In this document: positions 1 through 62,206 of the stretch, piece after piece | Position numbering within the stretch: the stretch's first letter is position 1 | Layout: each line of letters starts with the position of its first letter | Assembly: GCF_001570985.1 (NCBI RefSeq) | Contig: NZ_BCSS01000018.1 | Span: 1 to 62,206, forward strand | Length of the DNA: 62,206 nt | Direction of reading: 5' to 3' | From: Janibacter limosus NBRC 16128 | GTDB taxonomy: Bacteria > Actinomycetota > Actinomycetes > Actinomycetales > Dermatophilaceae | The notes under the pieces: model-generated | What the model was told of the DNA's origin: nothing | Database searches by the model: none | The model's input: the letters and a program-made list of their open reading frames with translations, nothing else | Position numbers and translations under genes: made by a program

Positions 1-66
1 CCCCGTAGAGGGGCGTCGACGTCGACGTGACGTGAGTGTGACGGCCTGAGGCCGCGCCCTCGCCTG

Positions 67-954
67 TCAGCGCCGAGTCAGACGCCGGAGGTGGACACCG
101 ACGCGGAGGGCCCGTACGTAGCTGAAGGCGGCTGCGTAACGCACCTTGTTGAGGACGCCGGTGGGCGCAGGACGCGACCCTCCCCAGACGTGCACCCACA
201 CGGATAGCCCGCCCTTGGCTTCTCGGTAGGCGCGGTCGGCCAGAGCCCGACGACCGAGGTGCCCGGTGCGGTCGGCGATGCCATTGGCCACACGCACTGA
301 CTTGCGCCCGAGCTCGATCCAGCTGCTGCGGGCCGGGTGGCCGACCACGACCTGCGGTGCGTAGACCAACCGGCCACCACCGGCGACCAGCCGCGTACCC
401 CAGTCGGTGTCGCCCCCGGACTTCAGCTGCGGGTTGAACATTCCGACGCGGTCGAAGACCTTCCGCGTGACGAAGACATTGGCCGTCGCCGCGAAGGACC
501 ATTCCTCGATGTACTTGCGCTGCTGGAACTCGTGACGGATCTCGAAATGGTCCGGACCGGTTCGGGGGTTGGGCCCGTGGGGGAAGAACAGCTCGATGGC
601 CCCACCGATGGCATCGGGCGGAGGCTGCGAGCTCAGCGCCTCGACACCACGTCGCAGCCAGTCCGGCCGGGGAACGCAGTCGCTGTCGGTGAATGCGAGG
701 ACCTCGCCCGTCGCCGCCCGGACACCCGTGTTGCGGGCAGCGTACGAGCCTGGGCGACTTTCGTGGAGCAGGTGGAAGCGCAGATCCGAAGGCACTGCTG
801 GGGACACGTCATGGGTAGAGGCGTTGTCCACCACGAAGATCTGGACGAGCTCGGCCGGGTAGTCCTGCTGAGCCAGAGCTGACAAACACCGCTGAAGCGC
901 CGGCACGTCGTTGTAGACGGGAATGATCACACTCACGGTGGGTTTGGTGCTCAT
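67..954 (-). CDS. GT2 family glycosyltransferase
   Basis: A 295-aa family 2 glycosyltransferase, probably adding a sugar from a nucleotide-sugar donor to a lipid-linked surface glycan at the inner face of the membrane. It opens with the usual GT-A strand (VSVIIPVYND, residues 7-16), then VVDNAS (41-46), the metal-binding D90-S-D92 and a later GGDTDW acidic motif. No membrane segments are evident. The reading frame runs further upstream, but the ATG at 954 lies 2 bp after the stop of the preceding GT2 gene and starts directly with the conserved fold, so I use it. Last gene of a three-gene leftward operon. Donor and acceptor cannot be told. Confidence 0.85.
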   Translation of the reverse strand: MSTKPTVSVIIPVYNDVPALQRCLSALAQQDYPAELVQIFVVDNASTHDVSPAVPSDLRFHLLHESRPGSYAARNTGVRAATGEVLAFTDSDCVPRPDWLRRGVEALSSQPPPDAIGGAIELFFPHGPNPRTGPDHFEIRHEFQQRKYIEEWSFAATANVFVTRKVFDRVGMFNPQLKSGGDTDWGTRLVAGGGRLVYAPQVVVGHPARSSWIELGRKSVRVANGIADRTGHLGRRALADRAYREAKGGLSVWVHVWGGSRPAPTGVLNKVRYAAAFSYVRALRVGVHLRRLTRR

Positions 955-956
955 GC

Positions 957-1883
957 TCACCAGCCCTTCCGCCACTCGCGACGTCGGTGCCACGTGTCCT
1001 GCCAGTGTGCAGGTGCGTGCGCCCTTCGGCCGCCAAGAGGTCGGAAGCCGGCACCGACAGACCGCAGTCCCGTCCCCGCGACGAGCAGCCACCCAGCGAG
1101 GATGCCGACGGGACGAGGGTAGTTGCGCAGGTATGTGGTCGCCCGCCCGCGCATGACGAGGGTCAGGCGATTCGAGCCGGCGGAGGACGAACCCACGTCG
1201 TGGGTGTAGACCGCCTCCCGAGTGACCATAGGGGTCCACCCCGCTCGGCGCGCCCGCAGGCAGAAGTCCACGTCTTCGCCGTAGAGGAAGTACGTACGGT
1301 CGAAGCCATCGAGTTCGTCCCAGACCTCACGTCGCACGAGCATCATCCCGCCGCTGACGATGGGCACCACGAGCGCGACGCCATCCCAGTCATGGCCTGA
1401 CTCCGGGTCGAAGACGCGGGAACCGGGAAACACGCTGGAAGCGCAGGTCGCGAAGCACACGGCCGACCACAGCGTGGGTCGCCCCATCCAGGACTGGTGG
1501 TCGGAGTCGCCTGTCGGCGACAGCGCTCGGCCCCCGACGATCCCGGCCTCCGGATGGGTATCGGCGGTCCGCATCAGGGCTGCGATGGCGTCGGGTGCCA
1601 CCACGGCATCCGGATTGAGGAAGAGCAGTCTGTTGGCCGTAGAGGCTGAGGCACCCGCGTGGCACCCGGCAGCGAAGCCGTCATTGACGTCGCGCAGCAC
1701 GAGGGTCAGGCGGTCTGACAGTCCCGCCACCGCTTTTGTGATGTCGTCGTCCGAGTTGTTGTCCACGAGCAGGATGCGGGCGCCGGGGAACTGCTCGATC
1801 GCCTCAGCGACGGGTTCCAAACAGGCGCGGATGTAATCGGCACTGCGGTAGGCGACGATGACGACGTCGAGGGGCGCATTCAT
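957..1883 (-). CDS. GT2 glycosyltransferase, rhamnosyltransferase-like
   Basis: A 308-aa GT-A glycosyltransferase of the type often annotated as rhamnosyl- or galactofuranosyltransferase. The sequence shows VVIVAYRSA near the N-terminus, LLVDNNSDDD, FLNPDAVV in place of a classical DXD, and the GEDVDFCLRARRAGW motif usual for this subfamily. The ATG at 1883 overlaps the stop of the upstream 768-aa gene (ATGA), so the two are translationally coupled. Role: sugar transfer in cell-surface polysaccharide assembly; the sugar is inferred only from subfamily resemblance. Confidence 0.83.
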   Translation of the reverse strand: MNAPLDVVIVAYRSADYIRACLEPVAEAIEQFPGARILLVDNNSDDDITKAVAGLSDRLTLVLRDVNDGFAAGCHAGASASTANRLLFLNPDAVVAPDAIAALMRTADTHPEAGIVGGRALSPTGDSDHQSWMGRPTLWSAVCFATCASSVFPGSRVFDPESGHDWDGVALVVPIVSGGMMLVRREVWDELDGFDRTYFLYGEDVDFCLRARRAGWTPMVTREAVYTHDVGSSSAGSNRLTLVMRGRATTYLRNYPRPVGILAGWLLVAGTGLRSVGAGFRPLGGRRAHAPAHWQDTWHRRREWRKGW

Positions 1884-4186
1884 GGCGAGAACCTTGCCCG
1901 CTGACGCGCCCATTGCCGATAGGCGGCACCAGCGTGAGCTCGACCGGACGAGAACCTTCCGCGTCCCTGCCGCAGGCAGGAGCGAGCGAACGAGGCGAGC
2001 GCGCCGCTGAGGCGGACGGCGCGGAAGATGCTGCGGTGCAGGTGCTGGCGCCAGACCGGGTCGTACAGCAGGGACTGGCGGGACAGCCCGGTGAAAGGTT
2101 CCCAACGACTCTCGTAGGACAGCTCGCCGTAGGGCAGATCTCCGTCGAAGTCCTTGGGTGGGCCGGTGAAGCTGTAGATCTCGTCGAGGGGGGGCGCCTC
2201 GCCGGGGTAACGGTGGCTGAACTCGAAGTCGACGAGCCGGAGTTGGCCACCCGGGGCAAGAAGGAAGTTTTGTGGCTTGGCATCGATGAGGTCGAATCCC
2301 TGCGCGTGGACCTGACGAAGAACCTCCACCATCGACCGAGCCACTGAGAGGGGCACGAGTCGACCGCTCGGACGATCAGGCAGCCCAGCGAGGTCATTGG
2401 TGAAGAACTCGGTCTCGAACCAGTTGGGCCCCGTTCGCAGCAGCTCAGGGACAGCGCTGACTCGGGACGCGAGCGCGCGCATCGTCTCGACCTCGCGGGC
2501 CATGTGTCGTTGGCCGTGGGGCGCGAAGGTCTTGCGCACGACCGGATGACCGTCGCTGCCCTCGACCACCTCCACCTTGGCCCGGCGGCCGCGGCTGAGG
2601 ACCGCCAGCACAGGAACAGTCGTCCGGTAGTCGTCCCGCCGTGACCGGACCGCTCCGCGGATCGCTTCCACCTCGTCGGGCAGGCTGGTCTTGAGGTACT
2701 CCCAGGTCTCGAACTCGTCGTCGGAGGAGTGCACGGGATTGAACGCGTGCTCGGTCCCGAACCTGGACTCGACGAGCTCACGCATGAGGACCTTGGCGTG
2801 GAGGACGTCACCGTTGGTGAGGCGCGGGTAGCGAGCCAACAGCTCTCGGTTGGGTGGGCGGGGACCGTAGTGTGCGGCGACCACGACCATGACCGGGTCG
2901 CCACCGCTGACCGGGAAGGGGCCACGACCCCAGTTACCACCACGGACGAGTTCGGTCGTCCGACTACCCGCTTGTCCGGACAACTCGCGCACCAGAAGGA
3001 TCTCGAACTCGAGGGACTCGATAACTCTTACCGTCTCCTCACGGCCCAGAGCCGATAGGGCGCGTTCGCGGATGAAGAAGATGGTCGGCTCCGGCAGCTC
3101 GGGAGGTGCCTCGTCGTTCTGAGGAAAGAACCGGTGCTGTACCCACGCGTTGGCATCGGTGAGCCGGCGCAGTGTGTCCAGAGGCGGTCGCCACCCCTGT
3201 GCGGTCAACTCCTCGTCGACTCCCTCCAAGGACGTGGGCCACGAGCGGCCGAGTGAGTGAGCCACCCGTGTCAGGACCTGCGCGTAGTCGTGGTCTGGTC
3301 TCTTCTCGGGTTCCACGAGGTCCGATGCCAGACCTGACGCCGCCCCCTTGTGGTAGACCGCGTGGTAAGCCAACGAATGAAGGTGGTCTTCGGGGGAGGG
3401 GACGCGGGCGCCGCTGCGGTGCTCTTCCGCCCGGGCCAGCATCTGGGCCGCGAGGTGGGGTGGGTAGTAGGCCATCCCCAAGAAGTCGGCGCCCTCCAGC
3501 CCACTCTCGCTGTACACGTCGACCGGGATCGTGCCCGGCTCTTCGGCCAGGATCTCGTGCAGCCGCGTCAGGTCTCGATCGGCCACGAGAATGTCGAGGT
3601 CCTCGCCGGAATCGAGATGGGGGAGATCGTCGAACCACCGCAGGACGACGTAGTCGAGCCCGTCCTGCTCCAGGCGTCGGATCAGGCCTGAGACCCCGAC
3701 CGTCTCCGACAGGTAGTGCCGCGGTCGCGGTCGCGGTCGCTTCAGGCTGGACGTCTTGAAGACCTCGAACCGTTGTGGCCCGCAGGTGGTCGTACCCAGA
3801 TGGTCGATCCGGCCCGTCAGACGGGAGATGGCGAGCGCCCCATGGATCTGCAACCACGCTGTCGCAGAGGCCCTTTCGAGGACAATGTGGTGCGTATGGG
3901 TGAGGTCCCGGATGGCCCAGACAGCTCGGATGGCGGGCGCACGAAGCACCAGCAGATCTGTGTCATTGCGAAAGATCTGGTCGGGGCTGATCATCGGGTG
4001 GAAGCGACCTTGCAGGTGGTCGGGCACGCGGTCGAGCACGTCCTGATCGCTGGCGAGCACCAGGCCGAGGTAGTGATGGGCGCCCACCCGCGCGAAGGCG
4101 TCGGCAACCCCCGCATCACGAGCCCCCACGTCCAAGACCCGCGACGTCGGCTTTGCGAGCCCCTCCAGTGTCACGGGACCGACCAT
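1880..4186 (-). CDS. multidomain glycan-locus protein: methyltransferase-like, nucleotidyltransferase-like, NDK-like and kinase-like regions
   Basis: A 768-aa protein that heads the leftward glycan operon. Regions seen: residues 1-140, Rossmann-like with VLDVGARDAG (17-26) resembling SAM motif I; 160-300, nucleotidyltransferase-like with GEDLDILVADRD (194-205); 367-500, similar in order of elements to nucleoside diphosphate kinase, including NGDVLHAKVLMREL and NPVHSSD, whose His486 matches the phospho-His position; 540-690, a lipopolysaccharide-kinase/protein-kinase-like domain with K552, D635 in IDAKPQNFLL and DFE (653-655) in place of DFG. The C-terminus is basic (740-768). It lies among glycosyltransferases, so glycan phosphorylation or methylation is a sensible role, but that is inference. 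Domain assignments are by eye and the NDK-like one is the least certain. Confidence 0.7.
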   Translation of the reverse strand: MVGPVTLEGLAKPTSRVLDVGARDAGVADAFARVGAHHYLGLVLASDQDVLDRVPDHLQGRFHPMISPDQIFRNDTDLLVLRAPAIRAVWAIRDLTHTHHIVLERASATAWLQIHGALAISRLTGRIDHLGTTTCGPQRFEVFKTSSLKRPRPRPRHYLSETVGVSGLIRRLEQDGLDYVVLRWFDDLPHLDSGEDLDILVADRDLTRLHEILAEEPGTIPVDVYSESGLEGADFLGMAYYPPHLAAQMLARAEEHRSGARVPSPEDHLHSLAYHAVYHKGAASGLASDLVEPEKRPDHDYAQVLTRVAHSLGRSWPTSLEGVDEELTAQGWRPPLDTLRRLTDANAWVQHRFFPQNDEAPPELPEPTIFFIRERALSALGREETVRVIESLEFEILLVRELSGQAGSRTTELVRGGNWGRGPFPVSGGDPVMVVVAAHYGPRPPNRELLARYPRLTNGDVLHAKVLMRELVESRFGTEHAFNPVHSSDDEFETWEYLKTSLPDEVEAIRGAVRSRRDDYRTTVPVLAVLSRGRRAKVEVVEGSDGHPVVRKTFAPHGQRHMAREVETMRALASRVSAVPELLRTGPNWFETEFFTNDLAGLPDRPSGRLVPLSVARSMVEVLRQVHAQGFDLIDAKPQNFLLAPGGQLRLVDFEFSHRYPGEAPPLDEIYSFTGPPKDFDGDLPYGELSYESRWEPFTGLSRQSLLYDPVWRQHLHRSIFRAVRLSGALASFARSCLRQGRGRFSSGRAHAGAAYRQWARQRARFSP

Positions 4187-4329
4187 ACTGGGCAGAGGCT
4201 CCGGAGTGGGGCTACGGAGGTAGGCGCTCCCGTGGCGGGGCTTGTCAGCAGCCGGGTGAAGTAGCGGGGAGGGCTACGCTCGGCTCATCGGGGGTCTCAC
4301 TTCCGCATACCGGGTTAGAGGGGTTCACC
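4187..4329. promoter_or_regulatory. divergent intergenic region between the two glycan transcription units
   Basis: This 143-bp gap separates the leftward 768-aa gene from the rightward ABC exporter and must hold promoters for both. I see no clear sigma-70 hexamer pair and no convincing palindrome. An AGAGGGG stretch near 4316-4323 may be the ribosome binding site for the exporter's TTG start. Confidence 0.4.
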
Positions 4330-6180
4330 TTGAGGAGTACCGCGGCCGGCACGTCGGCGCCAGTCACAGGGAGCGTCGCGACTGAGCCAGCCCGTCGCGA
4401 GAACAACCCATTGGCCGCTGTGCGTGACGCCCGGCAGGCATGGGGCGAGCTGTCCCCCTTCCTGCGGGGTTCGCGGCTGTCGTTGGTCGCCTTGGTGGTG
4501 GTCGCTGTGCTGGCTGGTCTGGCAGAAGCCGGGTTGCTCGCACTGATCGCCACGGTCGCGGCAGCGTTGTCGACTGCCGAGACGGTTGTGACCACCGGCA
4601 TGGGACCGATCGGGATGACTGCGGGAGTGGCGACCACTTTGGCGGTGGGCGCGGCACTGGCTGTGGCGCGGGCGGGTCTCCAGCTGCTGCTCGCCTATGT
4701 CCCCGCGCGACTGGGCGCCTTTGCGACCGCGGACCTGCGGCGTTGGCTCTTCGATGCCTTCACCAAGGCCGCCTGGCCAGTGAAGGCATCCGAACGGGAT
4801 GGGCACTTCCAGTCATTGATGAACGCCCACATCACCTCCACGAGCCAAGCGATCGTCAACGTCGGTACCGGGCTGGCGGCCCTGGTCACCTTCTTCACCA
4901 TGCTGGTCTCCGCTTTCGTGCTCAACTTGCCCGCAGCGCTTGTGCTCAGCGCAAGCTCTGTCGTGCTCTTCGTGGTGTTGCGCCCGCTCGCGCGTCGGCT
5001 CCGGGGCGCCGCGAAGTCGCTGAGCACGGAGAACATCGAGTACTCAAAGAGGGTGCAAGAGGTCGTCCTCCTGGCCGAGGAGACCGAAGTCTTCGGAGCA
5101 TCTGACGCCTACCGCCGCGAGGTGTACTCGAAGATCGACAACGTGCGCCGGCCGTTGCTGCGGACTCGATTCCTGGCGGCTGCGGTGCCGGCGATCTTCC
5201 AGAGCATTGCCCTGCTGCTGCTGATCCTGGCGTTGTTCGCGGTGTCACTGACCGCTAGTGGCGAGATCGCGACCCTGGGCGCGGTCGTCCTGATCCTGTT
5301 CAGAACCCTCACCTACGCGCAGCAGGTCCAGGCGGCCGTGACGAGCCTGGACGAACGCATCCCCTTCATGCAACGTCTCGCTGAGGCGCTGCACCAGTAC
5401 GAGGACCATCCGCAGCAGGAGGGCGAGCACGACCTGCCGCCCTTGAAGACCATCGGATTTCGCGATGTGGGGTTCGCCTACCGTTCTGACCGACCGGCCC
5501 TGACCGACATGAGCTTCACGGTCGAGCGAGGCGAGGCCATCGGGGTCGCTGGCCCTTCCGGGGCGGGAAAGTCGACCGTCGTCCAGCTCTTGCTGCGTCT
5601 ACGTGAGCCAGACAGCGGCCGGGTGGAGGTGAACGGCATCGACGTTCGGGATTACCGGAGGCAGGAGTGGCGCGATCGCGTGGCCTATGTACCCCAGACC
5701 CCGCAGCTGGTGTGGGGCACGGTCGCGGACAACATCCGATTTTTTCGCCCAGACCTCACGGCCGAGGACATCGAGGGGGCGGCGCGTCGAGCCAACATCC
5801 ATGACGAGATCCTCTCGTGGCCACAGGGCTACGAGACGGTGGTCGGCCAGCGCGCCTCCGCCGTGTCAGGCGGGCAACGACAACGTCTGTGTCTGGCCCG
5901 GGCCCTCGCGGGACATCCAGAGGTACTCATCCTCGACGAGGCGACGAGTGCCTTGGACGTGAAGTCCGAGACCTTGGTCAACGACTCGCTCCAGCAGCTC
6001 AGGGGCCGGACGACACTCTTCCTCGTCAGCCACCGGCCCTCGGCATTGTCGATGTGTGACCGCGTCATGGTGATCGTTGACGGACAGGTGCAGCATCTCG
6101 CTGCCCCGGGCGTGCTCTCCTCCACCAGCGACTTCTATCAAGAGGCCACGCAGTTGGCTGGCGGCACGGGGCCGGACTGA
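4330..6180 (+). CDS. ABC exporter, fused permease and ATPase (lipid-linked glycan flippase type)
   Basis: A half-transporter of 616 aa with an N-terminal six-helix ABC exporter membrane domain and a C-terminal ATPase. ATPase motifs: Walker A GPSGAGKST (about 408-416), Q-loop in VPQTPQL, signature VSGGQRQRL (about 512), Walker B VLILDEATSALD (about 532) and H-loop SHR (about 567). The frame is open further upstream, but the TTG at 4330 is preceded by AGAGGGG and gives the usual length. Within this glycan locus, with Wzz-like and Wzy-like genes and no Wzx visible, a PglK/MsbA-like flippase for undecaprenyl-linked repeat units is likely. Export of another lipid cannot be excluded. Confidence 0.85.
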   Translation: MRSTAAGTSAPVTGSVATEPARRENNPLAAVRDARQAWGELSPFLRGSRLSLVALVVVAVLAGLAEAGLLALIATVAAALSTAETVVTTGMGPIGMTAGVATTLAVGAALAVARAGLQLLLAYVPARLGAFATADLRRWLFDAFTKAAWPVKASERDGHFQSLMNAHITSTSQAIVNVGTGLAALVTFFTMLVSAFVLNLPAALVLSASSVVLFVVLRPLARRLRGAAKSLSTENIEYSKRVQEVVLLAEETEVFGASDAYRREVYSKIDNVRRPLLRTRFLAAAVPAIFQSIALLLLILALFAVSLTASGEIATLGAVVLILFRTLTYAQQVQAAVTSLDERIPFMQRLAEALHQYEDHPQQEGEHDLPPLKTIGFRDVGFAYRSDRPALTDMSFTVERGEAIGVAGPSGAGKSTVVQLLLRLREPDSGRVEVNGIDVRDYRRQEWRDRVAYVPQTPQLVWGTVADNIRFFRPDLTAEDIEGAARRANIHDEILSWPQGYETVVGQRASAVSGGQRQRLCLARALAGHPEVLILDEATSALDVKSETLVNDSLQQLRGRTTLFLVSHRPSALSMCDRVMVIVDGQVQHLAAPGVLSSTSDFYQEATQLAGGTGPD

Positions 6181-6182
6181 TG

Positions 6183-7028
6183 TCACCACGACCCTCGACC
6201 GCGCAGCATTCGTTGGGCACGTTTGGTGAGATTGCGCTTCTTGAGACGCCATCCGGAGTATTCGCGAAGGTCCAGTGTGGCCGCCTGGACTGCCACGGCC
6301 GACTCGTGCTCTTGTGCGGCCCAGTCGGCGATCGTGGTGATCCCCAGCGCTTGAGCTGTCAGGGGCATCCTCCGCAGGAAGGCCTCATCGTCGGGAAAGA
6401 GCGTCTCCGGCGAGCGTGGGTCGTCCATGTTTTCTTCACGGAGGAAGGGGTAGACCCAGCCGTTGACCGCCCCGATGCGCGCCAGGTCGATGCAGTACTG
6501 GCTGAAGGACTGACCTTCTCGGATCCCGCCCTGCCGCTCGACGAGCGCCCGTGGCAGCAGATAGCTGCTGCCCTGCACCCAGTGGTTGCGCAGGAGGCTC
6601 ACACCTCCGGCGAACTGTTGGATCTTGCGCTCGGCCAGCTCGAGGACGAAGTCCTCGTCGCGGAATCGCCAGCAGCCGACTGCCCCGAAATCAGGGTTGT
6701 TCTCGTGCGCGACTCGCAGCTGTTGGATCCACCCGGATTGGGGCAGGCAGTCGTCGTCGACCTTGGAGACGAAGTCAGCGCTGCTCTCCTGCCACAACCA
6801 GTTGGTAGGGGGTCGCAGCCGGACGTTTTCACGACTATGGTGAAACTTGCTGACACGGGGGTCATTGGCATATGAGCGCACCACATCGAGGGTCTCTTCG
6901 TCATCACCGTTATGCCAGAGCCACACGCGAGTGGATTCGTCGCAGGTGGCGAGCAGGTGGGGGAGCGACCTTCTGACGTGATCCGGGCTGTTGTACGTAA
7001 TCATCAGGACATCGACGGTCGCCGGCAC
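6183..7028 (-). CDS. GT2 family glycosyltransferase
   Basis: A 281-aa glycosyltransferase of GT-A fold. Conserved pieces are VDVLMITYNS at residues 5-14 and the metal-binding triple Asp in VSKVDDDCLP. The middle holds two Trp-rich segments (NHWVQGSS and VNGWVYP) that may shape acceptor binding, and the C-terminus is strongly basic. Its stop lies 2 bp from the stop of the convergent ABC exporter, and its ATG faces the Wzz-like gene across 73 bp. Part of the surface-glycan locus; sugar specificity unknown. Confidence 0.82.
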   Translation of the reverse strand: MPATVDVLMITYNSPDHVRRSLPHLLATCDESTRVWLWHNGDDEETLDVVRSYANDPRVSKFHHSRENVRLRPPTNWLWQESSADFVSKVDDDCLPQSGWIQQLRVAHENNPDFGAVGCWRFRDEDFVLELAERKIQQFAGGVSLLRNHWVQGSSYLLPRALVERQGGIREGQSFSQYCIDLARIGAVNGWVYPFLREENMDDPRSPETLFPDDEAFLRRMPLTAQALGITTIADWAAQEHESAVAVQAATLDLREYSGWRLKKRNLTKRAQRMLRGRGSW

Positions 7029-7101
7029 TTCGCACCTAACCTTCCTCGAAAGGGACCGAGACCCTTCTGCGGTCCGTGGCTACAAGGAGCATCGCACCAA
7101 T

Positions 7102-7956
7102 ATGGACCTGTTCACGATCGCGGGAGCGTGCTTTCGCCGGTGGTACCTCACCCTGCCACTCCTGCTGCTGGTCGGTCTCTTCTCGTACCGCGCCTACGCC
7201 AACGTCGAACCGCTCTACACGTCATCCCGTTCGGTCGTGGTCCTGCCCAACCTCAAGCAGGGCGCCTCTCTGGACGGGGATGCAGGGAAGGGAGTCGATG
7301 ATGAGTCCAACCCCTACTCCGGGCAGGGTGGCTCGCGCTTCGCTGTTGCCGTGCTAACTCGCAACATCAACAGCACTGCCTTTGCTGAGCGGACCGGGCT
7401 CAAGGACCGTGTGGACAGCAGCTTCGTGGCCACTGCCTCCAAGGACCAGCCGATGATCAACATCGACGCGACGGCTCCCAGTGAGCAGGGTGTCCACGAC
7501 TTGCTGGACGTCGTGGCTGGAGAGGCGGCCGTCGTCCTCGACGAGTTCCAGGCTGATGCGGGCGCGCCCGCGGACACTCGTTACCGGATCACGCCTGCCG
7601 TTCCCGCCGGGCCGGTCGAGGATGCCACGCCCAGCCGTCTGAGGGCCGCTGGCGCCATCGGAGTCCTGGGGGGTGGTTTGGTTGCCGCGCTCGTCGTCGG
7701 TCTGGACGCAGTGCTGACTCGACGTCGTCGACGCCGGGATGGTCCGACCGTGGCGCCTGTTCGTGGTGAGCGAGAAGGCCGTGAGCAACGTCAGGGGCGT
7801 GAAGCCGACGTGGCCGGTGACCCCGGCGACCGGACGAGTGGTGATCCCACGAGTGACACCGCCAGCACGGATGCCGGGGTGGGCCCCTACGGCGAGGCAC
7901 CCGGGGCTGAGTCGCCGAGCGATCTGCACCCAGCGTCGGCCTCTGCCCACGACTGA
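7102..7956 (+). CDS. Wzz-like chain-length / capsule co-polymerase protein
   Basis: A 284-aa protein with the layout of polysaccharide co-polymerases: a cytoplasmic N-terminus, TM1 at about 16-35, an extracytoplasmic region (36-180) and TM2 at about 183-205, then a poly-Arg stop-transfer and a charged, probably disordered tail of about 75 residues. The tail has no Walker or Tyr-cluster motifs, so this is not a fused BY-kinase. The ATG at 7102 is preceded by AAGGAG at 7084-7089; upstream in-frame codons lack a site. Eight bases separate it from the Wzy-like gene, implying co-transcription. Likely sets polymer length with Wzy. Confidence 0.72.
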   Translation: MDLFTIAGACFRRWYLTLPLLLLVGLFSYRAYANVEPLYTSSRSVVVLPNLKQGASLDGDAGKGVDDESNPYSGQGGSRFAVAVLTRNINSTAFAERTGLKDRVDSSFVATASKDQPMINIDATAPSEQGVHDLLDVVAGEAAVVLDEFQADAGAPADTRYRITPAVPAGPVEDATPSRLRAAGAIGVLGGGLVAALVVGLDAVLTRRRRRRDGPTVAPVRGEREGREQRQGREADVAGDPGDRTSGDPTSDTASTDAGVGPYGEAPGAESPSDLHPASASAHD

Positions 7957-7964
7957 GGAAGCCG

Positions 7965-9524
7965 GTGTACACCGATTCGATGGCGGCGCGCCATGGACGC
8001 AGTACCGGAGGTCGGGCGCCCGGCCCTTGGTCGGCACTTCTCGCGCTTCCCGTCGTCGCACTGGTCGTCCCGGCGTCACTGGTCATCAGCGGACCGTTGC
8101 GGTCCAACGGGTGGCCGGCTCGTCTTCTGATCTTCTGGATCGCGGCGATGATCGTGCTGGGCTGGATCGCTCGGTGGGCCGGGAGGAGGGAGGCGCCCGG
8201 GGGGAGAGCCGGAACGCCTCCCGTCGAAGTCGGAGCCTGGTTGTTGATCTTCGGTCTGTGCACCTCGCTGGCGGCTGCGACGATGCGGAATCTCGCTGAG
8301 GTAGAAGCCGCGGGGATGCTGCGCTTCGCGCTCACCTTGATCCCGTTGGTCATCCTGACCATCGGCGTGTCCACGTTGGCGGACAGTCGCCACTGTGACC
8401 TGTTGCTAGCGGGCATCCTGCTGGGCGCGGGTATCGGTGCAGCCATCGCCATCGTCCAGTTCGTTGTCCCCTTCGACTGGGGCCAGGTGCTCCAGATCCC
8501 CCCGTTGCACACAGATGACACATCCGGCACGGGCTCGAGGGGCGGATTTGCCCGGATCCGGGGCGCGACCGACCACCCGATCGAGCTCGGCGTGATCTGT
8601 GGCGCCGCTGTCCCCCTGGGCCTGCACTTCGTGCGGTTCGCGCCGACGCAGCGGCTGCGAGCCGTGGCGGCGGTCTTGATGACCCTGCTCGTCCTGAGCA
8701 TCCCGATGGCTGTGTCGAGATCCGGGATCCTCGTCGTGATGCTCGCTCTCGCCGTCTATGCCGCGGTGCTCGACGGCCGCCAGCGCCTCACCGCACTCGT
8801 GCTGGCGATCGCTGGGATGGCCATCTTCAGAGCGGCCGTGCCGGGACTGTTGGGGACGGTGGTGTCAACTTTCACGGGAGCTTCCACCGACGACAGCATC
8901 ACCGGACGCACCGAGGACTACGCGGTGATCAACGAGCTGTGGACCCAGCAACCGTTGCTGGGGTATGGGCTGGGCACTTTCCGGCCGGAGACGTACTTCT
9001 TCTTGGACAACCAGTACCTGATGTCCTTGGTCGAAGGGGGGCTGACGCTGCTGGCGACCACCATCGTGTTCTTCGTGCTGGGGGTGGCGAGTGCTCGGGG
9101 GGCAGCGCGCCGTGCCGCGAGCCCGGCGGAGGCGTCGCGGGGCCAGGCGGTCGCGGCTTCGTTGGTGGCGATCGCTGCCTCGGGTCTCTTCTTCGACCTC
9201 TTCAGCTTCGCCCAGGTCACCGTCGTGACTTTTGTGCTGGCCGGTGTCGCGGGCGGCGTGTGGCGGCACGGAGTGCGCCACGGGATGCCCTTGCCCAGCC
9301 CGGCGCAGCGGTTCGCCGCCGCGCGCTCGGGCGAGCGCCCTGCTCCGGGTTCAGGTACGGCTGCTCTCGTCCCGCAACCAGCTGGTGAAGTCACCATGGC
9401 GCACAGCTCGCCGCGCACGATAGGAGGACAGCACGGCCACCCCCACGAAGACCGGCATCTTCAGCGCCAGGGAAGGACGCCTGCGCACGACGCCGATCAA
9501 CGTGGCCGGACGCGTCCGGGCTGA
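7965..9524 (+). CDS. Wzy-like O-antigen polymerase/ligase membrane protein
   Basis: A 519-aa polytopic protein with about ten to twelve hydrophobic helices and one long extracytoplasmic loop, the pattern of the Wzy/WaaL (O-antigen ligase) family. Conserved-looking features are the GGFARIRGATDHPIELG segment and YGLGTFRPETYFFLDNQYL near the end of the last large loop. GAGGAA before the GTG at 7965 supports that start; an ATG at 7980 is a possible alternative. The last 60-70 residues are hydrophilic, low-complexity and overlap the convergent glycosyltransferase by 174 bp, so they may be dispensable. Role: polymerising lipid-linked repeats outside the membrane, with the Wzz-like neighbour. Confidence 0.78.
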   Translation: MYTDSMAARHGRSTGGRAPGPWSALLALPVVALVVPASLVISGPLRSNGWPARLLIFWIAAMIVLGWIARWAGRREAPGGRAGTPPVEVGAWLLIFGLCTSLAAATMRNLAEVEAAGMLRFALTLIPLVILTIGVSTLADSRHCDLLLAGILLGAGIGAAIAIVQFVVPFDWGQVLQIPPLHTDDTSGTGSRGGFARIRGATDHPIELGVICGAAVPLGLHFVRFAPTQRLRAVAAVLMTLLVLSIPMAVSRSGILVVMLALAVYAAVLDGRQRLTALVLAIAGMAIFRAAVPGLLGTVVSTFTGASTDDSITGRTEDYAVINELWTQQPLLGYGLGTFRPETYFFLDNQYLMSLVEGGLTLLATTIVFFVLGVASARGAARRAASPAEASRGQAVAASLVAIAASGLFFDLFSFAQVTVVTFVLAGVAGGVWRHGVRHGMPLPSPAQRFAAARSGERPAPGSGTAALVPQPAGEVTMAHSSPRTIGGQHGHPHEDRHLQRQGRTPAHDADQRGRTRPG

Positions 9525-10205
9525 GGCTGAGCGCCACCGACCGGCGTCCGCCTGAGCGTTGCCGGTTCTGACTCTGACCCGACGGCGGAGGAGTGCTGGG
9601 AGGGTACGTGCGGGGTAGACGACGACGCTCGCGGTCTCGACCACTCTGCGCTCCTCGGGGGAGAAGAGCTCAGAGAGCAGGAGGTCGTCAGCCATGGCCT
9701 CGGCGGCCCCCTCGAACCGCCGGTGCCCTTCCTCTGACAACGCGATGACGCCGCGGCCGAACAGGCCCTCGCGTGCCTGCGGCAGCTCTTGCCAGACGTC
9801 GTAGTACCACCGAGCCAGTCGAGACACGCCGTCGAGCGCGTAGTGCCGGGACGGGCCGCAAGCGTGCACGGTCCCACTGCGCAGCGCGTCGACGAGTCCC
9901 AGCACGGACTCTGCATCGATCTCGACGTCTGCGTCCACATACACGCGCGGAAACACGGTGGCCACGGCGCTGCCGCCGCGCATGGCGAGGAGCTTCGAGG
10001 ACTCTGGGATCTCGATCACCTGCACGTGCGGGAAGGCTGCGGCTCGTGCCGCCGTGGCGTCTGTGCAGCCATTGGGGACGACGATCACCTCGAGACCTTG
10101 CTCGCCTGCCGCCGTGGTCAGGCCCTGCAGGAGCCGACCGATCGAACGTTCCTCGTCGTGGGCCGGCACGATGACGGAGGCGATGGGTCTGGCAGTGTCC
10201 GACAT
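9351..10205 (-). CDS. GT2 family glycosyltransferase
   Basis: A 284-aa GT-A glycosyltransferase: ASVIVPAHDEE (residues 9-19), IVVPNGCTDAT and the metal-binding VDADVEID. The C-terminal third is rich in Arg and may contact the membrane. It is the fourth GT2 of the glycan locus and is transcribed towards the Wzy-like gene, overlapping its 3' end by 174 bp. A single ATG at 10205 starts the conserved fold. Substrate unknown. Confidence 0.82.
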   Translation of the reverse strand: MSDTARPIASVIVPAHDEERSIGRLLQGLTTAAGEQGLEVIVVPNGCTDATAARAAAFPHVQVIEIPESSKLLAMRGGSAVATVFPRVYVDADVEIDAESVLGLVDALRSGTVHACGPSRHYALDGVSRLARWYYDVWQELPQAREGLFGRGVIALSEEGHRRFEGAAEAMADDLLLSELFSPEERRVVETASVVVYPARTLPALLRRRVRVRTGNAQADAGRWRSASARTRPATLIGVVRRRPSLALKMPVFVGVAVLSSYRARRAVRHGDFTSWLRDESSRT

Positions 10206-10267
10206 AGGGCCATCCTCTCAATGTTCGCCGGCGGGAAGTGGCCAATGGCTCACGTTCGTGCGCGGCC

Positions 10268-10273
10268 TAGACT
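10268..10273 (+). promoter_or_regulatory. -10 box of purN (TAGACT), leaderless type
   Basis: TAGACT ends six bases before the GTG of purN at 10280, so transcription would start at or beside the start codon and give a leaderless mRNA, common in actinobacteria. The same hexamer precedes the purH riboswitch. No good -35 box is visible. Confidence 0.5.
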
Positions 10274-10279
10274 CCCTTC

Positions 10280-10882
10280 GTGCTCCCCCTCCGTATCGTT
10301 GTCCTCGTCTCCGGCTCGGGGACCCTCCTGCAGTCACTGCTCGATGCAGCAGCCGCCGGGACGCTGCCCGTGCAGATCGTCGCCGTCGGCACCGACCGTG
10401 CCGACTGCACAGGTCTCGCCCGGGCGCTGGCGGCCGGCGTGCCGACCTTCGTCGAGCCGGTGGCCGATCACCCCGATCGGGATGCGTGGGACGCGGCCCT
10501 GGCCGCGACGATCAGCGAGCACACCCCAGACCTCGTCGTCACGGCCGGCTTCATGCGGATCCTCGGCCCGCAGGCTCTGGCCGCGGGCACCTTCCTCAAC
10601 ACCCACCCTGCTCTGCTCCCGGCTTTCCCCGGCGCGCACGGCGTGCGTGATGCCCTCGCGTACGGGGTGCGCGTCACCGGATCGACCGCCCACCTCGTCG
10701 ACGCCGGCGTCGACACCGGCCCGATCATCGAGCAGCGGACCGTCACGATCACCGACGACGACACCGAGGAGACGCTCCACGAGCGGATCAAGGCCGTCGA
10801 GCGGGAGATGCTGGTCGACGTCGTCACGGCCATGGCCACCGGTGGCTGGCGCGTCGAGGGACGCCGGGTCATCGTGGGCTGA
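10280..10882 (+). CDS. purN: phosphoribosylglycinamide formyltransferase
   Basis: GART enzyme of 200 aa that transfers formyl from 10-formyl-THF to GAR in de novo purine synthesis. Visible motifs are the N-terminal VSGSGT phosphate-binding loop, the catalytic [15 protein letters not shown] segment (Asn and His of the N-H-D triad) and the later DTGPIIEQ with the Asp. The usual SGxGTNLQ reads SGSGTLLQ here. The GTG at 10280 is favoured because a TAGACT -10 box lies six bases upstream and no SD is present. It is followed by purH after a 146-bp riboswitch leader. Confidence 0.96.
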
Positions 10883-10910
10883 CCGGTTCGCCGCTCGTCC
10901 CGTCCGGCCG

Positions 10911-10916
10911 TAGACT
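10911..10916 (+). promoter_or_regulatory. -10 box of the purH riboswitch transcript (TAGACT)
   Basis: TAGACT lies about seven bases before the first conserved bases of the ZTP aptamer, so the predicted transcript would begin at about 10922-10924, just at the riboswitch. It shows that purH can be transcribed independently of purN. The -35 region is weak. Confidence 0.5.
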
Positions 10917-10921
10917 CGAGA

Positions 10922-11000
10922 CCACACGACTGGCGAAGGTGGATCACCACCGGGGAGTGACGACGTCGAGGTGCATCGCCCGCCTGGGTGCACCCATCCC
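10922..11000 (+). ncRNA. ZTP riboswitch (pfl motif) upstream of purH
   Basis: The segment carries the hallmarks of the pfl/ZTP aptamer in order: ACGACTGGCG, then a short helix AAGGTGGATCACCACC, then CGGGGAG, a variable linker, and the 3' subdomain CCGCCTGGGT at 10979-10988. ZTP riboswitches sense ZMP/ZTP, the AICAR intermediates that build up when 10-formyl-THF is short, and commonly precede purH and folate genes. Here it precedes purH directly, with folD next. There is no clear terminator between aptamer and start, and the aptamer ends about 17 bases before the CCAGGAG ribosome site, so control of translation is the simpler reading. Confidence 0.9.
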
Positions 11001-11028
11001 GCACCGCAGCGACCCTCCAGGAGTACTC

Positions 11029-12630
11029 GTGTCAGATCGCCGTCCCGTCCGCCGTGCCCTCGTCTCCGTCTACGACAAGACCGGGCTCGAGGACCTCGTC
11101 CGCGGTCTGGCCGAGGCGGGCGTCGAGCTCGTGTCCACCGGTGGCTCCGCCGCCACGATCGCCGGTCTGGGCCTGCCGGTGACCAAGGTCGAGGACCTGA
11201 CCGGGTTCCCCGAGTGCCTCGACGGACGGGTCAAGACCCTGCACCCGCGCGTCCACGCGGGCATCCTCGCCGACACCCGCCTGCCCGACCACGTGCGCCA
11301 GCTCGAGGAGCTGGAGGTCGCCCCCTTCGACCTCGTCCTGGTCAACCTCTACCCCTTCGCCGACACGGTCGCTTCCGGGGCCGGGGTGCAGGACTGCATC
11401 GAAAAGATCGACATCGGCGGTCCGACCATGGTCCGCGCTGCGGCCAAGAACCACGCGTCGGTCGCGATCGTCACGGACCCGACGAGCTACGGCGAGGTCC
11501 TCGAGGCCGTGCGCGGCGGCGGCTTCTCGCTCGAGCAGCGCCAGCGCCTCGCGGCCGAGGCCTTCGCCCACACCGCTCGTTATGACGTCGCGGTCGCGGA
11601 CTGGATGGCCGGGACGGTCGCCGACACGGGTGACGGCACCGGCTTCGACGCGCAGATCGGCGGCACCTGGACGCGTCAGCAGACCTTGCGCTACGGCGAG
11701 AACCCCCACCAGCGCGCCGCCCTGTACGTCTCCGACACGCAGTCGGGCCTCGCCCAGGCCGAGCAGCTGCACGGCAAGGAGATGTCGTACAACAACTACG
11801 TCGACGCCGACGCTGCCCTGCGTGCCGCCCACGACCACGGCGACCAGCCGACCGTCGCGATCATCAAGCACGCCAACCCGTGCGGCATCGCGGTGGGGGA
11901 GAGCATCGAGGTCGCCTACGAGCGCGCCCACGCCTGTGACCCCGTCTCCGCCTACGGCGGCATCGTCGCGACCAACCGCCCCGTGACCGCGGCCATGGCG
12001 ACTGCCCTCAACGACACCTTCTCCGAGGTGATCGTCGCCCCGGACTTCGACGCCGATGCGTTGGAGATCCTCAAGGAGAAGAAGAACCGCCGCCTGCTCA
12101 AGGTGGCGACCCCGACCCCCGGTGGTGTCGAGGTGCGACCGATCTCCGGTGGTGTCCTCGTCCAGGAGCGCGACGCGATCGACGGCGTCGTCGAGGCCAA
12201 GGGGGACGACAAGCCGACGCAGGGTCATGGCGACGACCCGAGCGCTTGGGTGCTCGTCACGGGTGAGGGCGCCGACGAGGCGACCCTCGCGGACCTCGCC
12301 TTCGCCTGGCGCGCGGTGCGCGCCACCAAGTCCAACGCGATCCTCCTGGCCAAGGGCCAAGGCTCCGTCGGTATCGGCATGGGCCAGGTCAACCGCGTCG
12401 ACTCCTGCCACCTGGCCGTGAGCCGCGCCGGCGAGGAGCGGGCGAAGGGGGCCGCCGCTGCATCCGACGCCTTCTTCCCCTTCGCCGATGGCCTGCAGGT
12501 GCTGCTCGACGCCGGGGTCACGGCCGTGGTCGCCCCGGGCGGCTCCGTCCGCGACGACGAGGTCGTCGCAGCCGCGCAGGCGGCAGGCATCACCATGTAC
12601 TTCACCGGCACCCGCCACTTCGCCCACTGA
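11029..12630 (+). CDS. purH: bifunctional AICAR formyltransferase / IMP cyclohydrolase
   Basis: A 533-aa enzyme for the last two steps of IMP synthesis. The N-terminal MGS-like cyclohydrolase domain shows [25 protein letters not shown] and [15 protein letters not shown]; the C-terminal AICAR transformylase part shows [24 protein letters not shown] (catalytic Lys-His pair) and [11 protein letters not shown]. The GTG at 11029 has AGGAG five bases upstream and follows the riboswitch; longer in-frame starts would lie inside the aptamer and are rejected. folD follows after 27 bp. Confidence 0.97.
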
Positions 12631-12657
12631 CGAGCCACCCAGACCGGAAGGACACAC

Positions 12658-13518
12658 GTGACTGCACAGATCCTCGATGGCAAGGCCGCGCTGGCCTCGA
12701 TCAAGGCCGAGCTGACGGTGCGGGTTGCCGCGCTCAAGGAGCGGGGGGTCACCCCTGGCCTCGGCACGGTGCTGGTGGGTGACGACCCCGGGAGCCGGTG
12801 GTACGTCGGTGCCAAGCACAAGGACTGCGCCGAGATCGGCATCACGAGCATCCGTCGTGACCTGCCGGCCAGTTCCAGCCTCGACGAGGTGCTCGAGGTC
12901 GTGCGCGAGCTCAACGAGGACCCGGCGTGCACGGGGTTCCTCGTCCAGCAGCCGACCGGGTTGGACGAAAACAGGGTCCTCTCTGCGGTGGACCCGCTCA
13001 AGGACGTCGACGGGCTGCACCCGACCAACCTCGGGTGGCTCGTCCTCGGTGAGCCGGCCCCCCTGCCGTGCACCCCGATGGGGTGCATCGAGCTGCTGCG
13101 GCGCCACGATGTGCCGATCGCGGGTGCGCACGTGGTGATCGTCGGCCGCGGGATCACCGTGGGTCGGCCACTCAGCCTGATCCTCACCCGGCGCAGCGAA
13201 AACGCCACGACGGTCTCGTGCCACACAGGCACTCGTGACCTGGCGGCGGAGGTCCGACAGGCTGACATCGTCGTCGCCGCAGCCGGCGTGCCGGGGATCA
13301 TCACCAAGGACATGGTCAAGCCCGGCGCTGCCGTGCTCGACGTGGGCGTGAGTCGGATCGTGGCCGAGGACGGGAAGTCCAAGGTTGCAGGTGATGTCGC
13401 CGCGGACGTGGCAGACGTCGCGGGCTGGGTCAGCCCCAACCCCGGTGGTGTCGGTCCGATGACGCGGGCGATGCTGCTGAGCAATGTCGTCGAGGCGGCG
13501 GAGCGCAGCCTGGCATGA
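12658..13518 (+). CDS. folD: methylene-THF dehydrogenase / methenyl-THF cyclohydrolase
   Basis: A 286-aa bifunctional folate enzyme that supplies 10-formyl-THF to purN and purH. Motifs: [37 protein letters not shown] and [12 protein letters not shown] (the common form is GRSxxVGxP), then the C-terminal [13 protein letters not shown]. One departure is Tyr-Val-Gly-Ala-Lys (residues 50-54) where most family members have Y-xxxK, so the catalytic Lys is kept. GTG start with GGAAGG upstream. It overlaps the DUF3017 gene by ATGA. Confidence 0.96.
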
Positions 13519-13850
13519 GCGAGCCGGGAGCCGGAGATGAGGGTGCAGGGGATGAGGGCGCCCCTGTGCAGGTACGCCCTGCCCTCGACTCCCGGCCACT
13601 GGCTGCGTGGTGGGTCATCTTTGCCGGGCTCGTCGTCGGACTGCTTTTCGTCCTGACCGACCACATGCTGCGTGCGACCGTCAGCGTGGGTGCTGCACTG
13701 CTGCTCGCGTCCGTGCTGAGGGTGGCCCTGCCCGGGTCCACGGCCGGGGGGATCGCCGTGCGTGGCCCGCTCGTGGATGTCGTGATGCTCGGCGTCCTGG
13801 GCGTGGCGGTTCTGGTCTCGGGATTCACCTTGGACCTCGCTGCCCGCTGA
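13515..13850 (+). CDS. DUF3017 small membrane protein
   Basis: A 111-aa protein with an acidic Gly-rich N-terminus (about 25 residues) and three hydrophobic helices at about 30-50, 54-72 and 83-105. Its position directly after folD, overlapping by four bases, is the conserved actinobacterial setting of the DUF3017 family. No catalytic motif is present and its function is unknown. Confidence 0.8.
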
Positions 13851-13879
13851 GCTCCTAGCGAGGGATCACGACAGCACGC

Positions 13880-13916
13880 AGGAGGGGCCCCGCACCACTG
13901 GTGCGGGGCCCCTCCT
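13880..13916. terminator. bidirectional hairpin terminator
   Basis: A 17-bp perfect stem (13880-13896 with 13900-13916) with a three-base ACT loop sits between the rightward folD/DUF3017 operon and the leftward mdh. There is no T-run on either side, as is usual in high-GC actinobacteria. Confidence 0.85.
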
Positions 13917-13934
13917 CGTCGAGCTCTAGAGGGG

Positions 13935-14930
13935 TCAGCCCTTGATGAGGCCGAGCTTGGTCACGGCCTCACGCTCCTCGGTGAGCTCGGCGACGGACGC
14001 GTCGATCTTTGCACGCGAGAAATCGTCGATCTCGAGGCCCTGGACGATCTCCCAGGCCCCGTCCTTGACGGTGACGGGGAACGAGGAGATGAGTCCCTCG
14101 GGGACACCGTAGGAGCCGTCGGAGCAGACCGACATCGACACCCAGTCACCCTCGGGGGTGCCCAGGGCCCAGTCGCGAGCGTGGTCGACGGTCGCTGACG
14201 CCGCGGAGGCGGCCGAAGAGGCGCCTCGCGCCTCGATGATCGCTGCGCCACGCTTGGCGACGGTCGGGATGAAGGTGCTCTCCAGCCAGTCCTGGTCGCC
14301 CACGGTCTCGGCGGCGTTCTTGCCGGAGACCTCTGCGTGGAAGAGGTCCGGGTACTGGGTGGCCGAGTGGTTGCCCCAGATCGTCATCTTCTTGATCTCG
14401 GTCACCGGCACGCCCAGCTTGGCGGACAGCTGGCTGATCGCCCGGTTGTGGTCCAGACGGGTCAGGGCGCTGAAACGCTCGTTGGGGATGTCGGGCGCAT
14501 TGTTCATCGCGATGAGTGCGTTGGTGTTGGCCGGGTTGCCGGTGATCGTGATGTGCACGTCGTCGGCCGCGACCTTGTTGAGCGCAGCGCCCTGCGGGGC
14601 GAAGATGCCGCCGTTGGCCTCCAGGAGGTCACCGCGCTCCATGCCCGGGCCGCGCGGGCGGGCGCCCACGAGAAGGGCGTGGTTGACGCCGTCGAAGACC
14701 TTTTCGGCGTCATCGCCGATCTCGACACCGGCGAGCGTCGGGAAGGCGCAGTCGTCGAGCTCCATGACGACGCCCTCGAGGGCCTTCAGGGCCGGGGTGA
14801 TCTCCAGCAGGCGCAGCTCGACGGGGGTGTCGGGACCGAAGAGGGACCCACTGGCGATGCGGAAGAGAAGGCTGTAGCCGATCTGGCCGGCGGCGCCGGT
14901 GACGGCGACCTTGACGGGAGTGGTGCTCAC
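13935..14930 (-). CDS. mdh: malate dehydrogenase
   Basis: A 331-aa NAD-dependent malate dehydrogenase of the TCA cycle. It shows the nucleotide loop [14 protein letters not shown] (residues 8-21), the substrate-loop arginines in [36 protein letters not shown] with the catalytic Asp, and the active-site His in [12 protein letters not shown]. Length is usual for the family. ATG at 14930. It stands alone, ending at a shared terminator and preceded by an 89-bp gap after rskA. Confidence 0.97.
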
Positions 14931-15019
14931 GAGAAGTCGTACCCCTTAGTGCGGTGATTGGGCAGCAGATACGGGGACGACCTTACTCCGCGGCCGGGAC
15001 CCGATGTCATCGACGTCCG

Positions 15020-15772
15020 TCACCCGAGCTCGATGAGAGCGACCGGCGTGGTGGTCGGCTGCGGTGAGCCGGCTGCAGGCTCCTTGGTCAGGCCGACGCC
15101 CGCTGCGTCGTCGACGTCGCCCTCGAGGAGCATCTCGCCGTCAGTGGTGGTCATCATCCCAGCCGGGACCATGGAGCCTGAGGGGTCCTGGAGCCAGGCC
15201 TGGTACGCGTTGCCGCTCCCGGGGTCGGCCAGACCCTCGACACGCAGCACCGCCTTGCCCAGCTGGTCGGACCGCACGACGCTGACCGTGCCGCCACCGG
15301 GCGTGGTGGTCTGCCAGCTCTGGGCATCGGAGGCAGCCAGGACCTCGTCCGTGGCGCTCGTGGTGACCTGCTCCACGACCTGCCAGGTGACGCCACCTCC
15401 GACGACGAGTGCGGCTGCCGCGGCCAGTGCGGCCCACTGCCGACTCACCCGGCGACGCAGGGGGACGACAGTGGTCTCAGAGGGAGCCTCGGTGCCGGTC
15501 TCGGCGAGGACAGGCTCCGAGGAGACGGGCTCCTCGACGACCGGGGGGTCCTGGCGGGTGGTGCGGATCGCAGCCATGATGTCGGCGCGCAGTGCTGGGG
15601 GAGGGGCGAAGGCGACCGTCTCGGCAAGCAGCGGAGGGACCGCGCGGAGCGAGTCGACCTCGTCGCGGCAGGTCTCGCATCGGCCAAGGTGCACCTCGAA
15701 GTCGGCACGTTCCTGATCGCTCAGGGCGTCGAGGGCGTAGGCCCCGGAGAGGCTGTGCAGGTCCTCGCTCAT
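15020..15772 (-). CDS. rskA: anti-sigma-K factor
   Basis: A 250-aa membrane anti-sigma factor that holds SigK inactive. The N-terminal cytoplasmic domain has a zinc-binding anti-sigma motif, HLGRCETC (HxxxCxxC, about residues 28-35); a single TM follows at about 112-130; the rest is an extracytoplasmic RskA domain (AYQAWLQDPSGSMVPAGMM is typical). Its start overlaps the stop of sigK by four bases, so the two are made together. Release by regulated proteolysis is known for RskA relatives and is inferred here. Confidence 0.93.
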   Translation of the reverse strand: MSEDLHSLSGAYALDALSDQERADFEVHLGRCETCRDEVDSLRAVPPLLAETVAFAPPPALRADIMAAIRTTRQDPPVVEEPVSSEPVLAETGTEAPSETTVVPLRRRVSRQWAALAAAAALVVGGGVTWQVVEQVTTSATDEVLAASDAQSWQTTTPGGGTVSVVRSDQLGKAVLRVEGLADPGSGNAYQAWLQDPSGSMVPAGMMTTTDGEMLLEGDVDDAAGVGLTKEPAAGSPQPTTTPVALIELG

Positions 15773-16395
15773 GGTGTCACTCCCAACTGGTCCCTCAGAC
15801 GGATGAGCCCGTCGCGGATGCGTGTCTTGGCGGTGCCGAGCGGCAGGTCCAGCAGGCTCGCCACCTCGGTGTGCGTGTAGCCGCCCAGGTAGGCCAGGCT
15901 CACGGCCTCGCGCTGGACCTGGGTCAGGCCGTCGAGCGCGGAGCGCACTCTGCGCGCCTCGATCCGGGCTGTGGCCAGCTCGGCCGTGGTGTCGAAGGCG
16001 ACATCACGGCTACGTGCGTGCCAGCTGTCATCCCGGACCGTGGCCGACTGGCTGGAGCGGACCCGATCGACCGCCCTGCGGTGGGCCAGCGTCAGCAACC
16101 AGCCGATCGCCGATCCCTTGTGCGGGTCGAAGCGGCTGGCCCCGCGCCAGACCTCGAGGTAGACCTCTTGGGTGACCTCCTCCGACTGGGACGGGCTGCG
16201 CAGGACCCGCAGGACCAAGCCGTGCACCCTTGGGGCGGTCTCGTCGTAGAGGGCGGCGAAGGCATCCTCGTCCCCCTTCGCCACCTGACGAAGACGATCT
16301 GCGAGGAGCTCCCCGGCCCCCCGAGCAGGGTGCCGGTCGACCACTGGGTGGTCCTGCGGAGGATCCTGTTCGGGGGGAGGAGGCACGAGGTACAT
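15769..16395 (-). CDS. sigK: ECF sigma factor SigK
   Basis: A 208-aa ECF sigma factor. Region 2 runs from DEDAFAALYDETA through SEEVTQEVYLEVWRGASRFDP to LLTLAHRRAVDRVR; region 4 is LTQVQREAVSLAYLGGYTHTEV with the helix-turn-helix LPLGTAKTRIRDGLIRLR. The first 30 residues are Pro-rich. Identity as SigK rests on the coupled rskA, the fasciclin lipoprotein upstream (MPT70/MPT83 relatives are SigK targets in M. tuberculosis) and two SigK-like promoters in the module. Start lies 34 bp after the lipoprotein gene, with no promoter seen in the gap. Confidence 0.92.
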   Translation of the reverse strand: MYLVPPPPEQDPPQDHPVVDRHPARGAGELLADRLRQVAKGDEDAFAALYDETAPRVHGLVLRVLRSPSQSEEVTQEVYLEVWRGASRFDPHKGSAIGWLLTLAHRRAVDRVRSSQSATVRDDSWHARSRDVAFDTTAELATARIEARRVRSALDGLTQVQREAVSLAYLGGYTHTEVASLLDLPLGTAKTRIRDGLIRLRDQLGVTP

Positions 16396-16429
16396 GATGC
16401 CTTCTCAGGTCACCGTGTGGTCGGTCAGG

Positions 16430-17092
16430 TCACTTGGCCGTCGGCATGAGGACCGAGTCGATGATGTAGACGGTCGCGTTGGCAGTCTGGACGTTGCCGC
16501 AGACCACGGACGCCTCGCCGACGGTGAAGTCCTCGCCGGAGCCCTCGACGGTGACCTTGTCACCGGCGAGCGTCTCGTGGGTGCCGGCCAGGTCCTCGGG
16601 GGCCAGGCGACCCTCGACGACGTGGTGGGTCAGCACCGTCGTCAGCATGCCCTTGGGGTCAGCCATGGCCGAGTCCATCGTCTTCTTGTCCATGGCCGCG
16701 AAGGCGTCGTTCGTGGGCGCGAAGACGGTGATGTCCTTGGCCGAGTTGAGCGTCGAGCCCAGGTCGGCCTTGGTGACGGCGGTGACGAGCGTCTTGAGCG
16801 CCGGGTTGTTGCTTGCGGCGGTGGCGACCGGGTCGGTCGCCATGCCGTCGAAGGAACCCTTGCCGCTCTCGGGGACCGATGCGCAGCCGTCGCCGAAGGG
16901 GGCTGCTGCCTCAGCGGTCGATCCGGTGGAGCTCGAGCCGTCCGAGCCCATCGACTCCGAGCTGGAGGCGGCGCTCGAGGAGCTGCCGGAACCGGAGCTC
17001 GAGTCCATGTCCGAACCGCAGGCGGAAAGGGCGAAGGGGAGGGTGACCGCGGCGAGGGCGGCGGCGGTGCGGGTGGTGGTCATGCGGAACAT
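16430..17092 (-). CDS. fasciclin-domain lipoprotein (MPT83/MPT70-like)
   Basis: A 220-aa secreted lipoprotein. Signal peptide with lipobox LSAC, then a Ser/Gly-rich spacer and a single fasciclin (FAS1) domain of about 130 residues containing DITVFAPTNDAFAAMD and VLTHHVVEGRL. FAS1 domains are adhesive; the MPT70/MPT83 homologues are SigK-controlled surface antigens in M. tuberculosis. The ATG at 17092 is chosen because GGAGG lies five bases upstream (17098-17102). A SigK-like promoter lies 44 bp before the start, and the gene precedes sigK in the same direction. Confidence 0.9.
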   Translation of the reverse strand: MFRMTTTRTAAALAAVTLPFALSACGSDMDSSSGSGSSSSAASSSESMGSDGSSSTGSTAEAAAPFGDGCASVPESGKGSFDGMATDPVATAASNNPALKTLVTAVTKADLGSTLNSAKDITVFAPTNDAFAAMDKKTMDSAMADPKGMLTTVLTHHVVEGRLAPEDLAGTHETLAGDKVTVEGSGEDFTVGEASVVCGNVQTANATVYIIDSVLMPTAK

Positions 17093-17135
17093 GTCTGCCT
17101 CCAAGGGCGTCGTGAGAGGGGCTGTGCGACAAGGG

Positions 17136-17163
17136 GTTCGGAGCCGTAGCCCACCCGGATTGG
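17136..17163 (-). promoter_or_regulatory. SigK-type promoter of the fasciclin-sigK-rskA unit
   Basis: On the minus strand: -35 CCAATC (17158-17163), 16-base spacer, -10 CCGAAC (17136-17141). This nearly matches the M. tuberculosis SigK consensus (CCATCC, 16-17, CCGAAT). The expected transcript starts about 35-40 bases before the lipoprotein ATG and would carry sigK and rskA, giving positive autoregulation. Confidence 0.75.
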
Positions 17164-17164
17164 A

Positions 17165-18688
17165 TCAGTCGGTCACCGTCACGGCGGAGGTGTGCCAGCC
17201 CGTCGCGCCGGACGGGAACGGAGGGGCGGTCTCCTTGGTCTGGAGCTCGCCGTCACCGTCGGTGGCTCGGACCGTGAAGTCGTGCCGACCCGGGGTCGCG
17301 TCCCACGGCAGGAACCACTGGCGCCAGCAGTCGACGTCGGCCTCGGCTCCGAGGGTGGCCCGCTGCCACGGTCCGTCGTCGACACGGACCTCGACCTTGC
17401 TGATGCCGCGACGCTGCGCCCAGGCGACGCCGCCGATGAAGGTGCGTCCGGGAGCGATGCGGCGCAAGGCTCGTGGCGTGTCGATGCGGGCCTGGGTCTG
17501 CACCCGGCCGTCGATGGCCCACTCACGGTCCGTCCAGTAGGCGCTCGCCGCGTCGTAGCGGGTGACCGTCATACGCGTCAGCCACTTGGTCGCGCCGACG
17601 AAGCCGTACAGGCCGGGCGTCACCAAGCGCGCCGGGAAGCCGTGCTCGCGAGGAAGCGGCTCGCCGTTCATGCCGACGGCCACGAGGGCGTCGCGATCGT
17701 CGAGCAGGGCCGACAGCGGCGTGGAGATGGTCATGCCCTCCGTCGAGGTCGAGAGCACCTGGAGGTCGGGGTTCTTGGGGTCGGTGTCGAGTCCTGCGCG
17801 GGCGAAGAGCTCGCGAGTGGGGACCCCGAGCCACCGGGCCGATCCGATGTAGGCGCCGCCCACCTCGTTGGACACGCAGTTGAGCGTGATGTCGCGCTCG
17901 ACCATCGGCAGCCCGAGCAGCTCGTCGATGCTGAGCGAAAATCCTTGTGGGACATCACCGTCGATCGTCAGCGTCCAGTCCGAGGGGTCCACGTTGGGGG
18001 CCAGGAGAGCGGTGTCGATCCGGTAGAACTCCGTGTTGGGCGTGATGAAGGGGGAGATGCCCTCCTTGCCCAGGGAGACCCCCTTCGCCAGGGGAGGCAG
18101 GGGCTCGGCCGGCGTCGGGAGGGTGAGCGTCGCGGGCTTGGTGCGGGAGATCAGGCCCTGGCCCGCCCCGCCGAGTGCCAGAGCGGCCGCGCCCGTGCCG
18201 CCCAGGGCGAACAACCTGCGCCGGGTGGGCTGGTCGGGTCGGCTGTGGGCGCTCTCGGACGGGACCACGCGGGAGATGAGCCAGTCCAGTGCCAGGACCC
18301 CCACGACTGCCGCGACGAGCGCCGGCAGCCAGGCTAGGGAGCCGGCGCTCGGCCGGAGCACGGCCGCTGCACCGGCGAGCGCGGTGAGGAGGATCAGCAG
18401 CCCGGTGGACAGAAGTCGTGAGCGCAGCCGGACGACTCCGGCGATGGCGGCGAGCAGCAGGCTGACCACGGCGACGGACCCGATGAGGATGGGCTTGTCC
18501 GCGGTCCCGAAGGTCCCGACGGCCCACTCCTTGACCGGGGTCGGCGTCGCGTCGATGACCTGGCTCCCGATGGCCAGGACCGGCGACGACGGCGGCGAGA
18601 CCACGGCAGCGACGAGGTGCGCAGCCGCCGTGCCGAGGGTTGCCGCCAGGATTCCGCAGGCGGCGGCGGGTGCGATGCGAGAGTTCAT
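17165..18688 (-). CDS. membrane-anchored molybdopterin-dependent oxidoreductase (sulfite oxidase family)
   Basis: A 507-aa protein. The first 145 residues hold four or five TM helices; a twin-arginine-like stretch (R156-R158, LFALGG) leads into a hydrophobic segment; then comes a sulfite-oxidase-fold molybdopterin domain with Cys271 in LNCVSNEVGG as the expected Mo ligand, and a C-terminal Mo-co dimerisation/Ig-like domain ending at about 500. No heme domain, so electrons probably go to a partner. ATG at 18688 lacks an SD but sits 7 bases after a SigK -10 box, consistent with a leaderless mRNA. First gene of the SigK module; likely an extracytoplasmic oxidoreductase for repair or stress. Confidence 0.85.
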   Translation of the reverse strand: MNSRIAPAAACGILAATLGTAAAHLVAAVVSPPSSPVLAIGSQVIDATPTPVKEWAVGTFGTADKPILIGSVAVVSLLLAAIAGVVRLRSRLLSTGLLILLTALAGAAAVLRPSAGSLAWLPALVAAVVGVLALDWLISRVVPSESAHSRPDQPTRRRLFALGGTGAAALALGGAGQGLISRTKPATLTLPTPAEPLPPLAKGVSLGKEGISPFITPNTEFYRIDTALLAPNVDPSDWTLTIDGDVPQGFSLSIDELLGLPMVERDITLNCVSNEVGGAYIGSARWLGVPTRELFARAGLDTDPKNPDLQVLSTSTEGMTISTPLSALLDDRDALVAVGMNGEPLPREHGFPARLVTPGLYGFVGATKWLTRMTVTRYDAASAYWTDREWAIDGRVQTQARIDTPRALRRIAPGRTFIGGVAWAQRRGISKVEVRVDDGPWQRATLGAEADVDCWRQWFLPWDATPGRHDFTVRATDGDGELQTKETAPPFPSGATGWHTSAVTVTD

Positions 18689-18695
18689 GACAAGG

Positions 18696-18723
18696 GTTCG
18701 GAGCGGAGCGCCGGTCGGGATGG
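18696..18723 (-). promoter_or_regulatory. SigK-type promoter of the molybdopterin oxidoreductase
   Basis: On the minus strand: -35 CCATCC (18718-18723), 16-base spacer, -10 CCGAAC (18696-18701). It matches the SigK consensus except for the last -10 base. The -10 box ends seven bases before the ATG at 18688, so the transcript should be leaderless. The same CCGAACCC(C)TTGTC block follows the -10 of the second site at 17136. Confidence 0.8.
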
Positions 18724-18739
18724 GATCGGGCCCGGAGGC

Positions 18740-18782
18740 ACGCAGAGGGCGCACCGGCGTGCCGCCGGTGCGCCCTCTGCGT
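18740..18782. terminator. hairpin terminator of aqpZ
   Basis: A stem of about 20 bp (18740-18759 with 18763-18782) of GC-rich sequence lies 16 bp beyond the aqpZ stop on the minus strand and just before the SigK promoter. No T-run. Confidence 0.85.
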
Positions 18783-18797
18783 CCATGTGGATCAGCC

Positions 18798-19541
18798 TCA
18801 GTCGCCGTCGATGTCGATGTCGGCGCGGTTGACGCCGGTGATGACAGCGTAGGTCGCGCCGGCGATGGCGGCACCCACGATCGGGGCCAGCCAGAAGGCC
18901 CACAGCTGGCCGGCAGCGCCGTCCTGGAAGAACGCGACGGCCGTGGAGCGGGCCGGGTTGACCGAGGTGTTGCTGATCGGGATCGAGATGAGGTGGATCA
19001 GCGTCAGGCTCAGACCGATCGCGATCGGGGCGAAGCCGACCGGTGCTCGCTCGTCGGTGGCGCCGAGGATCACGTAGAGGAAGAACCCGGTCAGGATCGC
19101 CTCGGCGATGAGCACGGCGGCCAGCGAGTAGCCACCTGGGGAGTGGATGCCGTAGCCATTGGCCGCGAAGCCGGCGCTCGCGTCGAAGCCCTCCTTGCCG
19201 CTGGCGATCACGAAGAGCGCGCCACCGGCGACGAGACCCGCGACGACCTGCGTGACGACGTAGGCCGGCACGTCCTTCCACTCGAAGCGCCGGCCGGTGG
19301 CCAGGCCGATGGTGACGGCGGGGTTGAAGTGGCCGCCGGAGACGTGACCGACGGCGTAGGCCATCGTGAGCACGGTCAGGCCGAAGGCGAGGGCGACCCC
19401 GACGAAGCCGATGCCGAGACCGGTGTCCTTGCCGTCGACGAGGTGCTGCGCGGCGAAGATCGCCGACCCGCAGCCGCCGAAGACGAGCCAGAAGGTGCCG
19501 AGGAACTCGGCGCCGAGTCGGTGGACCAGGGAGTGGTGCAT
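18798..19541 (-). CDS. aqpZ: aquaporin Z, water channel
   Basis: A 247-aa MIP channel with six TM helices and two NPA half-helices: HFNPAV (NPA at 73-75) and SVNPARST (NPA at 195-197). The selectivity filter matches water-specific AqpZ: His183 in LIHLISIP, Thr192 and Arg198; the segment around them is close to that of E. coli AqpZ. Residues 115-135 form a longer Gly-rich loop. ATG at 19541 with AGGAG upstream. Single-gene unit with its own terminator. Confidence 0.95.
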
Positions 19542-19630
19542 TCAGGCTCCTGTCGTGGTGATGGTCGCCCCGATCGTCGATCCGGGCACGGCGAGCATCC
19601 TAGGCAGCGGGTGGACCACCCGCAGGACGA

Positions 19631-19664
19631 AGGGAGGGCCCCGGCGGTTGCCGGGGCCCTCCCT
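19631..19664. terminator. hairpin terminator of icd
   Basis: A 15-bp perfect stem (19631-19645 with 19650-19664) and a GGTT loop, 34 bp beyond the icd stop on the minus strand. No T-run. Confidence 0.85.
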
Positions 19665-19698
19665 GGGTCGTGCTCACCCCGGCGAGCGGGGTGAGCGG

Positions 19699-21921
19699 TC
19701 AGAGCGCGTCGATGATGGCGTTGAGCGTGCTGCTCGGACGCATCGCGGCCTCGACCTTGTCGGCGTCCGGCTTGTAGTAGCCGCCGAGGTCCACCGCGGA
19801 CCCCTGGGCGCCGATGAGCTCGTCGTTGATCTTCGCCTCGTTGTCCGCGAGCTGCTGGGCGACTGCGGTGAAGCGCTCCTTGAGCTCGGCGTCGACGTCC
19901 TGGGCGGCCAGGGCCTGGGCCCAGTACAGCGCCAGGTAGAAGTGGCTGCCGCGGTTGTCGATCTGCCCGATCTTGCGGGCGGGCGACTTGTTTTCCTCGA
20001 GGAAGGTCGCGATTGCCGTGTCGAGCGTGTCGGCAAGCACCTGTGCCTTGGGGTTGTCGAAGTTCGTCGCGAGGTGCTCCAAGGAGGCGCCCAGCGCGGA
20101 GAACTCACCGAGGGAGTCCCACCGCAGGTAGTCCTCCTTGATGAACTGCTGGACGTGCTTCGGGGCCGAGCCGCCGGCTCCGGTCTCGAAGAGGCCGCCA
20201 CCCGCGAGCAGGGGCACGATCGAGAGCATCTTGGCGCTCGTCCCGAGCTCGAGGATCGGGAAGAGGTCGGTGAGGTAGTCGCGCAGGACATTGCCGGTCA
20301 CCGAGATGGCGTCCTTGCCGGCGCGGATCTGCTCGAGGCAGTAGGTCACTGCCTCCACCGGCGGGAGGATCTTGATGTCGAGGCCGTCGGTGTCGTGCTG
20401 CTGGAGGTACTCGCCCACCTTGGCGATGATCTGCGCGTCGTGGGCGCGCTGCTCGTCGAGGTAGAACACGGCCGGGGAGCCGGTCGCGCGGGCCCGGGTG
20501 ACGGCCAGCTTGACCCAGTCCTGGACGGGGATGTCCTTGACCCGGCTCATCCGCCAGATGTCGCCCTCCTCGACGGTCTGGTCCAGAAGCAGGGCCTCAC
20601 CCGAGGAGTTGGTGACCGTGACGGTCCCGGCCTGCGGGATCTCGAAGGTCGTGGGGTGCGAGCCGTACTCCTCCGCCTTCTGCGCCATGAGACCGACATT
20701 GGGCACGGTGCCGATGGTGGCCGGGTCGAGGGCGCCGTTGCGCTTGTGCTCGTCGAAGACGGCCGCGTACATCGGGCCGTAGGAGCGGTCCGGGATCATC
20801 GCGAGGGTCTCCTGCTGGCCACCCTCCGCGTCCCACATCTGACCCGAGTCGCGGATGACGACCGGCATCGAGGCGTCGATGATGACATCGCTCGGCACGT
20901 GGAGGTTGGTGATGCCCTTGTCCGAGTCGACCATGGCCAGCGCCGGGCGCTCGGCGGACAACGCGTCGATGTCGGCGCGGATCTCGTCGCGCTTCGCGGC
21001 GGGCAGCTTCTCGATCTGCGTGTAGAGCGACGCGAGGCCGTAGCGCAGGTCGACACCGGCCTCGGCGAGGGCCTCGGCGTGCTTGTCCACGACGTCACCC
21101 AGCCAGCTGGCGACCCCGTGGCCGAAGAGGATCGGGTCGGACACCTTCATCATCGTGGCCTTGAGGTGCAGCGAGAGCAGCAGGCCCTCGGCGCGGGCGG
21201 CCTCGATCTGCTCGGCGTAGAAGGCGCGCAGCGCCTTCGCCGACATGAAGGTGGCGTCGACGATCTCACCCTTGGTGACCGGGACGGAGTCCTTGAGGAC
21301 CACCTCGGTGCCGTCGGTGGCGGTGAGGGTGATCGCCAGGGTGTCGTCGGCGGGGACGACGACGGACTTCTCGTTGCCGTAGAAGTCGCCCTCGGTCATG
21401 GAGGCGACGCGGGCCTTGTTGTCCGCGGTCCACGGGCCGAGGCGGTGCGGGTGCTTCTTGGTGAAGTTCTTCACGGCCAGGGGGGCGCGACGGTCGGAGT
21501 TGCCCTCGCGCAGAACCGGGTTGACGGCAGAGCCGAGGACATTGGCGTAGGCCGCGGCGACCTGCTTGTCCTCGTCGGTGGAGGGGGAGTCCGGGTAGTC
21601 CGGCAGGTCGTAGCCCTGGCTCTGCAGCTCGGCGATTGCCGCCTTGAGCTGCGGCACGGAGGCGGAGACGTTGGGCAGCTTGATGATGTTGGCCTCGGGC
21701 GTCCCGGCAAGCTCGCCGAGCGCGGCGAGGTTGTCGGGGACGCGCTGCTCGTCGGTGAGGCGGTCGGGGAACTGGGCGAGGATGCGGCCGGCGAGCGAGA
21801 TGTCGCTGGTCTCGAGCTCCACCCCGGTGCCTGAGGTGAAGGCCTGGACGATCGGCAGCAGGGAGTAGGTCGCCAGCGCGGGCGCCTCGTCGATCTTGGT
21901 CCAGATGATCTTCGCGGTCAT
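19699..21921 (-). CDS. icd: NADP-dependent isocitrate dehydrogenase, monomeric type
   Basis: A 740-aa enzyme of the monomeric (IDH-II) family, decarboxylating isocitrate to 2-oxoglutarate in the TCA cycle and making NADPH. Length and sequence fit: the N-terminal [20 protein letters not shown], the substrate-binding region with [13 protein letters not shown] and [18 protein letters not shown], the central [21 protein letters not shown] (given here in part), and the C-terminal [20 protein letters not shown] at 21921 has GGAGGG upstream. The upstream extension of the same frame is antisense to the sugar-transferase gene and is not coding. Confidence 0.96.
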
Positions 21922-22159
21922 GTGTGTCCCTCCGAGGGGTGTGGGGTGGGTCTCCCCGTGATTCTCCCACGGGCCCGAAGGGAGGGCCCCCCGGCTCCAG
22001 ACTGGCCCCCAACGGGGTTCAGGTTGCCAGTGGTTCTCCGGTAAGGGTCTAGTCAAGAAGAGTAAGCAGTTGGTAAGGTCCCGTACGGGATCATGGCCGG
22101 GGAGGTTCATGAGTCCGAGTCCGAGCGACTGGCGCTCTGGACTGCTGGGAGGGGCTTCG

Positions 22160-22402
22160 GTGCAGATCGAGAGCATGATGTTCGTGGGCTGGGCAGCGAT
22201 GCCCGTCGTGGCGTATGTGGTGGGCCGGATGGCCATCCGACGATCCAAGCGGCGCACCGCCGAGCGTCCCCAGATGGATGCCACCACCCGTGTGAGCGAG
22301 TTGCGCCGTCGTCGTGCGGAGGCAGGCGCCACCCGGGGGAGGATGGCCGAGGCGATCCGGCTGGCCCAGGGCCCGGTCGGACCTCCACTGCGCAGGGGTT
22401 GA
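22160..22402 (+). CDS. small single-TM protein upstream of the sugar transferase
   Basis: An 80-aa protein of unknown function: one TM helix at about 8-24 ([16 protein letters not shown]), then a strongly basic, probably helical tail (RRSKRR, then [11 protein letters not shown]). The GTG at 22160 follows GGGAGGGG by five bases; an ATG at 22109 in the same frame would add 17 residues, with its GGAGG only three bases away. Its stop overlaps the start region of the glycosyl-phosphate transferase, so the two are probably coupled. It could be an accessory peptide of the transferase (inference). Confidence 0.5.
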
Positions 22403-22404
22403 CC

Positions 22405-23868
22405 GTGGTCGGGCTCCCGCGACCCGTCGACGACGTCGGGACGGGGCGTGCTGCCCTCCGCCCCTTCCAGAGCACTCTCGCGCTCATCGACCTGCTCGTC
22501 GTCGTCTGGGCGACCTTCGGGGCGCAGCTGCTGCGCTTCGGCGTCGACGGACGCATGGACGTGGCGCTGAGTGCCGACAGCTTCGCGCTGAGCTACACGG
22601 TCTTCAGTCTGGTGCTGGCCACCGTGTGGTGGCTCGCGCTGCGGCTCCACGGGGTCTATGACGTTCACATTCTCGGGCACGGCGCGAACGAGTACCGCCT
22701 CATCATGGGGGCCACCCTGCGTGTTTTCGCAGCAGTCGCCATGTTGGCGTTCGCCCTCCAGGTCGCGGTGGCGCGTGGGTACATCCTCCTTGCCCTCCCG
22801 GCGGGCCTGATCGGTCTCTGGGGGGCCCGTCGGGTGGCACGGACCTGGCTCGGGTCGCGACGGGTGGATGGTGACATGAGCCATGACGTGCTCGTCGCCG
22901 GCGATCCCTTCGCCGTACAGCAGTTGATCGAGACCTTTGCCGCTGTCCCAGCCGCCGGCTACCGCGTCGTCGGGGTGTGCACGACGATCGACGGGCACGG
23001 GCTCGCAGGAGTCCCGGTCCTCGGTTCCGAGCGCGATGTGGGCTGCGTCGCCATCGACCTCGGTGTCGACGTCGTCGCCTGTGCCGATGTCCACTCGCTG
23101 GGGGCCGGTGGCCTGCGTCGGCTCGGGTGGGCCCTCGAGTGCAGCGGGATCGAGCTCGTCGTTTCGCCCGGCCTGACCGAGATCGCCGGGCCCCGGGTGC
23201 TCACGCGACCCGTTGCGGGGCTCCCCCTGCTCCATGTGGAGGCACCCAGCTTCTCCGGACCTCGTCTGGTGCTGAAGTCGACGATCGACTGGTGCGGAGC
23301 GTTGGCGCTCGTCGTCCTCTTCTCTCCGGTGCTGCTCGCTGTCGCAGTCCTCATCAAGCTCGGGGACGGGGGGCCGGTCTTTTTCCGGCAGGAGCGGGTG
23401 GGTAGGGACGGTGAGGTCTTCAGGATGACGAAGTTCCGTTCGATGGTCGTCGACGCCGAGGCCCGTCTGGCGTCGCTGCAGCAGGAGCGAGACGACGACG
23501 TCGACCGTGGGGTGCTCTTCAAGCTGCAGCACGATCCGCGGATCACTCCTCTGGGTCGCTTCATTCGGCGGTACTCGATCGATGAGCTCCCCCAGTTGCT
23601 CGACGTGCTCCGGGGACAAATGAGCCTCGTCGGTCCCCGTCCGCCCCTGCCCTCAGAGGTCTCCAGGTACGAGGAGGACGTGCGACGACGGCTGCTCGTC
23701 AAGCCCGGCATGACCGGACTGTGGCAGGTCAACGGTCGGAGTGACCTGTCATGGGACGAGTCGGTACGGTTCGACCTCTACTACGTGGAGAACTGGTCGG
23801 TGACCCAGGATCTCATCATCCTCTGGCGGACCCTGTCAGCCGTGGTGGGCAAGGACGGAGCGTACTGA
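22405..23868 (+). CDS. polyprenyl glycosylphosphotransferase (initiating sugar-phosphate transferase)
   Basis: A 487-aa protein of the WbaP/exopolysaccharide type. Four or five N-terminal TM helices (to about 160), a CoA-binding-like Rossmann domain ([16 protein letters not shown]), a further TM near 300, then the bacterial sugar transferase domain with [53 protein letters not shown] and [14 protein letters not shown]. It moves a hexose-1-phosphate to undecaprenyl phosphate, the first step of surface glycan synthesis. GTG 22405 with AGGGG six bases upstream; TTG 22399 is an alternative. It could serve the glycan locus at 0-10 kb. Confidence 0.88.
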
Positions 23869-23897
23869 GGGCCCCCTCGGACGAGATCGCGTCGTGA

Positions 23898-25040
<1,143 letters not shown>

Positions 25041-25042
25041 CC

Positions 25043-25576
25043 GTGGCCGTCCACGGGGTGTCGATCGCGGTCCCCGAGCCGTGGTGCGCGCAGCTCCAGC
25101 AGCTGCGGGAGGACGTCGGGGACCCTCTGGCGCAGGCGATCCCGCCGCACATCACGCTCATGCCTCCGACGGAGATCGCCGAGTCGGAGATGGACCGCTT
25201 CCGCACCCACCTCGAGAGCGTGGCCCAGCAGCACGGCCCCTTCACCATGCGGCTACGGGGTACGGGCACCTTCCGTCCGGTCAGCCCGGTCGTCTTCGTC
25301 CAGGTCGCCCAGGGCATCCCGATGTGCGAGCGCCTCGAGCAGGCAGTGCGCCGCGGGCCGGTGTCCCGCGACCTGGACTTCCCGTACCACCCGCACGTGA
25401 CCGTCGCGCACGGGATCGCCGACTCGGGTCTGGACCGAGCCTTCGACGAACTCGCCTTCTTCGACACCAGCTTCGAGGTCGAGGACTTCCACCTCTACGA
25501 CCACGGGGACGACGGCGTGTGGCGGCCCGTCACGGGCTTCGCTCTCAGCGGGGAGCGTCTGCAGCCCTCATCGTGA
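25043..25576 (+). CDS. 2H phosphoesterase (2'-5' RNA ligase-like)
   Basis: A 177-aa member of the 2H superfamily. The two catalytic HxT motifs are present: H36-I-T38 in PPHITLMPP and H118-V-T120 in HPHVTVAHG, spaced as in RNA 2',3'-cyclic phosphodiesterases/2'-5' RNA ligases. It starts two bases after trpS (GTG-CC context, read from GTG at 25043) and so is co-transcribed with it; a role in RNA end processing is known for the family, but the substrate here is unknown. Its last 32 bp overlap the 3' end of the convergent MarR gene. Confidence 0.85.
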   Translation: MAVHGVSIAVPEPWCAQLQQLREDVGDPLAQAIPPHITLMPPTEIAESEMDRFRTHLESVAQQHGPFTMRLRGTGTFRPVSPVVFVQVAQGIPMCERLEQAVRRGPVSRDLDFPYHPHVTVAHGIADSGLDRAFDELAFFDTSFEVEDFHLYDHGDDGVWRPVTGFALSGERLQPSS

Positions 25577-26036
25577 GGTCACCGGACGGGTCGAGGCTGC
25601 TCAGCACGGCGCCAGCGATCTCCCCGAGTGCCCGGACCTGATCGGACGTCAGCTGGTCGAGGACGTGCTCCCTGACGTAGCTGACGTGACCCGGTGCCGC
25701 AGCCACGATCTGCGTCCACCCCTCATCGGTGAGCACTGCATCGGTGGCCCGGGCGTCGAGCTCACTGCGTGAGCGGGAGACGAGCCCACGATCCTCCAAC
25801 CGTTTGACCACGTGGGAGAGGCGGGGGAGTGTCGCATTGGCGCGCCTGGCCAGCCACGACATGCGCAGGGTGCGCTCGGGCGCCTCGGAGAGCATCGCGA
25901 GCACCTGGTACTCGAAGTGCGTCAGTCCTGAGTCCTGACGCACCTGGGCGTCCAGACGGGCGGGGAGGACCTCGGCGAGGGCGACGACCTGCAGCCAGGT
26001 GCGCATCTCGTCCTCGTCGAGCCAGCGTGGTTCCAT
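25545..26036 (-). CDS. MarR family transcriptional regulator
   Basis: A 163-aa winged-helix regulator. The family core is visible: LTHFEYQVLAMLSEAPERTLRMSWLA, then ATLPRLSHVVKRLEDRGLV with the recognition helix, and the wing with RSRSELDARATDAVLTDEG. It is transcribed alone, towards the 2H phosphoesterase, and the gene beyond its start (mgtA) is on the same strand. Ligand and targets unknown; an exporter or catabolic gene is the usual type of target. Confidence 0.88.
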   Translation of the reverse strand: MEPRWLDEDEMRTWLQVVALAEVLPARLDAQVRQDSGLTHFEYQVLAMLSEAPERTLRMSWLARRANATLPRLSHVVKRLEDRGLVSRSRSELDARATDAVLTDEGWTQIVAAAPGHVSYVREHVLDQLTSDQVRALGEIAGAVLSSLDPSGDLTMRAADAPR

Positions 26037-26105
26037 GCCCGGATCATCCCAGACGTCCCACGTCAGGTGCGACGGGGCGAAGGGGGGGGGATCCCTCCTT
26101 CGTCC

Positions 26106-27272
26106 TCAGGCGGCGGCGGTCGCGATGGCGCTCTCGTAGTGGCCCACCAGTTGCTCGGTCAGGCTGCTCCACGAGCGCTCGGCCACCATCGCCGGACCCA
26201 TCGCGGCCATCCGCTCGCGCAGGCTGGGCGAGTCGACGAGCTCGGCGACCCACCGGGCGAGGTCACCACGGACATCCGGGTCGAAGAGGTACCCGCTCTC
26301 ACCGTGGGCGACGAGGTCGAGCGGACCGCCGACAGCGGGCGCGACCACGGGCAACCCGGCAGCGGCTGCCTCCTGCAGTGTCTGGCCGAAGGTCTCCTTG
26401 GTCCCCGTGTGGACGAAGACGTCGAAGGCCGCATAGGCGCGGGCCAGGTCATCGCCCGTGCGCGGGCCGAGGAAGACCGGGGGAAGGTTGGGTCGCCCCG
26501 AGCTCGAGGCGACGGCCTCGGCCAAGCGGGCGCCCAGCTCGTTGCGGCTCGGGCCCTCGCCGACGAGCACCAGACGCGTGCCGGGCAGCTGGGCGAGCTC
26601 CGCGAGGCGGTGCAGCTCCTTCTCCGGCGCGAGGCGTCCGACGTACCCGAGGAGGAGCTCGCCGTTGGGCGCGAGGGCGTGCTTGAGAGCGAGTGTCTCC
26701 GCGTCCTGCTTCCACGTCGGGGTGAACAGCCGGGTGTCGACCCCGCGACCCCACAGGTTGGTGCGGGGGATGCGGTGGGCGCGCAGCTCCTCGAGTGTCG
26801 GCCGGCTCGGGGCGAGCGTCAGGTCGGCGCGTTCGTGGAGCCGCCGCACCCACTCCCAGGTCAGCGAGGATGCGCCCTGACCGAGCCACCCCGGCCCGTG
26901 CTGCTTGACGTAGCTGGGCATGTCCGTCTGGTAGATCGCGACCGTCGGCAGGCCAAAGGTCTGCGCGTTGTGCAATCCCCGAGCGCCGACGAGGAAGGGG
27001 GAGGCGGCGTGGACGACGTCAGGGCGGAAGTCGCGCAGCGCTCGCCGCACCGCTCCTGTGGGCAGGCCGGCGCGGAAGCCCCGCACGGGGACGGCCGGCA
27101 GGGCCCGCACGGTGTGCCCGGCGAAGGTCGCCGGCGCCGGACCGGGGGCGATGATCATCGCCGTGTGACCCTGCTCGCGCAGGTTCTCGGCCACTCGGCA
27201 GACGCTGGTGGTCACGCCGTTGAGGCTGGGCAGGAAGGACTCGGTCGCAATCGCCACTCTCACGACTCCCAC
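26106..27272 (-). CDS. mgtA: GDP-mannose-dependent alpha-mannosyltransferase MgtA
   Basis: A 388-aa GT4 enzyme that closely resembles M. tuberculosis Rv0557 (MgtA) along its length: VRVAIATESFLPSLNGVT, DVVHAASPFLVGARGLH, TVAIYQTDMPSY, GYVGRLAPEKELHRL, and the EX7E motif in TKETFGQTLQEA. In mycobacteria it mannosylates a glucuronosyl diacylglycerol or phosphatidylinositol-type glycolipid on the cytoplasmic side. GTG 27272 is used; a GTG at 27263 is also possible. It diverges from a DPM-like GT2/manC operon that can supply its donor. Confidence 0.9.
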   Translation of the reverse strand: MGVVRVAIATESFLPSLNGVTTSVCRVAENLREQGHTAMIIAPGPAPATFAGHTVRALPAVPVRGFRAGLPTGAVRRALRDFRPDVVHAASPFLVGARGLHNAQTFGLPTVAIYQTDMPSYVKQHGPGWLGQGASSLTWEWVRRLHERADLTLAPSRPTLEELRAHRIPRTNLWGRGVDTRLFTPTWKQDAETLALKHALAPNGELLLGYVGRLAPEKELHRLAELAQLPGTRLVLVGEGPSRNELGARLAEAVASSSGRPNLPPVFLGPRTGDDLARAYAAFDVFVHTGTKETFGQTLQEAAAAGLPVVAPAVGGPLDLVAHGESGYLFDPDVRGDLARWVAELVDSPSLRERMAAMGPAMVAERSWSSLTEQLVGHYESAIATAAA

Positions 27273-27436
27273 AGTCCCCGAGGCGTCCGATGGGTCGGTG
27301 TCCTGCAGGGAGGTGTCGGGTGATCATCAGGTGACGTCTTGGTCGACGCGCGGGCAGCGTGCAGGTCTGTCCACCGGCCGACTAGCCTGAGGCACGCTCT
27401 CGTTTTCCCAGCACGGCATCGGAAGGCCACTGACCC

Positions 27437-28393
27437 ATGAAGGTGATCGTCCAGATCCCGTGCCTCGACGAGGAGGCGACCCTGCCCCTGGTACTGGCCA
27501 CGATCCCCGAGTCGATCCCCGGGGTCGATGTGATCGAGACCCTCGTCATCGACGACGGCTCCAGCGACCGCACCGCGGAGGTGGCGCGCAAGCTCGGGGT
27601 CACCCACATCATCAGCCACACCAGCCCACGCGGCCTGGCGCGCTCCTTCCGGGACGGGGCCGACTTCGCGCTCGCCCACGGGGCCGACATCCTCGTCAAC
27701 ACCGACGGCGACAACCAGTACCCGCAGGAGCGCATCGGTGACCTCGTGCAGCCGATCCTCGCTGGTGAGGCCGACATCGTCGTCGCCGACCGGCAGACGC
27801 GGACCATCGCGCACTTCTCCCCCTTCAAGCGGCGGATGCAGGCGGTGGGTTCGGCGGTCGTCAACGCGGCTGCGAGCACTGACCTACCGGACGCCGCGAG
27901 CGGGTTCCGCGCCTACTCCGCGGCGTCGTTGATGCGGCTGAACATCGTCACCGAGTTCTCCTACTGCATGGAGACGATCATCCAGGCGGGCCACAAGCGG
28001 ATGTCGATCGTCTCCATCCCCGTGGTCACCAACGAAAAGACGCGCGAGTCGCGGCTCTTCAAGAACATCTGGCAGCACATGGGCAAGTCCGCCTCGGCGA
28101 TCATTCGCTCGTTCATCATGTTCAAGCCGCACGCCTTCTTCGGGCTGGTCGGCACCCTGCTGCTCGTGCTGGGTCTGATCCCCTTCGTCCGCTTCCTCGT
28201 CCTCGTGGCGATGGGAGACGGCGGCGGTCACGTCCAGTCGCTGATCTTTGGAACGGCGCTCCTCGTGGGCGCTCTCTTTTCATATGCGCTGCTGATCATC
28301 GCGGACCTGCAGCGCACCAACAGGGTCCTGATGGAGGAGACGCTGGAGCAGCTGCGGATTGTGCGTTTCGGTGACAGCAGGGAGAAAACATGA
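27437..28393 (+). CDS. polyprenol-phosphate mannosyltransferase-like GT2 with two TM helices
   Basis: A 318-aa GT2 protein. It begins with VIVQIPCLDEEATL, has VIDDGSSDRTAEVA and the metal motif NTDGDNQYP, as in dolichol-phosphate mannose synthases, and ends with two TM helices (about 236-262 and 270-292) of the DPM/GtrB type. It probably moves mannose from GDP-mannose to polyprenyl phosphate. ATG 27437 is preceded by GGAAGG. The next gene, manC, overlaps by four bases, linking donor supply with use. Another hexosyl donor is possible. Confidence 0.82.
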   Translation: MKVIVQIPCLDEEATLPLVLATIPESIPGVDVIETLVIDDGSSDRTAEVARKLGVTHIISHTSPRGLARSFRDGADFALAHGADILVNTDGDNQYPQERIGDLVQPILAGEADIVVADRQTRTIAHFSPFKRRMQAVGSAVVNAAASTDLPDAASGFRAYSAASLMRLNIVTEFSYCMETIIQAGHKRMSIVSIPVVTNEKTRESRLFKNIWQHMGKSASAIIRSFIMFKPHAFFGLVGTLLLVLGLIPFVRFLVLVAMGDGGGHVQSLIFGTALLVGALFSYALLIIADLQRTNRVLMEETLEQLRIVRFGDSREKT

Positions 28394-29481
28394 CGACGAC
28401 ACCTGATCTCGAGCGCTTCTGGGCGGTGGTGCCCGCGGGGGGCGCCGGGACGCGCCTGTGGCCGGTATCGCGGGCGTCCTCGCCCAAGTTCTTGCACGAC
28501 CTGACCGGCAGTGGCCGCACCCTGATCCAGGCCACGGTCGACCGCCTGCGGGTCCTTGCCGGTGAGCGGGTCCTGGTCGTCACCGGGGCCGCGCACGCCG
28601 ATGCGGTCGCTCAGCAGGTGCCGGACCTGCCCGCCGACCTGCTCCTGGCCGAGCCCTCGCCCCGCGACTCCATGGCGGCGATCGGGCTGGCCGCTGCGTT
28701 CCTGGAGCTGCGTGACCCGGACGCGATCATCGGTTCTTTCGCTGCTGACCACGTCATCAGCGACGAGGAGGCCTTCGGTCGGGCGGTCACCGAGGCCGTC
28801 GGCGTCGCCCAGCGCGACGACCTGCTCGTGACGATCGGCATCGAGCCGACCTTCCCGTCCACGGGGTTCGGGTACATCCAGATGGGTCCGCGGCTGCGCG
28901 CTCACCCCACGGCCACGCGCGTGCGCCAGTTCGTCGAGAAGCCCGATGCACGACGGGCCGCCTCGTACCTGGCGACCGGCGAGTTCCGGTGGAACGCCGG
29001 CATGTTCGTCGTGGGTGCCGCCACCCTGCTGGACCTGCTGGGGCGGTGGCACCCCGAGCTGGCCGCCGGCCTGCGTGAGATCGCCGCGGACCCCTCGCTC
29101 CTGGAGCAGCGCTGGGACGCGCTCGAAAAGATCGCGATCGACCACGCGGTGGCCGAGCCGGCCGCGGACGAGGGACTCGTCGCGGTCGTGCCCGGTGACT
29201 TCGACTGGGACGACGTGGGTGACTTCAAGTCCTTGTCCGGGCTGCTGCCCAAGGGGGAGGGCTCGATGACCGTCGTGGGCGACCCCGCGCAGGTGCAGGC
29301 CGTCGACTCCGGCGGTCTCGTGGTCTCCGAGTCGGGACGGATGGTTGCCATCGTGGGCCTCGAGGACGTCGTCGTCGTCGAGACCTCCGACGCGCTCCTG
29401 GTCGCCAGCCGCGAGCGGGCCCAGGACGTCAAGCTCGTCGTCGAGGCCCTCAAGGCGGCCGGTCGCACCGACCTGGTGTGA
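28390..29481 (+). CDS. manC: mannose-1-phosphate guanylyltransferase
   Basis: A 363-aa enzyme making GDP-mannose from mannose-1-phosphate and GTP. The pyrophosphorylase signature VPAGGAGTRLWPVSR is at the N-terminus, followed by FAADHVI, FGYIQMG, VRQFVEKPDA, RWNAGMFV and the C-terminal FDWDDVGDF. There is no C-terminal phosphomannose isomerase domain. Its start overlaps the GT2 gene (ATGA). It would feed the DPM-like protein and MgtA; a phosphomannomutase homologue lies at 41-43 kb. Confidence 0.93.
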   Translation: MTTTPDLERFWAVVPAGGAGTRLWPVSRASSPKFLHDLTGSGRTLIQATVDRLRVLAGERVLVVTGAAHADAVAQQVPDLPADLLLAEPSPRDSMAAIGLAAAFLELRDPDAIIGSFAADHVISDEEAFGRAVTEAVGVAQRDDLLVTIGIEPTFPSTGFGYIQMGPRLRAHPTATRVRQFVEKPDARRAASYLATGEFRWNAGMFVVGAATLLDLLGRWHPELAAGLREIAADPSLLEQRWDALEKIAIDHAVAEPAADEGLVAVVPGDFDWDDVGDFKSLSGLLPKGEGSMTVVGDPAQVQAVDSGGLVVSESGRMVAIVGLEDVVVVETSDALLVASRERAQDVKLVVEALKAAGRTDLV

Positions 29482-29548
29482 CCGTGTCGGTTCATCCGGT
29501 GGTCACGTCCCCGTCGCGACGTCCGGACCTCGGTAGAGTCGCCACGCC

Positions 29549-30745
29549 ATGACTGCTCCCCTCGCCCCGACGCTGCTGCGCGTCATCGACGGTCTCGTCC
29601 CCGAGCTCATCGACTTCCGTCGGGACCTGCACGCGCACCCCGAGCTCTCCTTCCAGGAGCACCGCACGACGGCCCGCTTGCGTGAGCGCCTCGAGGCCGC
29701 AGGGCTGCACCCGAGGTCGGTCAGCGAGACCGGTCTCGTCGTCGACCTGGGCGCCGCCGAGCCGCGCCGCCGGGTCGCCCTGCGGGGAGACATCGACGCG
29801 CTGCCGGTGCGCGAGCGCACCGGGCTTGACTGGAGCTCGACCACCGACGGCATCTGCCATGCCTGCGGTCACGACGTGCACGCCACCGTCCTCCTCGGCG
29901 CCGGGCTGGCCCTCGCCGAGGTGGCCGACGAGCTGGCCGCGCGCCACGTCGGTGTGCGGCTGATCTTCCAGCCCGCAGAGGAGCAGATGCCCGGCGGTGC
30001 CCTGAAGTTCGTCCAGTCGGGCGTGATGTCGGGCGTCGACACGGCCTATGCCGTCCACTGCGACCCCTCCCTCGACGTCGGGGAGATCGGTCTGCGTGAG
30101 GGGCCGCTCACGGCGGCAGCTGATCAGGTGACCGTCACCCTTCGCGGTCGCGGCGGGCACACCTCTCGCCCCTTCCTCACCGAGGACCTGACCTACGCGC
30201 TGGCCAAGGTCATCACCGACGTCCCGGCCGTGCTGAGCCGACGGGTCGACCCTCGGGCCGGGCTCGTCGTCGTGTGGGGGCGGGTCTCGGCCGGCGAGGC
30301 GATCAACGTCATCCCGTCCGTCGGTGTCGCCCAGGGGACCCTGCGGATGCTCGACGTCAGCGTCTGGGAGACGATCGGCCCGCTCCTGCACGAGGTCGTC
30401 GAGGACGTCGTCAAGCCCTACGGTGTCGCGGCGACGATCGACCACGTGCGCGGTGTGCCGCCGGTCGTCAACGACTCGGCCGCGGTCGCGGCACTTGGCC
30501 GGGCCACGATGGCTGCCGGTCTGCGGCCGGTCCCGACGCCGCACAGCCTCGGCGGCGAAGACTTCGCGTGGATGCTCCATGAGGCCGAGGGAGCCATGGC
30601 CCGTCTGGGCACGCGCACCCACGGGGGGCGCAGCTTCGATCTCCACCAGGGCGACCTCGTCGTCGACGAGGGCGCCGTGCGCAACGGCACCGCCCTGCTG
30701 AGCCTCGCTGCCGCGGGGGAGTGGACCCGCGTCGAGAGCGACTGA
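29549..30745 (+). CDS. M20 family metallo-amidohydrolase
   Basis: A 398-aa M20D peptidase/amidohydrolase related to hippurate hydrolase, IAA-amino acid hydrolase and mycobacterial AmiA/AmiB. Visible: FRRDLHAHPELSFQE, RGDIDALPV, CHACGHDVHATVLLGA, FQPAEEQMPGGA (catalytic Glu pair) and SLGGEDFAWML. TAGAGT lies nine bases before the ATG, suggesting a nearly leaderless mRNA. In M. tuberculosis amiA1/amiB1 also neighbour punA and lpdA, so the link to nucleoside salvage is conserved although the substrate is not known. Confidence 0.88.
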   Translation: MTAPLAPTLLRVIDGLVPELIDFRRDLHAHPELSFQEHRTTARLRERLEAAGLHPRSVSETGLVVDLGAAEPRRRVALRGDIDALPVRERTGLDWSSTTDGICHACGHDVHATVLLGAGLALAEVADELAARHVGVRLIFQPAEEQMPGGALKFVQSGVMSGVDTAYAVHCDPSLDVGEIGLREGPLTAAADQVTVTLRGRGGHTSRPFLTEDLTYALAKVITDVPAVLSRRVDPRAGLVVVWGRVSAGEAINVIPSVGVAQGTLRMLDVSVWETIGPLLHEVVEDVVKPYGVAATIDHVRGVPPVVNDSAAVAALGRATMAAGLRPVPTPHSLGGEDFAWMLHEAEGAMARLGTRTHGGRSFDLHQGDLVVDEGAVRNGTALLSLAAAGEWTRVESD

Positions 30746-30905
30746 TCGACGCGGGAGGGTTAACCCTCCCGGGGCCCTGGACGGTCGCGGTCTCATAACA
30801 GTTGGTCCCATCCATCCCATTGCCTCGGGTGTGGTGACTACCGCGACGTAACATCCCCGGATGGCACATGCGTGCCGATCTACCCCTGTTGAGAAGGAGA
30901 GCGCC

Positions 30906-31940
30906 TTGCGCCACACCGTGAAGGCCGCATCGATCATGTCCGTGGCCGCCTTGGCCCTCACCGCGTGCGGTGGCAGCGACTCCGGTGGCGACGCCACCTC
31001 GGGCGAGGGCGGCAGCGACGTCAAGGCCTGCCTCGCCTACGACGTGGGCGGCCGTGGCGACCAGTCGTTCAACGACTCCGCGGCCAAGGGCCTGGACCAG
31101 GCCAAGGACGAGCTCGGGGTCGAGATCGAGGAGGTCGAGGCCAGCCAGGGCGAAAATGACGCGGCTCGCGAGGACCGCCTCAACCAGCTCGTCGACGCCG
31201 GCTGCACCAACATCGTCGGTGTCGGCTTCATCTATGCCAAGGCCATCGGTGCCGCGGCCAAGGACAACCCGGACGTCTCCTTCGCGATCGTCGATGACGC
31301 GTCCGCCGACTCGACCGGCGACAACGTCGCCCAGCTCGTCTTCGCCGAGAACGAGGGCTCCTTCCTCGTCGGTGCGGCGGCGGCGCTGAAGTCCAAGAGC
31401 GGCAAGGTTGGCTTCATCGGTGGCATGGACGTGCCGCTGATCAACAAGTTCGACGCAGGCTTCAAGGCCGGCGCCAAGGCGGTCGACCCCAAGATCGAGA
31501 TCCAGACCAAGTACCTAGCCGAGGACGGTTCCGGCTTCGCCGACCCGGCGAAGGGCAAGACGGCCGCCGAGGGCATGTACGACAAGGGCGCGGACGTCAT
31601 CTACCACGCGGCCGGTGGCTCCGGTGCGGGTGTCTTCGAGGCCGCCAAGGCCAACAAGAAGATGGCCATCGGTGTCGACTCCGACCAGGCCAAGACCGCG
31701 GAGAAGGACGTCCAGGACGTCATCATCACCTCGATGGTCAAGAACGTGAATGTCGCGGTCTTCGACTACATCAAGGCCTCCGTCGACGGCAAGCAGATGT
31801 CCGGTCCGCAGGAGTTCGACCTCAAGGACGGCGGCGTCACCTACACGACGACCGGCGGCAAGATCGACGACATCACCGACAAGCTCGACGACTACAAGCA
31901 GCAGATCATCGACGGGAAGATCACCGTTCCCGCGAAGTGA
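30906..31940 (+). CDS. BMP-family nucleoside-binding lipoprotein
   Basis: A 344-aa substrate-binding lipoprotein of a nucleoside ABC importer. Signal peptide with lipobox LTACGG, then the BMP/PnrA fold: AYDVGGRGDQSFNDSAAKG, GVGFIYAKAI, VAQLVFAENEGSFLVGAAAA, VGFIGGMDVPLI and YHAAGGSGAGVFEAA. The TTG at 30906 is favoured by AAGGAG six bases upstream; the earlier in-frame ATG lacks a site and would spoil the signal peptide. It is separated from the transporter genes by a strong hairpin. Confidence 0.92.
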   Translation: MRHTVKAASIMSVAALALTACGGSDSGGDATSGEGGSDVKACLAYDVGGRGDQSFNDSAAKGLDQAKDELGVEIEEVEASQGENDAAREDRLNQLVDAGCTNIVGVGFIYAKAIGAAAKDNPDVSFAIVDDASADSTGDNVAQLVFAENEGSFLVGAAAALKSKSGKVGFIGGMDVPLINKFDAGFKAGAKAVDPKIEIQTKYLAEDGSGFADPAKGKTAAEGMYDKGADVIYHAAGGSGAGVFEAAKANKKMAIGVDSDQAKTAEKDVQDVIITSMVKNVNVAVFDYIKASVDGKQMSGPQEFDLKDGGVTYTTTGGKIDDITDKLDDYKQQIIDGKITVPAK

Positions 31941-31954
31941 CGCTGACGGGCAGT

Positions 31955-31995
31955 CCGGGGCCCGATCACACGCCAAGCGTGTGATCGGGCCCCGG
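31955..31995 (+). terminator. hairpin between the binding protein and transporter genes
   Basis: A 19-bp perfect stem (31955-31973 with 31977-31995), loop CAA, without a T-run. It lies inside an otherwise continuous operon, between the lipoprotein and the ATPase gene, and probably lets most transcripts end after the binding protein or protects their 3' ends. Confidence 0.8.
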
Positions 31996-32057
31996 CCCGT
32001 CCACGGGCGCTACCCTTCGCCTGCGCAACCATGTCGCTGATGCACCACGGAGGCACC

Positions 32058-33608
32058 ATGAGCACGACCGTCACAGACCCCCCTTCGGCAGCCGGCAACG
32101 CCACCGATCTGGCCGTCGAGGTCGAGGGGATCACCAAGCGATTCCCCGGCGTCATTGCCAACCAGGACGTCACCTTCGAGGTGACTCGGGGGACGGTCCA
32201 CGCGATCGTGGGTGAAAACGGTGCGGGCAAGTCGACCTTGATGAAGATGCTCTACGGGGTGCAGCGTCCCGACGAGGGCACCATCCGGATCAACGGCGAG
32301 AGCGTCTCCCTGCACAGCCCCGCGGACGCGATCAAGCACGGCGTCGGCATGGTCTTCCAGCACTTCATGCTCGCCGACAACCTCACGGTCACCGAAAACG
32401 TCGTCCTCGGGGCGGAAAAGCTGCACGGCATCGGCGCGGGTGCACGTGCCGAGATCACCCGCATCTCCGACGAGTACGGCCTCGGGATCGACCCGCGTGA
32501 CCTCGTCGCCGACCTGGGCGTCGGCGCGCGGCAGCGGGTGGAGATCCTCAAGGTGCTCTACCGCGGCGCCCGCACGATCATCCTCGACGAGCCCACCGCG
32601 GTGCTCGTCCCGCAGGAGGTCGACGAGCTCTTCGGCAACCTGCGCGAGCTCAAGCGTGAGGGCATAACCGTCCTGTTCATCTCCCACAAGCTCGACGAGG
32701 TCCTGTCGGTCGCCGACCGGGTCACCGTCATCCGCCGGGGGATGACCATCGACACCGTCCTGCCCCAGGACGTCACCTCGCGGCAGCTCGCCGAGCTCAT
32801 GGTGGGCTCGGAGCTGCCGACGCCGCAGACCGAGGAGTCCACGGTCACCGACCGGGTCGTGCTCTCGGTCGCCGACGTGACCCTCGCCGGCGCCGGACGC
32901 AATGCGCTCGAGGACATCACCCTGGACCTGCACGCCGGTGAGGTCGTCGGCATCGCGGGTGTCGAGGGCAACGGCCAGGCCGAGCTCGTCGAGGTCATCA
33001 TGGGCATGCGTGAGCCCGTCCACGGACGGATCGAGCTCGAGGGCACCGACATCTCCGACTGGGACGTGCGCCGCATCCGCGAGGCGGGCGTCGGCTACAT
33101 CCCCGAGGACCGGCACAGGCAGGGCCTGCTGCTGGACTCGCCCCTCTGGGAAAACCGGATGCTCGGCCACCAGACACAGGAGCCGGCATCCAAGAGCGGC
33201 ATCCTCACCAACGCCGCTGCGCGGACCGACACCGAGCGGATCGTGCGTGAGTACGACGTGCGGACGCCCAGCATCCACGTCACCGTGGGGTCCTTGTCCG
33301 GTGGCAACCAGCAAAAGCTGATCATCGGCCGCGAGATGAGCCACGCTCCCAAGGTGCTGGTCGCCTCGCACCCGACACGTGGCGTCGACGTCGGCGCCCA
33401 GGCAGCGATCTGGGACCTCATCCGTGACGCGCGCAGGGAAGGCCTGGCGGTCCTGCTCATCAGCGCCGACCTCGAGGAGCTCATCGGGCTCTCGGACACC
33501 ATCAAGGTCATCCTGCGTGGCCGCATCACCGGGGAGTTCGACCCTGACGTGGTCACGAGCCAAGAGCTGGGTAGCGCCATGACCGGCGCCGGGAAGGACG
33601 CCTCATGA
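32058..33608 (+). CDS. nucleoside ABC importer ATPase, two NBDs
   Basis: A 516-aa tandem ATPase as found with BMP proteins. NBD1: Walker A GENGAGKST, signature-like LGVGARQRVE, Walker B IILDEPTAVL. NBD2: degenerate Walker A GVEGNGQAE, signature LSGGNQQK, and VLVASHPTRGVD in place of a classical Walker B, a known asymmetry in this family. The ATG at 32058 follows GGAGG by six bases; the ATG 27 bases upstream is less likely. Overlaps the first permease by four bases. Confidence 0.94.
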   Translation: MSTTVTDPPSAAGNATDLAVEVEGITKRFPGVIANQDVTFEVTRGTVHAIVGENGAGKSTLMKMLYGVQRPDEGTIRINGESVSLHSPADAIKHGVGMVFQHFMLADNLTVTENVVLGAEKLHGIGAGARAEITRISDEYGLGIDPRDLVADLGVGARQRVEILKVLYRGARTIILDEPTAVLVPQEVDELFGNLRELKREGITVLFISHKLDEVLSVADRVTVIRRGMTIDTVLPQDVTSRQLAELMVGSELPTPQTEESTVTDRVVLSVADVTLAGAGRNALEDITLDLHAGEVVGIAGVEGNGQAELVEVIMGMREPVHGRIELEGTDISDWDVRRIREAGVGYIPEDRHRQGLLLDSPLWENRMLGHQTQEPASKSGILTNAAARTDTERIVREYDVRTPSIHVTVGSLSGGNQQKLIIGREMSHAPKVLVASHPTRGVDVGAQAAIWDLIRDARREGLAVLLISADLEELIGLSDTIKVILRGRITGEFDPDVVTSQELGSAMTGAGKDAS

Positions 33609-34705
33609 AGTTCAGTCCGCGCCGACTGGTGCTGACCCTGGCGGCCCCGGTGCTCGCCGTGGTCGTCGCCTTCGTCATCACCTCCCTCGTCCTCATGGCC
33701 GTCGGTGACCCGGTGGGCAAGGTGTGGTCCACGCTCTTGTCGGAGCCGCGCCCGCGCACGTTGGTCAACATCTTCAACAGCGCCATCACGTACTACATCG
33801 CTGCCGTCGCCGTCGCGATCGGCTTCAAGATGAAGCTGTTCAACATCGGTGTCGACGGTCAGTACCGCATCGCCGCCTTCGCGGCGGCGCTCGTCGCCGG
33901 TCAGGGCTGGCTCCCCGGTGGGCTCAACATCGTCCTGGCCATGCTGGTCGCCATGCTCGTCGGTGGGTTCTGGGCAGGTATCGCCGGCTGGCTCAAGGTC
34001 ACCCGCGGCGTCTCCGAGGTCATCTCGACGATCATGCTCAACACGATCTCCGCCGGTCTCGTCGGCTGGGGACTGCGCACCTGGGGCACCCGGGCCGAGG
34101 GCAGCAACACCCGCAACACCACGCAGATCCCGGAGTCGAGCCAGCTCGACGGACTGGCACTCGTCGCGGACGCCCCCAACCGGGTCTACACGCTCGTGAT
34201 CCTCGCGATCCTCGTCGGCATCGTCTACTGGTTCATCATCAACCGCACCCGCTTCGGCTTCGACGTGCGGGCCACCGGTGAGTCCGAGTCGGCCGCCGTC
34301 GCCAGTGGCGTCAAGGTCCCGCGCATGGTGCTCATTGCGATGATCGCCTCCGGCGCCGTCGCCGGCCTGATCAGCATGCCGGCCTTCTTCGGGGCCGACC
34401 ACAGCTACGGCCTCAACTTCCAGGAGGGCGTCGGCTTCATCGGGATCGGCATCGCGCTCCTCGGCCGCAACCACCCCGTCGGCATCGCCTTCGCTGCCGT
34501 GCTGTGGTCCTGGCTGGAGAAGGCGAGCGATGGCCTGCAGCTGCAGGCCGGTGTCTCCCCGGCACTCGTCTACATCATCCAGGGTGTCATCCTCCTGGCG
34601 GTCGTCATCGCCTACGAGGTCGTCGCCCGCTTCGAGCGGCGGCTGGAGCAGAAGCAGGTCACCCGCCAGCTCGACACCGCCACCCCCGAAGGAGCCTCGG
34701 CATGA
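33605..34705 (+). CDS. nucleoside ABC importer permease 1
   Basis: A 366-aa permease (BPD_transp_2 type) with about ten TM helices. Characteristic stretches are FKMKLFNIGVDGQYRIAAF, GVSEVISTIMLNTIS and GVGFIGIGIALLGRNHPVGIA (given in part). It has the long extracytoplasmic loop near residues 155-190 usual in the first permease of these transporters. It overlaps the ATPase and the second permease by four bases each. Confidence 0.93.
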   Translation: MKFSPRRLVLTLAAPVLAVVVAFVITSLVLMAVGDPVGKVWSTLLSEPRPRTLVNIFNSAITYYIAAVAVAIGFKMKLFNIGVDGQYRIAAFAAALVAGQGWLPGGLNIVLAMLVAMLVGGFWAGIAGWLKVTRGVSEVISTIMLNTISAGLVGWGLRTWGTRAEGSNTRNTTQIPESSQLDGLALVADAPNRVYTLVILAILVGIVYWFIINRTRFGFDVRATGESESAAVASGVKVPRMVLIAMIASGAVAGLISMPAFFGADHSYGLNFQEGVGFIGIGIALLGRNHPVGIAFAAVLWSWLEKASDGLQLQAGVSPALVYIIQGVILLAVVIAYEVVARFERRLEQKQVTRQLDTATPEGASA

Positions 34706-35964
34706 CCCTCAGCGTCGGCACCGAGATCGAGACCGCCCCGCAGCGGCCCACTCGACGCATCCCGTTCTGGGCGTGGCCGCTGGGCCTCGCGGCCCTGCTC
34801 GTCGTCCTGTCGATCATCCGGATGATCACCGGCCAGAGCGACATCTCCTCCTCCGGCACGCTCGGTGCCGCGCTCGCCTGGGCCATGCCCCTGGCGCTCG
34901 CGGGCCTCGGCGGCCTGTGGTCGGAGCGCGCCGGCGTCATCAACATCGGCCTCGAGGGGATGATGATCCTCGGCACCTGGGGCGCAGCCTTCGGCGCCAT
35001 CCACGGGGGTCCGTGGATGGGTGTCCTCGGCGCCGTCCTCTGCGGCGCGATCGGTGGACTGGTGCACGCCCTGGCGACGGTGACCTTCGGCGTCGACCAC
35101 ATCGTCTCCGGTGTGGCCCTCAACATCGTGGCCCTCGGCGTCGCGAGCTACCTCGCAGCCCGGTTCTTCGGTGAGCTCAAGGGCGGCAGCGATGTCCAGT
35201 CGCCGCCCCTCCCTTCGCTCCCTCGCGTCGGGATCCCCGGCCTGTCGGAGCCGCTGGGGAGCGTGGAGGACAAGGGCTGGTTCTTCGTCTCCGAGCTGGC
35301 CGCAATGCTGCGCGCGGCGACCACCAACCTGTCCCTGCTGACCGTCATCGCGCTGCTCCTGCTCGTCGTGACGTGGTGGCTGCTGTGGCGCACCCCCTTC
35401 GGCCTGCGTGTGCGCTCCTGCGGTGAGTCGCCGGTCGCCGCGGAGACCCTGGGCATCAACGTCTACCTGTACAAGTACATCGCCGTCACCGCGTCCGGCG
35501 GTCTCGCCGGCCTGGGCGGTGGCTTCCTCGCGATGGTCGCCTCCAATGCCTACCGCGAGGACCAGACGGGTGGGCGAGGCTACATCGGTCTCGCGGCCAT
35601 GATCTTCGGCAACTGGCGGCCCGGTGGCGTGCTCATGGGCTCGGGTCTCTTCGGCTACATGGACGCCCTCCAGCTGCGCGGCGGAGGCTCGGCCCTGCAC
35701 GCGATGCTCCTCTTCATCGGCATCCTGCTGCTGGCCATCGGGGTCTGGCAGATCGTGCGTCGACAGGCCCACGTCCAGGGCACGATCGCGATCGTCGTCG
35801 GCATCGCCGTCGTGGTCCTGTGGCTCATCAGCGACAGCATCCCGGGCGAGGTGACCCGCTTCGCCCCGCACCTGACGACATTGCTCGTCCTGGCCTTCGC
35901 CAGCCAACGCCTGCGCATGCCGGCGGCCAACGGCAAGGTCTATCGCCGGGGAGAGGGCCACTGA
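34702..35964 (+). CDS. nucleoside ABC importer permease 2
   Basis: A 420-aa permease of the same family: GLWSERAGVINIGLEGMMI, GVDHIVSGVALNI, SCGESPVAAETLGINVY, GLGGGFLAMVA and GGRGYIGLAAMIFGNWRPGG. ATG 34702 overlaps the stop of permease 1; longer frame starts inside permease 1 are rejected. It ends one base before the cdd start, tying nucleoside import to deamination. Confidence 0.93.
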   Translation: MTLSVGTEIETAPQRPTRRIPFWAWPLGLAALLVVLSIIRMITGQSDISSSGTLGAALAWAMPLALAGLGGLWSERAGVINIGLEGMMILGTWGAAFGAIHGGPWMGVLGAVLCGAIGGLVHALATVTFGVDHIVSGVALNIVALGVASYLAARFFGELKGGSDVQSPPLPSLPRVGIPGLSEPLGSVEDKGWFFVSELAAMLRAATTNLSLLTVIALLLLVVTWWLLWRTPFGLRVRSCGESPVAAETLGINVYLYKYIAVTASGGLAGLGGGFLAMVASNAYREDQTGGRGYIGLAAMIFGNWRPGGVLMGSGLFGYMDALQLRGGGSALHAMLLFIGILLLAIGVWQIVRRQAHVQGTIAIVVGIAVVVLWLISDSIPGEVTRFAPHLTTLLVLAFASQRLRMPAANGKVYRRGEGH

Positions 35965-35965
35965 C

Positions 35966-36379
35966 GTGGGGCCCACCCTGACGCCGGAGGACTGGGAGCG
36001 GCTGCGCACGACCGCGGTCGAGGCGATGGAGCAGGCCTACGCGCCGTACTCCAACTTCCCGGTCGGGGTCGCTGGTCTGGCGGACGACGGACGGCTGCTC
36101 AGCGGCTGCAATGTCGAGAACGCGTCCTATGCCGTCGGCCTGTGCGCCGAGTGCGGGCTCATCAGCGATCTCGTGCGGACCGGAGGTGGCCGCCTCGTCG
36201 CGGTCTGGTGCGTCGACTCGCGGGGGGAGACGCTCATGCCCTGCGGGCGCTGCCGCCAGATCCTCTGGGAGCACGGGGGCGCGCCCTGCCGCATCCAGAC
36301 ACCGGAGGGCGAGCGGTCGCTCGCCGAGATCCTGCCGCAAGCCTTCGGCGCGGACGACCTGACCAAGGGAGCACGATGA
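35966..36379 (+). CDS. cdd: cytidine deaminase
   Basis: A 137-aa zinc deaminase converting (deoxy)cytidine to (deoxy)uridine. Zinc and catalytic motifs: CNVENASYAVGLCAECG (Cys and Glu of the H/C-A-E type, here C-A-E) and PCGRCRQILWE. GTG at 35966 lies one base after permease 2; its stop overlaps deoA by four bases. Small homotetrameric form by length. Confidence 0.95.
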   Translation: MGPTLTPEDWERLRTTAVEAMEQAYAPYSNFPVGVAGLADDGRLLSGCNVENASYAVGLCAECGLISDLVRTGGGRLVAVWCVDSRGETLMPCGRCRQILWEHGGAPCRIQTPEGERSLAEILPQAFGADDLTKGAR

Positions 36380-37677
36380 CCGAGCAGCACGATGTCGTGG
36401 ACATCATCCGGACCAAGCGCGACCGTGGCACGCTCGCGGACGACCAGATCGACTGGGTGATCGACGCGTACACCCGCGGGGTCGTCGCCGACGAGCAGAT
36501 GTCGGCGCTCGCCATGGCCATCCTGATCAACGGCATGACGAGGCCCGAGATCGCGCGCTGGACCGCCGCGATGATCGCCAGCGGCGAGCGGATGGACTTC
36601 TCCGCGCTGAGTCGACCGACGTCGGACAAGCACTCCACGGGCGGTGTGGGCGACAAGATCACCCTCCCGTTGGCTCCGCTCGTCGCGGTCTTCGACATCG
36701 CCGTCCCGCAGCTGTCCGGCCGCGGGCTCGGCCACACCGGAGGGACGCTGGACAAGCTGGAGTCGATCCCCGGCTGGCGCGCCGACCTGAGCAATGCCCA
36801 GATGCTCGCGCAGCTCGACGACGTGGGCGCGGTCATCTGCGCGGCAGGCGCCGGGCTGGCCCCTGCCGACAAAAAGCTCTATGCCCTGCGCGATGTCACC
36901 GGGACCGTCGAGGCGATCCCGCTCATCGCCAGCTCGATCATGAGCAAGAAGATCGCTGAGGGGACGGGAGCGCTCGTGCTCGACGTCAAGGTCGGGTCCG
37001 GGGCCTTCATGAAGACCCGCGAGGACGCCACCGAGCTCGCCCGCACGATGGTCGACCTCGGGACGGACGCCGGGGTCAACACCGTCGCCCTGATCACCGA
37101 CATGTCCGTGCCGCTCGGCCTGACGGCCGGCAACGCCCTCGAGGTGCGTGAGTCCGTCGAGGTCCTCGCAGGTGGGGGACCGCAGGATGTCGTCGACCTC
37201 ACGGTCGCGCTCGCCGACGAGATGACCCGCGCCGCAGGCAAGGACGTGGGGACCGACGAGCTGCGGGCCGCGCTGGCTGACGGTCGGGCCATGGACGTCT
37301 GGCGCAGGATGATCTCCGCACAGGGAGGCGACCCGGACGCGCCCCTGCCCACCGCCGCCGAGACGCAGACGGTGACCGCGGACGCCGACGGCTACCTCGA
37401 GCACCTCGACGCGATGGCAGTCGGCATGGCTGCCTGGCGTCTCGGGGCCGGACGCGCGCGCAAGGAGGACCCGGTGCAGGCCGGTGCCGGTGTCGAGCTG
37501 CATGCGCGACCGGGGGACAAGGTCACCAAGGGGCAGCCGCTGATGACCCTGCACACCGACACCCCGGAACGCTTCGCCCGGGCCCAGGAGTCGCTCGACG
37601 GAGGCTGGCGCATCGCGTCGCAGGCACCCTCCCGCGGCTCCGTCGTCCTCGACCGGATCACCGCCCAGGAGGCCTGA
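36376..37677 (+). CDS. deoA: thymidine phosphorylase
   Basis: A 433-aa pyrimidine nucleoside phosphorylase giving free base and (deoxy)ribose-1-phosphate. Motifs: KHSTGGVGDK (phosphate site), the family signature SGRGLGHTGGTLDKLES, SSIMSKKIAEG and LDVKVGSGAFM. ATG 36376 overlaps the cdd stop; longer starts inside cdd are rejected. Deoxyribose-1-phosphate would pass through a mutase to DeoC (39.3 kb). Confidence 0.96.
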   Translation: MTEQHDVVDIIRTKRDRGTLADDQIDWVIDAYTRGVVADEQMSALAMAILINGMTRPEIARWTAAMIASGERMDFSALSRPTSDKHSTGGVGDKITLPLAPLVAVFDIAVPQLSGRGLGHTGGTLDKLESIPGWRADLSNAQMLAQLDDVGAVICAAGAGLAPADKKLYALRDVTGTVEAIPLIASSIMSKKIAEGTGALVLDVKVGSGAFMKTREDATELARTMVDLGTDAGVNTVALITDMSVPLGLTAGNALEVRESVEVLAGGGPQDVVDLTVALADEMTRAAGKDVGTDELRAALADGRAMDVWRRMISAQGGDPDAPLPTAAETQTVTADADGYLEHLDAMAVGMAAWRLGAGRARKEDPVQAGAGVELHARPGDKVTKGQPLMTLHTDTPERFARAQESLDGGWRIASQAPSRGSVVLDRITAQEA

Positions 37678-37678
37678 G

Positions 37679-38038
37679 ATGCCCGATCTCAACGACAGCC
37701 CGTCGATCATCGACGTACCCGGCGGCAAGATCATCGCCGAGCACGTCGGTCGCGTCGCGACGGGCACCGACGCGATGTCTGTCGCGCACATGAAGGCTCC
37801 GGGCCACTGGTCGGAGCCGGCGCAGCGCCCCGACTTCGACGAGGTCACCGTGGTCGTCACCGGCACCGTCCTCGTCGAGCACGATGGCGGAACGACCGAG
37901 GTCAGCGCCGGGCAGAGCATCATCACCCGGGCGGGAGAGCGGGTGCGCTACTCCACCGGCCCCGCGGGCGCGGAGTACATCGCGATCTGCACGCCGGCCT
38001 TCGCCCCCGATACCGTCCACCGTGAGGACGAAGGGTGA
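37679..38038 (+). CDS. cupin-domain protein in the salvage operon
   Basis: A 119-aa single-domain cupin. A compact beta-barrel is suggested by [24 protein letters not shown] (in part), with [12 protein letters not shown] as the second motif; the usual His pair of motif 1 is not complete ([11 protein letters not shown]), though EutQ-like cupins also vary there. Starts one base after deoA and overlaps add by four bases, so it belongs to the operon. Role unknown; perhaps a sugar-phosphate isomerase/binding protein. Confidence 0.78.
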
Positions 38039-39186
38039 TCCTCGACGAAGCGGGGATCCGCTCCCTTCCCAAGGTGCTCCTGCACGACCACCTCGACGGT
38101 GGCGTACGGCCCGCCACCGTCCTCGAGATCGCCGGCGAGGTGGGCCACGAGCTGCCGGTGAGCGGTGACGAGCGCACGGCCGAAGGCCTGGCGCGATGGT
38201 TCCGTGAATCGGCCGACTCGGGCTCGCTCGTGCGCTATCTGGAGACCTTCGCGCACACCGTCGGTGTCATGCAGACCGCACCGGCGCTGCGCCGCATCGC
38301 GCGCGAGTCGGTGCTCGACCTCGCTCGTGACGGCGTCGTCTACGCCGAGTCGCGCTACGCGCCCGAGCAGCACCTCGACGGCGGACTGACCCTCGAGCAG
38401 GTGATCGAGGAGGTCAACGCCGGATTCCGCGAAGGAGAGGAGCAGGCCGCCGCCGAGGGGCACCCGATCGTCGTGCGCGCACTGCTCACCGCGATGCGGC
38501 ATGCCGCCAAGTCCCGCGAGATCGCTGAGCTGGCCGTGCGATACCGCGACAAGGGGGCTGCTGGATTCGACATCGCCGGTGCCGAGGCAGGCCACCCGCC
38601 GAGTCGGCACCTCGATGCCTTCGAGTACCTGCGCCGCGAAAATGCGCACTTCACGATCCATGCCGGGGAGGCCTTCGGGCTGCCGAGCATCTGGGAGGCG
38701 CTGCAGTGGTGCGGAGCCGACCGGCTCGGTCACGGCGTGCGCATCGTCGATGACATCGGCTTTCGCGGAGCGACCGTCACCGACGACCCGCTCGCAGCCA
38801 ACCAGGCGGCCCGGGAAGACCCTTCGCAGCTGCGCCTGGGCCGACTGGCCGCCTACGTCCGGGACACCCGGGTGCCGCTGGAGATGTGCCCGCACAGCAA
38901 TGTGCAGACCGGCGCCGCACCCTCCATCGCCGCGCACCCGATCACCCTGCTGGCAAGGCTGCGCTACCGCGTCACCCTCAACACCGACAACCGGCTGATG
39001 TCGGACACCTCGATGACCCGGGAGATGCACGCCCTCGTCACTGATGCCGGCTGGGAGCTGGACGACCTGCGCTGGGTGACGACCAATGCGATGAAGTCGG
39101 CCTTCCTCCCCTTCGACGAGCGACTCGAGATCATCGAGCGGACGATCAAGCCGGCGTACGCGGCAGCCGCCGTCGCCTTTGCCTGA
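38035..39186 (+). CDS. add: adenosine deaminase
   Basis: A 383-aa zinc hydrolase converting adenosine to inosine. Metal and catalytic residues lie in LLHDHLDGG (HxD), [10 protein letters not shown] (His-Glu), RLGHGVRI and LNTDNRLMS (Asp pair region). GTG 38035 overlaps the cupin stop. Last gene of the rightward nucleoside operon; inosine would go to PunA, encoded in the facing operon. Confidence 0.95.
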
Positions 39187-39214
39187 GGGTCTGGTAGCTG
39201 CCCTGGTGCTGGTT

Positions 39215-39320
39215 GGAGGTATACCCGCGGACGAAAGGTCGGCGAGCTCCCTTCCAATCAGCGCCCCGAGTCCTGCACTGGATGCCGACTCGCTCAGGAA
39301 TCATCCGCGCGTTTACCTCC
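39215..39320. repeat. imperfect 17-bp inverted repeat enclosing a structured 72-bp segment
   Basis: The left arm (39215-39231) and right arm (39304-39320) match as inverted copies at 15 of 17 positions. Inside, GTCGGC (39238-39243) can pair with GCCGAC (39284-39289). The element fills most of the gap between the convergent add and deoC. It could be a long hairpin terminator or a remnant of a small mobile element; no target duplication is seen. Confidence 0.6.
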
Positions 39321-39337
39321 ACTCGGCGGCTGAGGCC

Positions 39338-40114
39338 TCAGTAGGTGGCGCTCGGGCGTGCCTCGGTGGCCTGGCCGGGCTCGGGGACGACGAGTCCCTC
39401 GGGGCCGACCTGCTCCGCCTCGGCCAGCAGGCCGGCGGTGCTCGAGGTGCCGATGCGGGTGACGCCCTCGGCGAGCATGGCGAGCAGGGCCGGGATGTCA
39501 CGGACGCCGCCGGAGGCCTTGACCTCCATGCGTTCGGGGGTGTTGGCGCGCATGAGCGCGACATCGGCGAGGGTGGCGCCGCCGCCCGCGAATCCGGTCG
39601 CGGTCTTGGTGAAGTCCGCGCCCGCGTCAGCACACGCGCGGCAGGCGTCGATCTTGGCCCGCTCGTCGAGCAGCGCCGTCTCGAAGATGACCTTGACGAT
39701 GACCCCGACGGCGTGACCGACCTCGACGACGGCCGCGATGTCGTCGCGCACGGCGGCGATGTCCCGACCGCGCAGACGGCCGATGTTGAGGACCATGTCG
39801 AGCTCGGTGGCGCCGTCGGCGAGAGCCTGCTGCGACTCGGCGACCTTGGCGGCCGTCGACGTCGTGCCGTGGGGGAAGCCGATGACGGTGCACACCCGCG
39901 TCGGGCTGTCCTCGACCTCGGCGATGGTGGCCTTGGCGAGGGCGACATCGCTCGGCCGCACGCACACGCTCCAGATGCGCTGAGCGGCGAGCTCGCGGAC
40001 CGAGGTGGCCACGTCGTCCGGGGTCAGCTCGGGCTTGAGCAGGGCGTGGTCGATCAGGTCGGCGACGTCCTGGACGGACAGCGTGGAGCCAGGGGCGAAG
40101 GGGGGACGCGTCAT
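39338..40114 (-). CDS. deoC: deoxyribose-phosphate aldolase
   Basis: A 258-aa class I aldolase splitting deoxyribose-5-phosphate into glyceraldehyde-3-phosphate and acetaldehyde. Visible: LIDHALLKPELT, VCTVIGFPHGTTST, ELDMVLNIGRL (catalytic Asp), VKVIFETALLD (Schiff-base Lys) and VKASGGVRD (second Lys). It is the last gene of a tightly packed leftward operon and starts four bases after yigZ stops. The last 20 residues are Pro/Ala-rich and variable. Confidence 0.96.
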   Translation of the reverse strand: MTRPPFAPGSTLSVQDVADLIDHALLKPELTPDDVATSVRELAAQRIWSVCVRPSDVALAKATIAEVEDSPTRVCTVIGFPHGTTSTAAKVAESQQALADGATELDMVLNIGRLRGRDIAAVRDDIAAVVEVGHAVGVIVKVIFETALLDERAKIDACRACADAGADFTKTATGFAGGGATLADVALMRANTPERMEVKASGGVRDIPALLAMLAEGVTRIGTSSTAGLLAEAEQVGPEGLVVPEPGQATEARPSATY

Positions 40115-40118
40115 GTGC

Positions 40119-40754
40119 TCAGCCTAGGTGGTCCGCCCAACGCGAACCCGTCTCGCGCAGACCTCCCGTGCCCGCCGTGAGCTCCGCGACGAGGGGCGCC
40201 AGCGCCCCCTGCTCGTCAGCCGGGACACCGAGCCGCAGCGTCACGTCGGCGGCATAGGTCGCGTCGAGGACGTGCACACCTCGGGAGCGCAGCTCGTTGT
40301 CGATCCGCCCGGCCTCGGTGTGCGAGACGACCAGCTCGTGCTCCAGCACCAGGACGCGGCGCAGGGTCCCCACGGCGTCCAGCCCGGCCCGGACCGAATC
40401 GCTGTAGGCCCGGACCAGACCACCCGTGCCGAGCAGCACCCCGCCGAACCAGCGGGTGACCACCGCGACGACGTCCGACAGCTCATGACCCAGGAGCACC
40501 TCGAGCATGGGAGCGCCTGCGGTGCCCGAGGGCTCACCATCGTCGGAGGACCTGGTGATCTCGCCACCAGGACCGATGACGAAGGCGGAGCAGTGGTGTC
40601 GTGCGGCCCAGTGCTGCTTGCGCAGCCGCTCCACGACGGCCCGCGCGTGCTCCTCGGACTCAACCCGCTCCAGGGTGCACAGGAACCGGGAGCGCTTGAC
40701 CTCCAGCTCGACCTCGCCGTCGCGGGCGATCGTGAGGTAGGACGTGGTGGTCAT
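40119..40754 (-). CDS. YigZ/IMPACT family protein (UPF0029)
   Basis: A 211-aa protein with the family signatures: VKRSRFLCTLERVESEEHA, SDDGEPSGTAGAPMLEVL and VVTRWFGGVLLGTGGLVRAY, then a C-terminal ferredoxin-like domain (DUF1949). ATG at 40754 with a GAGG-type site upstream. YigZ homologues are linked to translation stress in other organisms, but no biochemical role is settled. Set between the kinase-like gene and deoC. Confidence 0.88.
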   Translation of the reverse strand: MTTTSYLTIARDGEVELEVKRSRFLCTLERVESEEHARAVVERLRKQHWAARHHCSAFVIGPGGEITRSSDDGEPSGTAGAPMLEVLLGHELSDVVAVVTRWFGGVLLGTGGLVRAYSDSVRAGLDAVGTLRRVLVLEHELVVSHTEAGRIDNELRSRGVHVLDATYAADVTLRLGVPADEQGALAPLVAELTAGTGGLRETGSRWADHLG

Positions 40755-40761
40755 CGCTGCC

Positions 40762-41379
40762 TCAGGCCCCGGACAGCTCGCGCTCGGCCCGTGTCGGAGT
40801 CGCGCACCGGGCCCCGAGCTCCTCGTGCCGGGCCACGACCCGGGGCTCGTCGCGCATGAGCACCAGCCCACGACGCACGAGGGTCAGCGGCGGCTTGCGG
40901 CGCTCCTTGAGGTCCCGGGCCAGGCGCAGGACGAAGGTCTTGAGTCGGTGGTGGCGGATGCACCACGCCGAGTGCAGCAGGCCGGCGGTCCGCAGGGCCG
41001 GGATGGCCTCGGCGGCAAAGATCCCCTCCGCGATGATGAGGTCGTCCGGGCGGGCGGTGATCGTGTGCGTCCCGACGGCGCGGGAGACGCTGATGTCGTA
41101 GACCGGCATGGATGCCTCGCCGGTCGTGAGGAGCGTGCGCAGGGCCGTGACGGCGGCCTGCTCGTCCCAGCTCGCGGGGTCGTCCCAGTCGACCATCCCG
41201 AGCTCGGCGCTCACGGGCAGGTCGGGCGCGTCGGCGCCCTTGTAGAAGTCGTCGAGCCGGACCACCGGCCATCCGTGCGTGCGCTGCAGCCGACCGGCCA
41301 GCCGGGACTTGCCGGAGCCACTCGGCCCGGCGAGCACGACGACACGGCCGTGGGGGAGGGACGGAGCAGGCGTGGGCAC
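40762..41379 (-). CDS. uridine kinase-like P-loop protein
   Basis: A 205-aa P-loop kinase. Walker A is AGPSGSGKSRLAG near residue 18, followed by VVRLDDFYKGADAPDLP, VDWDDPASWDE and DLIIAEGIFAAEAIP, the order seen in uridine kinases. It probably phosphorylates uridine/cytidine or another nucleoside. GTG 41379 has no strong SD and lies 11 bp after pmmB; it is the only start before Walker A in that frame close to the junction. Substrate assigned by similarity and context. Confidence 0.78.
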   Translation of the reverse strand: MPTPAPSLPHGRVVVLAGPSGSGKSRLAGRLQRTHGWPVVRLDDFYKGADAPDLPVSAELGMVDWDDPASWDEQAAVTALRTLLTTGEASMPVYDISVSRAVGTHTITARPDDLIIAEGIFAAEAIPALRTAGLLHSAWCIRHHRLKTFVLRLARDLKERRKPPLTLVRRGLVLMRDEPRVVARHEELGARCATPTRAERELSGA

Positions 41380-41390
41380 GAGGGGAGAGT

Positions 41391-43091
41391 CTAGAGGGCC
41401 GTCAGGGACTCCATCGAGGCGCGCACCGCGGCCAGCCGCCGGGCAGCCCGATCCCGCGCGCCGGCGAGGTCCGCAGGACCGGCCACCGGCTCGATGGCCT
41501 CGAGGTAGACCTTGAGCTTGGGCTCGGTGCCGGAGGGCCGCACGATGATCCGTGAGTCGTCCGCCAGGAGGTAGCGCAGACCCTCGGTGGGTGGCAGCCC
41601 GCCGGCACCAGCGGCCAGGTCCTCGGCGCTCGCCACGGGCGATCCGGCGACCTCGGCCGGGGGCGCCTGCCGCAGTCGCGCCATGATGCGGCCGATGTCC
41701 GCGAGGTCCTCGACGCGGACCGAGAAGGCGTCGGTCGTGTGCACGCCGAGCTGGGTGTGCAGGTCGTCGAGGACGGACTGGAGGGTCCTCCCTTCGGCCT
41801 TGAGGATCGCGGCGAGCTCGGCGACCAGCAGCGCCGCGGAGATCCCGTCCTTGTCCTTGACGAGGTCGGGCGCGACGCAGTAGCCGAGGGCCTCCTCGTA
41901 GCCGTAGTGCAGGCCCTCCACGCGAGCGATCCACTTGAAGCCGGTGAGTGTCTCCTCGTGGGGGACGCCCGACTGCCGGCACATGGCGGCGAGCAGCCGT
42001 GAGGAGACGATCGAGTTGGCCATCCGGCGGCCCGTGGGCACCCCGCGCATCAGCAGGTGCGAGGCGAGCAGCGCCCCGAGCTCGTCACCGCGCAGCAGCC
42101 GCCAGCCACCCTCGACCGCGTCGTCGGGGACGGCGACCGCGCACCGGTCGGCATCGGGGTCATTGGCGATGACGAGGTCCGGGGCGGTCGAGCGTGCCAG
42201 GTCCAGGGCCGCGTCGAGCGCGCCGTCCTCCTCGGGGTTGGGGAAGGCGACGGTGGGGAAGTCGGGGTCGGGCGCGGCCTGGGTCGTCACCTTGGCGGGG
42301 GCGGCGAAACCGGCCCGCTCGAAGGCCCGCTCGACGGTCATGTCACCGACGCCGTGGAGGGCGGTGTGCAGCACGGCGATGTCTCGCGGTGTGTCCGGTG
42401 CGACCACCCCGGCGACGGCGTCGAGGTAGGCCTCGAGCAGCTCGTCGCCGAGTACCTCCCAGCCGGACTCGGCACGCGGCACGGACGCGACCGACGCGAC
42501 CTTGGAGATCTGGGTGGCGATCTGCTCGTCGCTCGGTGGCACGATCTGGCTGCCGTCGCCGAGATAGACCTTGTACCCGTTGTCCTGCGGAGGGTTGTGG
42601 CTCGCGGTGACCATGACGCCGGCATCGGCGCCGAGGTGGCGGATCGCGAAGGCCAGCACCGGGGTGGGCAGCGGCTCGGGCAGGAGCACGGCGCGGCCAC
42701 CGGCCCCGACGACGACCGCGGCCGTGTCCGTGGCGAAGGCATCGGAGTTGTACCGGGCATCCCGCCCGATGACGACGAAGGGGGAGTCCGTCACCGTCTT
42801 GAGGTGGGCCACCAAGCCCGCGGCGGCGCGGATGACGACGGCGCGGTTCATCCGGTGCGGACCGGCTCCGAGGGCGCCGCGCAGTCCGGCGGTGCCGAAC
42901 TGGAGCAGGCCGGTGAAGCGGTCGGTGAGGTCGGCGGCCGCGGTGGGGTCGCCTCCCTCGGCGGCGGTGATGACGCCCTCGAGCTCAGCGCGGGTGACCT
43001 GGTCCGGGTCGTCGGCGGCCCACTCTCGGGCCGCGACGATCAGGTCGTCGTCAGCGCCGGTGGTGGTGTGGCGGCCGGTGTAGTCGCTCAT
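41391..43091 (-). CDS. pmmB: phosphomannomutase/phosphoglucomutase family enzyme, probable phosphopentomutase role
   Basis: A 566-aa alpha-D-phosphohexomutase. Motifs: FGTAGLRGALGAG, VMVTASHNPPQDNGYK (phospho-Ser loop), NDPDADRCAVAV (metal loop), EEALGYCVAPDLVKDKDG (sugar loop EEAxGY) and IIVRPSGTEPKLKVY (phosphate loop). Its start shares one base with the stop of punA (TGATG). In M. tuberculosis the homologue PmmB (Rv3308) also sits beside the purine phosphorylase. Since no DeoB is visible, it may convert (deoxy)ribose-1-phosphate to the 5-phosphate; this is inference. Confidence 0.88.
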   Translation of the reverse strand: MSDYTGRHTTTGADDDLIVAAREWAADDPDQVTRAELEGVITAAEGGDPTAAADLTDRFTGLLQFGTAGLRGALGAGPHRMNRAVVIRAAAGLVAHLKTVTDSPFVVIGRDARYNSDAFATDTAAVVVGAGGRAVLLPEPLPTPVLAFAIRHLGADAGVMVTASHNPPQDNGYKVYLGDGSQIVPPSDEQIATQISKVASVASVPRAESGWEVLGDELLEAYLDAVAGVVAPDTPRDIAVLHTALHGVGDMTVERAFERAGFAAPAKVTTQAAPDPDFPTVAFPNPEEDGALDAALDLARSTAPDLVIANDPDADRCAVAVPDDAVEGGWRLLRGDELGALLASHLLMRGVPTGRRMANSIVSSRLLAAMCRQSGVPHEETLTGFKWIARVEGLHYGYEEALGYCVAPDLVKDKDGISAALLVAELAAILKAEGRTLQSVLDDLHTQLGVHTTDAFSVRVEDLADIGRIMARLRQAPPAEVAGSPVASAEDLAAGAGGLPPTEGLRYLLADDSRIIVRPSGTEPKLKVYLEAIEPVAGPADLAGARDRAARRLAAVRASMESLTAL

Positions 43092-43909
43092 CAGATGCGT
43101 CCGACGATGCTCGCGAGCAGGGTCCCGCAGCGCTCTGCCGCAGCCTGCCCCGCGGCGACCACCTCGTCATGCGCGAGCGGTGTCTCGCTGATGCCGGCGG
43201 CGGCGTTGGTGACGAGCGAGACGCCGAGGAGCTCGAGACCGGCCTCCCGGGCGGCGATCGCCTCGAGCGCCGTGCTCATGCCGACGAGGTCCGCGCCGAG
43301 GATGCCGGCCATGCGCACCTCGGCGGGCGTCTCGTAGTGGGGCCCGGGGAACTGGGCGTACACGCCTTCGCCGAGGCCGGGGTCGATCTCACGGGCCAGC
43401 TCGCGCAGCCGGGGGGAGTACAGATCCGTGAGGTCGACGAAGTTGGCCCCCTCGATCGGTGAGGTCGCCGTGAGGTTGATGTGGTCGCTGATGAGGACCG
43501 GGGTGCCCGGTGCCCACTCGGGGCGCAGCCCGCCACAGCCATTGGTCAGGACGATCGCCCGGCATCCGGCCGCTGCGGCGGTGCGCACGGCGTGCACGAC
43601 GGAGCGCACCCCACGGCCCTCGTAGAAGTGGGTGCGCGTGCCGAAGACCAGCGCGCGCCGGCCCGTCCCGGCGATGTCGATCGAGCGCATCTGCCCCGAG
43701 TGGCCGGCGACGGCGGCGGCTGCAAAGCCCGGCACCTCGGCCTGCTCGACGGTCGCGACGGTCTCCCCGACGAGGTCGGCGGTCTGGCCCCAGCCCGACC
43801 CGAGGACGAGAGCGATGTCGTGGCTGGCGACGCCGGTGCGCTCGGCGATCACCGCCGCGGCGTCACGGGCGAGGGCGAAGGGGTCCTGGCTGTCGGTCTG
43901 CTCGGTCAC
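43091..43909 (-). CDS. punA: purine-nucleoside phosphorylase
   Basis: A 272-aa trimeric-type PNP cleaving inosine/guanosine (and deoxy forms). Conserved: [21 protein letters not shown] (phosphate-binding His), [37 protein letters not shown] (substrate loop), [13 protein letters not shown] and [10 protein letters not shown] (Asn). First gene of the leftward operon punA-pmmB-kinase-yigZ-deoC; it diverges from lpdA across a 25-bp gap, so the two promoters must overlap. Confidence 0.95.
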
Positions 43910-43934
43910 AGCCGCAATCTACAAGGGTGGTTGG

Positions 43935-45350
43935 ATGGGTGGCGTGACACGAACCAGCTCAGTTGTGATCCTCGGCGGCGGACCCGGTGGCTACGAGGCG
44001 GCCCTCGTCGCCGCGCACCTTGGGGCCGACGTCACCATCGTCGACCGGGACGGCATCGGTGGAGCCGCGGTGCTCACCGACTGCGTCCCCAGCAAAACAC
44101 TCATCGCGACCGCTGACTATCTCGGTGGCATCGAGACGGCAGCCGACCTCGGCGTCCACCTCGAGGACCATGAGGGTGATGTCGCGACGCGGACCGTCGC
44201 CGAGCTCGATGCGATCAACCGCCGGGTCCTGAGTCTCGCGGCCGCGCAGTCGGCCGACATCTCGGAGCGGCTGGCCGAGGTCGGCGTGCGCGTGGTCCCG
44301 GGAGCCGGTCGCCTCACCGCGCCGGGCGAGGTCGTCGTCGAGGGTGCAGGGGGGAGCGCCGAGACCCTCCACGCGGACGTGGTCCTCGTGAGCACCGGTG
44401 CGACGCCCCGGGTGCTGCCCACCGCGCAGCCCGACGGGGAGCGGATCCTCACCTGGCAGCAGATCTACGCGCTGCCGCAGATCCCCGACAAGCTCATCGT
44501 CGTCGGCTCGGGTGTCACCGGGGCCGAGCTGGCGCAGGCCTACCTCGGTCTCGGCACGGACGTCACGCTCATCTCCTCGCGCGACCTGGTGCTGCCGGGC
44601 GAGGACCAGGACGCGGCCGCGGTCATCGAGGACGTCTTCCGCCGTCGCGGGATGACGGTGCTCAACCGCTCCCGGATGGCATCGGCGCAGCGTCGCGGCG
44701 ACGGGGTCGTCGTGACGCTCGAGGACGGCCGCGAGGTCGAGGGCAGCCATGTCCTCATCGCCGTCGGCGCCGTCCCCAACACGAGCGACATCGGACTCGA
44801 GGAGGTCGGTGTCGAGCTCAGCGAGTCCGGGCACATCGTCACCGACCGGGTCTCGCGCACCTCGGTGCGCGGCGTCTATGCCGCTGGCGACTGCACGGGC
44901 GTCTTCGCTCTGGCCTCCGTCGCGGCCATGCAGGGCCGCACGGCCATGGCGCACGCGCTCGGTGACGCGGTGAGCCCCCTTCGCCTCTCGGCGGTGTCGG
45001 CCAATGTCTTCACCGACCCGGAGATCGCGACCGTCGGGATGAGTGCCAAGGACGCGGCGGACAACCCCGACGTCGAGGCGGTCATGATGCCGCTCTCACG
45101 CAACGCGCGGGCCAAGATGCTCGGCATCGACGAGGGCTTCGTCAAGCTCTTCGCCTACCGAGGCACGGGCACGATGCTCGGCGGCGTCGTCGTCGCCCCA
45201 CGGGCCTCCGAGCTGATCTTCCCGGTGGCCATCGCGGTGCAGAACAGGCTCTCGGTCGACCAGGTGGCCTCGACCTTCACGGTCTACCCCTCGCTCACCG
45301 GCACGCTCGCCGAGGCCGCTCGACGTCTGCACCCCCTCCGCGCGGACTGA
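43935..45350 (+). CDS. lpdA: NAD(P)H-quinone reductase, LpdA (Rv3303c-like)
   Basis: A 471-aa flavoprotein of the pyridine nucleotide disulfide reductase fold, very like M. tuberculosis LpdA. FAD motif VVILGGGPGGYEA; LTDCVPSKTL keeps only Cys50, the first redox Cys being absent; NAD motif VVGSGVTGAELA; VYAAGDCTG; and the C-terminal VYPSLTGTLAEAARRL lacks the catalytic His of true lipoamide dehydrogenases. So it should reduce quinones, not lipoamide. ATG 43935 with AAGGG upstream; GTG 43944 is also possible. A TACAAG -10-like box precedes it closely. Confidence 0.92.
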   Translation: MGGVTRTSSVVILGGGPGGYEAALVAAHLGADVTIVDRDGIGGAAVLTDCVPSKTLIATADYLGGIETAADLGVHLEDHEGDVATRTVAELDAINRRVLSLAAAQSADISERLAEVGVRVVPGAGRLTAPGEVVVEGAGGSAETLHADVVLVSTGATPRVLPTAQPDGERILTWQQIYALPQIPDKLIVVGSGVTGAELAQAYLGLGTDVTLISSRDLVLPGEDQDAAAVIEDVFRRRGMTVLNRSRMASAQRRGDGVVVTLEDGREVEGSHVLIAVGAVPNTSDIGLEEVGVELSESGHIVTDRVSRTSVRGVYAAGDCTGVFALASVAAMQGRTAMAHALGDAVSPLRLSAVSANVFTDPEIATVGMSAKDAADNPDVEAVMMPLSRNARAKMLGIDEGFVKLFAYRGTGTMLGGVVVAPRASELIFPVAIAVQNRLSVDQVASTFTVYPSLTGTLAEAARRLHPLRAD

Positions 45351-45365
45351 TCCGTCGCTAGGGTC

Positions 45366-45394
45366 GTCACGAGGCCGACCGTCGGCCTCGTGAC
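45366..45394 (+). terminator. hairpin after lpdA
   Basis: Inverted arms 45366-45379 and 45381-45394 form a stem of at least 11 bp with a small loop, 15 bp past the lpdA stop and 12 bp before the next start. A terminator is likely. Confidence 0.75.
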
Positions 45395-45406
45395 GGAGGG
45401 GTTCGG

Positions 45407-45796
45407 ATGAGCAACAACCCGCAGCAGTTCAACGGTGGCGAGTACGTCGACAAGGCCCGTGACGCGGCCAAGGGCCACCCGGACCAGGCACGCAGCGCGA
45501 TCGACAAGGTCCAGGAGGCGGCCAACCGGCGCACGGGTGGCAAGTTCGGGTCACTGATCGACAAGGCGGGCGACTTCGTCGAGGACAAACTCGGCCTGCC
45601 GGCGAAGACCGAACCGAAGGGGGAGGAGTCCGTCCCCTCGGAGCCGAGCCGTCCGTCGGAGCCCGAACCCGCGAACCAGCCTTCAGAGCCGACGCACCCG
45701 ACCGAACCTCCGGCCCCGCAGGAGCCGACCCATCCGACTCCAGAACCGGACGCGGCTCAGTCCGACTCGACGGGGCCTGGCAAACTGCCCGGCTGA
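45407..45796 (+). CDS. MT0933-like antitoxin-type protein with Pro/Glu-rich tail
   Basis: A 129-aa protein. Residues 10-65 match the pattern of the MT0933 antitoxin family: DKARDAAKGHPDQARSAID, RTGGKFGSLIDKAGDFVEDKLG. Residues 66-129 are low-complexity, with repeated SEP, TEP and THPT units and acidic residues, likely disordered. ATG 45407 has GGAGGGG upstream. In M. tuberculosis the family pairs with an SRPBCC-type toxin; no such partner is adjacent here, so an orphan antitoxin or a CsbD-like stress protein is possible. Confidence 0.75.
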   Translation: MSNNPQQFNGGEYVDKARDAAKGHPDQARSAIDKVQEAANRRTGGKFGSLIDKAGDFVEDKLGLPAKTEPKGEESVPSEPSRPSEPEPANQPSEPTHPTEPPAPQEPTHPTPEPDAAQSDSTGPGKLPG

Positions 45797-45870
45797 CCCA
45801 TCGGCACCAGGTGCGGGCGACCGTCGAGCGCGAGGTCGAGGCCGTGCTGAGGGCTGGTGCCCTCCGGCGA

Positions 45871-47871
45871 TCACGCTACGGGCTCCCGGTCTGCCGAGCC
45901 CTCAGCGGCGGACATCGTTGGGGCGTCGTCGGTGATCACCAGATCGATGTCGGGGGTCCCGCCGTGGAGCGCCACGGCGAGGGACGCCGAGCGGGCCCGA
46001 CGCCGATCGACTGCGGTGATGACGTAATGGTCGGGCGGGGGTAGGGGGAGGGAGTACCTCCCCTGCGCGTCGGCACGCGTGCTGGCCACCGCCTCGCCCG
46101 TGGCCCGGGTGAGGACGATCCCGGCATGCGCGACGGGGCCCTCGGGTGTGCCCACCGAGCCGGTCAGGTCGGTGCTCCTGGTGATCAGGAGCGGCTGGAT
46201 GTGGCCCTCTTCGCCGAGCTCGACCAGACGAGACAGGGGATGCCAGCCCTCGGCGGAGACCACGACGAGGTACGGCCCGGGGCCGGGGACTGCCACCGCG
46301 TACCCTCCTGCTGGGTCGACTTGGCTCCAGTCGACGTGTTCGCCCCGAGGTCCCAGGACCGTGACGACGGCTTGGCCCACGGGGTCACCCGAGGTCACGA
46401 CCCGGCCCGTGGCCATCATGGTCGGCGTCGGCCAGTCGTCGTCGCCGGACTCCTGGAAGTCGGTCATCCGGAACAGCGGGATCGCCATGACGGCACCGAT
46501 CCCGGCGCAGAACCCCGCGATCCAGAAGGTCGACATGAGCGCGTCGAAGGTCGGGAAGACCGATCCGCCGATCTGGGTGGCGCTCATGGTGACGACCGCC
46601 GCGACCGTGGCGCTCGACGTGGAGGTCCCGATCGATCGCAGCAGCGTGTTAAGCCCGTTGGCCGAGGCGGTCTCGGTGACCGGGACCGCCCGCATGATGA
46701 GTGTCGGCAGGGCAGCGTAGGCGAGCGACGTCCCGACCCCGACGATCATGGATCCGGCGACGATCTGGAACAACGTGTGGCTGAAGAAGGCGCGGCCGAC
46801 GTACGACACGGCCATCACCGTCGCTCCGAGGAAGAGAGTCATCTGCGGGCTGTAGCGGCGCGTGATCTCGGCCGAGACCGGTGCGAGGAGGCCGAAGATG
46901 ACGGCGCTGGGAGCCATCCACAGACCCGTCTCCACGATGCCCAGCCCCAGTCCGTAGCCGGTCTCCTTGGGCAGCTGCAAGAGCTGGGTGCTGATGAGCA
47001 TGTTGATGAACATGGCGAAGCCCATGAGTACGGAACCCGCGTTGACGAGCAGGACGGACGGGCGAGCGGCAGTGCGTACGTCGACCAGCGGGCTCGGGAC
47101 GCGCAGCTCGAGGGGGACCCAGAGCCCGAGCATCACGAGACCAGCGACCGCGCTACCGAGGGTCGTCGCGCTGCTCCAGCCCCACACGCTGCCCTTGGAG
47201 AGCGCGAGCAGGACCAACGTCAGGGCCAAGGACAGCAGCACCGCACCGCGGTAGTCGAAGGCGCCCTTGGTGCGTACTCGCGACTCAGGCACCACGAGGA
47301 GGATCGCCACGAGCATCACCAGCCCGGCTCCGCCCGTGACCCAGAAGAGGGCGTGCCAGTTGAGGTGCTCGGCCATGAGGCCGGATAGCGGAAGCCCGGC
47401 GCCGGCGCCGATGGCGAGCGTGGCGCTCATCAGGGCCACGCCCAGGGGCACCCGGTGCGGGGGCAGCTCGTCGCGCATCGTGGCGATGCCGACGGGGACG
47501 AGCGCCATGCCGACTCCTTGCAAGGCCCGAGCCAGGACGGCCAGCTCCAGCGAGGTGCCGCACAAGGCTCCGACCAGAGATCCGATGATCATGATCGCCA
47601 GGGTCGCCACCATCATGATGCGCTTGCCGTACATGTCAGCCAGCCGGGAGACCACGGGTGTGGCGACTGCACCGGTGAGCAAGGTGGCGGTGACCAACCA
47701 TGACGCGTTGTCCGTGGTGGTGTTGAGCAGCCGGGGGAAGTCAGGCAGCAACGGGACGACGATCGTCTGCTGCAGGGACATCACCGTGCCGGACAACGCG
47801 AGCGTCGCCATCACCGCCCATGACGGCGCTCCAGGGCGTGTCCTCTGTTGTGAGATGGCTGTCGTCGTCAC
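45871..47871 (-). CDS. MFS exporter (DHA2, 14 TM) with two C-terminal carboxypeptidase-regulatory-like domains
   Basis: A 666-aa protein. Residues 18-470 form an EmrB/QacA-type drug:H+ antiporter, with the motif A-like SRLADMYGKRIMM (75-87) and RALQGVGMALVPVG (115-128). After a linker (DFQESGDDDW), residues 488-565 and 570-648 look like two transthyretin-like/CarboxypepD_reg repeats (AVVTVLGPRG, DPAGGYAVAVPGPGPY; AGIVLTRATGEAV, DAQGRYSLPLPPPDHY). GTG 47871 with AAGGAG upstream. Divergent from the crotonase gene, so perhaps controlled with the catabolic island. The extension may be regulatory; its function is unknown. Confidence 0.87.
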   Translation of the reverse strand: MTTTAISQQRTRPGAPSWAVMATLALSGTVMSLQQTIVVPLLPDFPRLLNTTTDNASWLVTATLLTGAVATPVVSRLADMYGKRIMMVATLAIMIIGSLVGALCGTSLELAVLARALQGVGMALVPVGIATMRDELPPHRVPLGVALMSATLAIGAGAGLPLSGLMAEHLNWHALFWVTGGAGLVMLVAILLVVPESRVRTKGAFDYRGAVLLSLALTLVLLALSKGSVWGWSSATTLGSAVAGLVMLGLWVPLELRVPSPLVDVRTAARPSVLLVNAGSVLMGFAMFINMLISTQLLQLPKETGYGLGLGIVETGLWMAPSAVIFGLLAPVSAEITRRYSPQMTLFLGATVMAVSYVGRAFFSHTLFQIVAGSMIVGVGTSLAYAALPTLIMRAVPVTETASANGLNTLLRSIGTSTSSATVAAVVTMSATQIGGSVFPTFDALMSTFWIAGFCAGIGAVMAIPLFRMTDFQESGDDDWPTPTMMATGRVVTSGDPVGQAVVTVLGPRGEHVDWSQVDPAGGYAVAVPGPGPYLVVVSAEGWHPLSRLVELGEEGHIQPLLITRSTDLTGSVGTPEGPVAHAGIVLTRATGEAVASTRADAQGRYSLPLPPPDHYVITAVDRRRARSASLAVALHGGTPDIDLVITDDAPTMSAAEGSADREPVA

Positions 47872-47920
47872 GCGGTGGCTCCTTCTTCGGCAGCACTCCC
47901 GCACGAGCGAGCAAGAGGCT

Positions 47921-47944
47921 ATTGTTCTATATTGTCTATCTATT
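47921..47944. promoter_or_regulatory. AT-rich direct repeats in the MFS/crotonase divergent promoter
   Basis: TATTGTTCTA (47921-47930), TATTGTCTAT (47931-47940) and a further TATT follow in tandem within the 125-bp divergent gap, the only AT-rich stretch nearby. They overlap likely -10 elements and could bind a regulator. No protein is assigned. Confidence 0.4.
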
Positions 47945-47996
47945 AACGACTTGGCTAGTCCTCCGTGGCGTGCCGGTCCAACCACAGGAGGTTCTC

Positions 47997-48830
47997 GTGA
48001 GCGAAACGGCAACCCGAGCAGGCGGTGTCGACAGCCCGGCGCAGGAGCAGGTCCTCGTCGAGCGGCGCGGCAATGTCATGGTCATCACCATCAATCGGCC
48101 GGAGGCGCGCAACGCGGTCAACGAAGCGGTCTGCCTCGGGGTCGGTGCCGCGATCGAGCAGGCCGAGGCCGATGTCGATGTCCGCGCGGTCGTCCTCACC
48201 GGCGCTGGTGACAAGGCCTTCTGCGCCGGTGCGGACCTCAAGGCCATCAGCCGCGGGGAGCGCATCATCCCCGAGGGGGAGCCGTGGGGGACATGGGGCC
48301 TGGCCGGCTTCGTCGGTCAGTACATCAGCAAGCCGACGATCGTCGCGGTCAATGGTGTGGCTGTGGGCGGTGGCATGGAGATCGCGCTGGCCGCTGACCT
48401 CGTCGTCGCGGCCGAGAATGCGATCTTCGGGCTGCCGGAGGTCCAGCGTGGCCTCGTCGCCGGTGCCGGTGGTGCCTTCAGGATCACCCAGCAGCTGCCC
48501 CAGCGCGTCGGTGTGGAGATGTTGATGACGGGGGATCCCATCAGTGCGGAGCGAGCCCTCGAGCTCAACCTGATCAATCGGGTCACCCCCGTCGGTGGCG
48601 CGCTCGCCGCCGCCCTCGAGCTGGCCGAGCGGATCGCGTCGAACGCACCGCTCTCGGTCCAGGCGAGCAAGCGGATCGCCCTTGGCTACCGCGGATCGAG
48701 GCGACCGGTCGACGAGCCGCTGTGGCAGCACACCGCTGAGGAGTCCAAGCTCGTGACCGGTTCCGAGGATGCCAAGGAGGGGCCCCGCGCCTTCGCCGAG
48801 AAGCGTCCTCCCGTGTGGAAGGGGCGCTGA
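47997..48830 (+). CDS. enoyl-CoA hydratase/isomerase (crotonase) family
   Basis: A 277-aa crotonase. Oxyanion-hole regions FCAGADLKAIS and NGVAVGGGMEIALAADLVVA, then FGLPEVQRGLVAGAGG with the catalytic Glu. The N-terminal 25 residues are variable. GTG 47997 with AGGAGG five bases upstream; the longer in-frame start lies within the divergent promoter and is rejected. Likely hydrates an enoyl-CoA in the catabolic island; it ends at a shared terminator with the SDR gene. Confidence 0.9.
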   Translation: MSETATRAGGVDSPAQEQVLVERRGNVMVITINRPEARNAVNEAVCLGVGAAIEQAEADVDVRAVVLTGAGDKAFCAGADLKAISRGERIIPEGEPWGTWGLAGFVGQYISKPTIVAVNGVAVGGGMEIALAADLVVAAENAIFGLPEVQRGLVAGAGGAFRITQQLPQRVGVEMLMTGDPISAERALELNLINRVTPVGGALAAALELAERIASNAPLSVQASKRIALGYRGSRRPVDEPLWQHTAEESKLVTGSEDAKEGPRAFAEKRPPVWKGR

Positions 48831-48851
48831 CCGCGCGGGTCGCGTCGACGC

Positions 48852-48900
48852 ACGGACGAGGGGGTGGACCTGCGCATCGCAGGTCCACCCCCTCGTCCGT
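48852..48900. terminator. bidirectional hairpin terminator
   Basis: A 23-bp perfect stem (48852-48874 with 48878-48900) with a CAT loop between the convergent crotonase and SDR genes; no T-run. Confidence 0.88.
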
Positions 48901-48906
48901 GGCGGC

Positions 48907-49677
48907 TCAGATGTTGAAGCGCAGGGCCGCGTCGATGCGGATCGTCGTGCCGTTGAGATAGTCGTTGTCGACGATCTGCAGGGCGAGGTTGGCGTACTCG
49001 TCCGCGTGGCCCATGCGCTTGGGGTTGGGCACGCCGGGACCCCACTTCGCCTGGGCCTCCTCCTCCTCCATGCCGTAGGCGGGGGTGAAGAAGGTGCCCG
49101 GGGCGATGCACATGACGCGCACGCCGGAGGGAGCCAGGTCTCGGGCTGCCGTGAGGGTGAGCCCGATGACGCCTCCCTTGGCGGCGGAGTAGTCCGACTG
49201 GCCGACCTGACCCTCGAAGCCGGCGATGCTCGCCGTGGTGATGACGACGCCGCGCTGACCGGAGTCGAGGGGCTCGTTCTGCGACATGGCGGCTGCGGCC
49301 TTGCTGGTCACGCGGAAGGTGCCGGTGAGGAAGACGTCCACGGTCCTGGCGAAGATCGCGGCCGAGTAGGCCTCGCCCTTGCGGTTGACCATGCGCTTGC
49401 CGGCGGCCGGGCCACCGTGGACGACGACGGTGGCCCGCAGAGGAGCCAGGTCCGTGGCCGCCTTGATGGCGGCGTCGACCGACTCGTCGCTCGTGACGTC
49501 GGTGGCCACGAAGGTCGCGACATCCGAGCCGAGCTCGTCCGCGAGCTTCTGGCCCTTGTCGACGGCCATGTCGGCGATGACGACCTTCGCCCCGGCGGTG
49601 ACGAGTCGGCGGACGGTGGCTTCACCGAAGCCGCCGGCTCCACCGACGACGAGGGCTGATGCGCCATTCAGATCCAT
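48907..49677 (-). CDS. SDR family 3-hydroxyacyl-CoA dehydrogenase-like oxidoreductase
   Basis: A 256-aa short-chain dehydrogenase resembling HSD10-type 3-hydroxyacyl-CoA dehydrogenases. Nucleotide motif VVGGAGGFGEATV, catalytic Ser in VVITTASIAGFEG and YSAAKGG (Tyr-Lys). The usual NAG motif after beta-4 reads HGGPAAG, a departure. The CIAPGTFFTPA segment is typical of the subgroup. ATG 49677 with AAGGAG upstream. Diverges from the thiolase gene, with which it would perform the last two beta-oxidation steps. Confidence 0.88.
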   Translation of the reverse strand: MDLNGASALVVGGAGGFGEATVRRLVTAGAKVVIADMAVDKGQKLADELGSDVATFVATDVTSDESVDAAIKAATDLAPLRATVVVHGGPAAGKRMVNRKGEAYSAAIFARTVDVFLTGTFRVTSKAAAAMSQNEPLDSGQRGVVITTASIAGFEGQVGQSDYSAAKGGVIGLTLTAARDLAPSGVRVMCIAPGTFFTPAYGMEEEEAQAKWGPGVPNPKRMGHADEYANLALQIVDNDYLNGTTIRIDAALRFNI

Positions 49678-49745
49678 GAGTATCTCCTTGGTCCTCCGCC
49701 ATGCACGGCGGTCTGGGGCGACAGTGCGCCGCCGAACTTCAATGC

Positions 49746-49768
49746 ACTAATTAGTTTACACATTTGTA
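49746..49768. promoter_or_regulatory. paired palindromes in the SDR/thiolase divergent promoter
   Basis: A perfect 10-bp palindrome ACTAATTAGT (49746-49755) is followed by TACA-N4-TGTA (49757-49768) inside the 177-bp divergent AT-rich gap. Position and symmetry suggest an operator for a TetR- or MarR-type regulator. A TetR-like gene lies at the right edge. Confidence 0.45.
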
Positions 49769-49854
49769 CTGATTGATCTAGAGTGAGCTCAAGTCCTCGC
49801 GGGATGAGTCGATCTGTCCGGGCGGGGAGTCGTCAGATTCCAGTGAGGTGTCCC

Positions 49855-51030
49855 GTGCCCGAAGCAGTCATCGTCAGTGCCGTCCGAACCGCCATCGGAA
49901 CCGCGAGGAAGGGGTCTCTCACCGAGACCCCGGCAGAGGTCCTCGCCACCCACATCCTGCGTGAGGCCATCGACCGCTCCGGGGTCCCCGGTGACCGTGT
50001 GGACGATGTCATGTTCGCCGAGGCCATGTACGGCGGTGGGGATCTCGCTCGGTACGCAGCCGTGGACGCCGGGCTGACCCACGTGCCGGGCCAGGCCGTC
50101 AACCGTCACTGCGCCAGCAGCCTCACCACGATCGGCAACGCTGCCGCCAACATCCGCGCGGGCATGGACCGCGTCGTCGTGGCGGGTGGCGTGCAGTCGA
50201 CATCGCTGGCCCCGACCTCCACCTGGCGCGTGCCGGGCACGCAGGACCAGTTCGAGGACCGCATTGCTCCGACCTTCCCCTACTCGGACGGCGTCACGGA
50301 CGACGTGACCCTGTCGGTCGGCTGGAATGTCGCCCAGGAGGTCGGTATCAGCCGTGAGGAGATGGACGCCTGGGCGGTGCGCTCGCACCACCGTGCGGCC
50401 GCGGCGACCGAGGCCGGGAAGTTCCTCGACGAGATCGCCCCGATCAAGGTGACCACCAAGGACGGCTCGACCATCGACTTCGCGGTCGACGAGCACCCGC
50501 GGGCGACGTCGAGCCTGGAGAAGGTGGCCACGCTCAAGCCCCTGCACCCGGAGATCGAGGGATTCTCCATCACCGCGGGCAATGCGAGCGGCATGAACGA
50601 CGCGGCGGCCGCCGTGACGATCGTCGGCGACGACGTGGCTGCCGAGCTGGGCCTCACCCCGCTTGCCACCGTCCGCGCCTGGTCTGCTGTCGGCGTGGAG
50701 CCCCGGGTGACCGGTCTCGGCGCCATCGAGGCGGCGAAGAAGGTTCTCGACCGCGCCGGCCTGCAGGCCGCCGACATCGACCTGTGGGAGATCAACGAGG
50801 CCTTCGCCTCCGTCCCCGTCGCGGCCTGCAAGGTGCTTGATCTCGACGAGGAGAAGGTCAACATCTACGGCAGCGGCTGCAGCCTCGGGCACCCGGTCGC
50901 GGCCTCCGGCACCCGGATGATCGTCACCCTGGTGCACGAGCTGCGCCGGCGCGGCGGCGGCCTCGGCCTGGCGACCATGTGCGCGGGCGGCGGCCAAGGC
51001 GGTGCGGTCATCATCGAGGTCGCAGGCTGA
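49855..51030 (+). CDS. acetyl-CoA C-acyltransferase (thiolase)
   Basis: A 391-aa thiolase. Nucleophile Cys86 in NRHCASSL, the NEAFASVP motif, GCSLGHPVAASGTRM (catalytic His) and the second Cys in ATMCAGGGQGGA. GTG 49855 follows GAGGTG and starts with EAVIVSAVRTAIG, the normal N-terminus; the upstream in-frame start lies in the promoter region. Cleaves 3-ketoacyl-CoA to acetyl- or propionyl-CoA. Followed after 150 bp by the amidohydrolase with its own promoter. Confidence 0.93.
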   Translation: MPEAVIVSAVRTAIGTARKGSLTETPAEVLATHILREAIDRSGVPGDRVDDVMFAEAMYGGGDLARYAAVDAGLTHVPGQAVNRHCASSLTTIGNAAANIRAGMDRVVVAGGVQSTSLAPTSTWRVPGTQDQFEDRIAPTFPYSDGVTDDVTLSVGWNVAQEVGISREEMDAWAVRSHHRAAAATEAGKFLDEIAPIKVTTKDGSTIDFAVDEHPRATSSLEKVATLKPLHPEIEGFSITAGNASGMNDAAAAVTIVGDDVAAELGLTPLATVRAWSAVGVEPRVTGLGAIEAAKKVLDRAGLQAADIDLWEINEAFASVPVAACKVLDLDEEKVNIYGSGCSLGHPVAASGTRMIVTLVHELRRRGGGLGLATMCAGGGQGGAVIIEVAG

Positions 51031-51112
51031 CCGAGATCCACGAGCCCTCGCCGGGCCCGGACCGGTCCATCGACGGGTCCGGCGAGATTCCACCGAGGCA
51101 TCAGGTGACTTG

Positions 51113-51139
51113 TCGCAATGCTTACGATACGGTTTGCGA
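51113..51139. promoter_or_regulatory. inverted repeat TCGCAA-N15-TTGCGA before the amidohydrolase
   Basis: TCGCAA (51113-51118) and TTGCGA (51134-51139) form an inverted repeat centred on a TACGAT -10-like element, about 45 bp before the amidohydrolase ATG. The placement over a promoter suggests an operator. Confidence 0.45.
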
Positions 51140-51183
51140 TGATCAGGTGCAAAGAGGCAACTGATAAAACGAGGAGTAATCGA

Positions 51184-52326
51184 ATGCTGCGTGATGATGT
51201 CCAGATCGTGTCCGTCGACGACCACGTCATCGAGCATCCCCGTGTCTGGTTGGACCGGATGCCGAGCAAGTACCAGGAGGCCGCGCCTCGTATCGAGCGC
51301 ATGGAGGACGGAAATGACTGGTGGATCTACGAGGGGCAGAAGGCCGGGAACTTCGCTCTGAACGCTGTGGCGGGCAAGGAATACAAGGACTTCGGGATGG
51401 ACCCGCGCTCCTATGACGACATGCTCCCCGGTTGCTACCGCATCGAGGACCGGCTCAAGGACATGGATCGTGAGGGGGTCCACGCGCAGCTGTGCTTCCC
51501 GAACTTCGGCGGATTCGCTGGCAGCACCCTGCAGAAGTCCACCGACATGGAGCTGGCCACAGAGTGCGTGCGTGCCTACAACGACTTCATCCTCGACGAG
51601 TGGTGTGCCCACGATCCGCAGCGTCAGATCCCGCTGCTGACCCTGCCCTACTGGGACGTGGAGGCATGCAACGTCGAATTCGACCGCACGGTGCCCCTGG
51701 GCGCCAAGTCGTTCACCTTTCCTGAGCTCCCCGACCGCATCGGCCTGCCGTCGTGGCACACGGACCACTGGGACTCCCTGCTCGCCCGTGCGGACGAGGC
51801 CGGCATTCCCTTCTCCCTCCACTTCGGCTCGGGCGGCTCGCCGACCGTCTCACCGGAGGGTGCGAGCACGAACTTCCTCGTCGCGATCGCGGCATTTGGC
51901 ACGCAGTCGATGATGACGACGATCGAGCTGCTCAACTCTCCTGTCTTCCACAAGTTCCCCAACCTTCGGATGGCGCTGTCGGAGGGCGGTATCGGCTGGC
52001 TGCCGTACATCTTGGAGCGGATGGAGACCGTCTGGGAGCGGCATCGTTGGTACAACGACGTCAATCGTGAGGTCGGGCCTCGTGAGTTGTGGGATCGAGG
52101 CCACCTCGGAGGCTGCTTCATCAGCGACGAGGCGGGCATTGCGGCGCGCCACACGATCGGGGTCGACAAGATCATGTTCGAGAGTGACTACCCGCACTCG
52201 GACAGCAACTGGCCGCACACGCGCAAGATCCTGGCCGAGTCCCTCGTCGATGTCCCAGACGACGAGGCCGAGGCCATGTGTGAGGGCAACGCGCGCAGGT
52301 TCTACGACTTCCCGAGATCTGCCTGA
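51184..52326 (+). CDS. amidohydrolase family protein (TIM-barrel, ACMSD-like)
   Basis: A 380-aa metal-dependent hydrolase/decarboxylase of the amidohydrolase_2 family. SVDDHVIEHPRVW has D-x-H in place of HxH; later FSLHFGSGG, LALSEGGIGWLPYILERM-like residues (ALSEGGIGWLPYILERM) and FESDYPHSDSNWPHT with the metal Asp and Tyr-Pro-His. Such proteins act as decarboxylases or C-C hydrolases on ring-cleavage and carboxylic acid substrates. ATG 51184 with GAGGAG upstream. Substrate unknown; probably an early or ring-opening step of the island. Confidence 0.88.
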   Translation: MLRDDVQIVSVDDHVIEHPRVWLDRMPSKYQEAAPRIERMEDGNDWWIYEGQKAGNFALNAVAGKEYKDFGMDPRSYDDMLPGCYRIEDRLKDMDREGVHAQLCFPNFGGFAGSTLQKSTDMELATECVRAYNDFILDEWCAHDPQRQIPLLTLPYWDVEACNVEFDRTVPLGAKSFTFPELPDRIGLPSWHTDHWDSLLARADEAGIPFSLHFGSGGSPTVSPEGASTNFLVAIAAFGTQSMMTTIELLNSPVFHKFPNLRMALSEGGIGWLPYILERMETVWERHRWYNDVNREVGPRELWDRGHLGGCFISDEAGIAARHTIGVDKIMFESDYPHSDSNWPHTRKILAESLVDVPDDEAEAMCEGNARRFYDFPRSA

Positions 52327-52491
52327 CGCGAGGCGATGACCCCGGGGAGCTCTCTCCGGGGTCGTCGCCCCTTCCGCGGGCACACAGATCGTGTGAACTG
52401 CGTCTCGATCGCGCTGAGGTCTGGACTGAGTGGCGCCTCCGCCGTATCCTGCATAAAAGGTCAATCCTATAACTAGTAGACCGAGGACGAC

Positions 52492-52602
52492 ATGAGTGAG
52501 TTCAAGAGCATCGGCCGATGTCCGGTCATCGACGTCAGGCTCGTGCCGATGGACTTGATCGAGGGCGTCCTCGGCGGGGGGTGCTTCCGCGATGACGACT
52601 GA
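52492..52602 (+). CDS. 36-codon ORF preceding the carboxyltransferase gene
   Basis: ATG at 52492 with GAGGA upstream opens a frame of 36 codons, ending at TGA 52600-52602 inside the next gene (11-bp overlap with its ATG at 52592). About 32 of 36 codons end in G or C, like true genes here. The peptide has Cys10 and Cys31, a hydrophobic middle (VIDVRLVPMDLIEGVL), GGGCF, and three terminal Asp. I do not recognise it. It is the first ORF after an AT-rich promoter and probably couples translation of the carboxyltransferase; a subunit or leader-peptide role is possible. Confidence 0.55.
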   Translation: MSEFKSIGRCPVIDVRLVPMDLIEGVLGGGCFRDDD

Positions 52603-54040
52603 CATCAGCGCCGCCTTCGCTCAAGAGGAGAGGTACGCCCCGGGATCGGTCGACGCGCCGCAGATCCTCGAGGAGTGGGATGGCGAACTGTTGTCCCACG
52701 ACCCGCTGGATTTCGACGGGTACCGCGTGCCGGATGCCGCCGACGAGTCAGCGAGGACGGCGCGGGTGCGACTGCGCGACACGGAGGCCGTCTGGATCGA
52801 CATCGACTTCCGTCGTCAGGGCGGGACGATGGGATCGGTCGCCGGTGAGCGCATCGTGCGAGCCTTCGACCGCGCGGTCGCCCTCGGACTCCCGGTGGTG
52901 GAGACCGTCTCCAGCGGCGGTGCCCGCCTCCAGGAGGGCATGGTCTCCTTGGTGCAGATGGCCCGCACCTCGTCGGCCGTGGCCAGGCACCGTTCGGCCG
53001 GGCTGCAGAGCGCTGCCTACCTGCGTTCACCGAGCACGGGTGGGGTCTTCGCCTCATGGGCCTCGCTGGCCGATGTCCGCGCAGCTGAGCCGGCAGCCAT
53101 CGTGGGGTTCGGCGGCCCGCGGGTCGTCGCTCAGGTGACCGGCGAGCTCCCGCCCAAGACGTCGCACACCGCGGAGTCGGCTCTCGTTGCGGGCCTCGTC
53201 GATGCCATCGTCCCGCTCGACGAGCAGTGGGACTGGCTCGCGGCGGCGATCGGGGCGGCGACGGCACCGGGGGTGGAGCTGCCCCTTGACCGTGTGCGGG
53301 TTCCGGACTCCTCCCCGGTACCAGCCGACGACTACGAGCTGCTGGTCCGTTGTCGGGCTGCCGCTCGTGCGTCCGGCATGGAGTGGGCAGCATGGCTGAC
53401 CGACTCGTGGGTGGAGATCAAGGGAAGCGACCCGGCCATCCGCGCCGGTCTGGCCACCATCGACGGTCGACGCGTCGTCGTGGTCGCCATGGACCGTCAT
53501 GCCGGATCCCGACCGAAGTTCCTCCCCAGCCCGGCTGCCTTCCGCCTGGCCCAGCGAGCGATCGACCTGTCGGGGCGGCTCGGCCTGCCGCTACTCACGC
53601 TGGTGGACACCCCGGGGGCGGATCCGTCGCCCTCCTCCGAGGCGGACGGCATCGCCGGTGAGATCGCCCGGACCCTGCTGTCGATGGCCGACTGCCGCTC
53701 GGCGACCGTCTCCTTGACGGTTGGTGAGGGTGGCAGTGGCGGGGCCATGGCTCTGGCCCACACCGACCGGATGCTCATGCTCGAGGGGAGCGTGTTCTCC
53801 GTCATCGGTCCCGAAGCGGGTGCGACGATCCTGCACCGTGACGCCACGCGTGCACCTGAGCTGGCGCGCAAGCTCGGCATTGTGCCGCAGCGACTGCTCG
53901 CCATGGGTGTTGTCGACGTGGTGCTTCCCGAGGACGTCACCACGGTTCGCCAAGCGGTGTCACGGGCCATCGCAGAGGCGTCACCCGGCGAGCGGGATGC
54001 CCGCATCGACGAGCTCACGTCGCGGGCGCTCACCGCCTGA
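52592..54040 (+). CDS. acyl-CoA carboxyltransferase, fused beta/alpha type
   Basis: A 482-aa protein of the biotin-dependent carboxyltransferase (crotonase-like) superfamily: an N-terminal AccD-like half (VVETVSSGGARLQEGM, GVFASWASLADV) and a C-terminal AccA-like half (LPLLTLVDTPGADPSPSSEADGIA in part, VGEGGSGGAMALA, MLEGSVFSVIGPEAGA). No zinc finger. No biotin carboxylase or biotin carrier is encoded in the window, so partners must come from elsewhere. The start overlaps the 36-aa ORF. Probably carboxylates a CoA intermediate or product of the island. Confidence 0.85.
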   Translation: MTTDISAAFAQEERYAPGSVDAPQILEEWDGELLSHDPLDFDGYRVPDAADESARTARVRLRDTEAVWIDIDFRRQGGTMGSVAGERIVRAFDRAVALGLPVVETVSSGGARLQEGMVSLVQMARTSSAVARHRSAGLQSAAYLRSPSTGGVFASWASLADVRAAEPAAIVGFGGPRVVAQVTGELPPKTSHTAESALVAGLVDAIVPLDEQWDWLAAAIGAATAPGVELPLDRVRVPDSSPVPADDYELLVRCRAAARASGMEWAAWLTDSWVEIKGSDPAIRAGLATIDGRRVVVVAMDRHAGSRPKFLPSPAAFRLAQRAIDLSGRLGLPLLTLVDTPGADPSPSSEADGIAGEIARTLLSMADCRSATVSLTVGEGGSGGAMALAHTDRMLMLEGSVFSVIGPEAGATILHRDATRAPELARKLGIVPQRLLAMGVVDVVLPEDVTTVRQAVSRAIAEASPGERDARIDELTSRALTA

Positions 54041-54086
54041 TGACCAACCGTGCACCTGTCCATCACCCGACACCAAGGAGATCCGG

Positions 54087-54416
54087 ATGAGTTCCGCCGT
54101 CCTGCTCGCCTGGGCCAGTCCCAGCAGCGTCGAGAGCACCGAACAGTTCCACCAGTGGTACGAGAGCACGCACATCCCCCAGGTGCGCCAGGCCATCCCG
54201 TCGATCCGGGAGGTGACGCGCTACGAGCTGGTCGACCCCGAGTCGGGAGCTCAGGGTCGCTTCCTTGCGGTGTACGAGATGGATGAGGCAGACGTTGCCG
54301 CTGCTGCCGCCGCCCTCGGTGGTGGGGTCGCGGCTGGACGTGTCGAGATGTCTCCGGCCATGGACGTCACCACTGCCCCGCCAGTGACCCAGTGGTACAT
54401 CCGCCACACCAGCTGA
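54087..54416 (+). CDS. dimeric alpha-beta barrel (EthD/DUF4286-like) protein
   Basis: A 109-aa protein with a dimeric ferredoxin-like pattern: FHQWYESTHIPQVRQAIPSI and VTRYELVDPESG, followed by RFLAVYEMDEADVAAA. This resembles EthD-like and DUF4286 proteins, which often sit in aromatic or alicyclic degradation clusters. ATG 54087 with AAGGAG six bases upstream. Lies in an apparent operon with the carboxyltransferase and the VOC gene. Confidence 0.75.
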   Translation: MSSAVLLAWASPSSVESTEQFHQWYESTHIPQVRQAIPSIREVTRYELVDPESGAQGRFLAVYEMDEADVAAAAAALGGGVAAGRVEMSPAMDVTTAPPVTQWYIRHTS

Positions 54417-54475
54417 TCCGCTCAACATCGACGAGTCCCGGGATCTCCGGGTCGTCGCCATTCGACAGGAGAATC

Positions 54476-55414
54476 ATGAAGAAGGAAGTTCGCAAGACCG
54501 GTGACTTCGGTATCGGCCAGATGATCCACGTGATCCACATGTCCGACGATGTCACGAAGCTCAACAAGTTCTACGAGGATGTCTTTGGCGGGTGGTGTTT
54601 CCTCGGCGGTGACGAGCCGAACTGGCTGCCTGTCGAAGACCGTTGGGCGAGCCTGTACATGGTCAGCAACGTCTGCATCGAGACGATGGCCCCCAACATG
54701 CCTGTGGACGAGACCAAGCCGGTCGGCAAGTTCTACAGCAAGTTCGGGCAGCACCTGCACTCGGTGGGCTACAAGGTCGATGACCTGGCGGGCCTGGCGG
54801 ATGACCTGCTGGCCAAGGACATCTACATTGGTGCCCCCGGGGGCGGCAAGATCGAGAAGCTCGACGAGGAGACGCAGTACTTCTACCCGAGTCCGCGCGA
54901 CACGGCTGGTCTGATGGTCGAGCTGTGCAAGATGGACATGCCGGACGATCCGCGGGACAAGGACACCTGGTCGGCCAACGAGCGTCGGTGGGAGAACCAC
55001 CCGCTGACGATCGAGCGGTTCTCGTACGTCACGCTGGGGGTCAAGGACCTGGACGCTGCGGTCAAGACCTATGTCGACGTCATGCAGGCGGTGCCGATCG
55101 CCGACGGGGTCGACGATGACATGAAGGCGAAGTACGCGACGGTGCAGCTCGGGGACTTCCTCCTGCAGCTGGCGCAGCCCCTGGAGGTGGACTCGGACCT
55201 GGGCCGGCACGTGGAGCAGTACGGCAACTTCATCTACAGCCTGCGGTTCAAGGTCCGCGATCTGGACTCGGTGCAGGAGTGGCTGACGAAGAAGGATGTG
55301 CGCAGCGAGCGCCTGCGCGACGACCTGGTCGTGACGAACGTCGAGGATTCCCTCGGTGCGCCCATCTTCTTCACGACCGAGGAGATCCCCGGGGACCCCT
55401 TCGCTCGCAGCTGA
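54476..55414 (+). CDS. tandem VOC (glyoxalase/dioxygenase-fold) protein
   Basis: A 312-aa protein with two vicinal-oxygen-chelate modules (about 12-155 and 178-305). The N-terminal module has plausible metal ligands: His18 in MIHVIHMSDD, His95 in HLHSVGYKV and Glu149 in GLMVELCKM. The C-terminal module (FSYVTLGVKDL, YSLRFKVRDL) lacks both His residues. Extradiol dioxygenases have the reverse arrangement, with metal in the C-terminal module, so an isomerase, epimerase or lyase is more likely. ATG 54476 with AGGAGA upstream. Last gene of the rightward operon. Confidence 0.8.
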   Translation: MKKEVRKTGDFGIGQMIHVIHMSDDVTKLNKFYEDVFGGWCFLGGDEPNWLPVEDRWASLYMVSNVCIETMAPNMPVDETKPVGKFYSKFGQHLHSVGYKVDDLAGLADDLLAKDIYIGAPGGGKIEKLDEETQYFYPSPRDTAGLMVELCKMDMPDDPRDKDTWSANERRWENHPLTIERFSYVTLGVKDLDAAVKTYVDVMQAVPIADGVDDDMKAKYATVQLGDFLLQLAQPLEVDSDLGRHVEQYGNFIYSLRFKVRDLDSVQEWLTKKDVRSERLRDDLVVTNVEDSLGAPIFFTTEEIPGDPFARS

Positions 55415-55420
55415 TGACGA

Positions 55421-55464
55421 CGACGAAGGGCGTGGACCGAGATCTCGGTCCACGCCCTTCGTCG
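55421..55464. terminator. 44-bp perfect palindrome, bidirectional terminator
   Basis: Arms 55421-55442 and 55443-55464 are exact inverted copies, giving a stem of about 20 bp with a GATC-type loop between the convergent VOC and MaoC genes. Confidence 0.88.
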
Positions 55465-55486
55465 TGCGCTCAGGCGGAGTGCTTGG

Positions 55487-55909
55487 TCATCCCCACCGCA
55501 CCGTGGCGGTGCCCGGTGCCAGCTTCGTGCCATCACCGTCCTCGGTCCACACCTCGACCTCCGCGGTCGTGATGCCGTCGGCCTCGGAGACCGCGCTCAC
55601 CGTGCCACGCGCAGTCACCACCATGCCCTTGGTGTTGGCCCCGCGGAACTGGCAGGACAACGAGACGATCTGGCCGTCATCACCCATCCACCCGCGCAGC
55701 AGGTTGTGCAGGTAGGACCACTGGAGGTTGCCCATGCCGAAGGCGGTCGGGTAGCCGGCGGCCTTGCCGGCCTCGTCGTCCATGTGGATGGGGACGAACT
55801 CGTCGTTGACTGCTGCGTAGCGGTTCCAGTTGGCAAACCCCGTCTCACGCTGGAAGGGAGGTAGCTCCTCACCGATCGTGGGGCGGGGGGTGGTCGCTGT
55901 GCGGGTCAT
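55487..55909 (-). CDS. MaoC-like enoyl-CoA hydratase subunit (catalytic)
   Basis: A 140-aa single hot-dog domain. It retains the hydratase-2 active-site pattern: VNDEFVPIHMDDEAGKAAG with Asp36 and His42, then AFGMGNLQWSYL. It starts 16 bp after the neighbouring 174-aa hot-dog gene; such pairs form heteromeric hydratases (ChsH1-ChsH2 in mycobacterial cholesterol degradation). This would be the catalytic, ChsH1-like half. ATG 55909. Last gene of the moxR operon. Confidence 0.86.
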   Translation of the reverse strand: MTRTATTPRPTIGEELPPFQRETGFANWNRYAAVNDEFVPIHMDDEAGKAAGYPTAFGMGNLQWSYLHNLLRGWMGDDGQIVSLSCQFRGANTKGMVVTARGTVSAVSEADGITTAEVEVWTEDGDGTKLAPGTATVRWG

Positions 55910-55925
55910 CGTGTGCTCCTTCGTC

Positions 55926-56450
55926 TCAGTAACGGATCAACGTGGTGATGGTGCGCTTGACGAGCTCGTCGTCCTGGTTGGTCCAGGTGTCCTGGGTGTG
56001 GCTGAAGAGCATCAGCCCCAGTCGCCCCTCACGCTCGGTGTACTCGCCCAGCACCCGGGCGCTGGTGATGACGTCTCCCGGACGGATCCGCACGCCGTAC
56101 TCCACCGCCATGCCGCCGTTCAGCTGGAAGCGCAGGCCTGGACCTTCGATCCCGGCCTGGATCTCGGTGTTGTCGGGGTTGTTCGGCTCGACCGGGGCGT
56201 CAGGGGCGTGGGGGGTGTGCTCTGCGACGCTCCATGCGAAGGGGTTGAACTCCTCCGGTGCGACGATCCCGCCGTTGACCGTGGCGGCGGCATGGTCCGG
56301 GTCGAAGAACAGCGCGGGTGCCGGCTCAGGCCAGTAGACGGCCAGGGCCCACTTGCGGATGTCGGACTCACTGACAGGGTGACTCACAGTGCGGGCGAGC
56401 TGGGTCCCCACGGCGGTCGTCATGGCCTCCGAGATGTTGCTGGTTGGCAT
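55926..56450 (-). CDS. MaoC N-terminal-type hot-dog protein (partner subunit)
   Basis: A 174-aa hot-dog protein of the MaoC_dehydrat_N type: SHPVSESDIRKWALAVYWPEPAPALFF, then GGIVAPEEFNPFAW and GGMAVEYGVRIRPGDVITS (each seen in part). It lacks the D-x(5)-H active site, which the next gene has, so the two probably form one heteromeric enoyl-CoA hydratase. ATG 56450 has AAGGA upstream; the longer frame is not used because it overlaps the VWA gene's end without a site. Confidence 0.83.
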   Translation of the reverse strand: MPTSNISEAMTTAVGTQLARTVSHPVSESDIRKWALAVYWPEPAPALFFDPDHAAATVNGGIVAPEEFNPFAWSVAEHTPHAPDAPVEPNNPDNTEIQAGIEGPGLRFQLNGGMAVEYGVRIRPGDVITSARVLGEYTEREGRLGLMLFSHTQDTWTNQDDELVKRTITTLIRY

Positions 56451-56499
56451 GTGCTGTCCTTCGGATCTAGATGGTTGGGTGGGTGGTTCTGGTGAAGGG

Positions 56500-57921
56500 T
56501 CAGGCCAGCGCCTGGATGAATGCCTTGAGCTGGCGGACGTTGCGGCACTCGAACACCGCATCGCAGTGCGGGCTGTACTCGCTCATGATCGAGTCGCCGT
56601 CGTCCCAGGACACGGCACGTTCCGGGTTGAGCCAATAGGTGGCTGCGGCCCGGCCGGTGACATCGGCCAGGCTCTCCGCGGAGGGTCGTCGGTAGTTCGA
56701 GCGCCCGTCCCCGAGGATGATGATGATGCTGCGGCTGCCGACCTGGCTGCCCCAGCGCTCCTGGAAGGTGCGGAAGGCGCTGCCGTAGTCGGATCTGCCG
56801 TCCAGCAGGATGCCGGCGTCGACGTCGTCGATCCGCTGGGCCGCATCGGCGATGTCGGTGCTCTCGGCCAGGAGTTCGGTGACCTCATCCATCCCGTCGA
56901 CGAAGACGAAGCTGCGCACGCTGCGGAAGGTGCCCCGCATGGCGTGCGTGAGCGCCAGGGTGAAGCGGGCGAAGGTGGCGACGGAACCCGAGATGTCCGC
57001 GAGGACGATGAGCTCGGGTTTCGGAGGGTGTGGTGGCCGGAACCTTGGCGTGATGGGGATTCCGCCGGTCGACATCGAGGCCCTGATCGTGCGTCGGAAG
57101 TCCAGATGGTGATTGCGGACGTGTCGTCGCTTGCGGGTCACGGCGCTGGACAGCTGCTGGGGGAGGGGACGCAGGAGATCTTCGAGGGCCTCGATCTCTT
57201 GCGTCGACGCGGTGAGGAAGTTGACGTCCTCGGGAAGGGCTGCCCGAAGGCTGTGTGCCACGGCGTCGGCTCCTCGGTCGGCGACCAGCCGTCGTCTGAC
57301 CTCGGCCTCGATGGCCTGGCGCAGGGTCTCGATCCGGCGGTCGGCCGCATCTTCGCGCAACCGGTGGCGCAGATCCCCGCCCGGCGCACCGTCCTCTGGC
57401 TGGGTGGGGGCGGACAGCCGCAGGCGCAGGTCGTCGACCCCCAGTGCGCGCAGGACTCGGAAGACGGCGAAGGTCCCTGCGACCGGCTGGCCTGGGACGA
57501 GGCCGGCGTGACGTGTCACCAGCTGGATGCTCAGCGGTCGTAGTGTCAGGTCGTCGTCCGCGGCGATGGTCCGGAAGACCAGCTCCCGCACCTCGTCGTC
57601 AGACAGCAGGTCGAATCGGGTGCGGGTCGTGCCTGTGCTTCCTCCGGCGTGCCCGGACGGGTCGGTTACCTCGTCGTCGCTGGTGGTCTCCAGATCCAGC
57701 GGATGGGATGAGCCGGCGAAGAACAGGTCGAAGGCGGTGTTGAAGGTGGCCCGGTGCCGGGCCGACTTCACCAATGTCGTCGCCAAGGCAGAGCGCACGT
57801 CTGATCGCTGGCTGATGTCGACATGCCTCAGGCAGCGCACGGCATCGATCGCCTCGGTCGTCGACACCGGGACGCCGACCTCGCGCAGCTCCGAGATCAG
57901 GCCCTCGACCGCGGTCAGCAC
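56500..57921 (-). CDS. VWA domain protein, CoxE-like
   Basis: A 473-aa protein. The N-terminal 280 residues are mostly helical, with an acidic linker (about 80-115); the C-terminal third is a von Willebrand A domain with the MIDAS motif in VLADISGSVATFARF and a later ILGDGRSNYR. CoxE-like VWA proteins work with MoxR ATPases in inserting or activating metal cofactors of enzymes such as CO dehydrogenase. GTG 57921 overlaps the alpha/beta hydrolase stop by 7 bp. No CO dehydrogenase subunits are in the window. Confidence 0.85.
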   Translation of the reverse strand: MLTAVEGLISELREVGVPVSTTEAIDAVRCLRHVDISQRSDVRSALATTLVKSARHRATFNTAFDLFFAGSSHPLDLETTSDDEVTDPSGHAGGSTGTTRTRFDLLSDDEVRELVFRTIAADDDLTLRPLSIQLVTRHAGLVPGQPVAGTFAVFRVLRALGVDDLRLRLSAPTQPEDGAPGGDLRHRLREDAADRRIETLRQAIEAEVRRRLVADRGADAVAHSLRAALPEDVNFLTASTQEIEALEDLLRPLPQQLSSAVTRKRRHVRNHHLDFRRTIRASMSTGGIPITPRFRPPHPPKPELIVLADISGSVATFARFTLALTHAMRGTFRSVRSFVFVDGMDEVTELLAESTDIADAAQRIDDVDAGILLDGRSDYGSAFRTFQERWGSQVGSRSIIIILGDGRSNYRRPSAESLADVTGRAAATYWLNPERAVSWDDGDSIMSEYSPHCDAVFECRNVRQLKAFIQALA

Positions 57922-58604
57922 GGTTCGTCGCCCACCGTGGAGATGAAGCTGAGGACCGCCGCCTGGCACTGGAAGCTCGTCGGCGTCGCGAAGTGATCCG
58001 TCCGGCGGAGCGTGAGCAGCCGTGCATCAGGCAGGGCAGCCACGAGCCGGTCAGCACCGGTCGGCTCCTTGTCGCCCAAGCAGGCCAAGACCGGTACCTG
58101 GGCGGACGCCGCACTGTCGAAGTCGGGCAATGGTGGCATGGTGCGGACGTAGTCGGCGACGAGGGTGAGGTCGTTGCCTGCGCCCAGGGCCATCTGCGCC
58201 AGCAGCCGGGCCATCACTGAGGAAGACTCGTCTGCGTGCTCGAGCTCGTCGGCGAGCTCCGGGATACCGGTGGTGCGACGCTCGATCAGAGCGTCACTGA
58301 GACCGAGGAGTGACACACAGCGAAATGCCTCGGGTCGCTGCACGATGGCGTCGTAGAGGGCAGCGGCCCCGGCCGAGAAGCCGATGGCGTCGACCGGGCC
58401 GTCGCCGATCCGCTCGAGCAGACGCTGCGCGGCGCTGTCACCCTCGCCGTTGAGCGCCGGCTCGGACCCGTGCCCGGGCAGCTCCACCGGGATGATCTCG
58501 CGACCCTCGGTCTCCAGGAGGTCCACCCAACCGGTCTCGCGCCAGTTGTGCTCGAAGGTCGAGCCCATCCCGTGGATGAGAGCGACGGGGGGCAGCGAGG
58601 TCAT
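57915..58604 (-). CDS. alpha/beta hydrolase
   Basis: A 229-aa alpha/beta hydrolase: VALIHGMGSTFEHNW (oxyanion HG), PVELPGHGSEP, nucleophile elbow GFSAGAAALYD, GDKEPTGADR with an acidic residue and TDHFATPT with the catalytic His. It overlaps moxR (ATGA) and the VWA gene (7 bp), so it is made with the MoxR/VWA pair. It could hydrolyse a thioester or lactone in the pathway, or be part of the maturation system. Confidence 0.86.
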   Translation of the reverse strand: MTSLPPVALIHGMGSTFEHNWRETGWVDLLETEGREIIPVELPGHGSEPALNGEGDSAAQRLLERIGDGPVDAIGFSAGAAALYDAIVQRPEAFRCVSLLGLSDALIERRTTGIPELADELEHADESSSVMARLLAQMALGAGNDLTLVADYVRTMPPLPDFDSAASAQVPVLACLGDKEPTGADRLVAALPDARLLTLRRTDHFATPTSFQCQAAVLSFISTVGDEPC

Positions 58605-59503
58605 GAGGTCACCCCGAGGAGCTCAGCCCCTGCCCGCTCGATGTCCGACTGGTTCTTCAGCAGGATCGGCAGGTGACGGACCACGGTCTGCGTGTCGACG
58701 TCGACGGCGCCGACGAGCATGAGGGTCTGCGCCCAGTCGAGCGTCTCGGACACGGACGGGTGCTTGCGCAGGTCGAGCCCGCGCAGGGTGCGCACGATCT
58801 CGCTGACCTGGGTCGCCAGGTGCTCGCTGATCCCGGGGACGGACTGGAGGATGATGTCTCGCTCTCGCTCGATGCTCGGGTAGCCGAGGTGGAGGAAGAG
58901 ACACCTGCGCTTGAGGGCCTCCGACAGCTCGCGGCTGTTGTTGGAGGTGAGCAGGACCATGGGGCGACGCACGGCGGTCACGGTGCCGAGCTCGGGCACC
59001 GAGACCTGGAAGTCGGACAGGATCTCAAGGAGGAGTGCCTCGGTCTCCACGTCCAGCCGGTCCACCTCGTCGATGAGCAGGATCGTCTCCTGGTCACTGC
59101 GGATGGCTTCGAGCAGGGGGCGGGGCAGGAGGTACTCCTCGCTGAAGATGTCCTCCTGAAGTGCCGACCAGCCGTCCTGTTCTTCGCCGGCTGCCTGGAT
59201 GCGCAGCAGCTGCTTGCGGTAGTCCCACTCGTAGAGGGCCTTGGCCTCGTCGAGCCCCTCATAGCACTGCAGCCGGATCAAGCGGGCTCCGCTGATGCGC
59301 GCAAGGGCCTTGGCGAGCTCGGTCTTGCCGGTGCCCGCGGGGCCCTCCACGAGCACGGGCTTGCCCAGTGCACTCGCGTAGTACACGGTCGTGGCGGTCT
59401 CCTCGTCGGACACGTATCCGGTGGCGGAGAGCTGGGCGGAGATCTCGGCGGGGGAGCTCAGGGCAGCCAGCAGCAGGGTTTGTTCTTCGAGCTCGACAGT
59501 CAC
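58601..59503 (-). CDS. MoxR-family AAA+ ATPase
   Basis: A 300-aa AAA+ ATPase. Walker A GPAGTGKTEL, Walker B ILLIDEVDRLD, sensor 1 VLLTSNNSRELSEALKRRCLFLHLG (in part), and a C-terminal lid. It belongs to the MoxR group that acts with VWA proteins (CoxD-like). The GTG at 59503 is preferred to the ATG at 59515 because GGAGG lies five bases before it. Heads the leftward operon moxR-hydrolase-VWA-MaoC pair and diverges from the acyl-CoA dehydrogenase pair. Confidence 0.9.
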   Translation of the reverse strand: MTVELEEQTLLLAALSSPAEISAQLSATGYVSDEETATTVYYASALGKPVLVEGPAGTGKTELAKALARISGARLIRLQCYEGLDEAKALYEWDYRKQLLRIQAAGEEQDGWSALQEDIFSEEYLLPRPLLEAIRSDQETILLIDEVDRLDVETEALLLEILSDFQVSVPELGTVTAVRRPMVLLTSNNSRELSEALKRRCLFLHLGYPSIERERDIILQSVPGISEHLATQVSEIVRTLRGLDLRKHPSVSETLDWAQTLMLVGAVDVDTQTVVRHLPILLKNQSDIERAGAELLGVTS

Positions 59504-59652
59504 GTGTGCCTCCATCAGAACGAGTTCATTACCAGTGCATATAGTACAATGATTTGACAGAATTGCACCATCAGTGTTGTGCTGCATCTCGCAGCCTTCA
59601 TCGCCCCCGAACTCGCACACGGGTCGGGGCCCAAACTCCGAGGGAGTCCCGG
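59504..59652. promoter_or_regulatory. divergent promoter of the moxR and acyl-CoA dehydrogenase operons
   Basis: A 149-bp gap, AT-rich from 59525 to 59575. It holds TACTAT (minus strand, -10-like), TTGACA (plus strand) and a weak inverted repeat GTGCA (59535-59539) / TGCAC (59564-59568). Probable control region for both operons. Confidence 0.45.
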
Positions 59653-60783
59653 ATGGACCTAGCGCTCACTCCAGACCAGAAGACCTTCGCGTCGACGACG
59701 CGCAGCTTCTTGGACAAGAACAATCCTGTCGGCACAGTCCGTGACCTTCCTGACGCGCCCGAGGCGTTCGACAGGACCTGGTGGGGGAAGGGAGCCGAGC
59801 TCGGTTGGACGGCGATGCTCGTCCCCGAGGAGCTCGGTGGCGGCAGCGTCTCCGGCGAAGGTGTCCGCGACCTCGCGATCATCGCTGAGGAGCACGGACG
59901 CGTCGTCGCGCCCGGAGCCCTGCTGCCGGTCAGCATCGTGCTGGCTGGCCTCGTCGAAGCAGCCCGGGACGGCAGCGACCACACGTCGGAGATCGAGGGT
60001 CTTGTCGCGGGCGAGCTCCTTGCCACGTGGGCCGTCTACGAGCCGGGCGCTGGCTGGGCACCCGGTGCGCCCGCCACCACCGCACGCGCCGAGGGTGACA
60101 CCTTCGTGCTCGATGGCATCAAGGACCGGGTGGAGATGGGGGACCAGGCCGACCTGTTCCTCGTCACCGCCTCGACGCCGGAGGGGGTGACGCAGTTCTT
60201 GGTGCCCAGCGACGCGCCTGGGGTCACCGTGACGCCTGAGTGGACGCTCGACCTCTCGCGCCGCTTCGCCGAGGTGCGCTTCGAGGGCGTCAACGTCCTG
60301 GCCAGTGCTGTGGTGGGCCAGGTGGGAGAGGCGACCCCTCTCATCGAGCGTCAGCTTCAGGTGGCTCTCGTGCTGCAGGTCGCGGAGATCTGCGGAGGAC
60401 TGGAGCAGGTCTTCGCGTTCACGACGCAGTGGGCCTTCGACAGGTACTCCTTCGGGCGTCCGCTGGCCTCCTACCAAGCTCTCAAGCACCGCTTCGCGGA
60501 CATGAAGATGTGGATCGAGGCCTGCCAGGCGACGTCGGGCGAGGCGGCGCGCGCGGTGCAGGACCGGTCCGACGACGCTGCCGAGCTGGTCAGCGTCGCC
60601 AAGTCGTATGTCGCGAGCTACGCCGTGAAGATCATCCAGGACTGCGTGCAGATGCACGGCGGCCTCGGCGTCACGTGGGAGCACGACCTCCACCTATACC
60701 TGCGGCGCGCCACCGTGGACCGGGCTCTGTATGGCACGCCCGAGGACCACCGTCGCCGCATTGCCGACTTCATGAAGCTCTGA
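59653..60783 (+). CDS. acyl-CoA dehydrogenase, short subunit
   Basis: A 376-aa acyl-CoA dehydrogenase-like flavoprotein: MDLALTPDQKTFAST, LGWTAMLVPEELGGG, a weak central FAD/substrate sheet, RYSFGRPLASYQALKHRFADMKM (in part) and MHGGLGVTWEHDLHLYLRRA. The ATG at 59653 is preceded by GGGAG. It is followed by a second, longer homologue 11 bp downstream; adjacent unequal pairs form alpha2-beta2 heteromers in steroid degradation. Which subunit carries the catalytic base cannot be settled by eye. Confidence 0.88.
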   Translation: MDLALTPDQKTFASTTRSFLDKNNPVGTVRDLPDAPEAFDRTWWGKGAELGWTAMLVPEELGGGSVSGEGVRDLAIIAEEHGRVVAPGALLPVSIVLAGLVEAARDGSDHTSEIEGLVAGELLATWAVYEPGAGWAPGAPATTARAEGDTFVLDGIKDRVEMGDQADLFLVTASTPEGVTQFLVPSDAPGVTVTPEWTLDLSRRFAEVRFEGVNVLASAVVGQVGEATPLIERQLQVALVLQVAEICGGLEQVFAFTTQWAFDRYSFGRPLASYQALKHRFADMKMWIEACQATSGEAARAVQDRSDDAAELVSVAKSYVASYAVKIIQDCVQMHGGLGVTWEHDLHLYLRRATVDRALYGTPEDHRRRIADFMKL

Positions 60784-60794
60784 GAGGACAAGCC

Positions 60795-62039
60795 ATGACT
60801 GTGACAGACGTGATCGAGGACGTTGAGGCCTTTCGGCTCCGGGCTCGGGCCTGGCTGGCCGACAACATGCCCAAGCTCGACCCCGATGCAGTGCCGCCGG
60901 CTCCCGGCGACGACGACGAGGAGTGGGTGAAGACGCGGGAGCTGCAGAAGAAGCTCTACGCAGGTGGCTTTGCCGGCATCTGCTTCCCCAAGGAGTACGG
61001 CGGCCTCGGGCTCTCGCCGGCACATCAAGAGGCCTTCAGCCAGGAGTCCGAGCCCTACCAGATGCCGCTTCTGCTCAACGTCCCCACGTTCAGCATCTGT
61101 GCGCCGACGATCCTCGACATGGGGTCCGAGCAGCAGAAGCGTGACCGGATCTCTGCCGCGATCCGCGGCGACGAGATCCTCGTCCAGTTCCTGTCGGAGC
61201 CGAGCGGTGGGTCCGACCTGGCTGGCCTCATCACGCGAGCTGAGAAGGACGGGGACACGTGGGTCATCAATGGAGCCAAGACCTGGTCGACCTGTGCCTA
61301 TGCAGCCGACTGGGCACTGTGCCTCGCACGTACCGACTCCGATGCACCCAAGCACCGTGGTCTGACGATGTTCCTCATCCCGACCAAGGCTGAGGGCATC
61401 GACATGCGGCGCATCACGCAGGTCAACGGCTCGACCGAGTTCTGCGAGGAGTTCTTCGACAATGTCGTCGTCCCCGCGGACGCCGTTGTCGGCGAGGTCA
61501 ACGACGGGTGGGCCGTCGCCTCCCGTCAGCTCTTCCATGAGCGCACGGCCGTCGGTGGTGGATCTCCCTACGTGAGTGGACGGGGGACCGGACGCTTGTC
61601 GACCCCGCCCTCGGACCTTGCCGAGATCGCCCGGGCGTTTGGTCGCAACGAGGACGAGGCCGTGCGTGAGCTGGTCGGCGAGAGTCGTGCCCAGCACGTC
61701 GTCCAAGACCAGCTGATCCGGCGGGTCAGCCAGGGGATCGAGTCCGGTGTCATGCCCGGACCGGCTGCGTCGATCATGCGCCTGTTCCATGCCGAGACCC
61801 AGTGGATGCTCGACGACCACGCCATCACGATCGCTGGCTCCGGCGGGGTCACAGGCAAGGACAACCAGTCGCTGGCGGCGCAGCTGTCGGTCAACTACCT
61901 CATGCGCCAGGGATCCAGCCTCGGCGGCGGCAGCACTGAGATGTCGCGCAACATCATCAGTGAGCGGCTGCTGGGTATGCCCCGCGAGTATGCCGCGGAC
62001 CGCGATGTCCCGTTCCGTGAGGTAAAGCGCGGTCGCTGA
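60795..62039 (+). CDS. acyl-CoA dehydrogenase, long subunit
   Basis: A 414-aa acyl-CoA dehydrogenase: FAGICFPKEYGGLGLSPA, VQFLSEPSGGSDLAGL (FAD-binding), TWVINGAKTWSTCAYAADW and the C-terminal SLGGGSTEMSRNIISERLLGMP, the normal FadE ending. ATG 60795 has GAGAGGA upstream; the longer frame inside the preceding gene is rejected. Likely partner of the preceding gene in one heteromeric enzyme. Ends at a strong terminator. Confidence 0.9.
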   Translation: MTVTDVIEDVEAFRLRARAWLADNMPKLDPDAVPPAPGDDDEEWVKTRELQKKLYAGGFAGICFPKEYGGLGLSPAHQEAFSQESEPYQMPLLLNVPTFSICAPTILDMGSEQQKRDRISAAIRGDEILVQFLSEPSGGSDLAGLITRAEKDGDTWVINGAKTWSTCAYAADWALCLARTDSDAPKHRGLTMFLIPTKAEGIDMRRITQVNGSTEFCEEFFDNVVVPADAVVGEVNDGWAVASRQLFHERTAVGGGSPYVSGRGTGRLSTPPSDLAEIARAFGRNEDEAVRELVGESRAQHVVQDQLIRRVSQGIESGVMPGPAASIMRLFHAETQWMLDDHAITIAGSGGVTGKDNQSLAAQLSVNYLMRQGSSLGGGSTEMSRNIISERLLGMPREYAADRDVPFREVKRGR

Positions 62040-62050
62040 GGGTGCGCCGA

Positions 62051-62093
62051 CGAATGCTCCCGGTCAGGTGCTCAACCTGACCGGGAGCATTCG
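62051..62093. terminator. hairpin terminator after the acyl-CoA dehydrogenase pair
   Basis: A 19-bp perfect stem (62051-62069 with 62075-62093) and GCTCA loop, 12 bp past the stop; it also faces the leftward gene at the window edge. Confidence 0.87.
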
Positions 62094-62125
62094 TCTGTCA
62101 TGGTGCTCCGCCGACAGAGCCTGCG

Positions 62126-62206
62126 TCAGGGTTTCAGATGTCTGCGAAGGCCATCGATGAGGAAGGCCATGCCCGCCTCGAACTCTTTGTCAGAGGCGAA
62201 GCTCCG
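62126..62206 (-). CDS. C-terminus of a TetR-like regulator, cut by the window edge
   Basis: On the minus strand the frame is open from the right edge to a TGA at 62126-62128, giving 26 residues. It reads FASDKEFEAGMAFLIDGLRR in the middle, the type of ending seen in TetR/AcrR regulators (F-x-x-G-L/M-x-x-L-I-D-G-L). It is convergent to the acyl-CoA dehydrogenase operon. Its position makes it a candidate regulator of the island, but the DNA-binding domain is outside the window. Confidence 0.55.
   Translation of the reverse strand, partial: RSFASDKEFEAGMAFLIDGLRRHLKP

Follow-up and report, generated by a model that had tools for sequence, protein, structure and literature searches.

As a rule nucleoside diphosphate kinase (NDK) is a free-standing housekeeping enzyme, and the phosphocholine pathway of the LicA/LicC/LicD type combines a kinase with a transferase of the pol-beta fold in Wzy-type loci. 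WbdD of E. coli O9a, which has kinase and methyltransferase on one chain, stops elongation by a methyl-phosphate at the non-reducing end and recruits the polymerase through a long C-terminal coiled-coil region. According to PMC3482155, its methyltransferase is N-terminal and the kinase lies towards the C terminus, and WbdD systems have a Wzm/Wzt pair of which Wzt bears a carbohydrate-binding module.

The window – the whole stretch of 62,206 nucleotides from Janibacter limosus NBRC 16128 that was analysed – carries a gene whose 768-residue product joins a pol-beta-type nucleotidyltransferase (NTase), an NDK-like domain and a protein-kinase-like domain behind a methyltransferase-like N-terminal part (Table 1). 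The initial annotation had read four domains on one protein; the NTase-, NDK- and kinase-like parts do lie on a single chain, whereas the methyltransferase-like part is weak and relic-like. That the ORF is genuine and uninterrupted, and not the frameshifted join of separate genes whose possibility had been raised, follows from eleven loci (L039–L049) in which relatives of 43–54% identity, almost full length, are each encoded by one unbroken ORF; frameshift and chimera are thus ruled out. The strand of this ORF had not been given previously: it is the minus strand.

Table 1. The fusion gene, its parts and its neighbours (positions in the window)
Feature	Position	Strand	Marks
Second GT2 glycosyltransferase	67..975	minus	
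GT2 glycosyltransferase	957..1883	minus	ATG overlaps fusion-gene TGA (ATGA)
Fusion gene, 768 aa (NTase/NDK-like/kinase with N-terminal methyltransferase-like part)	1880..4186	minus	stop codon 1880-1882
Basic C-terminal tail, residues 701-768	1883..2086	minus	14 K/R, 1 D/E
Protein-kinase-like domain, residues 521-700	2087..2626	minus	K552, E565, D635, N640, D653, DFE
NDK-like domain, residues 360-520	2627..3109	minus	R373, RGGNW 415-419, K465, R469, N483, H486
His486 codon	2729..2731	minus	aligned with NDK phospho-histidine
Pol-beta-type NTase domain, residues 150-359	3110..3739	minus	D196, D198, D223, HxxxHK (H275, H279, K280)
Methyltransferase-like part, residues 1-149	3740..4186	minus	eroded SAM motifs
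Divergent ABC half-transporter, ABC_membrane + ABC_tran (PF00664 + PF00005) on one chain	4411..6180	plus	
GT2 glycosyltransferase	6183..7028	minus	
Weakly Wzz-like protein	7102..7956	plus	Pfam E 0.26; cluster also present in three Georgenia loci
Wzy_C/O-antigen-ligase-like polymerase	8244..9524	plus	cluster also present in three Georgenia loci
GT2 glycosyltransferase	9351..10205	minus	overlaps Wzy-like ORF end

The gene is the sole copy detected in its genome, and the family to which it belongs is rare, with members in six phyla. A scan of genome contigs with the 768-aa protein alone gave no relatives; an alignment-based scan then gave 31 loci, its patterns being placed in the NTase, so that NDK-like domains lacking an NTase would escape it. 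No relatives came from viral contigs, nor from plasmids, for which the window core and the L057 protein served as tblastn queries; 396 genomes of the phylum, searched with an NDK profile (at most nine candidates scored per listed genome), returned the window's own gene alone. The core of the family is the NTase joined to the NDK-like domain; the methyltransferase-like part is an optional element, missing from 15 of the 31 relatives' loci with an uncut core (11 three-part and 4 two-part proteins).

Support for the identity of the NTase domain is good. Of 27 aligned members all but one keep its catalytic triad, a DxD pair plus a third carboxylate, and a profile-profile comparison with 11 PF14907 sequences gave P 1e-5, with none of 150 column shuffles scoring as high. 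The likeness to NTP_transf_5 (PF14907)/MNT-like pol-beta NTases extends from the DxD and third Asp to a downstream His-rich stretch and a profile-level match; the differences are that LRWF replaces the KG/GG motif, that an NDK-like domain is fused, and that the Pfam score of the window protein (13.2 bits) lies below the gathering cut-off of 31.2. A PDB profile search with the domain yielded two chance-looking matches and no NTase.

The divergent NDK-like domain is tied to the NTase across six phyla, often within surface-polysaccharide loci. Support for its identity is moderate. His486 and five further residues (R373, R415, K465, R469 and N483) are invariant in 27 of 27 aligned members, and the N-x-x-H context with its following Asp (N483, H486, D489), characteristic of NDK, is likewise present in all 27, which bears out the phospho-histidine context recognised in the initial annotation. 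Compared with 28 NDKs by profile-profile alignment, the domain gave P 1.5e-4 over 34 columns around the histidine (0/150 shuffles). Among 28 PDB profile matches 18 were named NDK, the best E being only 0.026, and the other ten included six hexokinases, two PdaC, YiiL and thioredoxin domain-containing protein 6; PF00334 matched four of the 27 members, the strongest at E 7.5e-4, and did not match the window protein at E up to 1. Set against the NDK residues K12, R105, N115, H118 and the active-site Glu E129, the domain resembles NDK (PF00334) in the first strand-helix-strand stretch, then in an Arg, the N-x-x-H and the Asp. It departs from NDK in its RGGNW stretch, its altered middle and a longer stretch before the histidine, and in having an invariant Arg and a variable residue in place of KPDG. 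The KPD(G) motif with its active-site Lys is indeed absent, as the earlier remark on a lost LIKPDG implied, although the site is altered and not simply lost: R373 occupies the lysine column in 27 of 27 members. The place of the active-site Glu is not conserved as Glu. An ordinary NDK is encoded by a separate gene in this genome, and the fusion gene as the housekeeping NDK is rejected.

For the kinase domain support is strong. A profile search against PDB sequences gave a best E of 2.2e-9, and all 60 listed matches were named protein kinases. Across 23 kinase-bearing rows E565 and D635 are kept in every one and K552, N640 and D653 in 22 each, the window protein having them all; Lys552, Asp635, Asp653 and the DFE had been read correctly. 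At first glance DFE in place of DFG looks odd. It is not odd in this family, because all 23 kinase-bearing rows keep its Glu and the Kdo/WaaP-type kinases in the loci of two planctomycete relatives read DLE. The K, E, D, N, D set and the D-x-E recall Kdo/WaaP and other protein-kinase-like glycan kinases as well as the kinase part of class III/IV lanthionine synthetases – LanL and LanKC models match 21 of 27 members, covering the kinase part alone in the window protein – whereas the fused NTase-NDK pair and the weak sequence similarity set the domain apart from Kdo/WaaP-type kinases and lanthionine synthetases.

The N-terminal 149 residues are a different matter. Methyltransf_23 (Pfam) matched two members out of 27, the better at E 0.0078, and a profile-profile test gave P 5.5e-4 over 28 columns, with one of 60 column shuffles scoring higher; that outlier (131 against an observed 29.8) is perhaps an artefact, and was counted against the match. 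The similarity is therefore weak. Against the class I SAM-methyltransferase motif positions – GxGxG, and an acid after strand 2 – the 14 members that carry the part have Gly at position 21 in 12, at 23 in none and at 25 in two, and position 43, read as where strand 2 ends, lacks an acid in all 14; the usual SAM-site residues are missing. Residues 1–149 are probably not a working methyltransferase, a role rejected on the missing SAM-site residues.

The earlier placement of the gene in a glycan locus is supported. Fusion gene and adjacent GT2 are probably translationally coupled, since they share an ATGA overlap. Elsewhere in the family the next gene is a GT2 in 16 of the 31 rows with a next gene (on the opposite strand in L044), and a 4-base overlap with the next gene recurs in 10 of 31. 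Wzy_C, EpsG, Wzz, MurJ or Polysacc_synt_3 genes occur in several related loci; no Wzx/Wzy-type gene was seen among the three neighbours scanned at L051 (one) and L059 (two). The ABC half-transporter, itself a candidate flippase, does adjoin the fusion gene, as had been noted in support of a WbdD-type exporter, but it is not of the Wzm/Wzt kind, and none of the eight window proteins scanned has a Wzt- or Wzm-type Pfam match, in a locus that the contig start may cut.

Further evidence comes from loci in which part of the fusion has decayed. A degenerate or missing NTase is accompanied by an intact copy nearby in both cases found: in Microvirga (L067) the fusion has lost its triad, as by eye has the NDK-fused protein of Pelagibacterium (L069), and in each a separate NTase with its DxD kept lies within 3 kb. 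For a degenerate or absent kinase the tally is seven of eight, the nearby substitute being either an intact copy or a different kinase. The Gemmatimonadetes kinase (L050) is broken (N640D, D653R), and a second kinase-domain copy with those two residues kept (by eye) stands on the same contig; the Planococcus fusion (L060) has no kinase, and an APH/choline-kinase-like gene is the fourth gene downstream, with genes of the same cluster in the same place in L061, L062 and L066. The likeness of this L060 kinase to the family kinase is distant (hhalign P 0.0034 over 21 columns). The planctomycete loci L064 and L065 carry Kdo/WaaP kinase-GT2 fusions. Around the Pelagibacterium pair the profile of the family kinase gave no convincing match, though it also misses the Planococcus gene. 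Restoration of partner activities nearby suggests that NTase and kinase work together, and such paired loss and restoration offers a direct way to sort steps into one pathway.

Our preferred reading, held tentatively and at somewhat less than even confidence, is that the protein is a cytosolic enzyme of Wzx/Wzy-type assembly that places a phosphate-based substituent on the polysaccharide repeat unit. We favour it because the NTase triad, the basic residues and histidine of the NDK-like domain and the kinase set are conserved, and because of the GT2 adjacency, the complementation and the Wzx/Wzy/Wzz genes; the protein also lacks any strongly hydrophobic segment, the highest mean over 19 residues being 1.03. 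The kinase would phosphorylate a hydroxyl on either the incoming sugar or a lipid-linked oligosaccharide; the NTase would follow with nucleotidyl or phosphoryl transfer on the substrate so phosphorylated, while the NDK-like domain may relay phosphate via His486, supplying or processing nucleotide. The methyltransferase-like part would be an optional appendage, probably non-methylating. The half-transporter may then flip the modified unit, in the place that Wzx holds elsewhere, before Wzy polymerises it. Against a relay in the NDK-like domain stand the missing KPDG and the unconserved Glu; the Pelagibacterium pair with no convincing kinase nearby, the scanned neighbours of L051 and L059 and the distant likeness of the L060 kinase also count against the reading. 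Should the domain work, it would imply unrecognised phosphate chemistry on bacterial surface glycans.

Less likely is a donor-making enzyme: the kinase would phosphorylate a small alcohol or sugar, the NTase would make a nucleotide-activated or phosphodiester donor by a LicA/LicC/LicD-like logic, and the NDK-like domain would recharge NDP to NTP on site, an activity that would fit the NDK similarity; transfer of the group onto the glycan would then fall to a transferase encoded nearby. The LicA/LicD-type pathway shares with our protein the pairing of a kinase with a pol-beta-fold transferase and the Wzy-type setting, and in L060 the APH/choline-kinase-like gene is followed two genes later by an NTP_transferase (PF00483) gene. 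However, LicD (PF04991) is not among the 22 families that the 27 members match with an E limit of 1, and is matched by none of 40 scanned proteins of related loci at the E limits used; the NDK-like domain has no counterpart in that pathway; the genome already has its ordinary NDK; and in the planctomycete loci L064 and L065 a separate Kdo/WaaP kinase is fused to a GT2, which indicates a sugar or glycan substrate.

More speculative, and in our estimate improbable, is that the protein represents a new enzyme type, in which a pol-beta NTase and an NDK-derived domain, together with the kinase, would use phospho-histidine to relay phosphate not on free nucleotides but on a glycan or a phosphate attached to one. 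The product, in six phyla or more, would be an undescribed pyrophosphate- or nucleotidyl-type substituent of lipid-linked polysaccharide units. Among the matches listed from the open-licence PMC literature, judged by title and abstract start, none describes an NTase-NDK-kinase fusion in polysaccharide loci.

Lower still we place a regulator or scaffold, whose NDK-like and methyltransferase-like domains would only bind nucleotides or sugars, with the kinase phosphorylating protein components of the assembly machinery. The loss of KPDG, the eroded methyltransferase-like site and the protein kinases that fill the listed PDB matches are what such a role would predict, yet the invariance of His486 and its five companion residues argues against it, as does the intact NTase found wherever the triad is lost: a scaffold would need none.

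The weakest candidate, which we think very improbable, is the WbdD-like terminator of the initial annotation, in which kinase plus methyltransferase would cap the end of the polymer and so fix its length ahead of ABC export: the relative order of methyltransferase-like part and kinase and an adjoining ABC gene agree with it, but the SAM-site residues are gone, the 11 three-part relatives keep the kinase without the methyltransferase-like part, the ABC gene is a fused half-transporter, the Wzy_C and Wzz-like genes indicate a different route of polymerisation and length control, and the NTase and NDK-like core would be left unexplained. WbdD-type export is rejected for this locus on the ABC type and the Wzy_C context. 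Of the phosphorylation and methylation then envisaged, glycan phosphorylation remains a sensible guess, and methylation is improbable with the SAM-site residues missing.

Two minor observations concern the ends of ORFs and proteins. The last GT2 of Table 1 and the Wzy-like ORF overlap, so one of the two ends may be misplaced. After its kinase the 768-aa protein has a 68-residue basic tail, which could possibly make contact with the membrane surface.

The single 768-aa protein described in the initial annotation is encoded by one uninterrupted ORF, present as a single copy in the genome. Pfam is nearly blank on this protein alone (Pkinase E 2.5e-4 and NTP_transf_5 E 0.066, both below cut-off), and the case for its domains therefore depends on relatives. 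A scan of 84,980 species in the genome_contigs collection with family alignment A3 identified 31 loci, spanning Actinomycetota, Gemmatimonadota, Alphaproteobacteria, Verrucomicrobiota, Bacillota (Planococcus and kin) and Planctomycetota. Sorted by domain searches and a further alignment (A4), 12 loci encode all four parts (L039-L050), 11 NTase-NDK-kinase (L051-L059, L063, L067), four NTase-NDK only (L060, L061, L062, L066) and two methyltransferase-like-NTase-NDK (L064, L065); one is cut by a contig end (L068) and one is split into two genes (L069).

Profile evidence upholds three of the four parts originally proposed. For the kinase (residues 521-700), a 23-row profile searched against PDB recovered protein kinases (best E 2.2e-9, with 744 distinct sequences reaching E ≤ 0.01), and the NCBIfam LanL and LanKC models match 21 of 27 aligned family members (best E 1.2e-11), covering the kinase part of the window protein. 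The NTase profile matches 11 PF14907 sequences over 154 columns (P 1e-5; none of 150 column shuffles as high), scoring 43.3 against 11.7-20.1 for five cross-family controls. Evidence for the NDK-like part came firstly from a PDB profile search, in which 18 of 28 matches carry the name NDK and the best E is 0.026; in three alignments the initial strand with KPD and the histidine motif both lie in register, each at a low score. Comparison with 28 NDKs gave a score of 31.4 (P 1.5e-4; 0/150 shuffles as high) in a match limited to 34 columns round the histidine, while PF00334 and the NCBIfam NDK model each match four of the 27 members (best E 7.5e-4 and 0.012, respectively). Joint alignment pairs R373 with the NDK lysine of KPD, R469 with the arginine in GTIRGD, and N483 and H486 with the N-x-x-H residues. 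The methyltransferase-like part shows weak similarity and is missing SAM-site residues.

Across the 27 rows 16 of 161 NDK-like positions are invariant, including R373, R415, W419, K465, R469, N483 and H486. Seven of 210 NTase positions are invariant, or 22, including D196, D198 and D223, if Microvirga is left out; the NTase triad is missing solely in that row (Q, V, A). As judged by alignment, the catalytic sets of NTase and kinase are intact in the window protein and the NDK-like histidine site is invariant. The family is real, conserved, rare and multidomain and, as far as our searches go, undescribed in the literature. Its unusual feature is the NTase-NDK core; the individual parts resemble known ones.

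Long matches occur in three of 246 genomes sampled from the window's class (the window's own, G043 and G084), while the remaining 31 genomes tallied gave brief, weak matches that almost all fall in the kinase part; among close relatives long matches occur in two of 58 (again the window's own, and G289), and in none of 15 congeneric species. The window protein falls within the four-part group beside Georgenia thermotolerans (support 97/94; 58% identity over 370 columns). Horizontal spread is likely, given this rarity and the fact that some branches cross phyla: verrucomicrobial Roseibacillus groups with Phyllobacteriaceae (support 100/99).

Gene order in the window is GT2, GT2, fusion, divergent ABC half-transporter, GT2, a weakly Wzz-like gene, Wzy_C, GT2. 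Three Georgenia loci have the Wzy- and Wzz-like clusters in common with it, and in two of these the cluster that follows is shared as well; L043 shares the adjacent ABC gene, and at the matching position, adjacent and divergent, G084 has what by eye is an ABC-transporter-like ORF. Elsewhere Wzy_C occurs in L044 and L056, Wzz in L056, EpsG with MurJ in L060, and Polysacc_synt_3 in L053, L067 and L069. The window, like several related loci, has a gene context of Wzx/Wzy type. Coupling of the fusion to a glycosyltransferase gene is probable: the following gene is GT2 in 16 of the 31 rows with a next gene in sequence, 10 of the 31 show a 4-base overlap with a next gene of any kind, and in the window the fusion TGA and the next ATG share ATGA. 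Because the window and contig 18 share their first base, the glycan locus may be cut here, with more of it on another contig. Relatives of the window's Wzy-like gene are only 30% identical and occur in three of 15 congeneric species, and the locus therefore looks variable within the genus.

Coordinates of the fusion gene and of associated genes in the window and related loci
Locus	Span	Strand	Feature
Window	1880-4186	-	fusion gene
Window	7965-9521		Wzy-like gene
L045	4245-5933		gene near fusion
L050	2-784		second kinase-domain copy
L050	9797-12256		family member, degenerate kinase
L057	12602-13372		HpcH/HpaI aldolase
L057	13388-14182		sulfotransferase
L057	14343-15107		inositol-monophosphatase-family gene
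L064	6877-8415	-	Kdo/WaaP-type kinase fused to GT2 glycosyltransferase
L065	12981-14693	+	Kdo/WaaP-type kinase fused to GT2 glycosyltransferase
L067	7094-7675		separate NTase domain, DxD kept
L069	9920-10648		NTase, DxD kept
L069	10641-11828		degenerate-NTase-NDK gene (degeneracy judged by eye)

Loss of the NTase is matched by a nearby intact NTase in both cases, Microvirga (L067) and Pelagibacterium (L069). A free DxD NTase near or adjoining a triad-less NDK-fused one (L067:7094-7675; L069:9920-11828) hints at a two-chain enzyme. Kinase loss or absence is matched in seven of eight loci. This is a raw count, uncorrected for how frequent such kinases are near other polysaccharide genes, and it represents fewer than seven independent events, since four of the loci come from the closely related Planococcus group. 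The Gemmatimonadetes L050 member has lost N640 and D653, and their equivalents are present, by eye, in the second copy on the same contig; this copy is truncated by the start of the sequence stretch and may be the terminal part of another family member. Planococcus L060 carries an APH/choline-kinase-like gene fourth downstream of its kinase-less fusion, with genes of the same cluster in L061, L062 and L066, and the planctomycete loci L064 and L065 carry Kdo/WaaP-type kinases. The exception is L069, where the family kinase profile found no convincing kinase and the Pfam scan covered few neighbours.

We propose that the three catalytic parts, kinase, NTase and NDK-like domain, share a single substrate, most probably a lipid-linked repeat unit, to which they would jointly add a phosphate-based group. 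The chief alternative is synthesis of a donor in the style of the phosphocholine-pathway proteins LicA/LicC, for which the best support is the Planococcus locus, with its APH-like kinase and an NTP_transferase gene. Among the enzyme models, chain capping as by WbdD, the E. coli O9a kinase-methyltransferase first suggested as the model, ranks last in likelihood, since the ABC exporter, when tested, proved to be of another type and the methyltransferase site is eroded.

The L045 gene listed above has a PF08241 methyltransferase match (E 5e-4) and a TCAD9 stretch (E 1.4e-6) that is perhaps kinase-like; it is possibly another methyltransferase-plus-kinase protein of these loci. Its BLAST cluster recurs in L043, L046, L047, L048 and L049, the domain scan having covered the L045 copy alone. 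The three genes adjoining the alphaproteobacterial member L057 may hint at the glycan chemistry.
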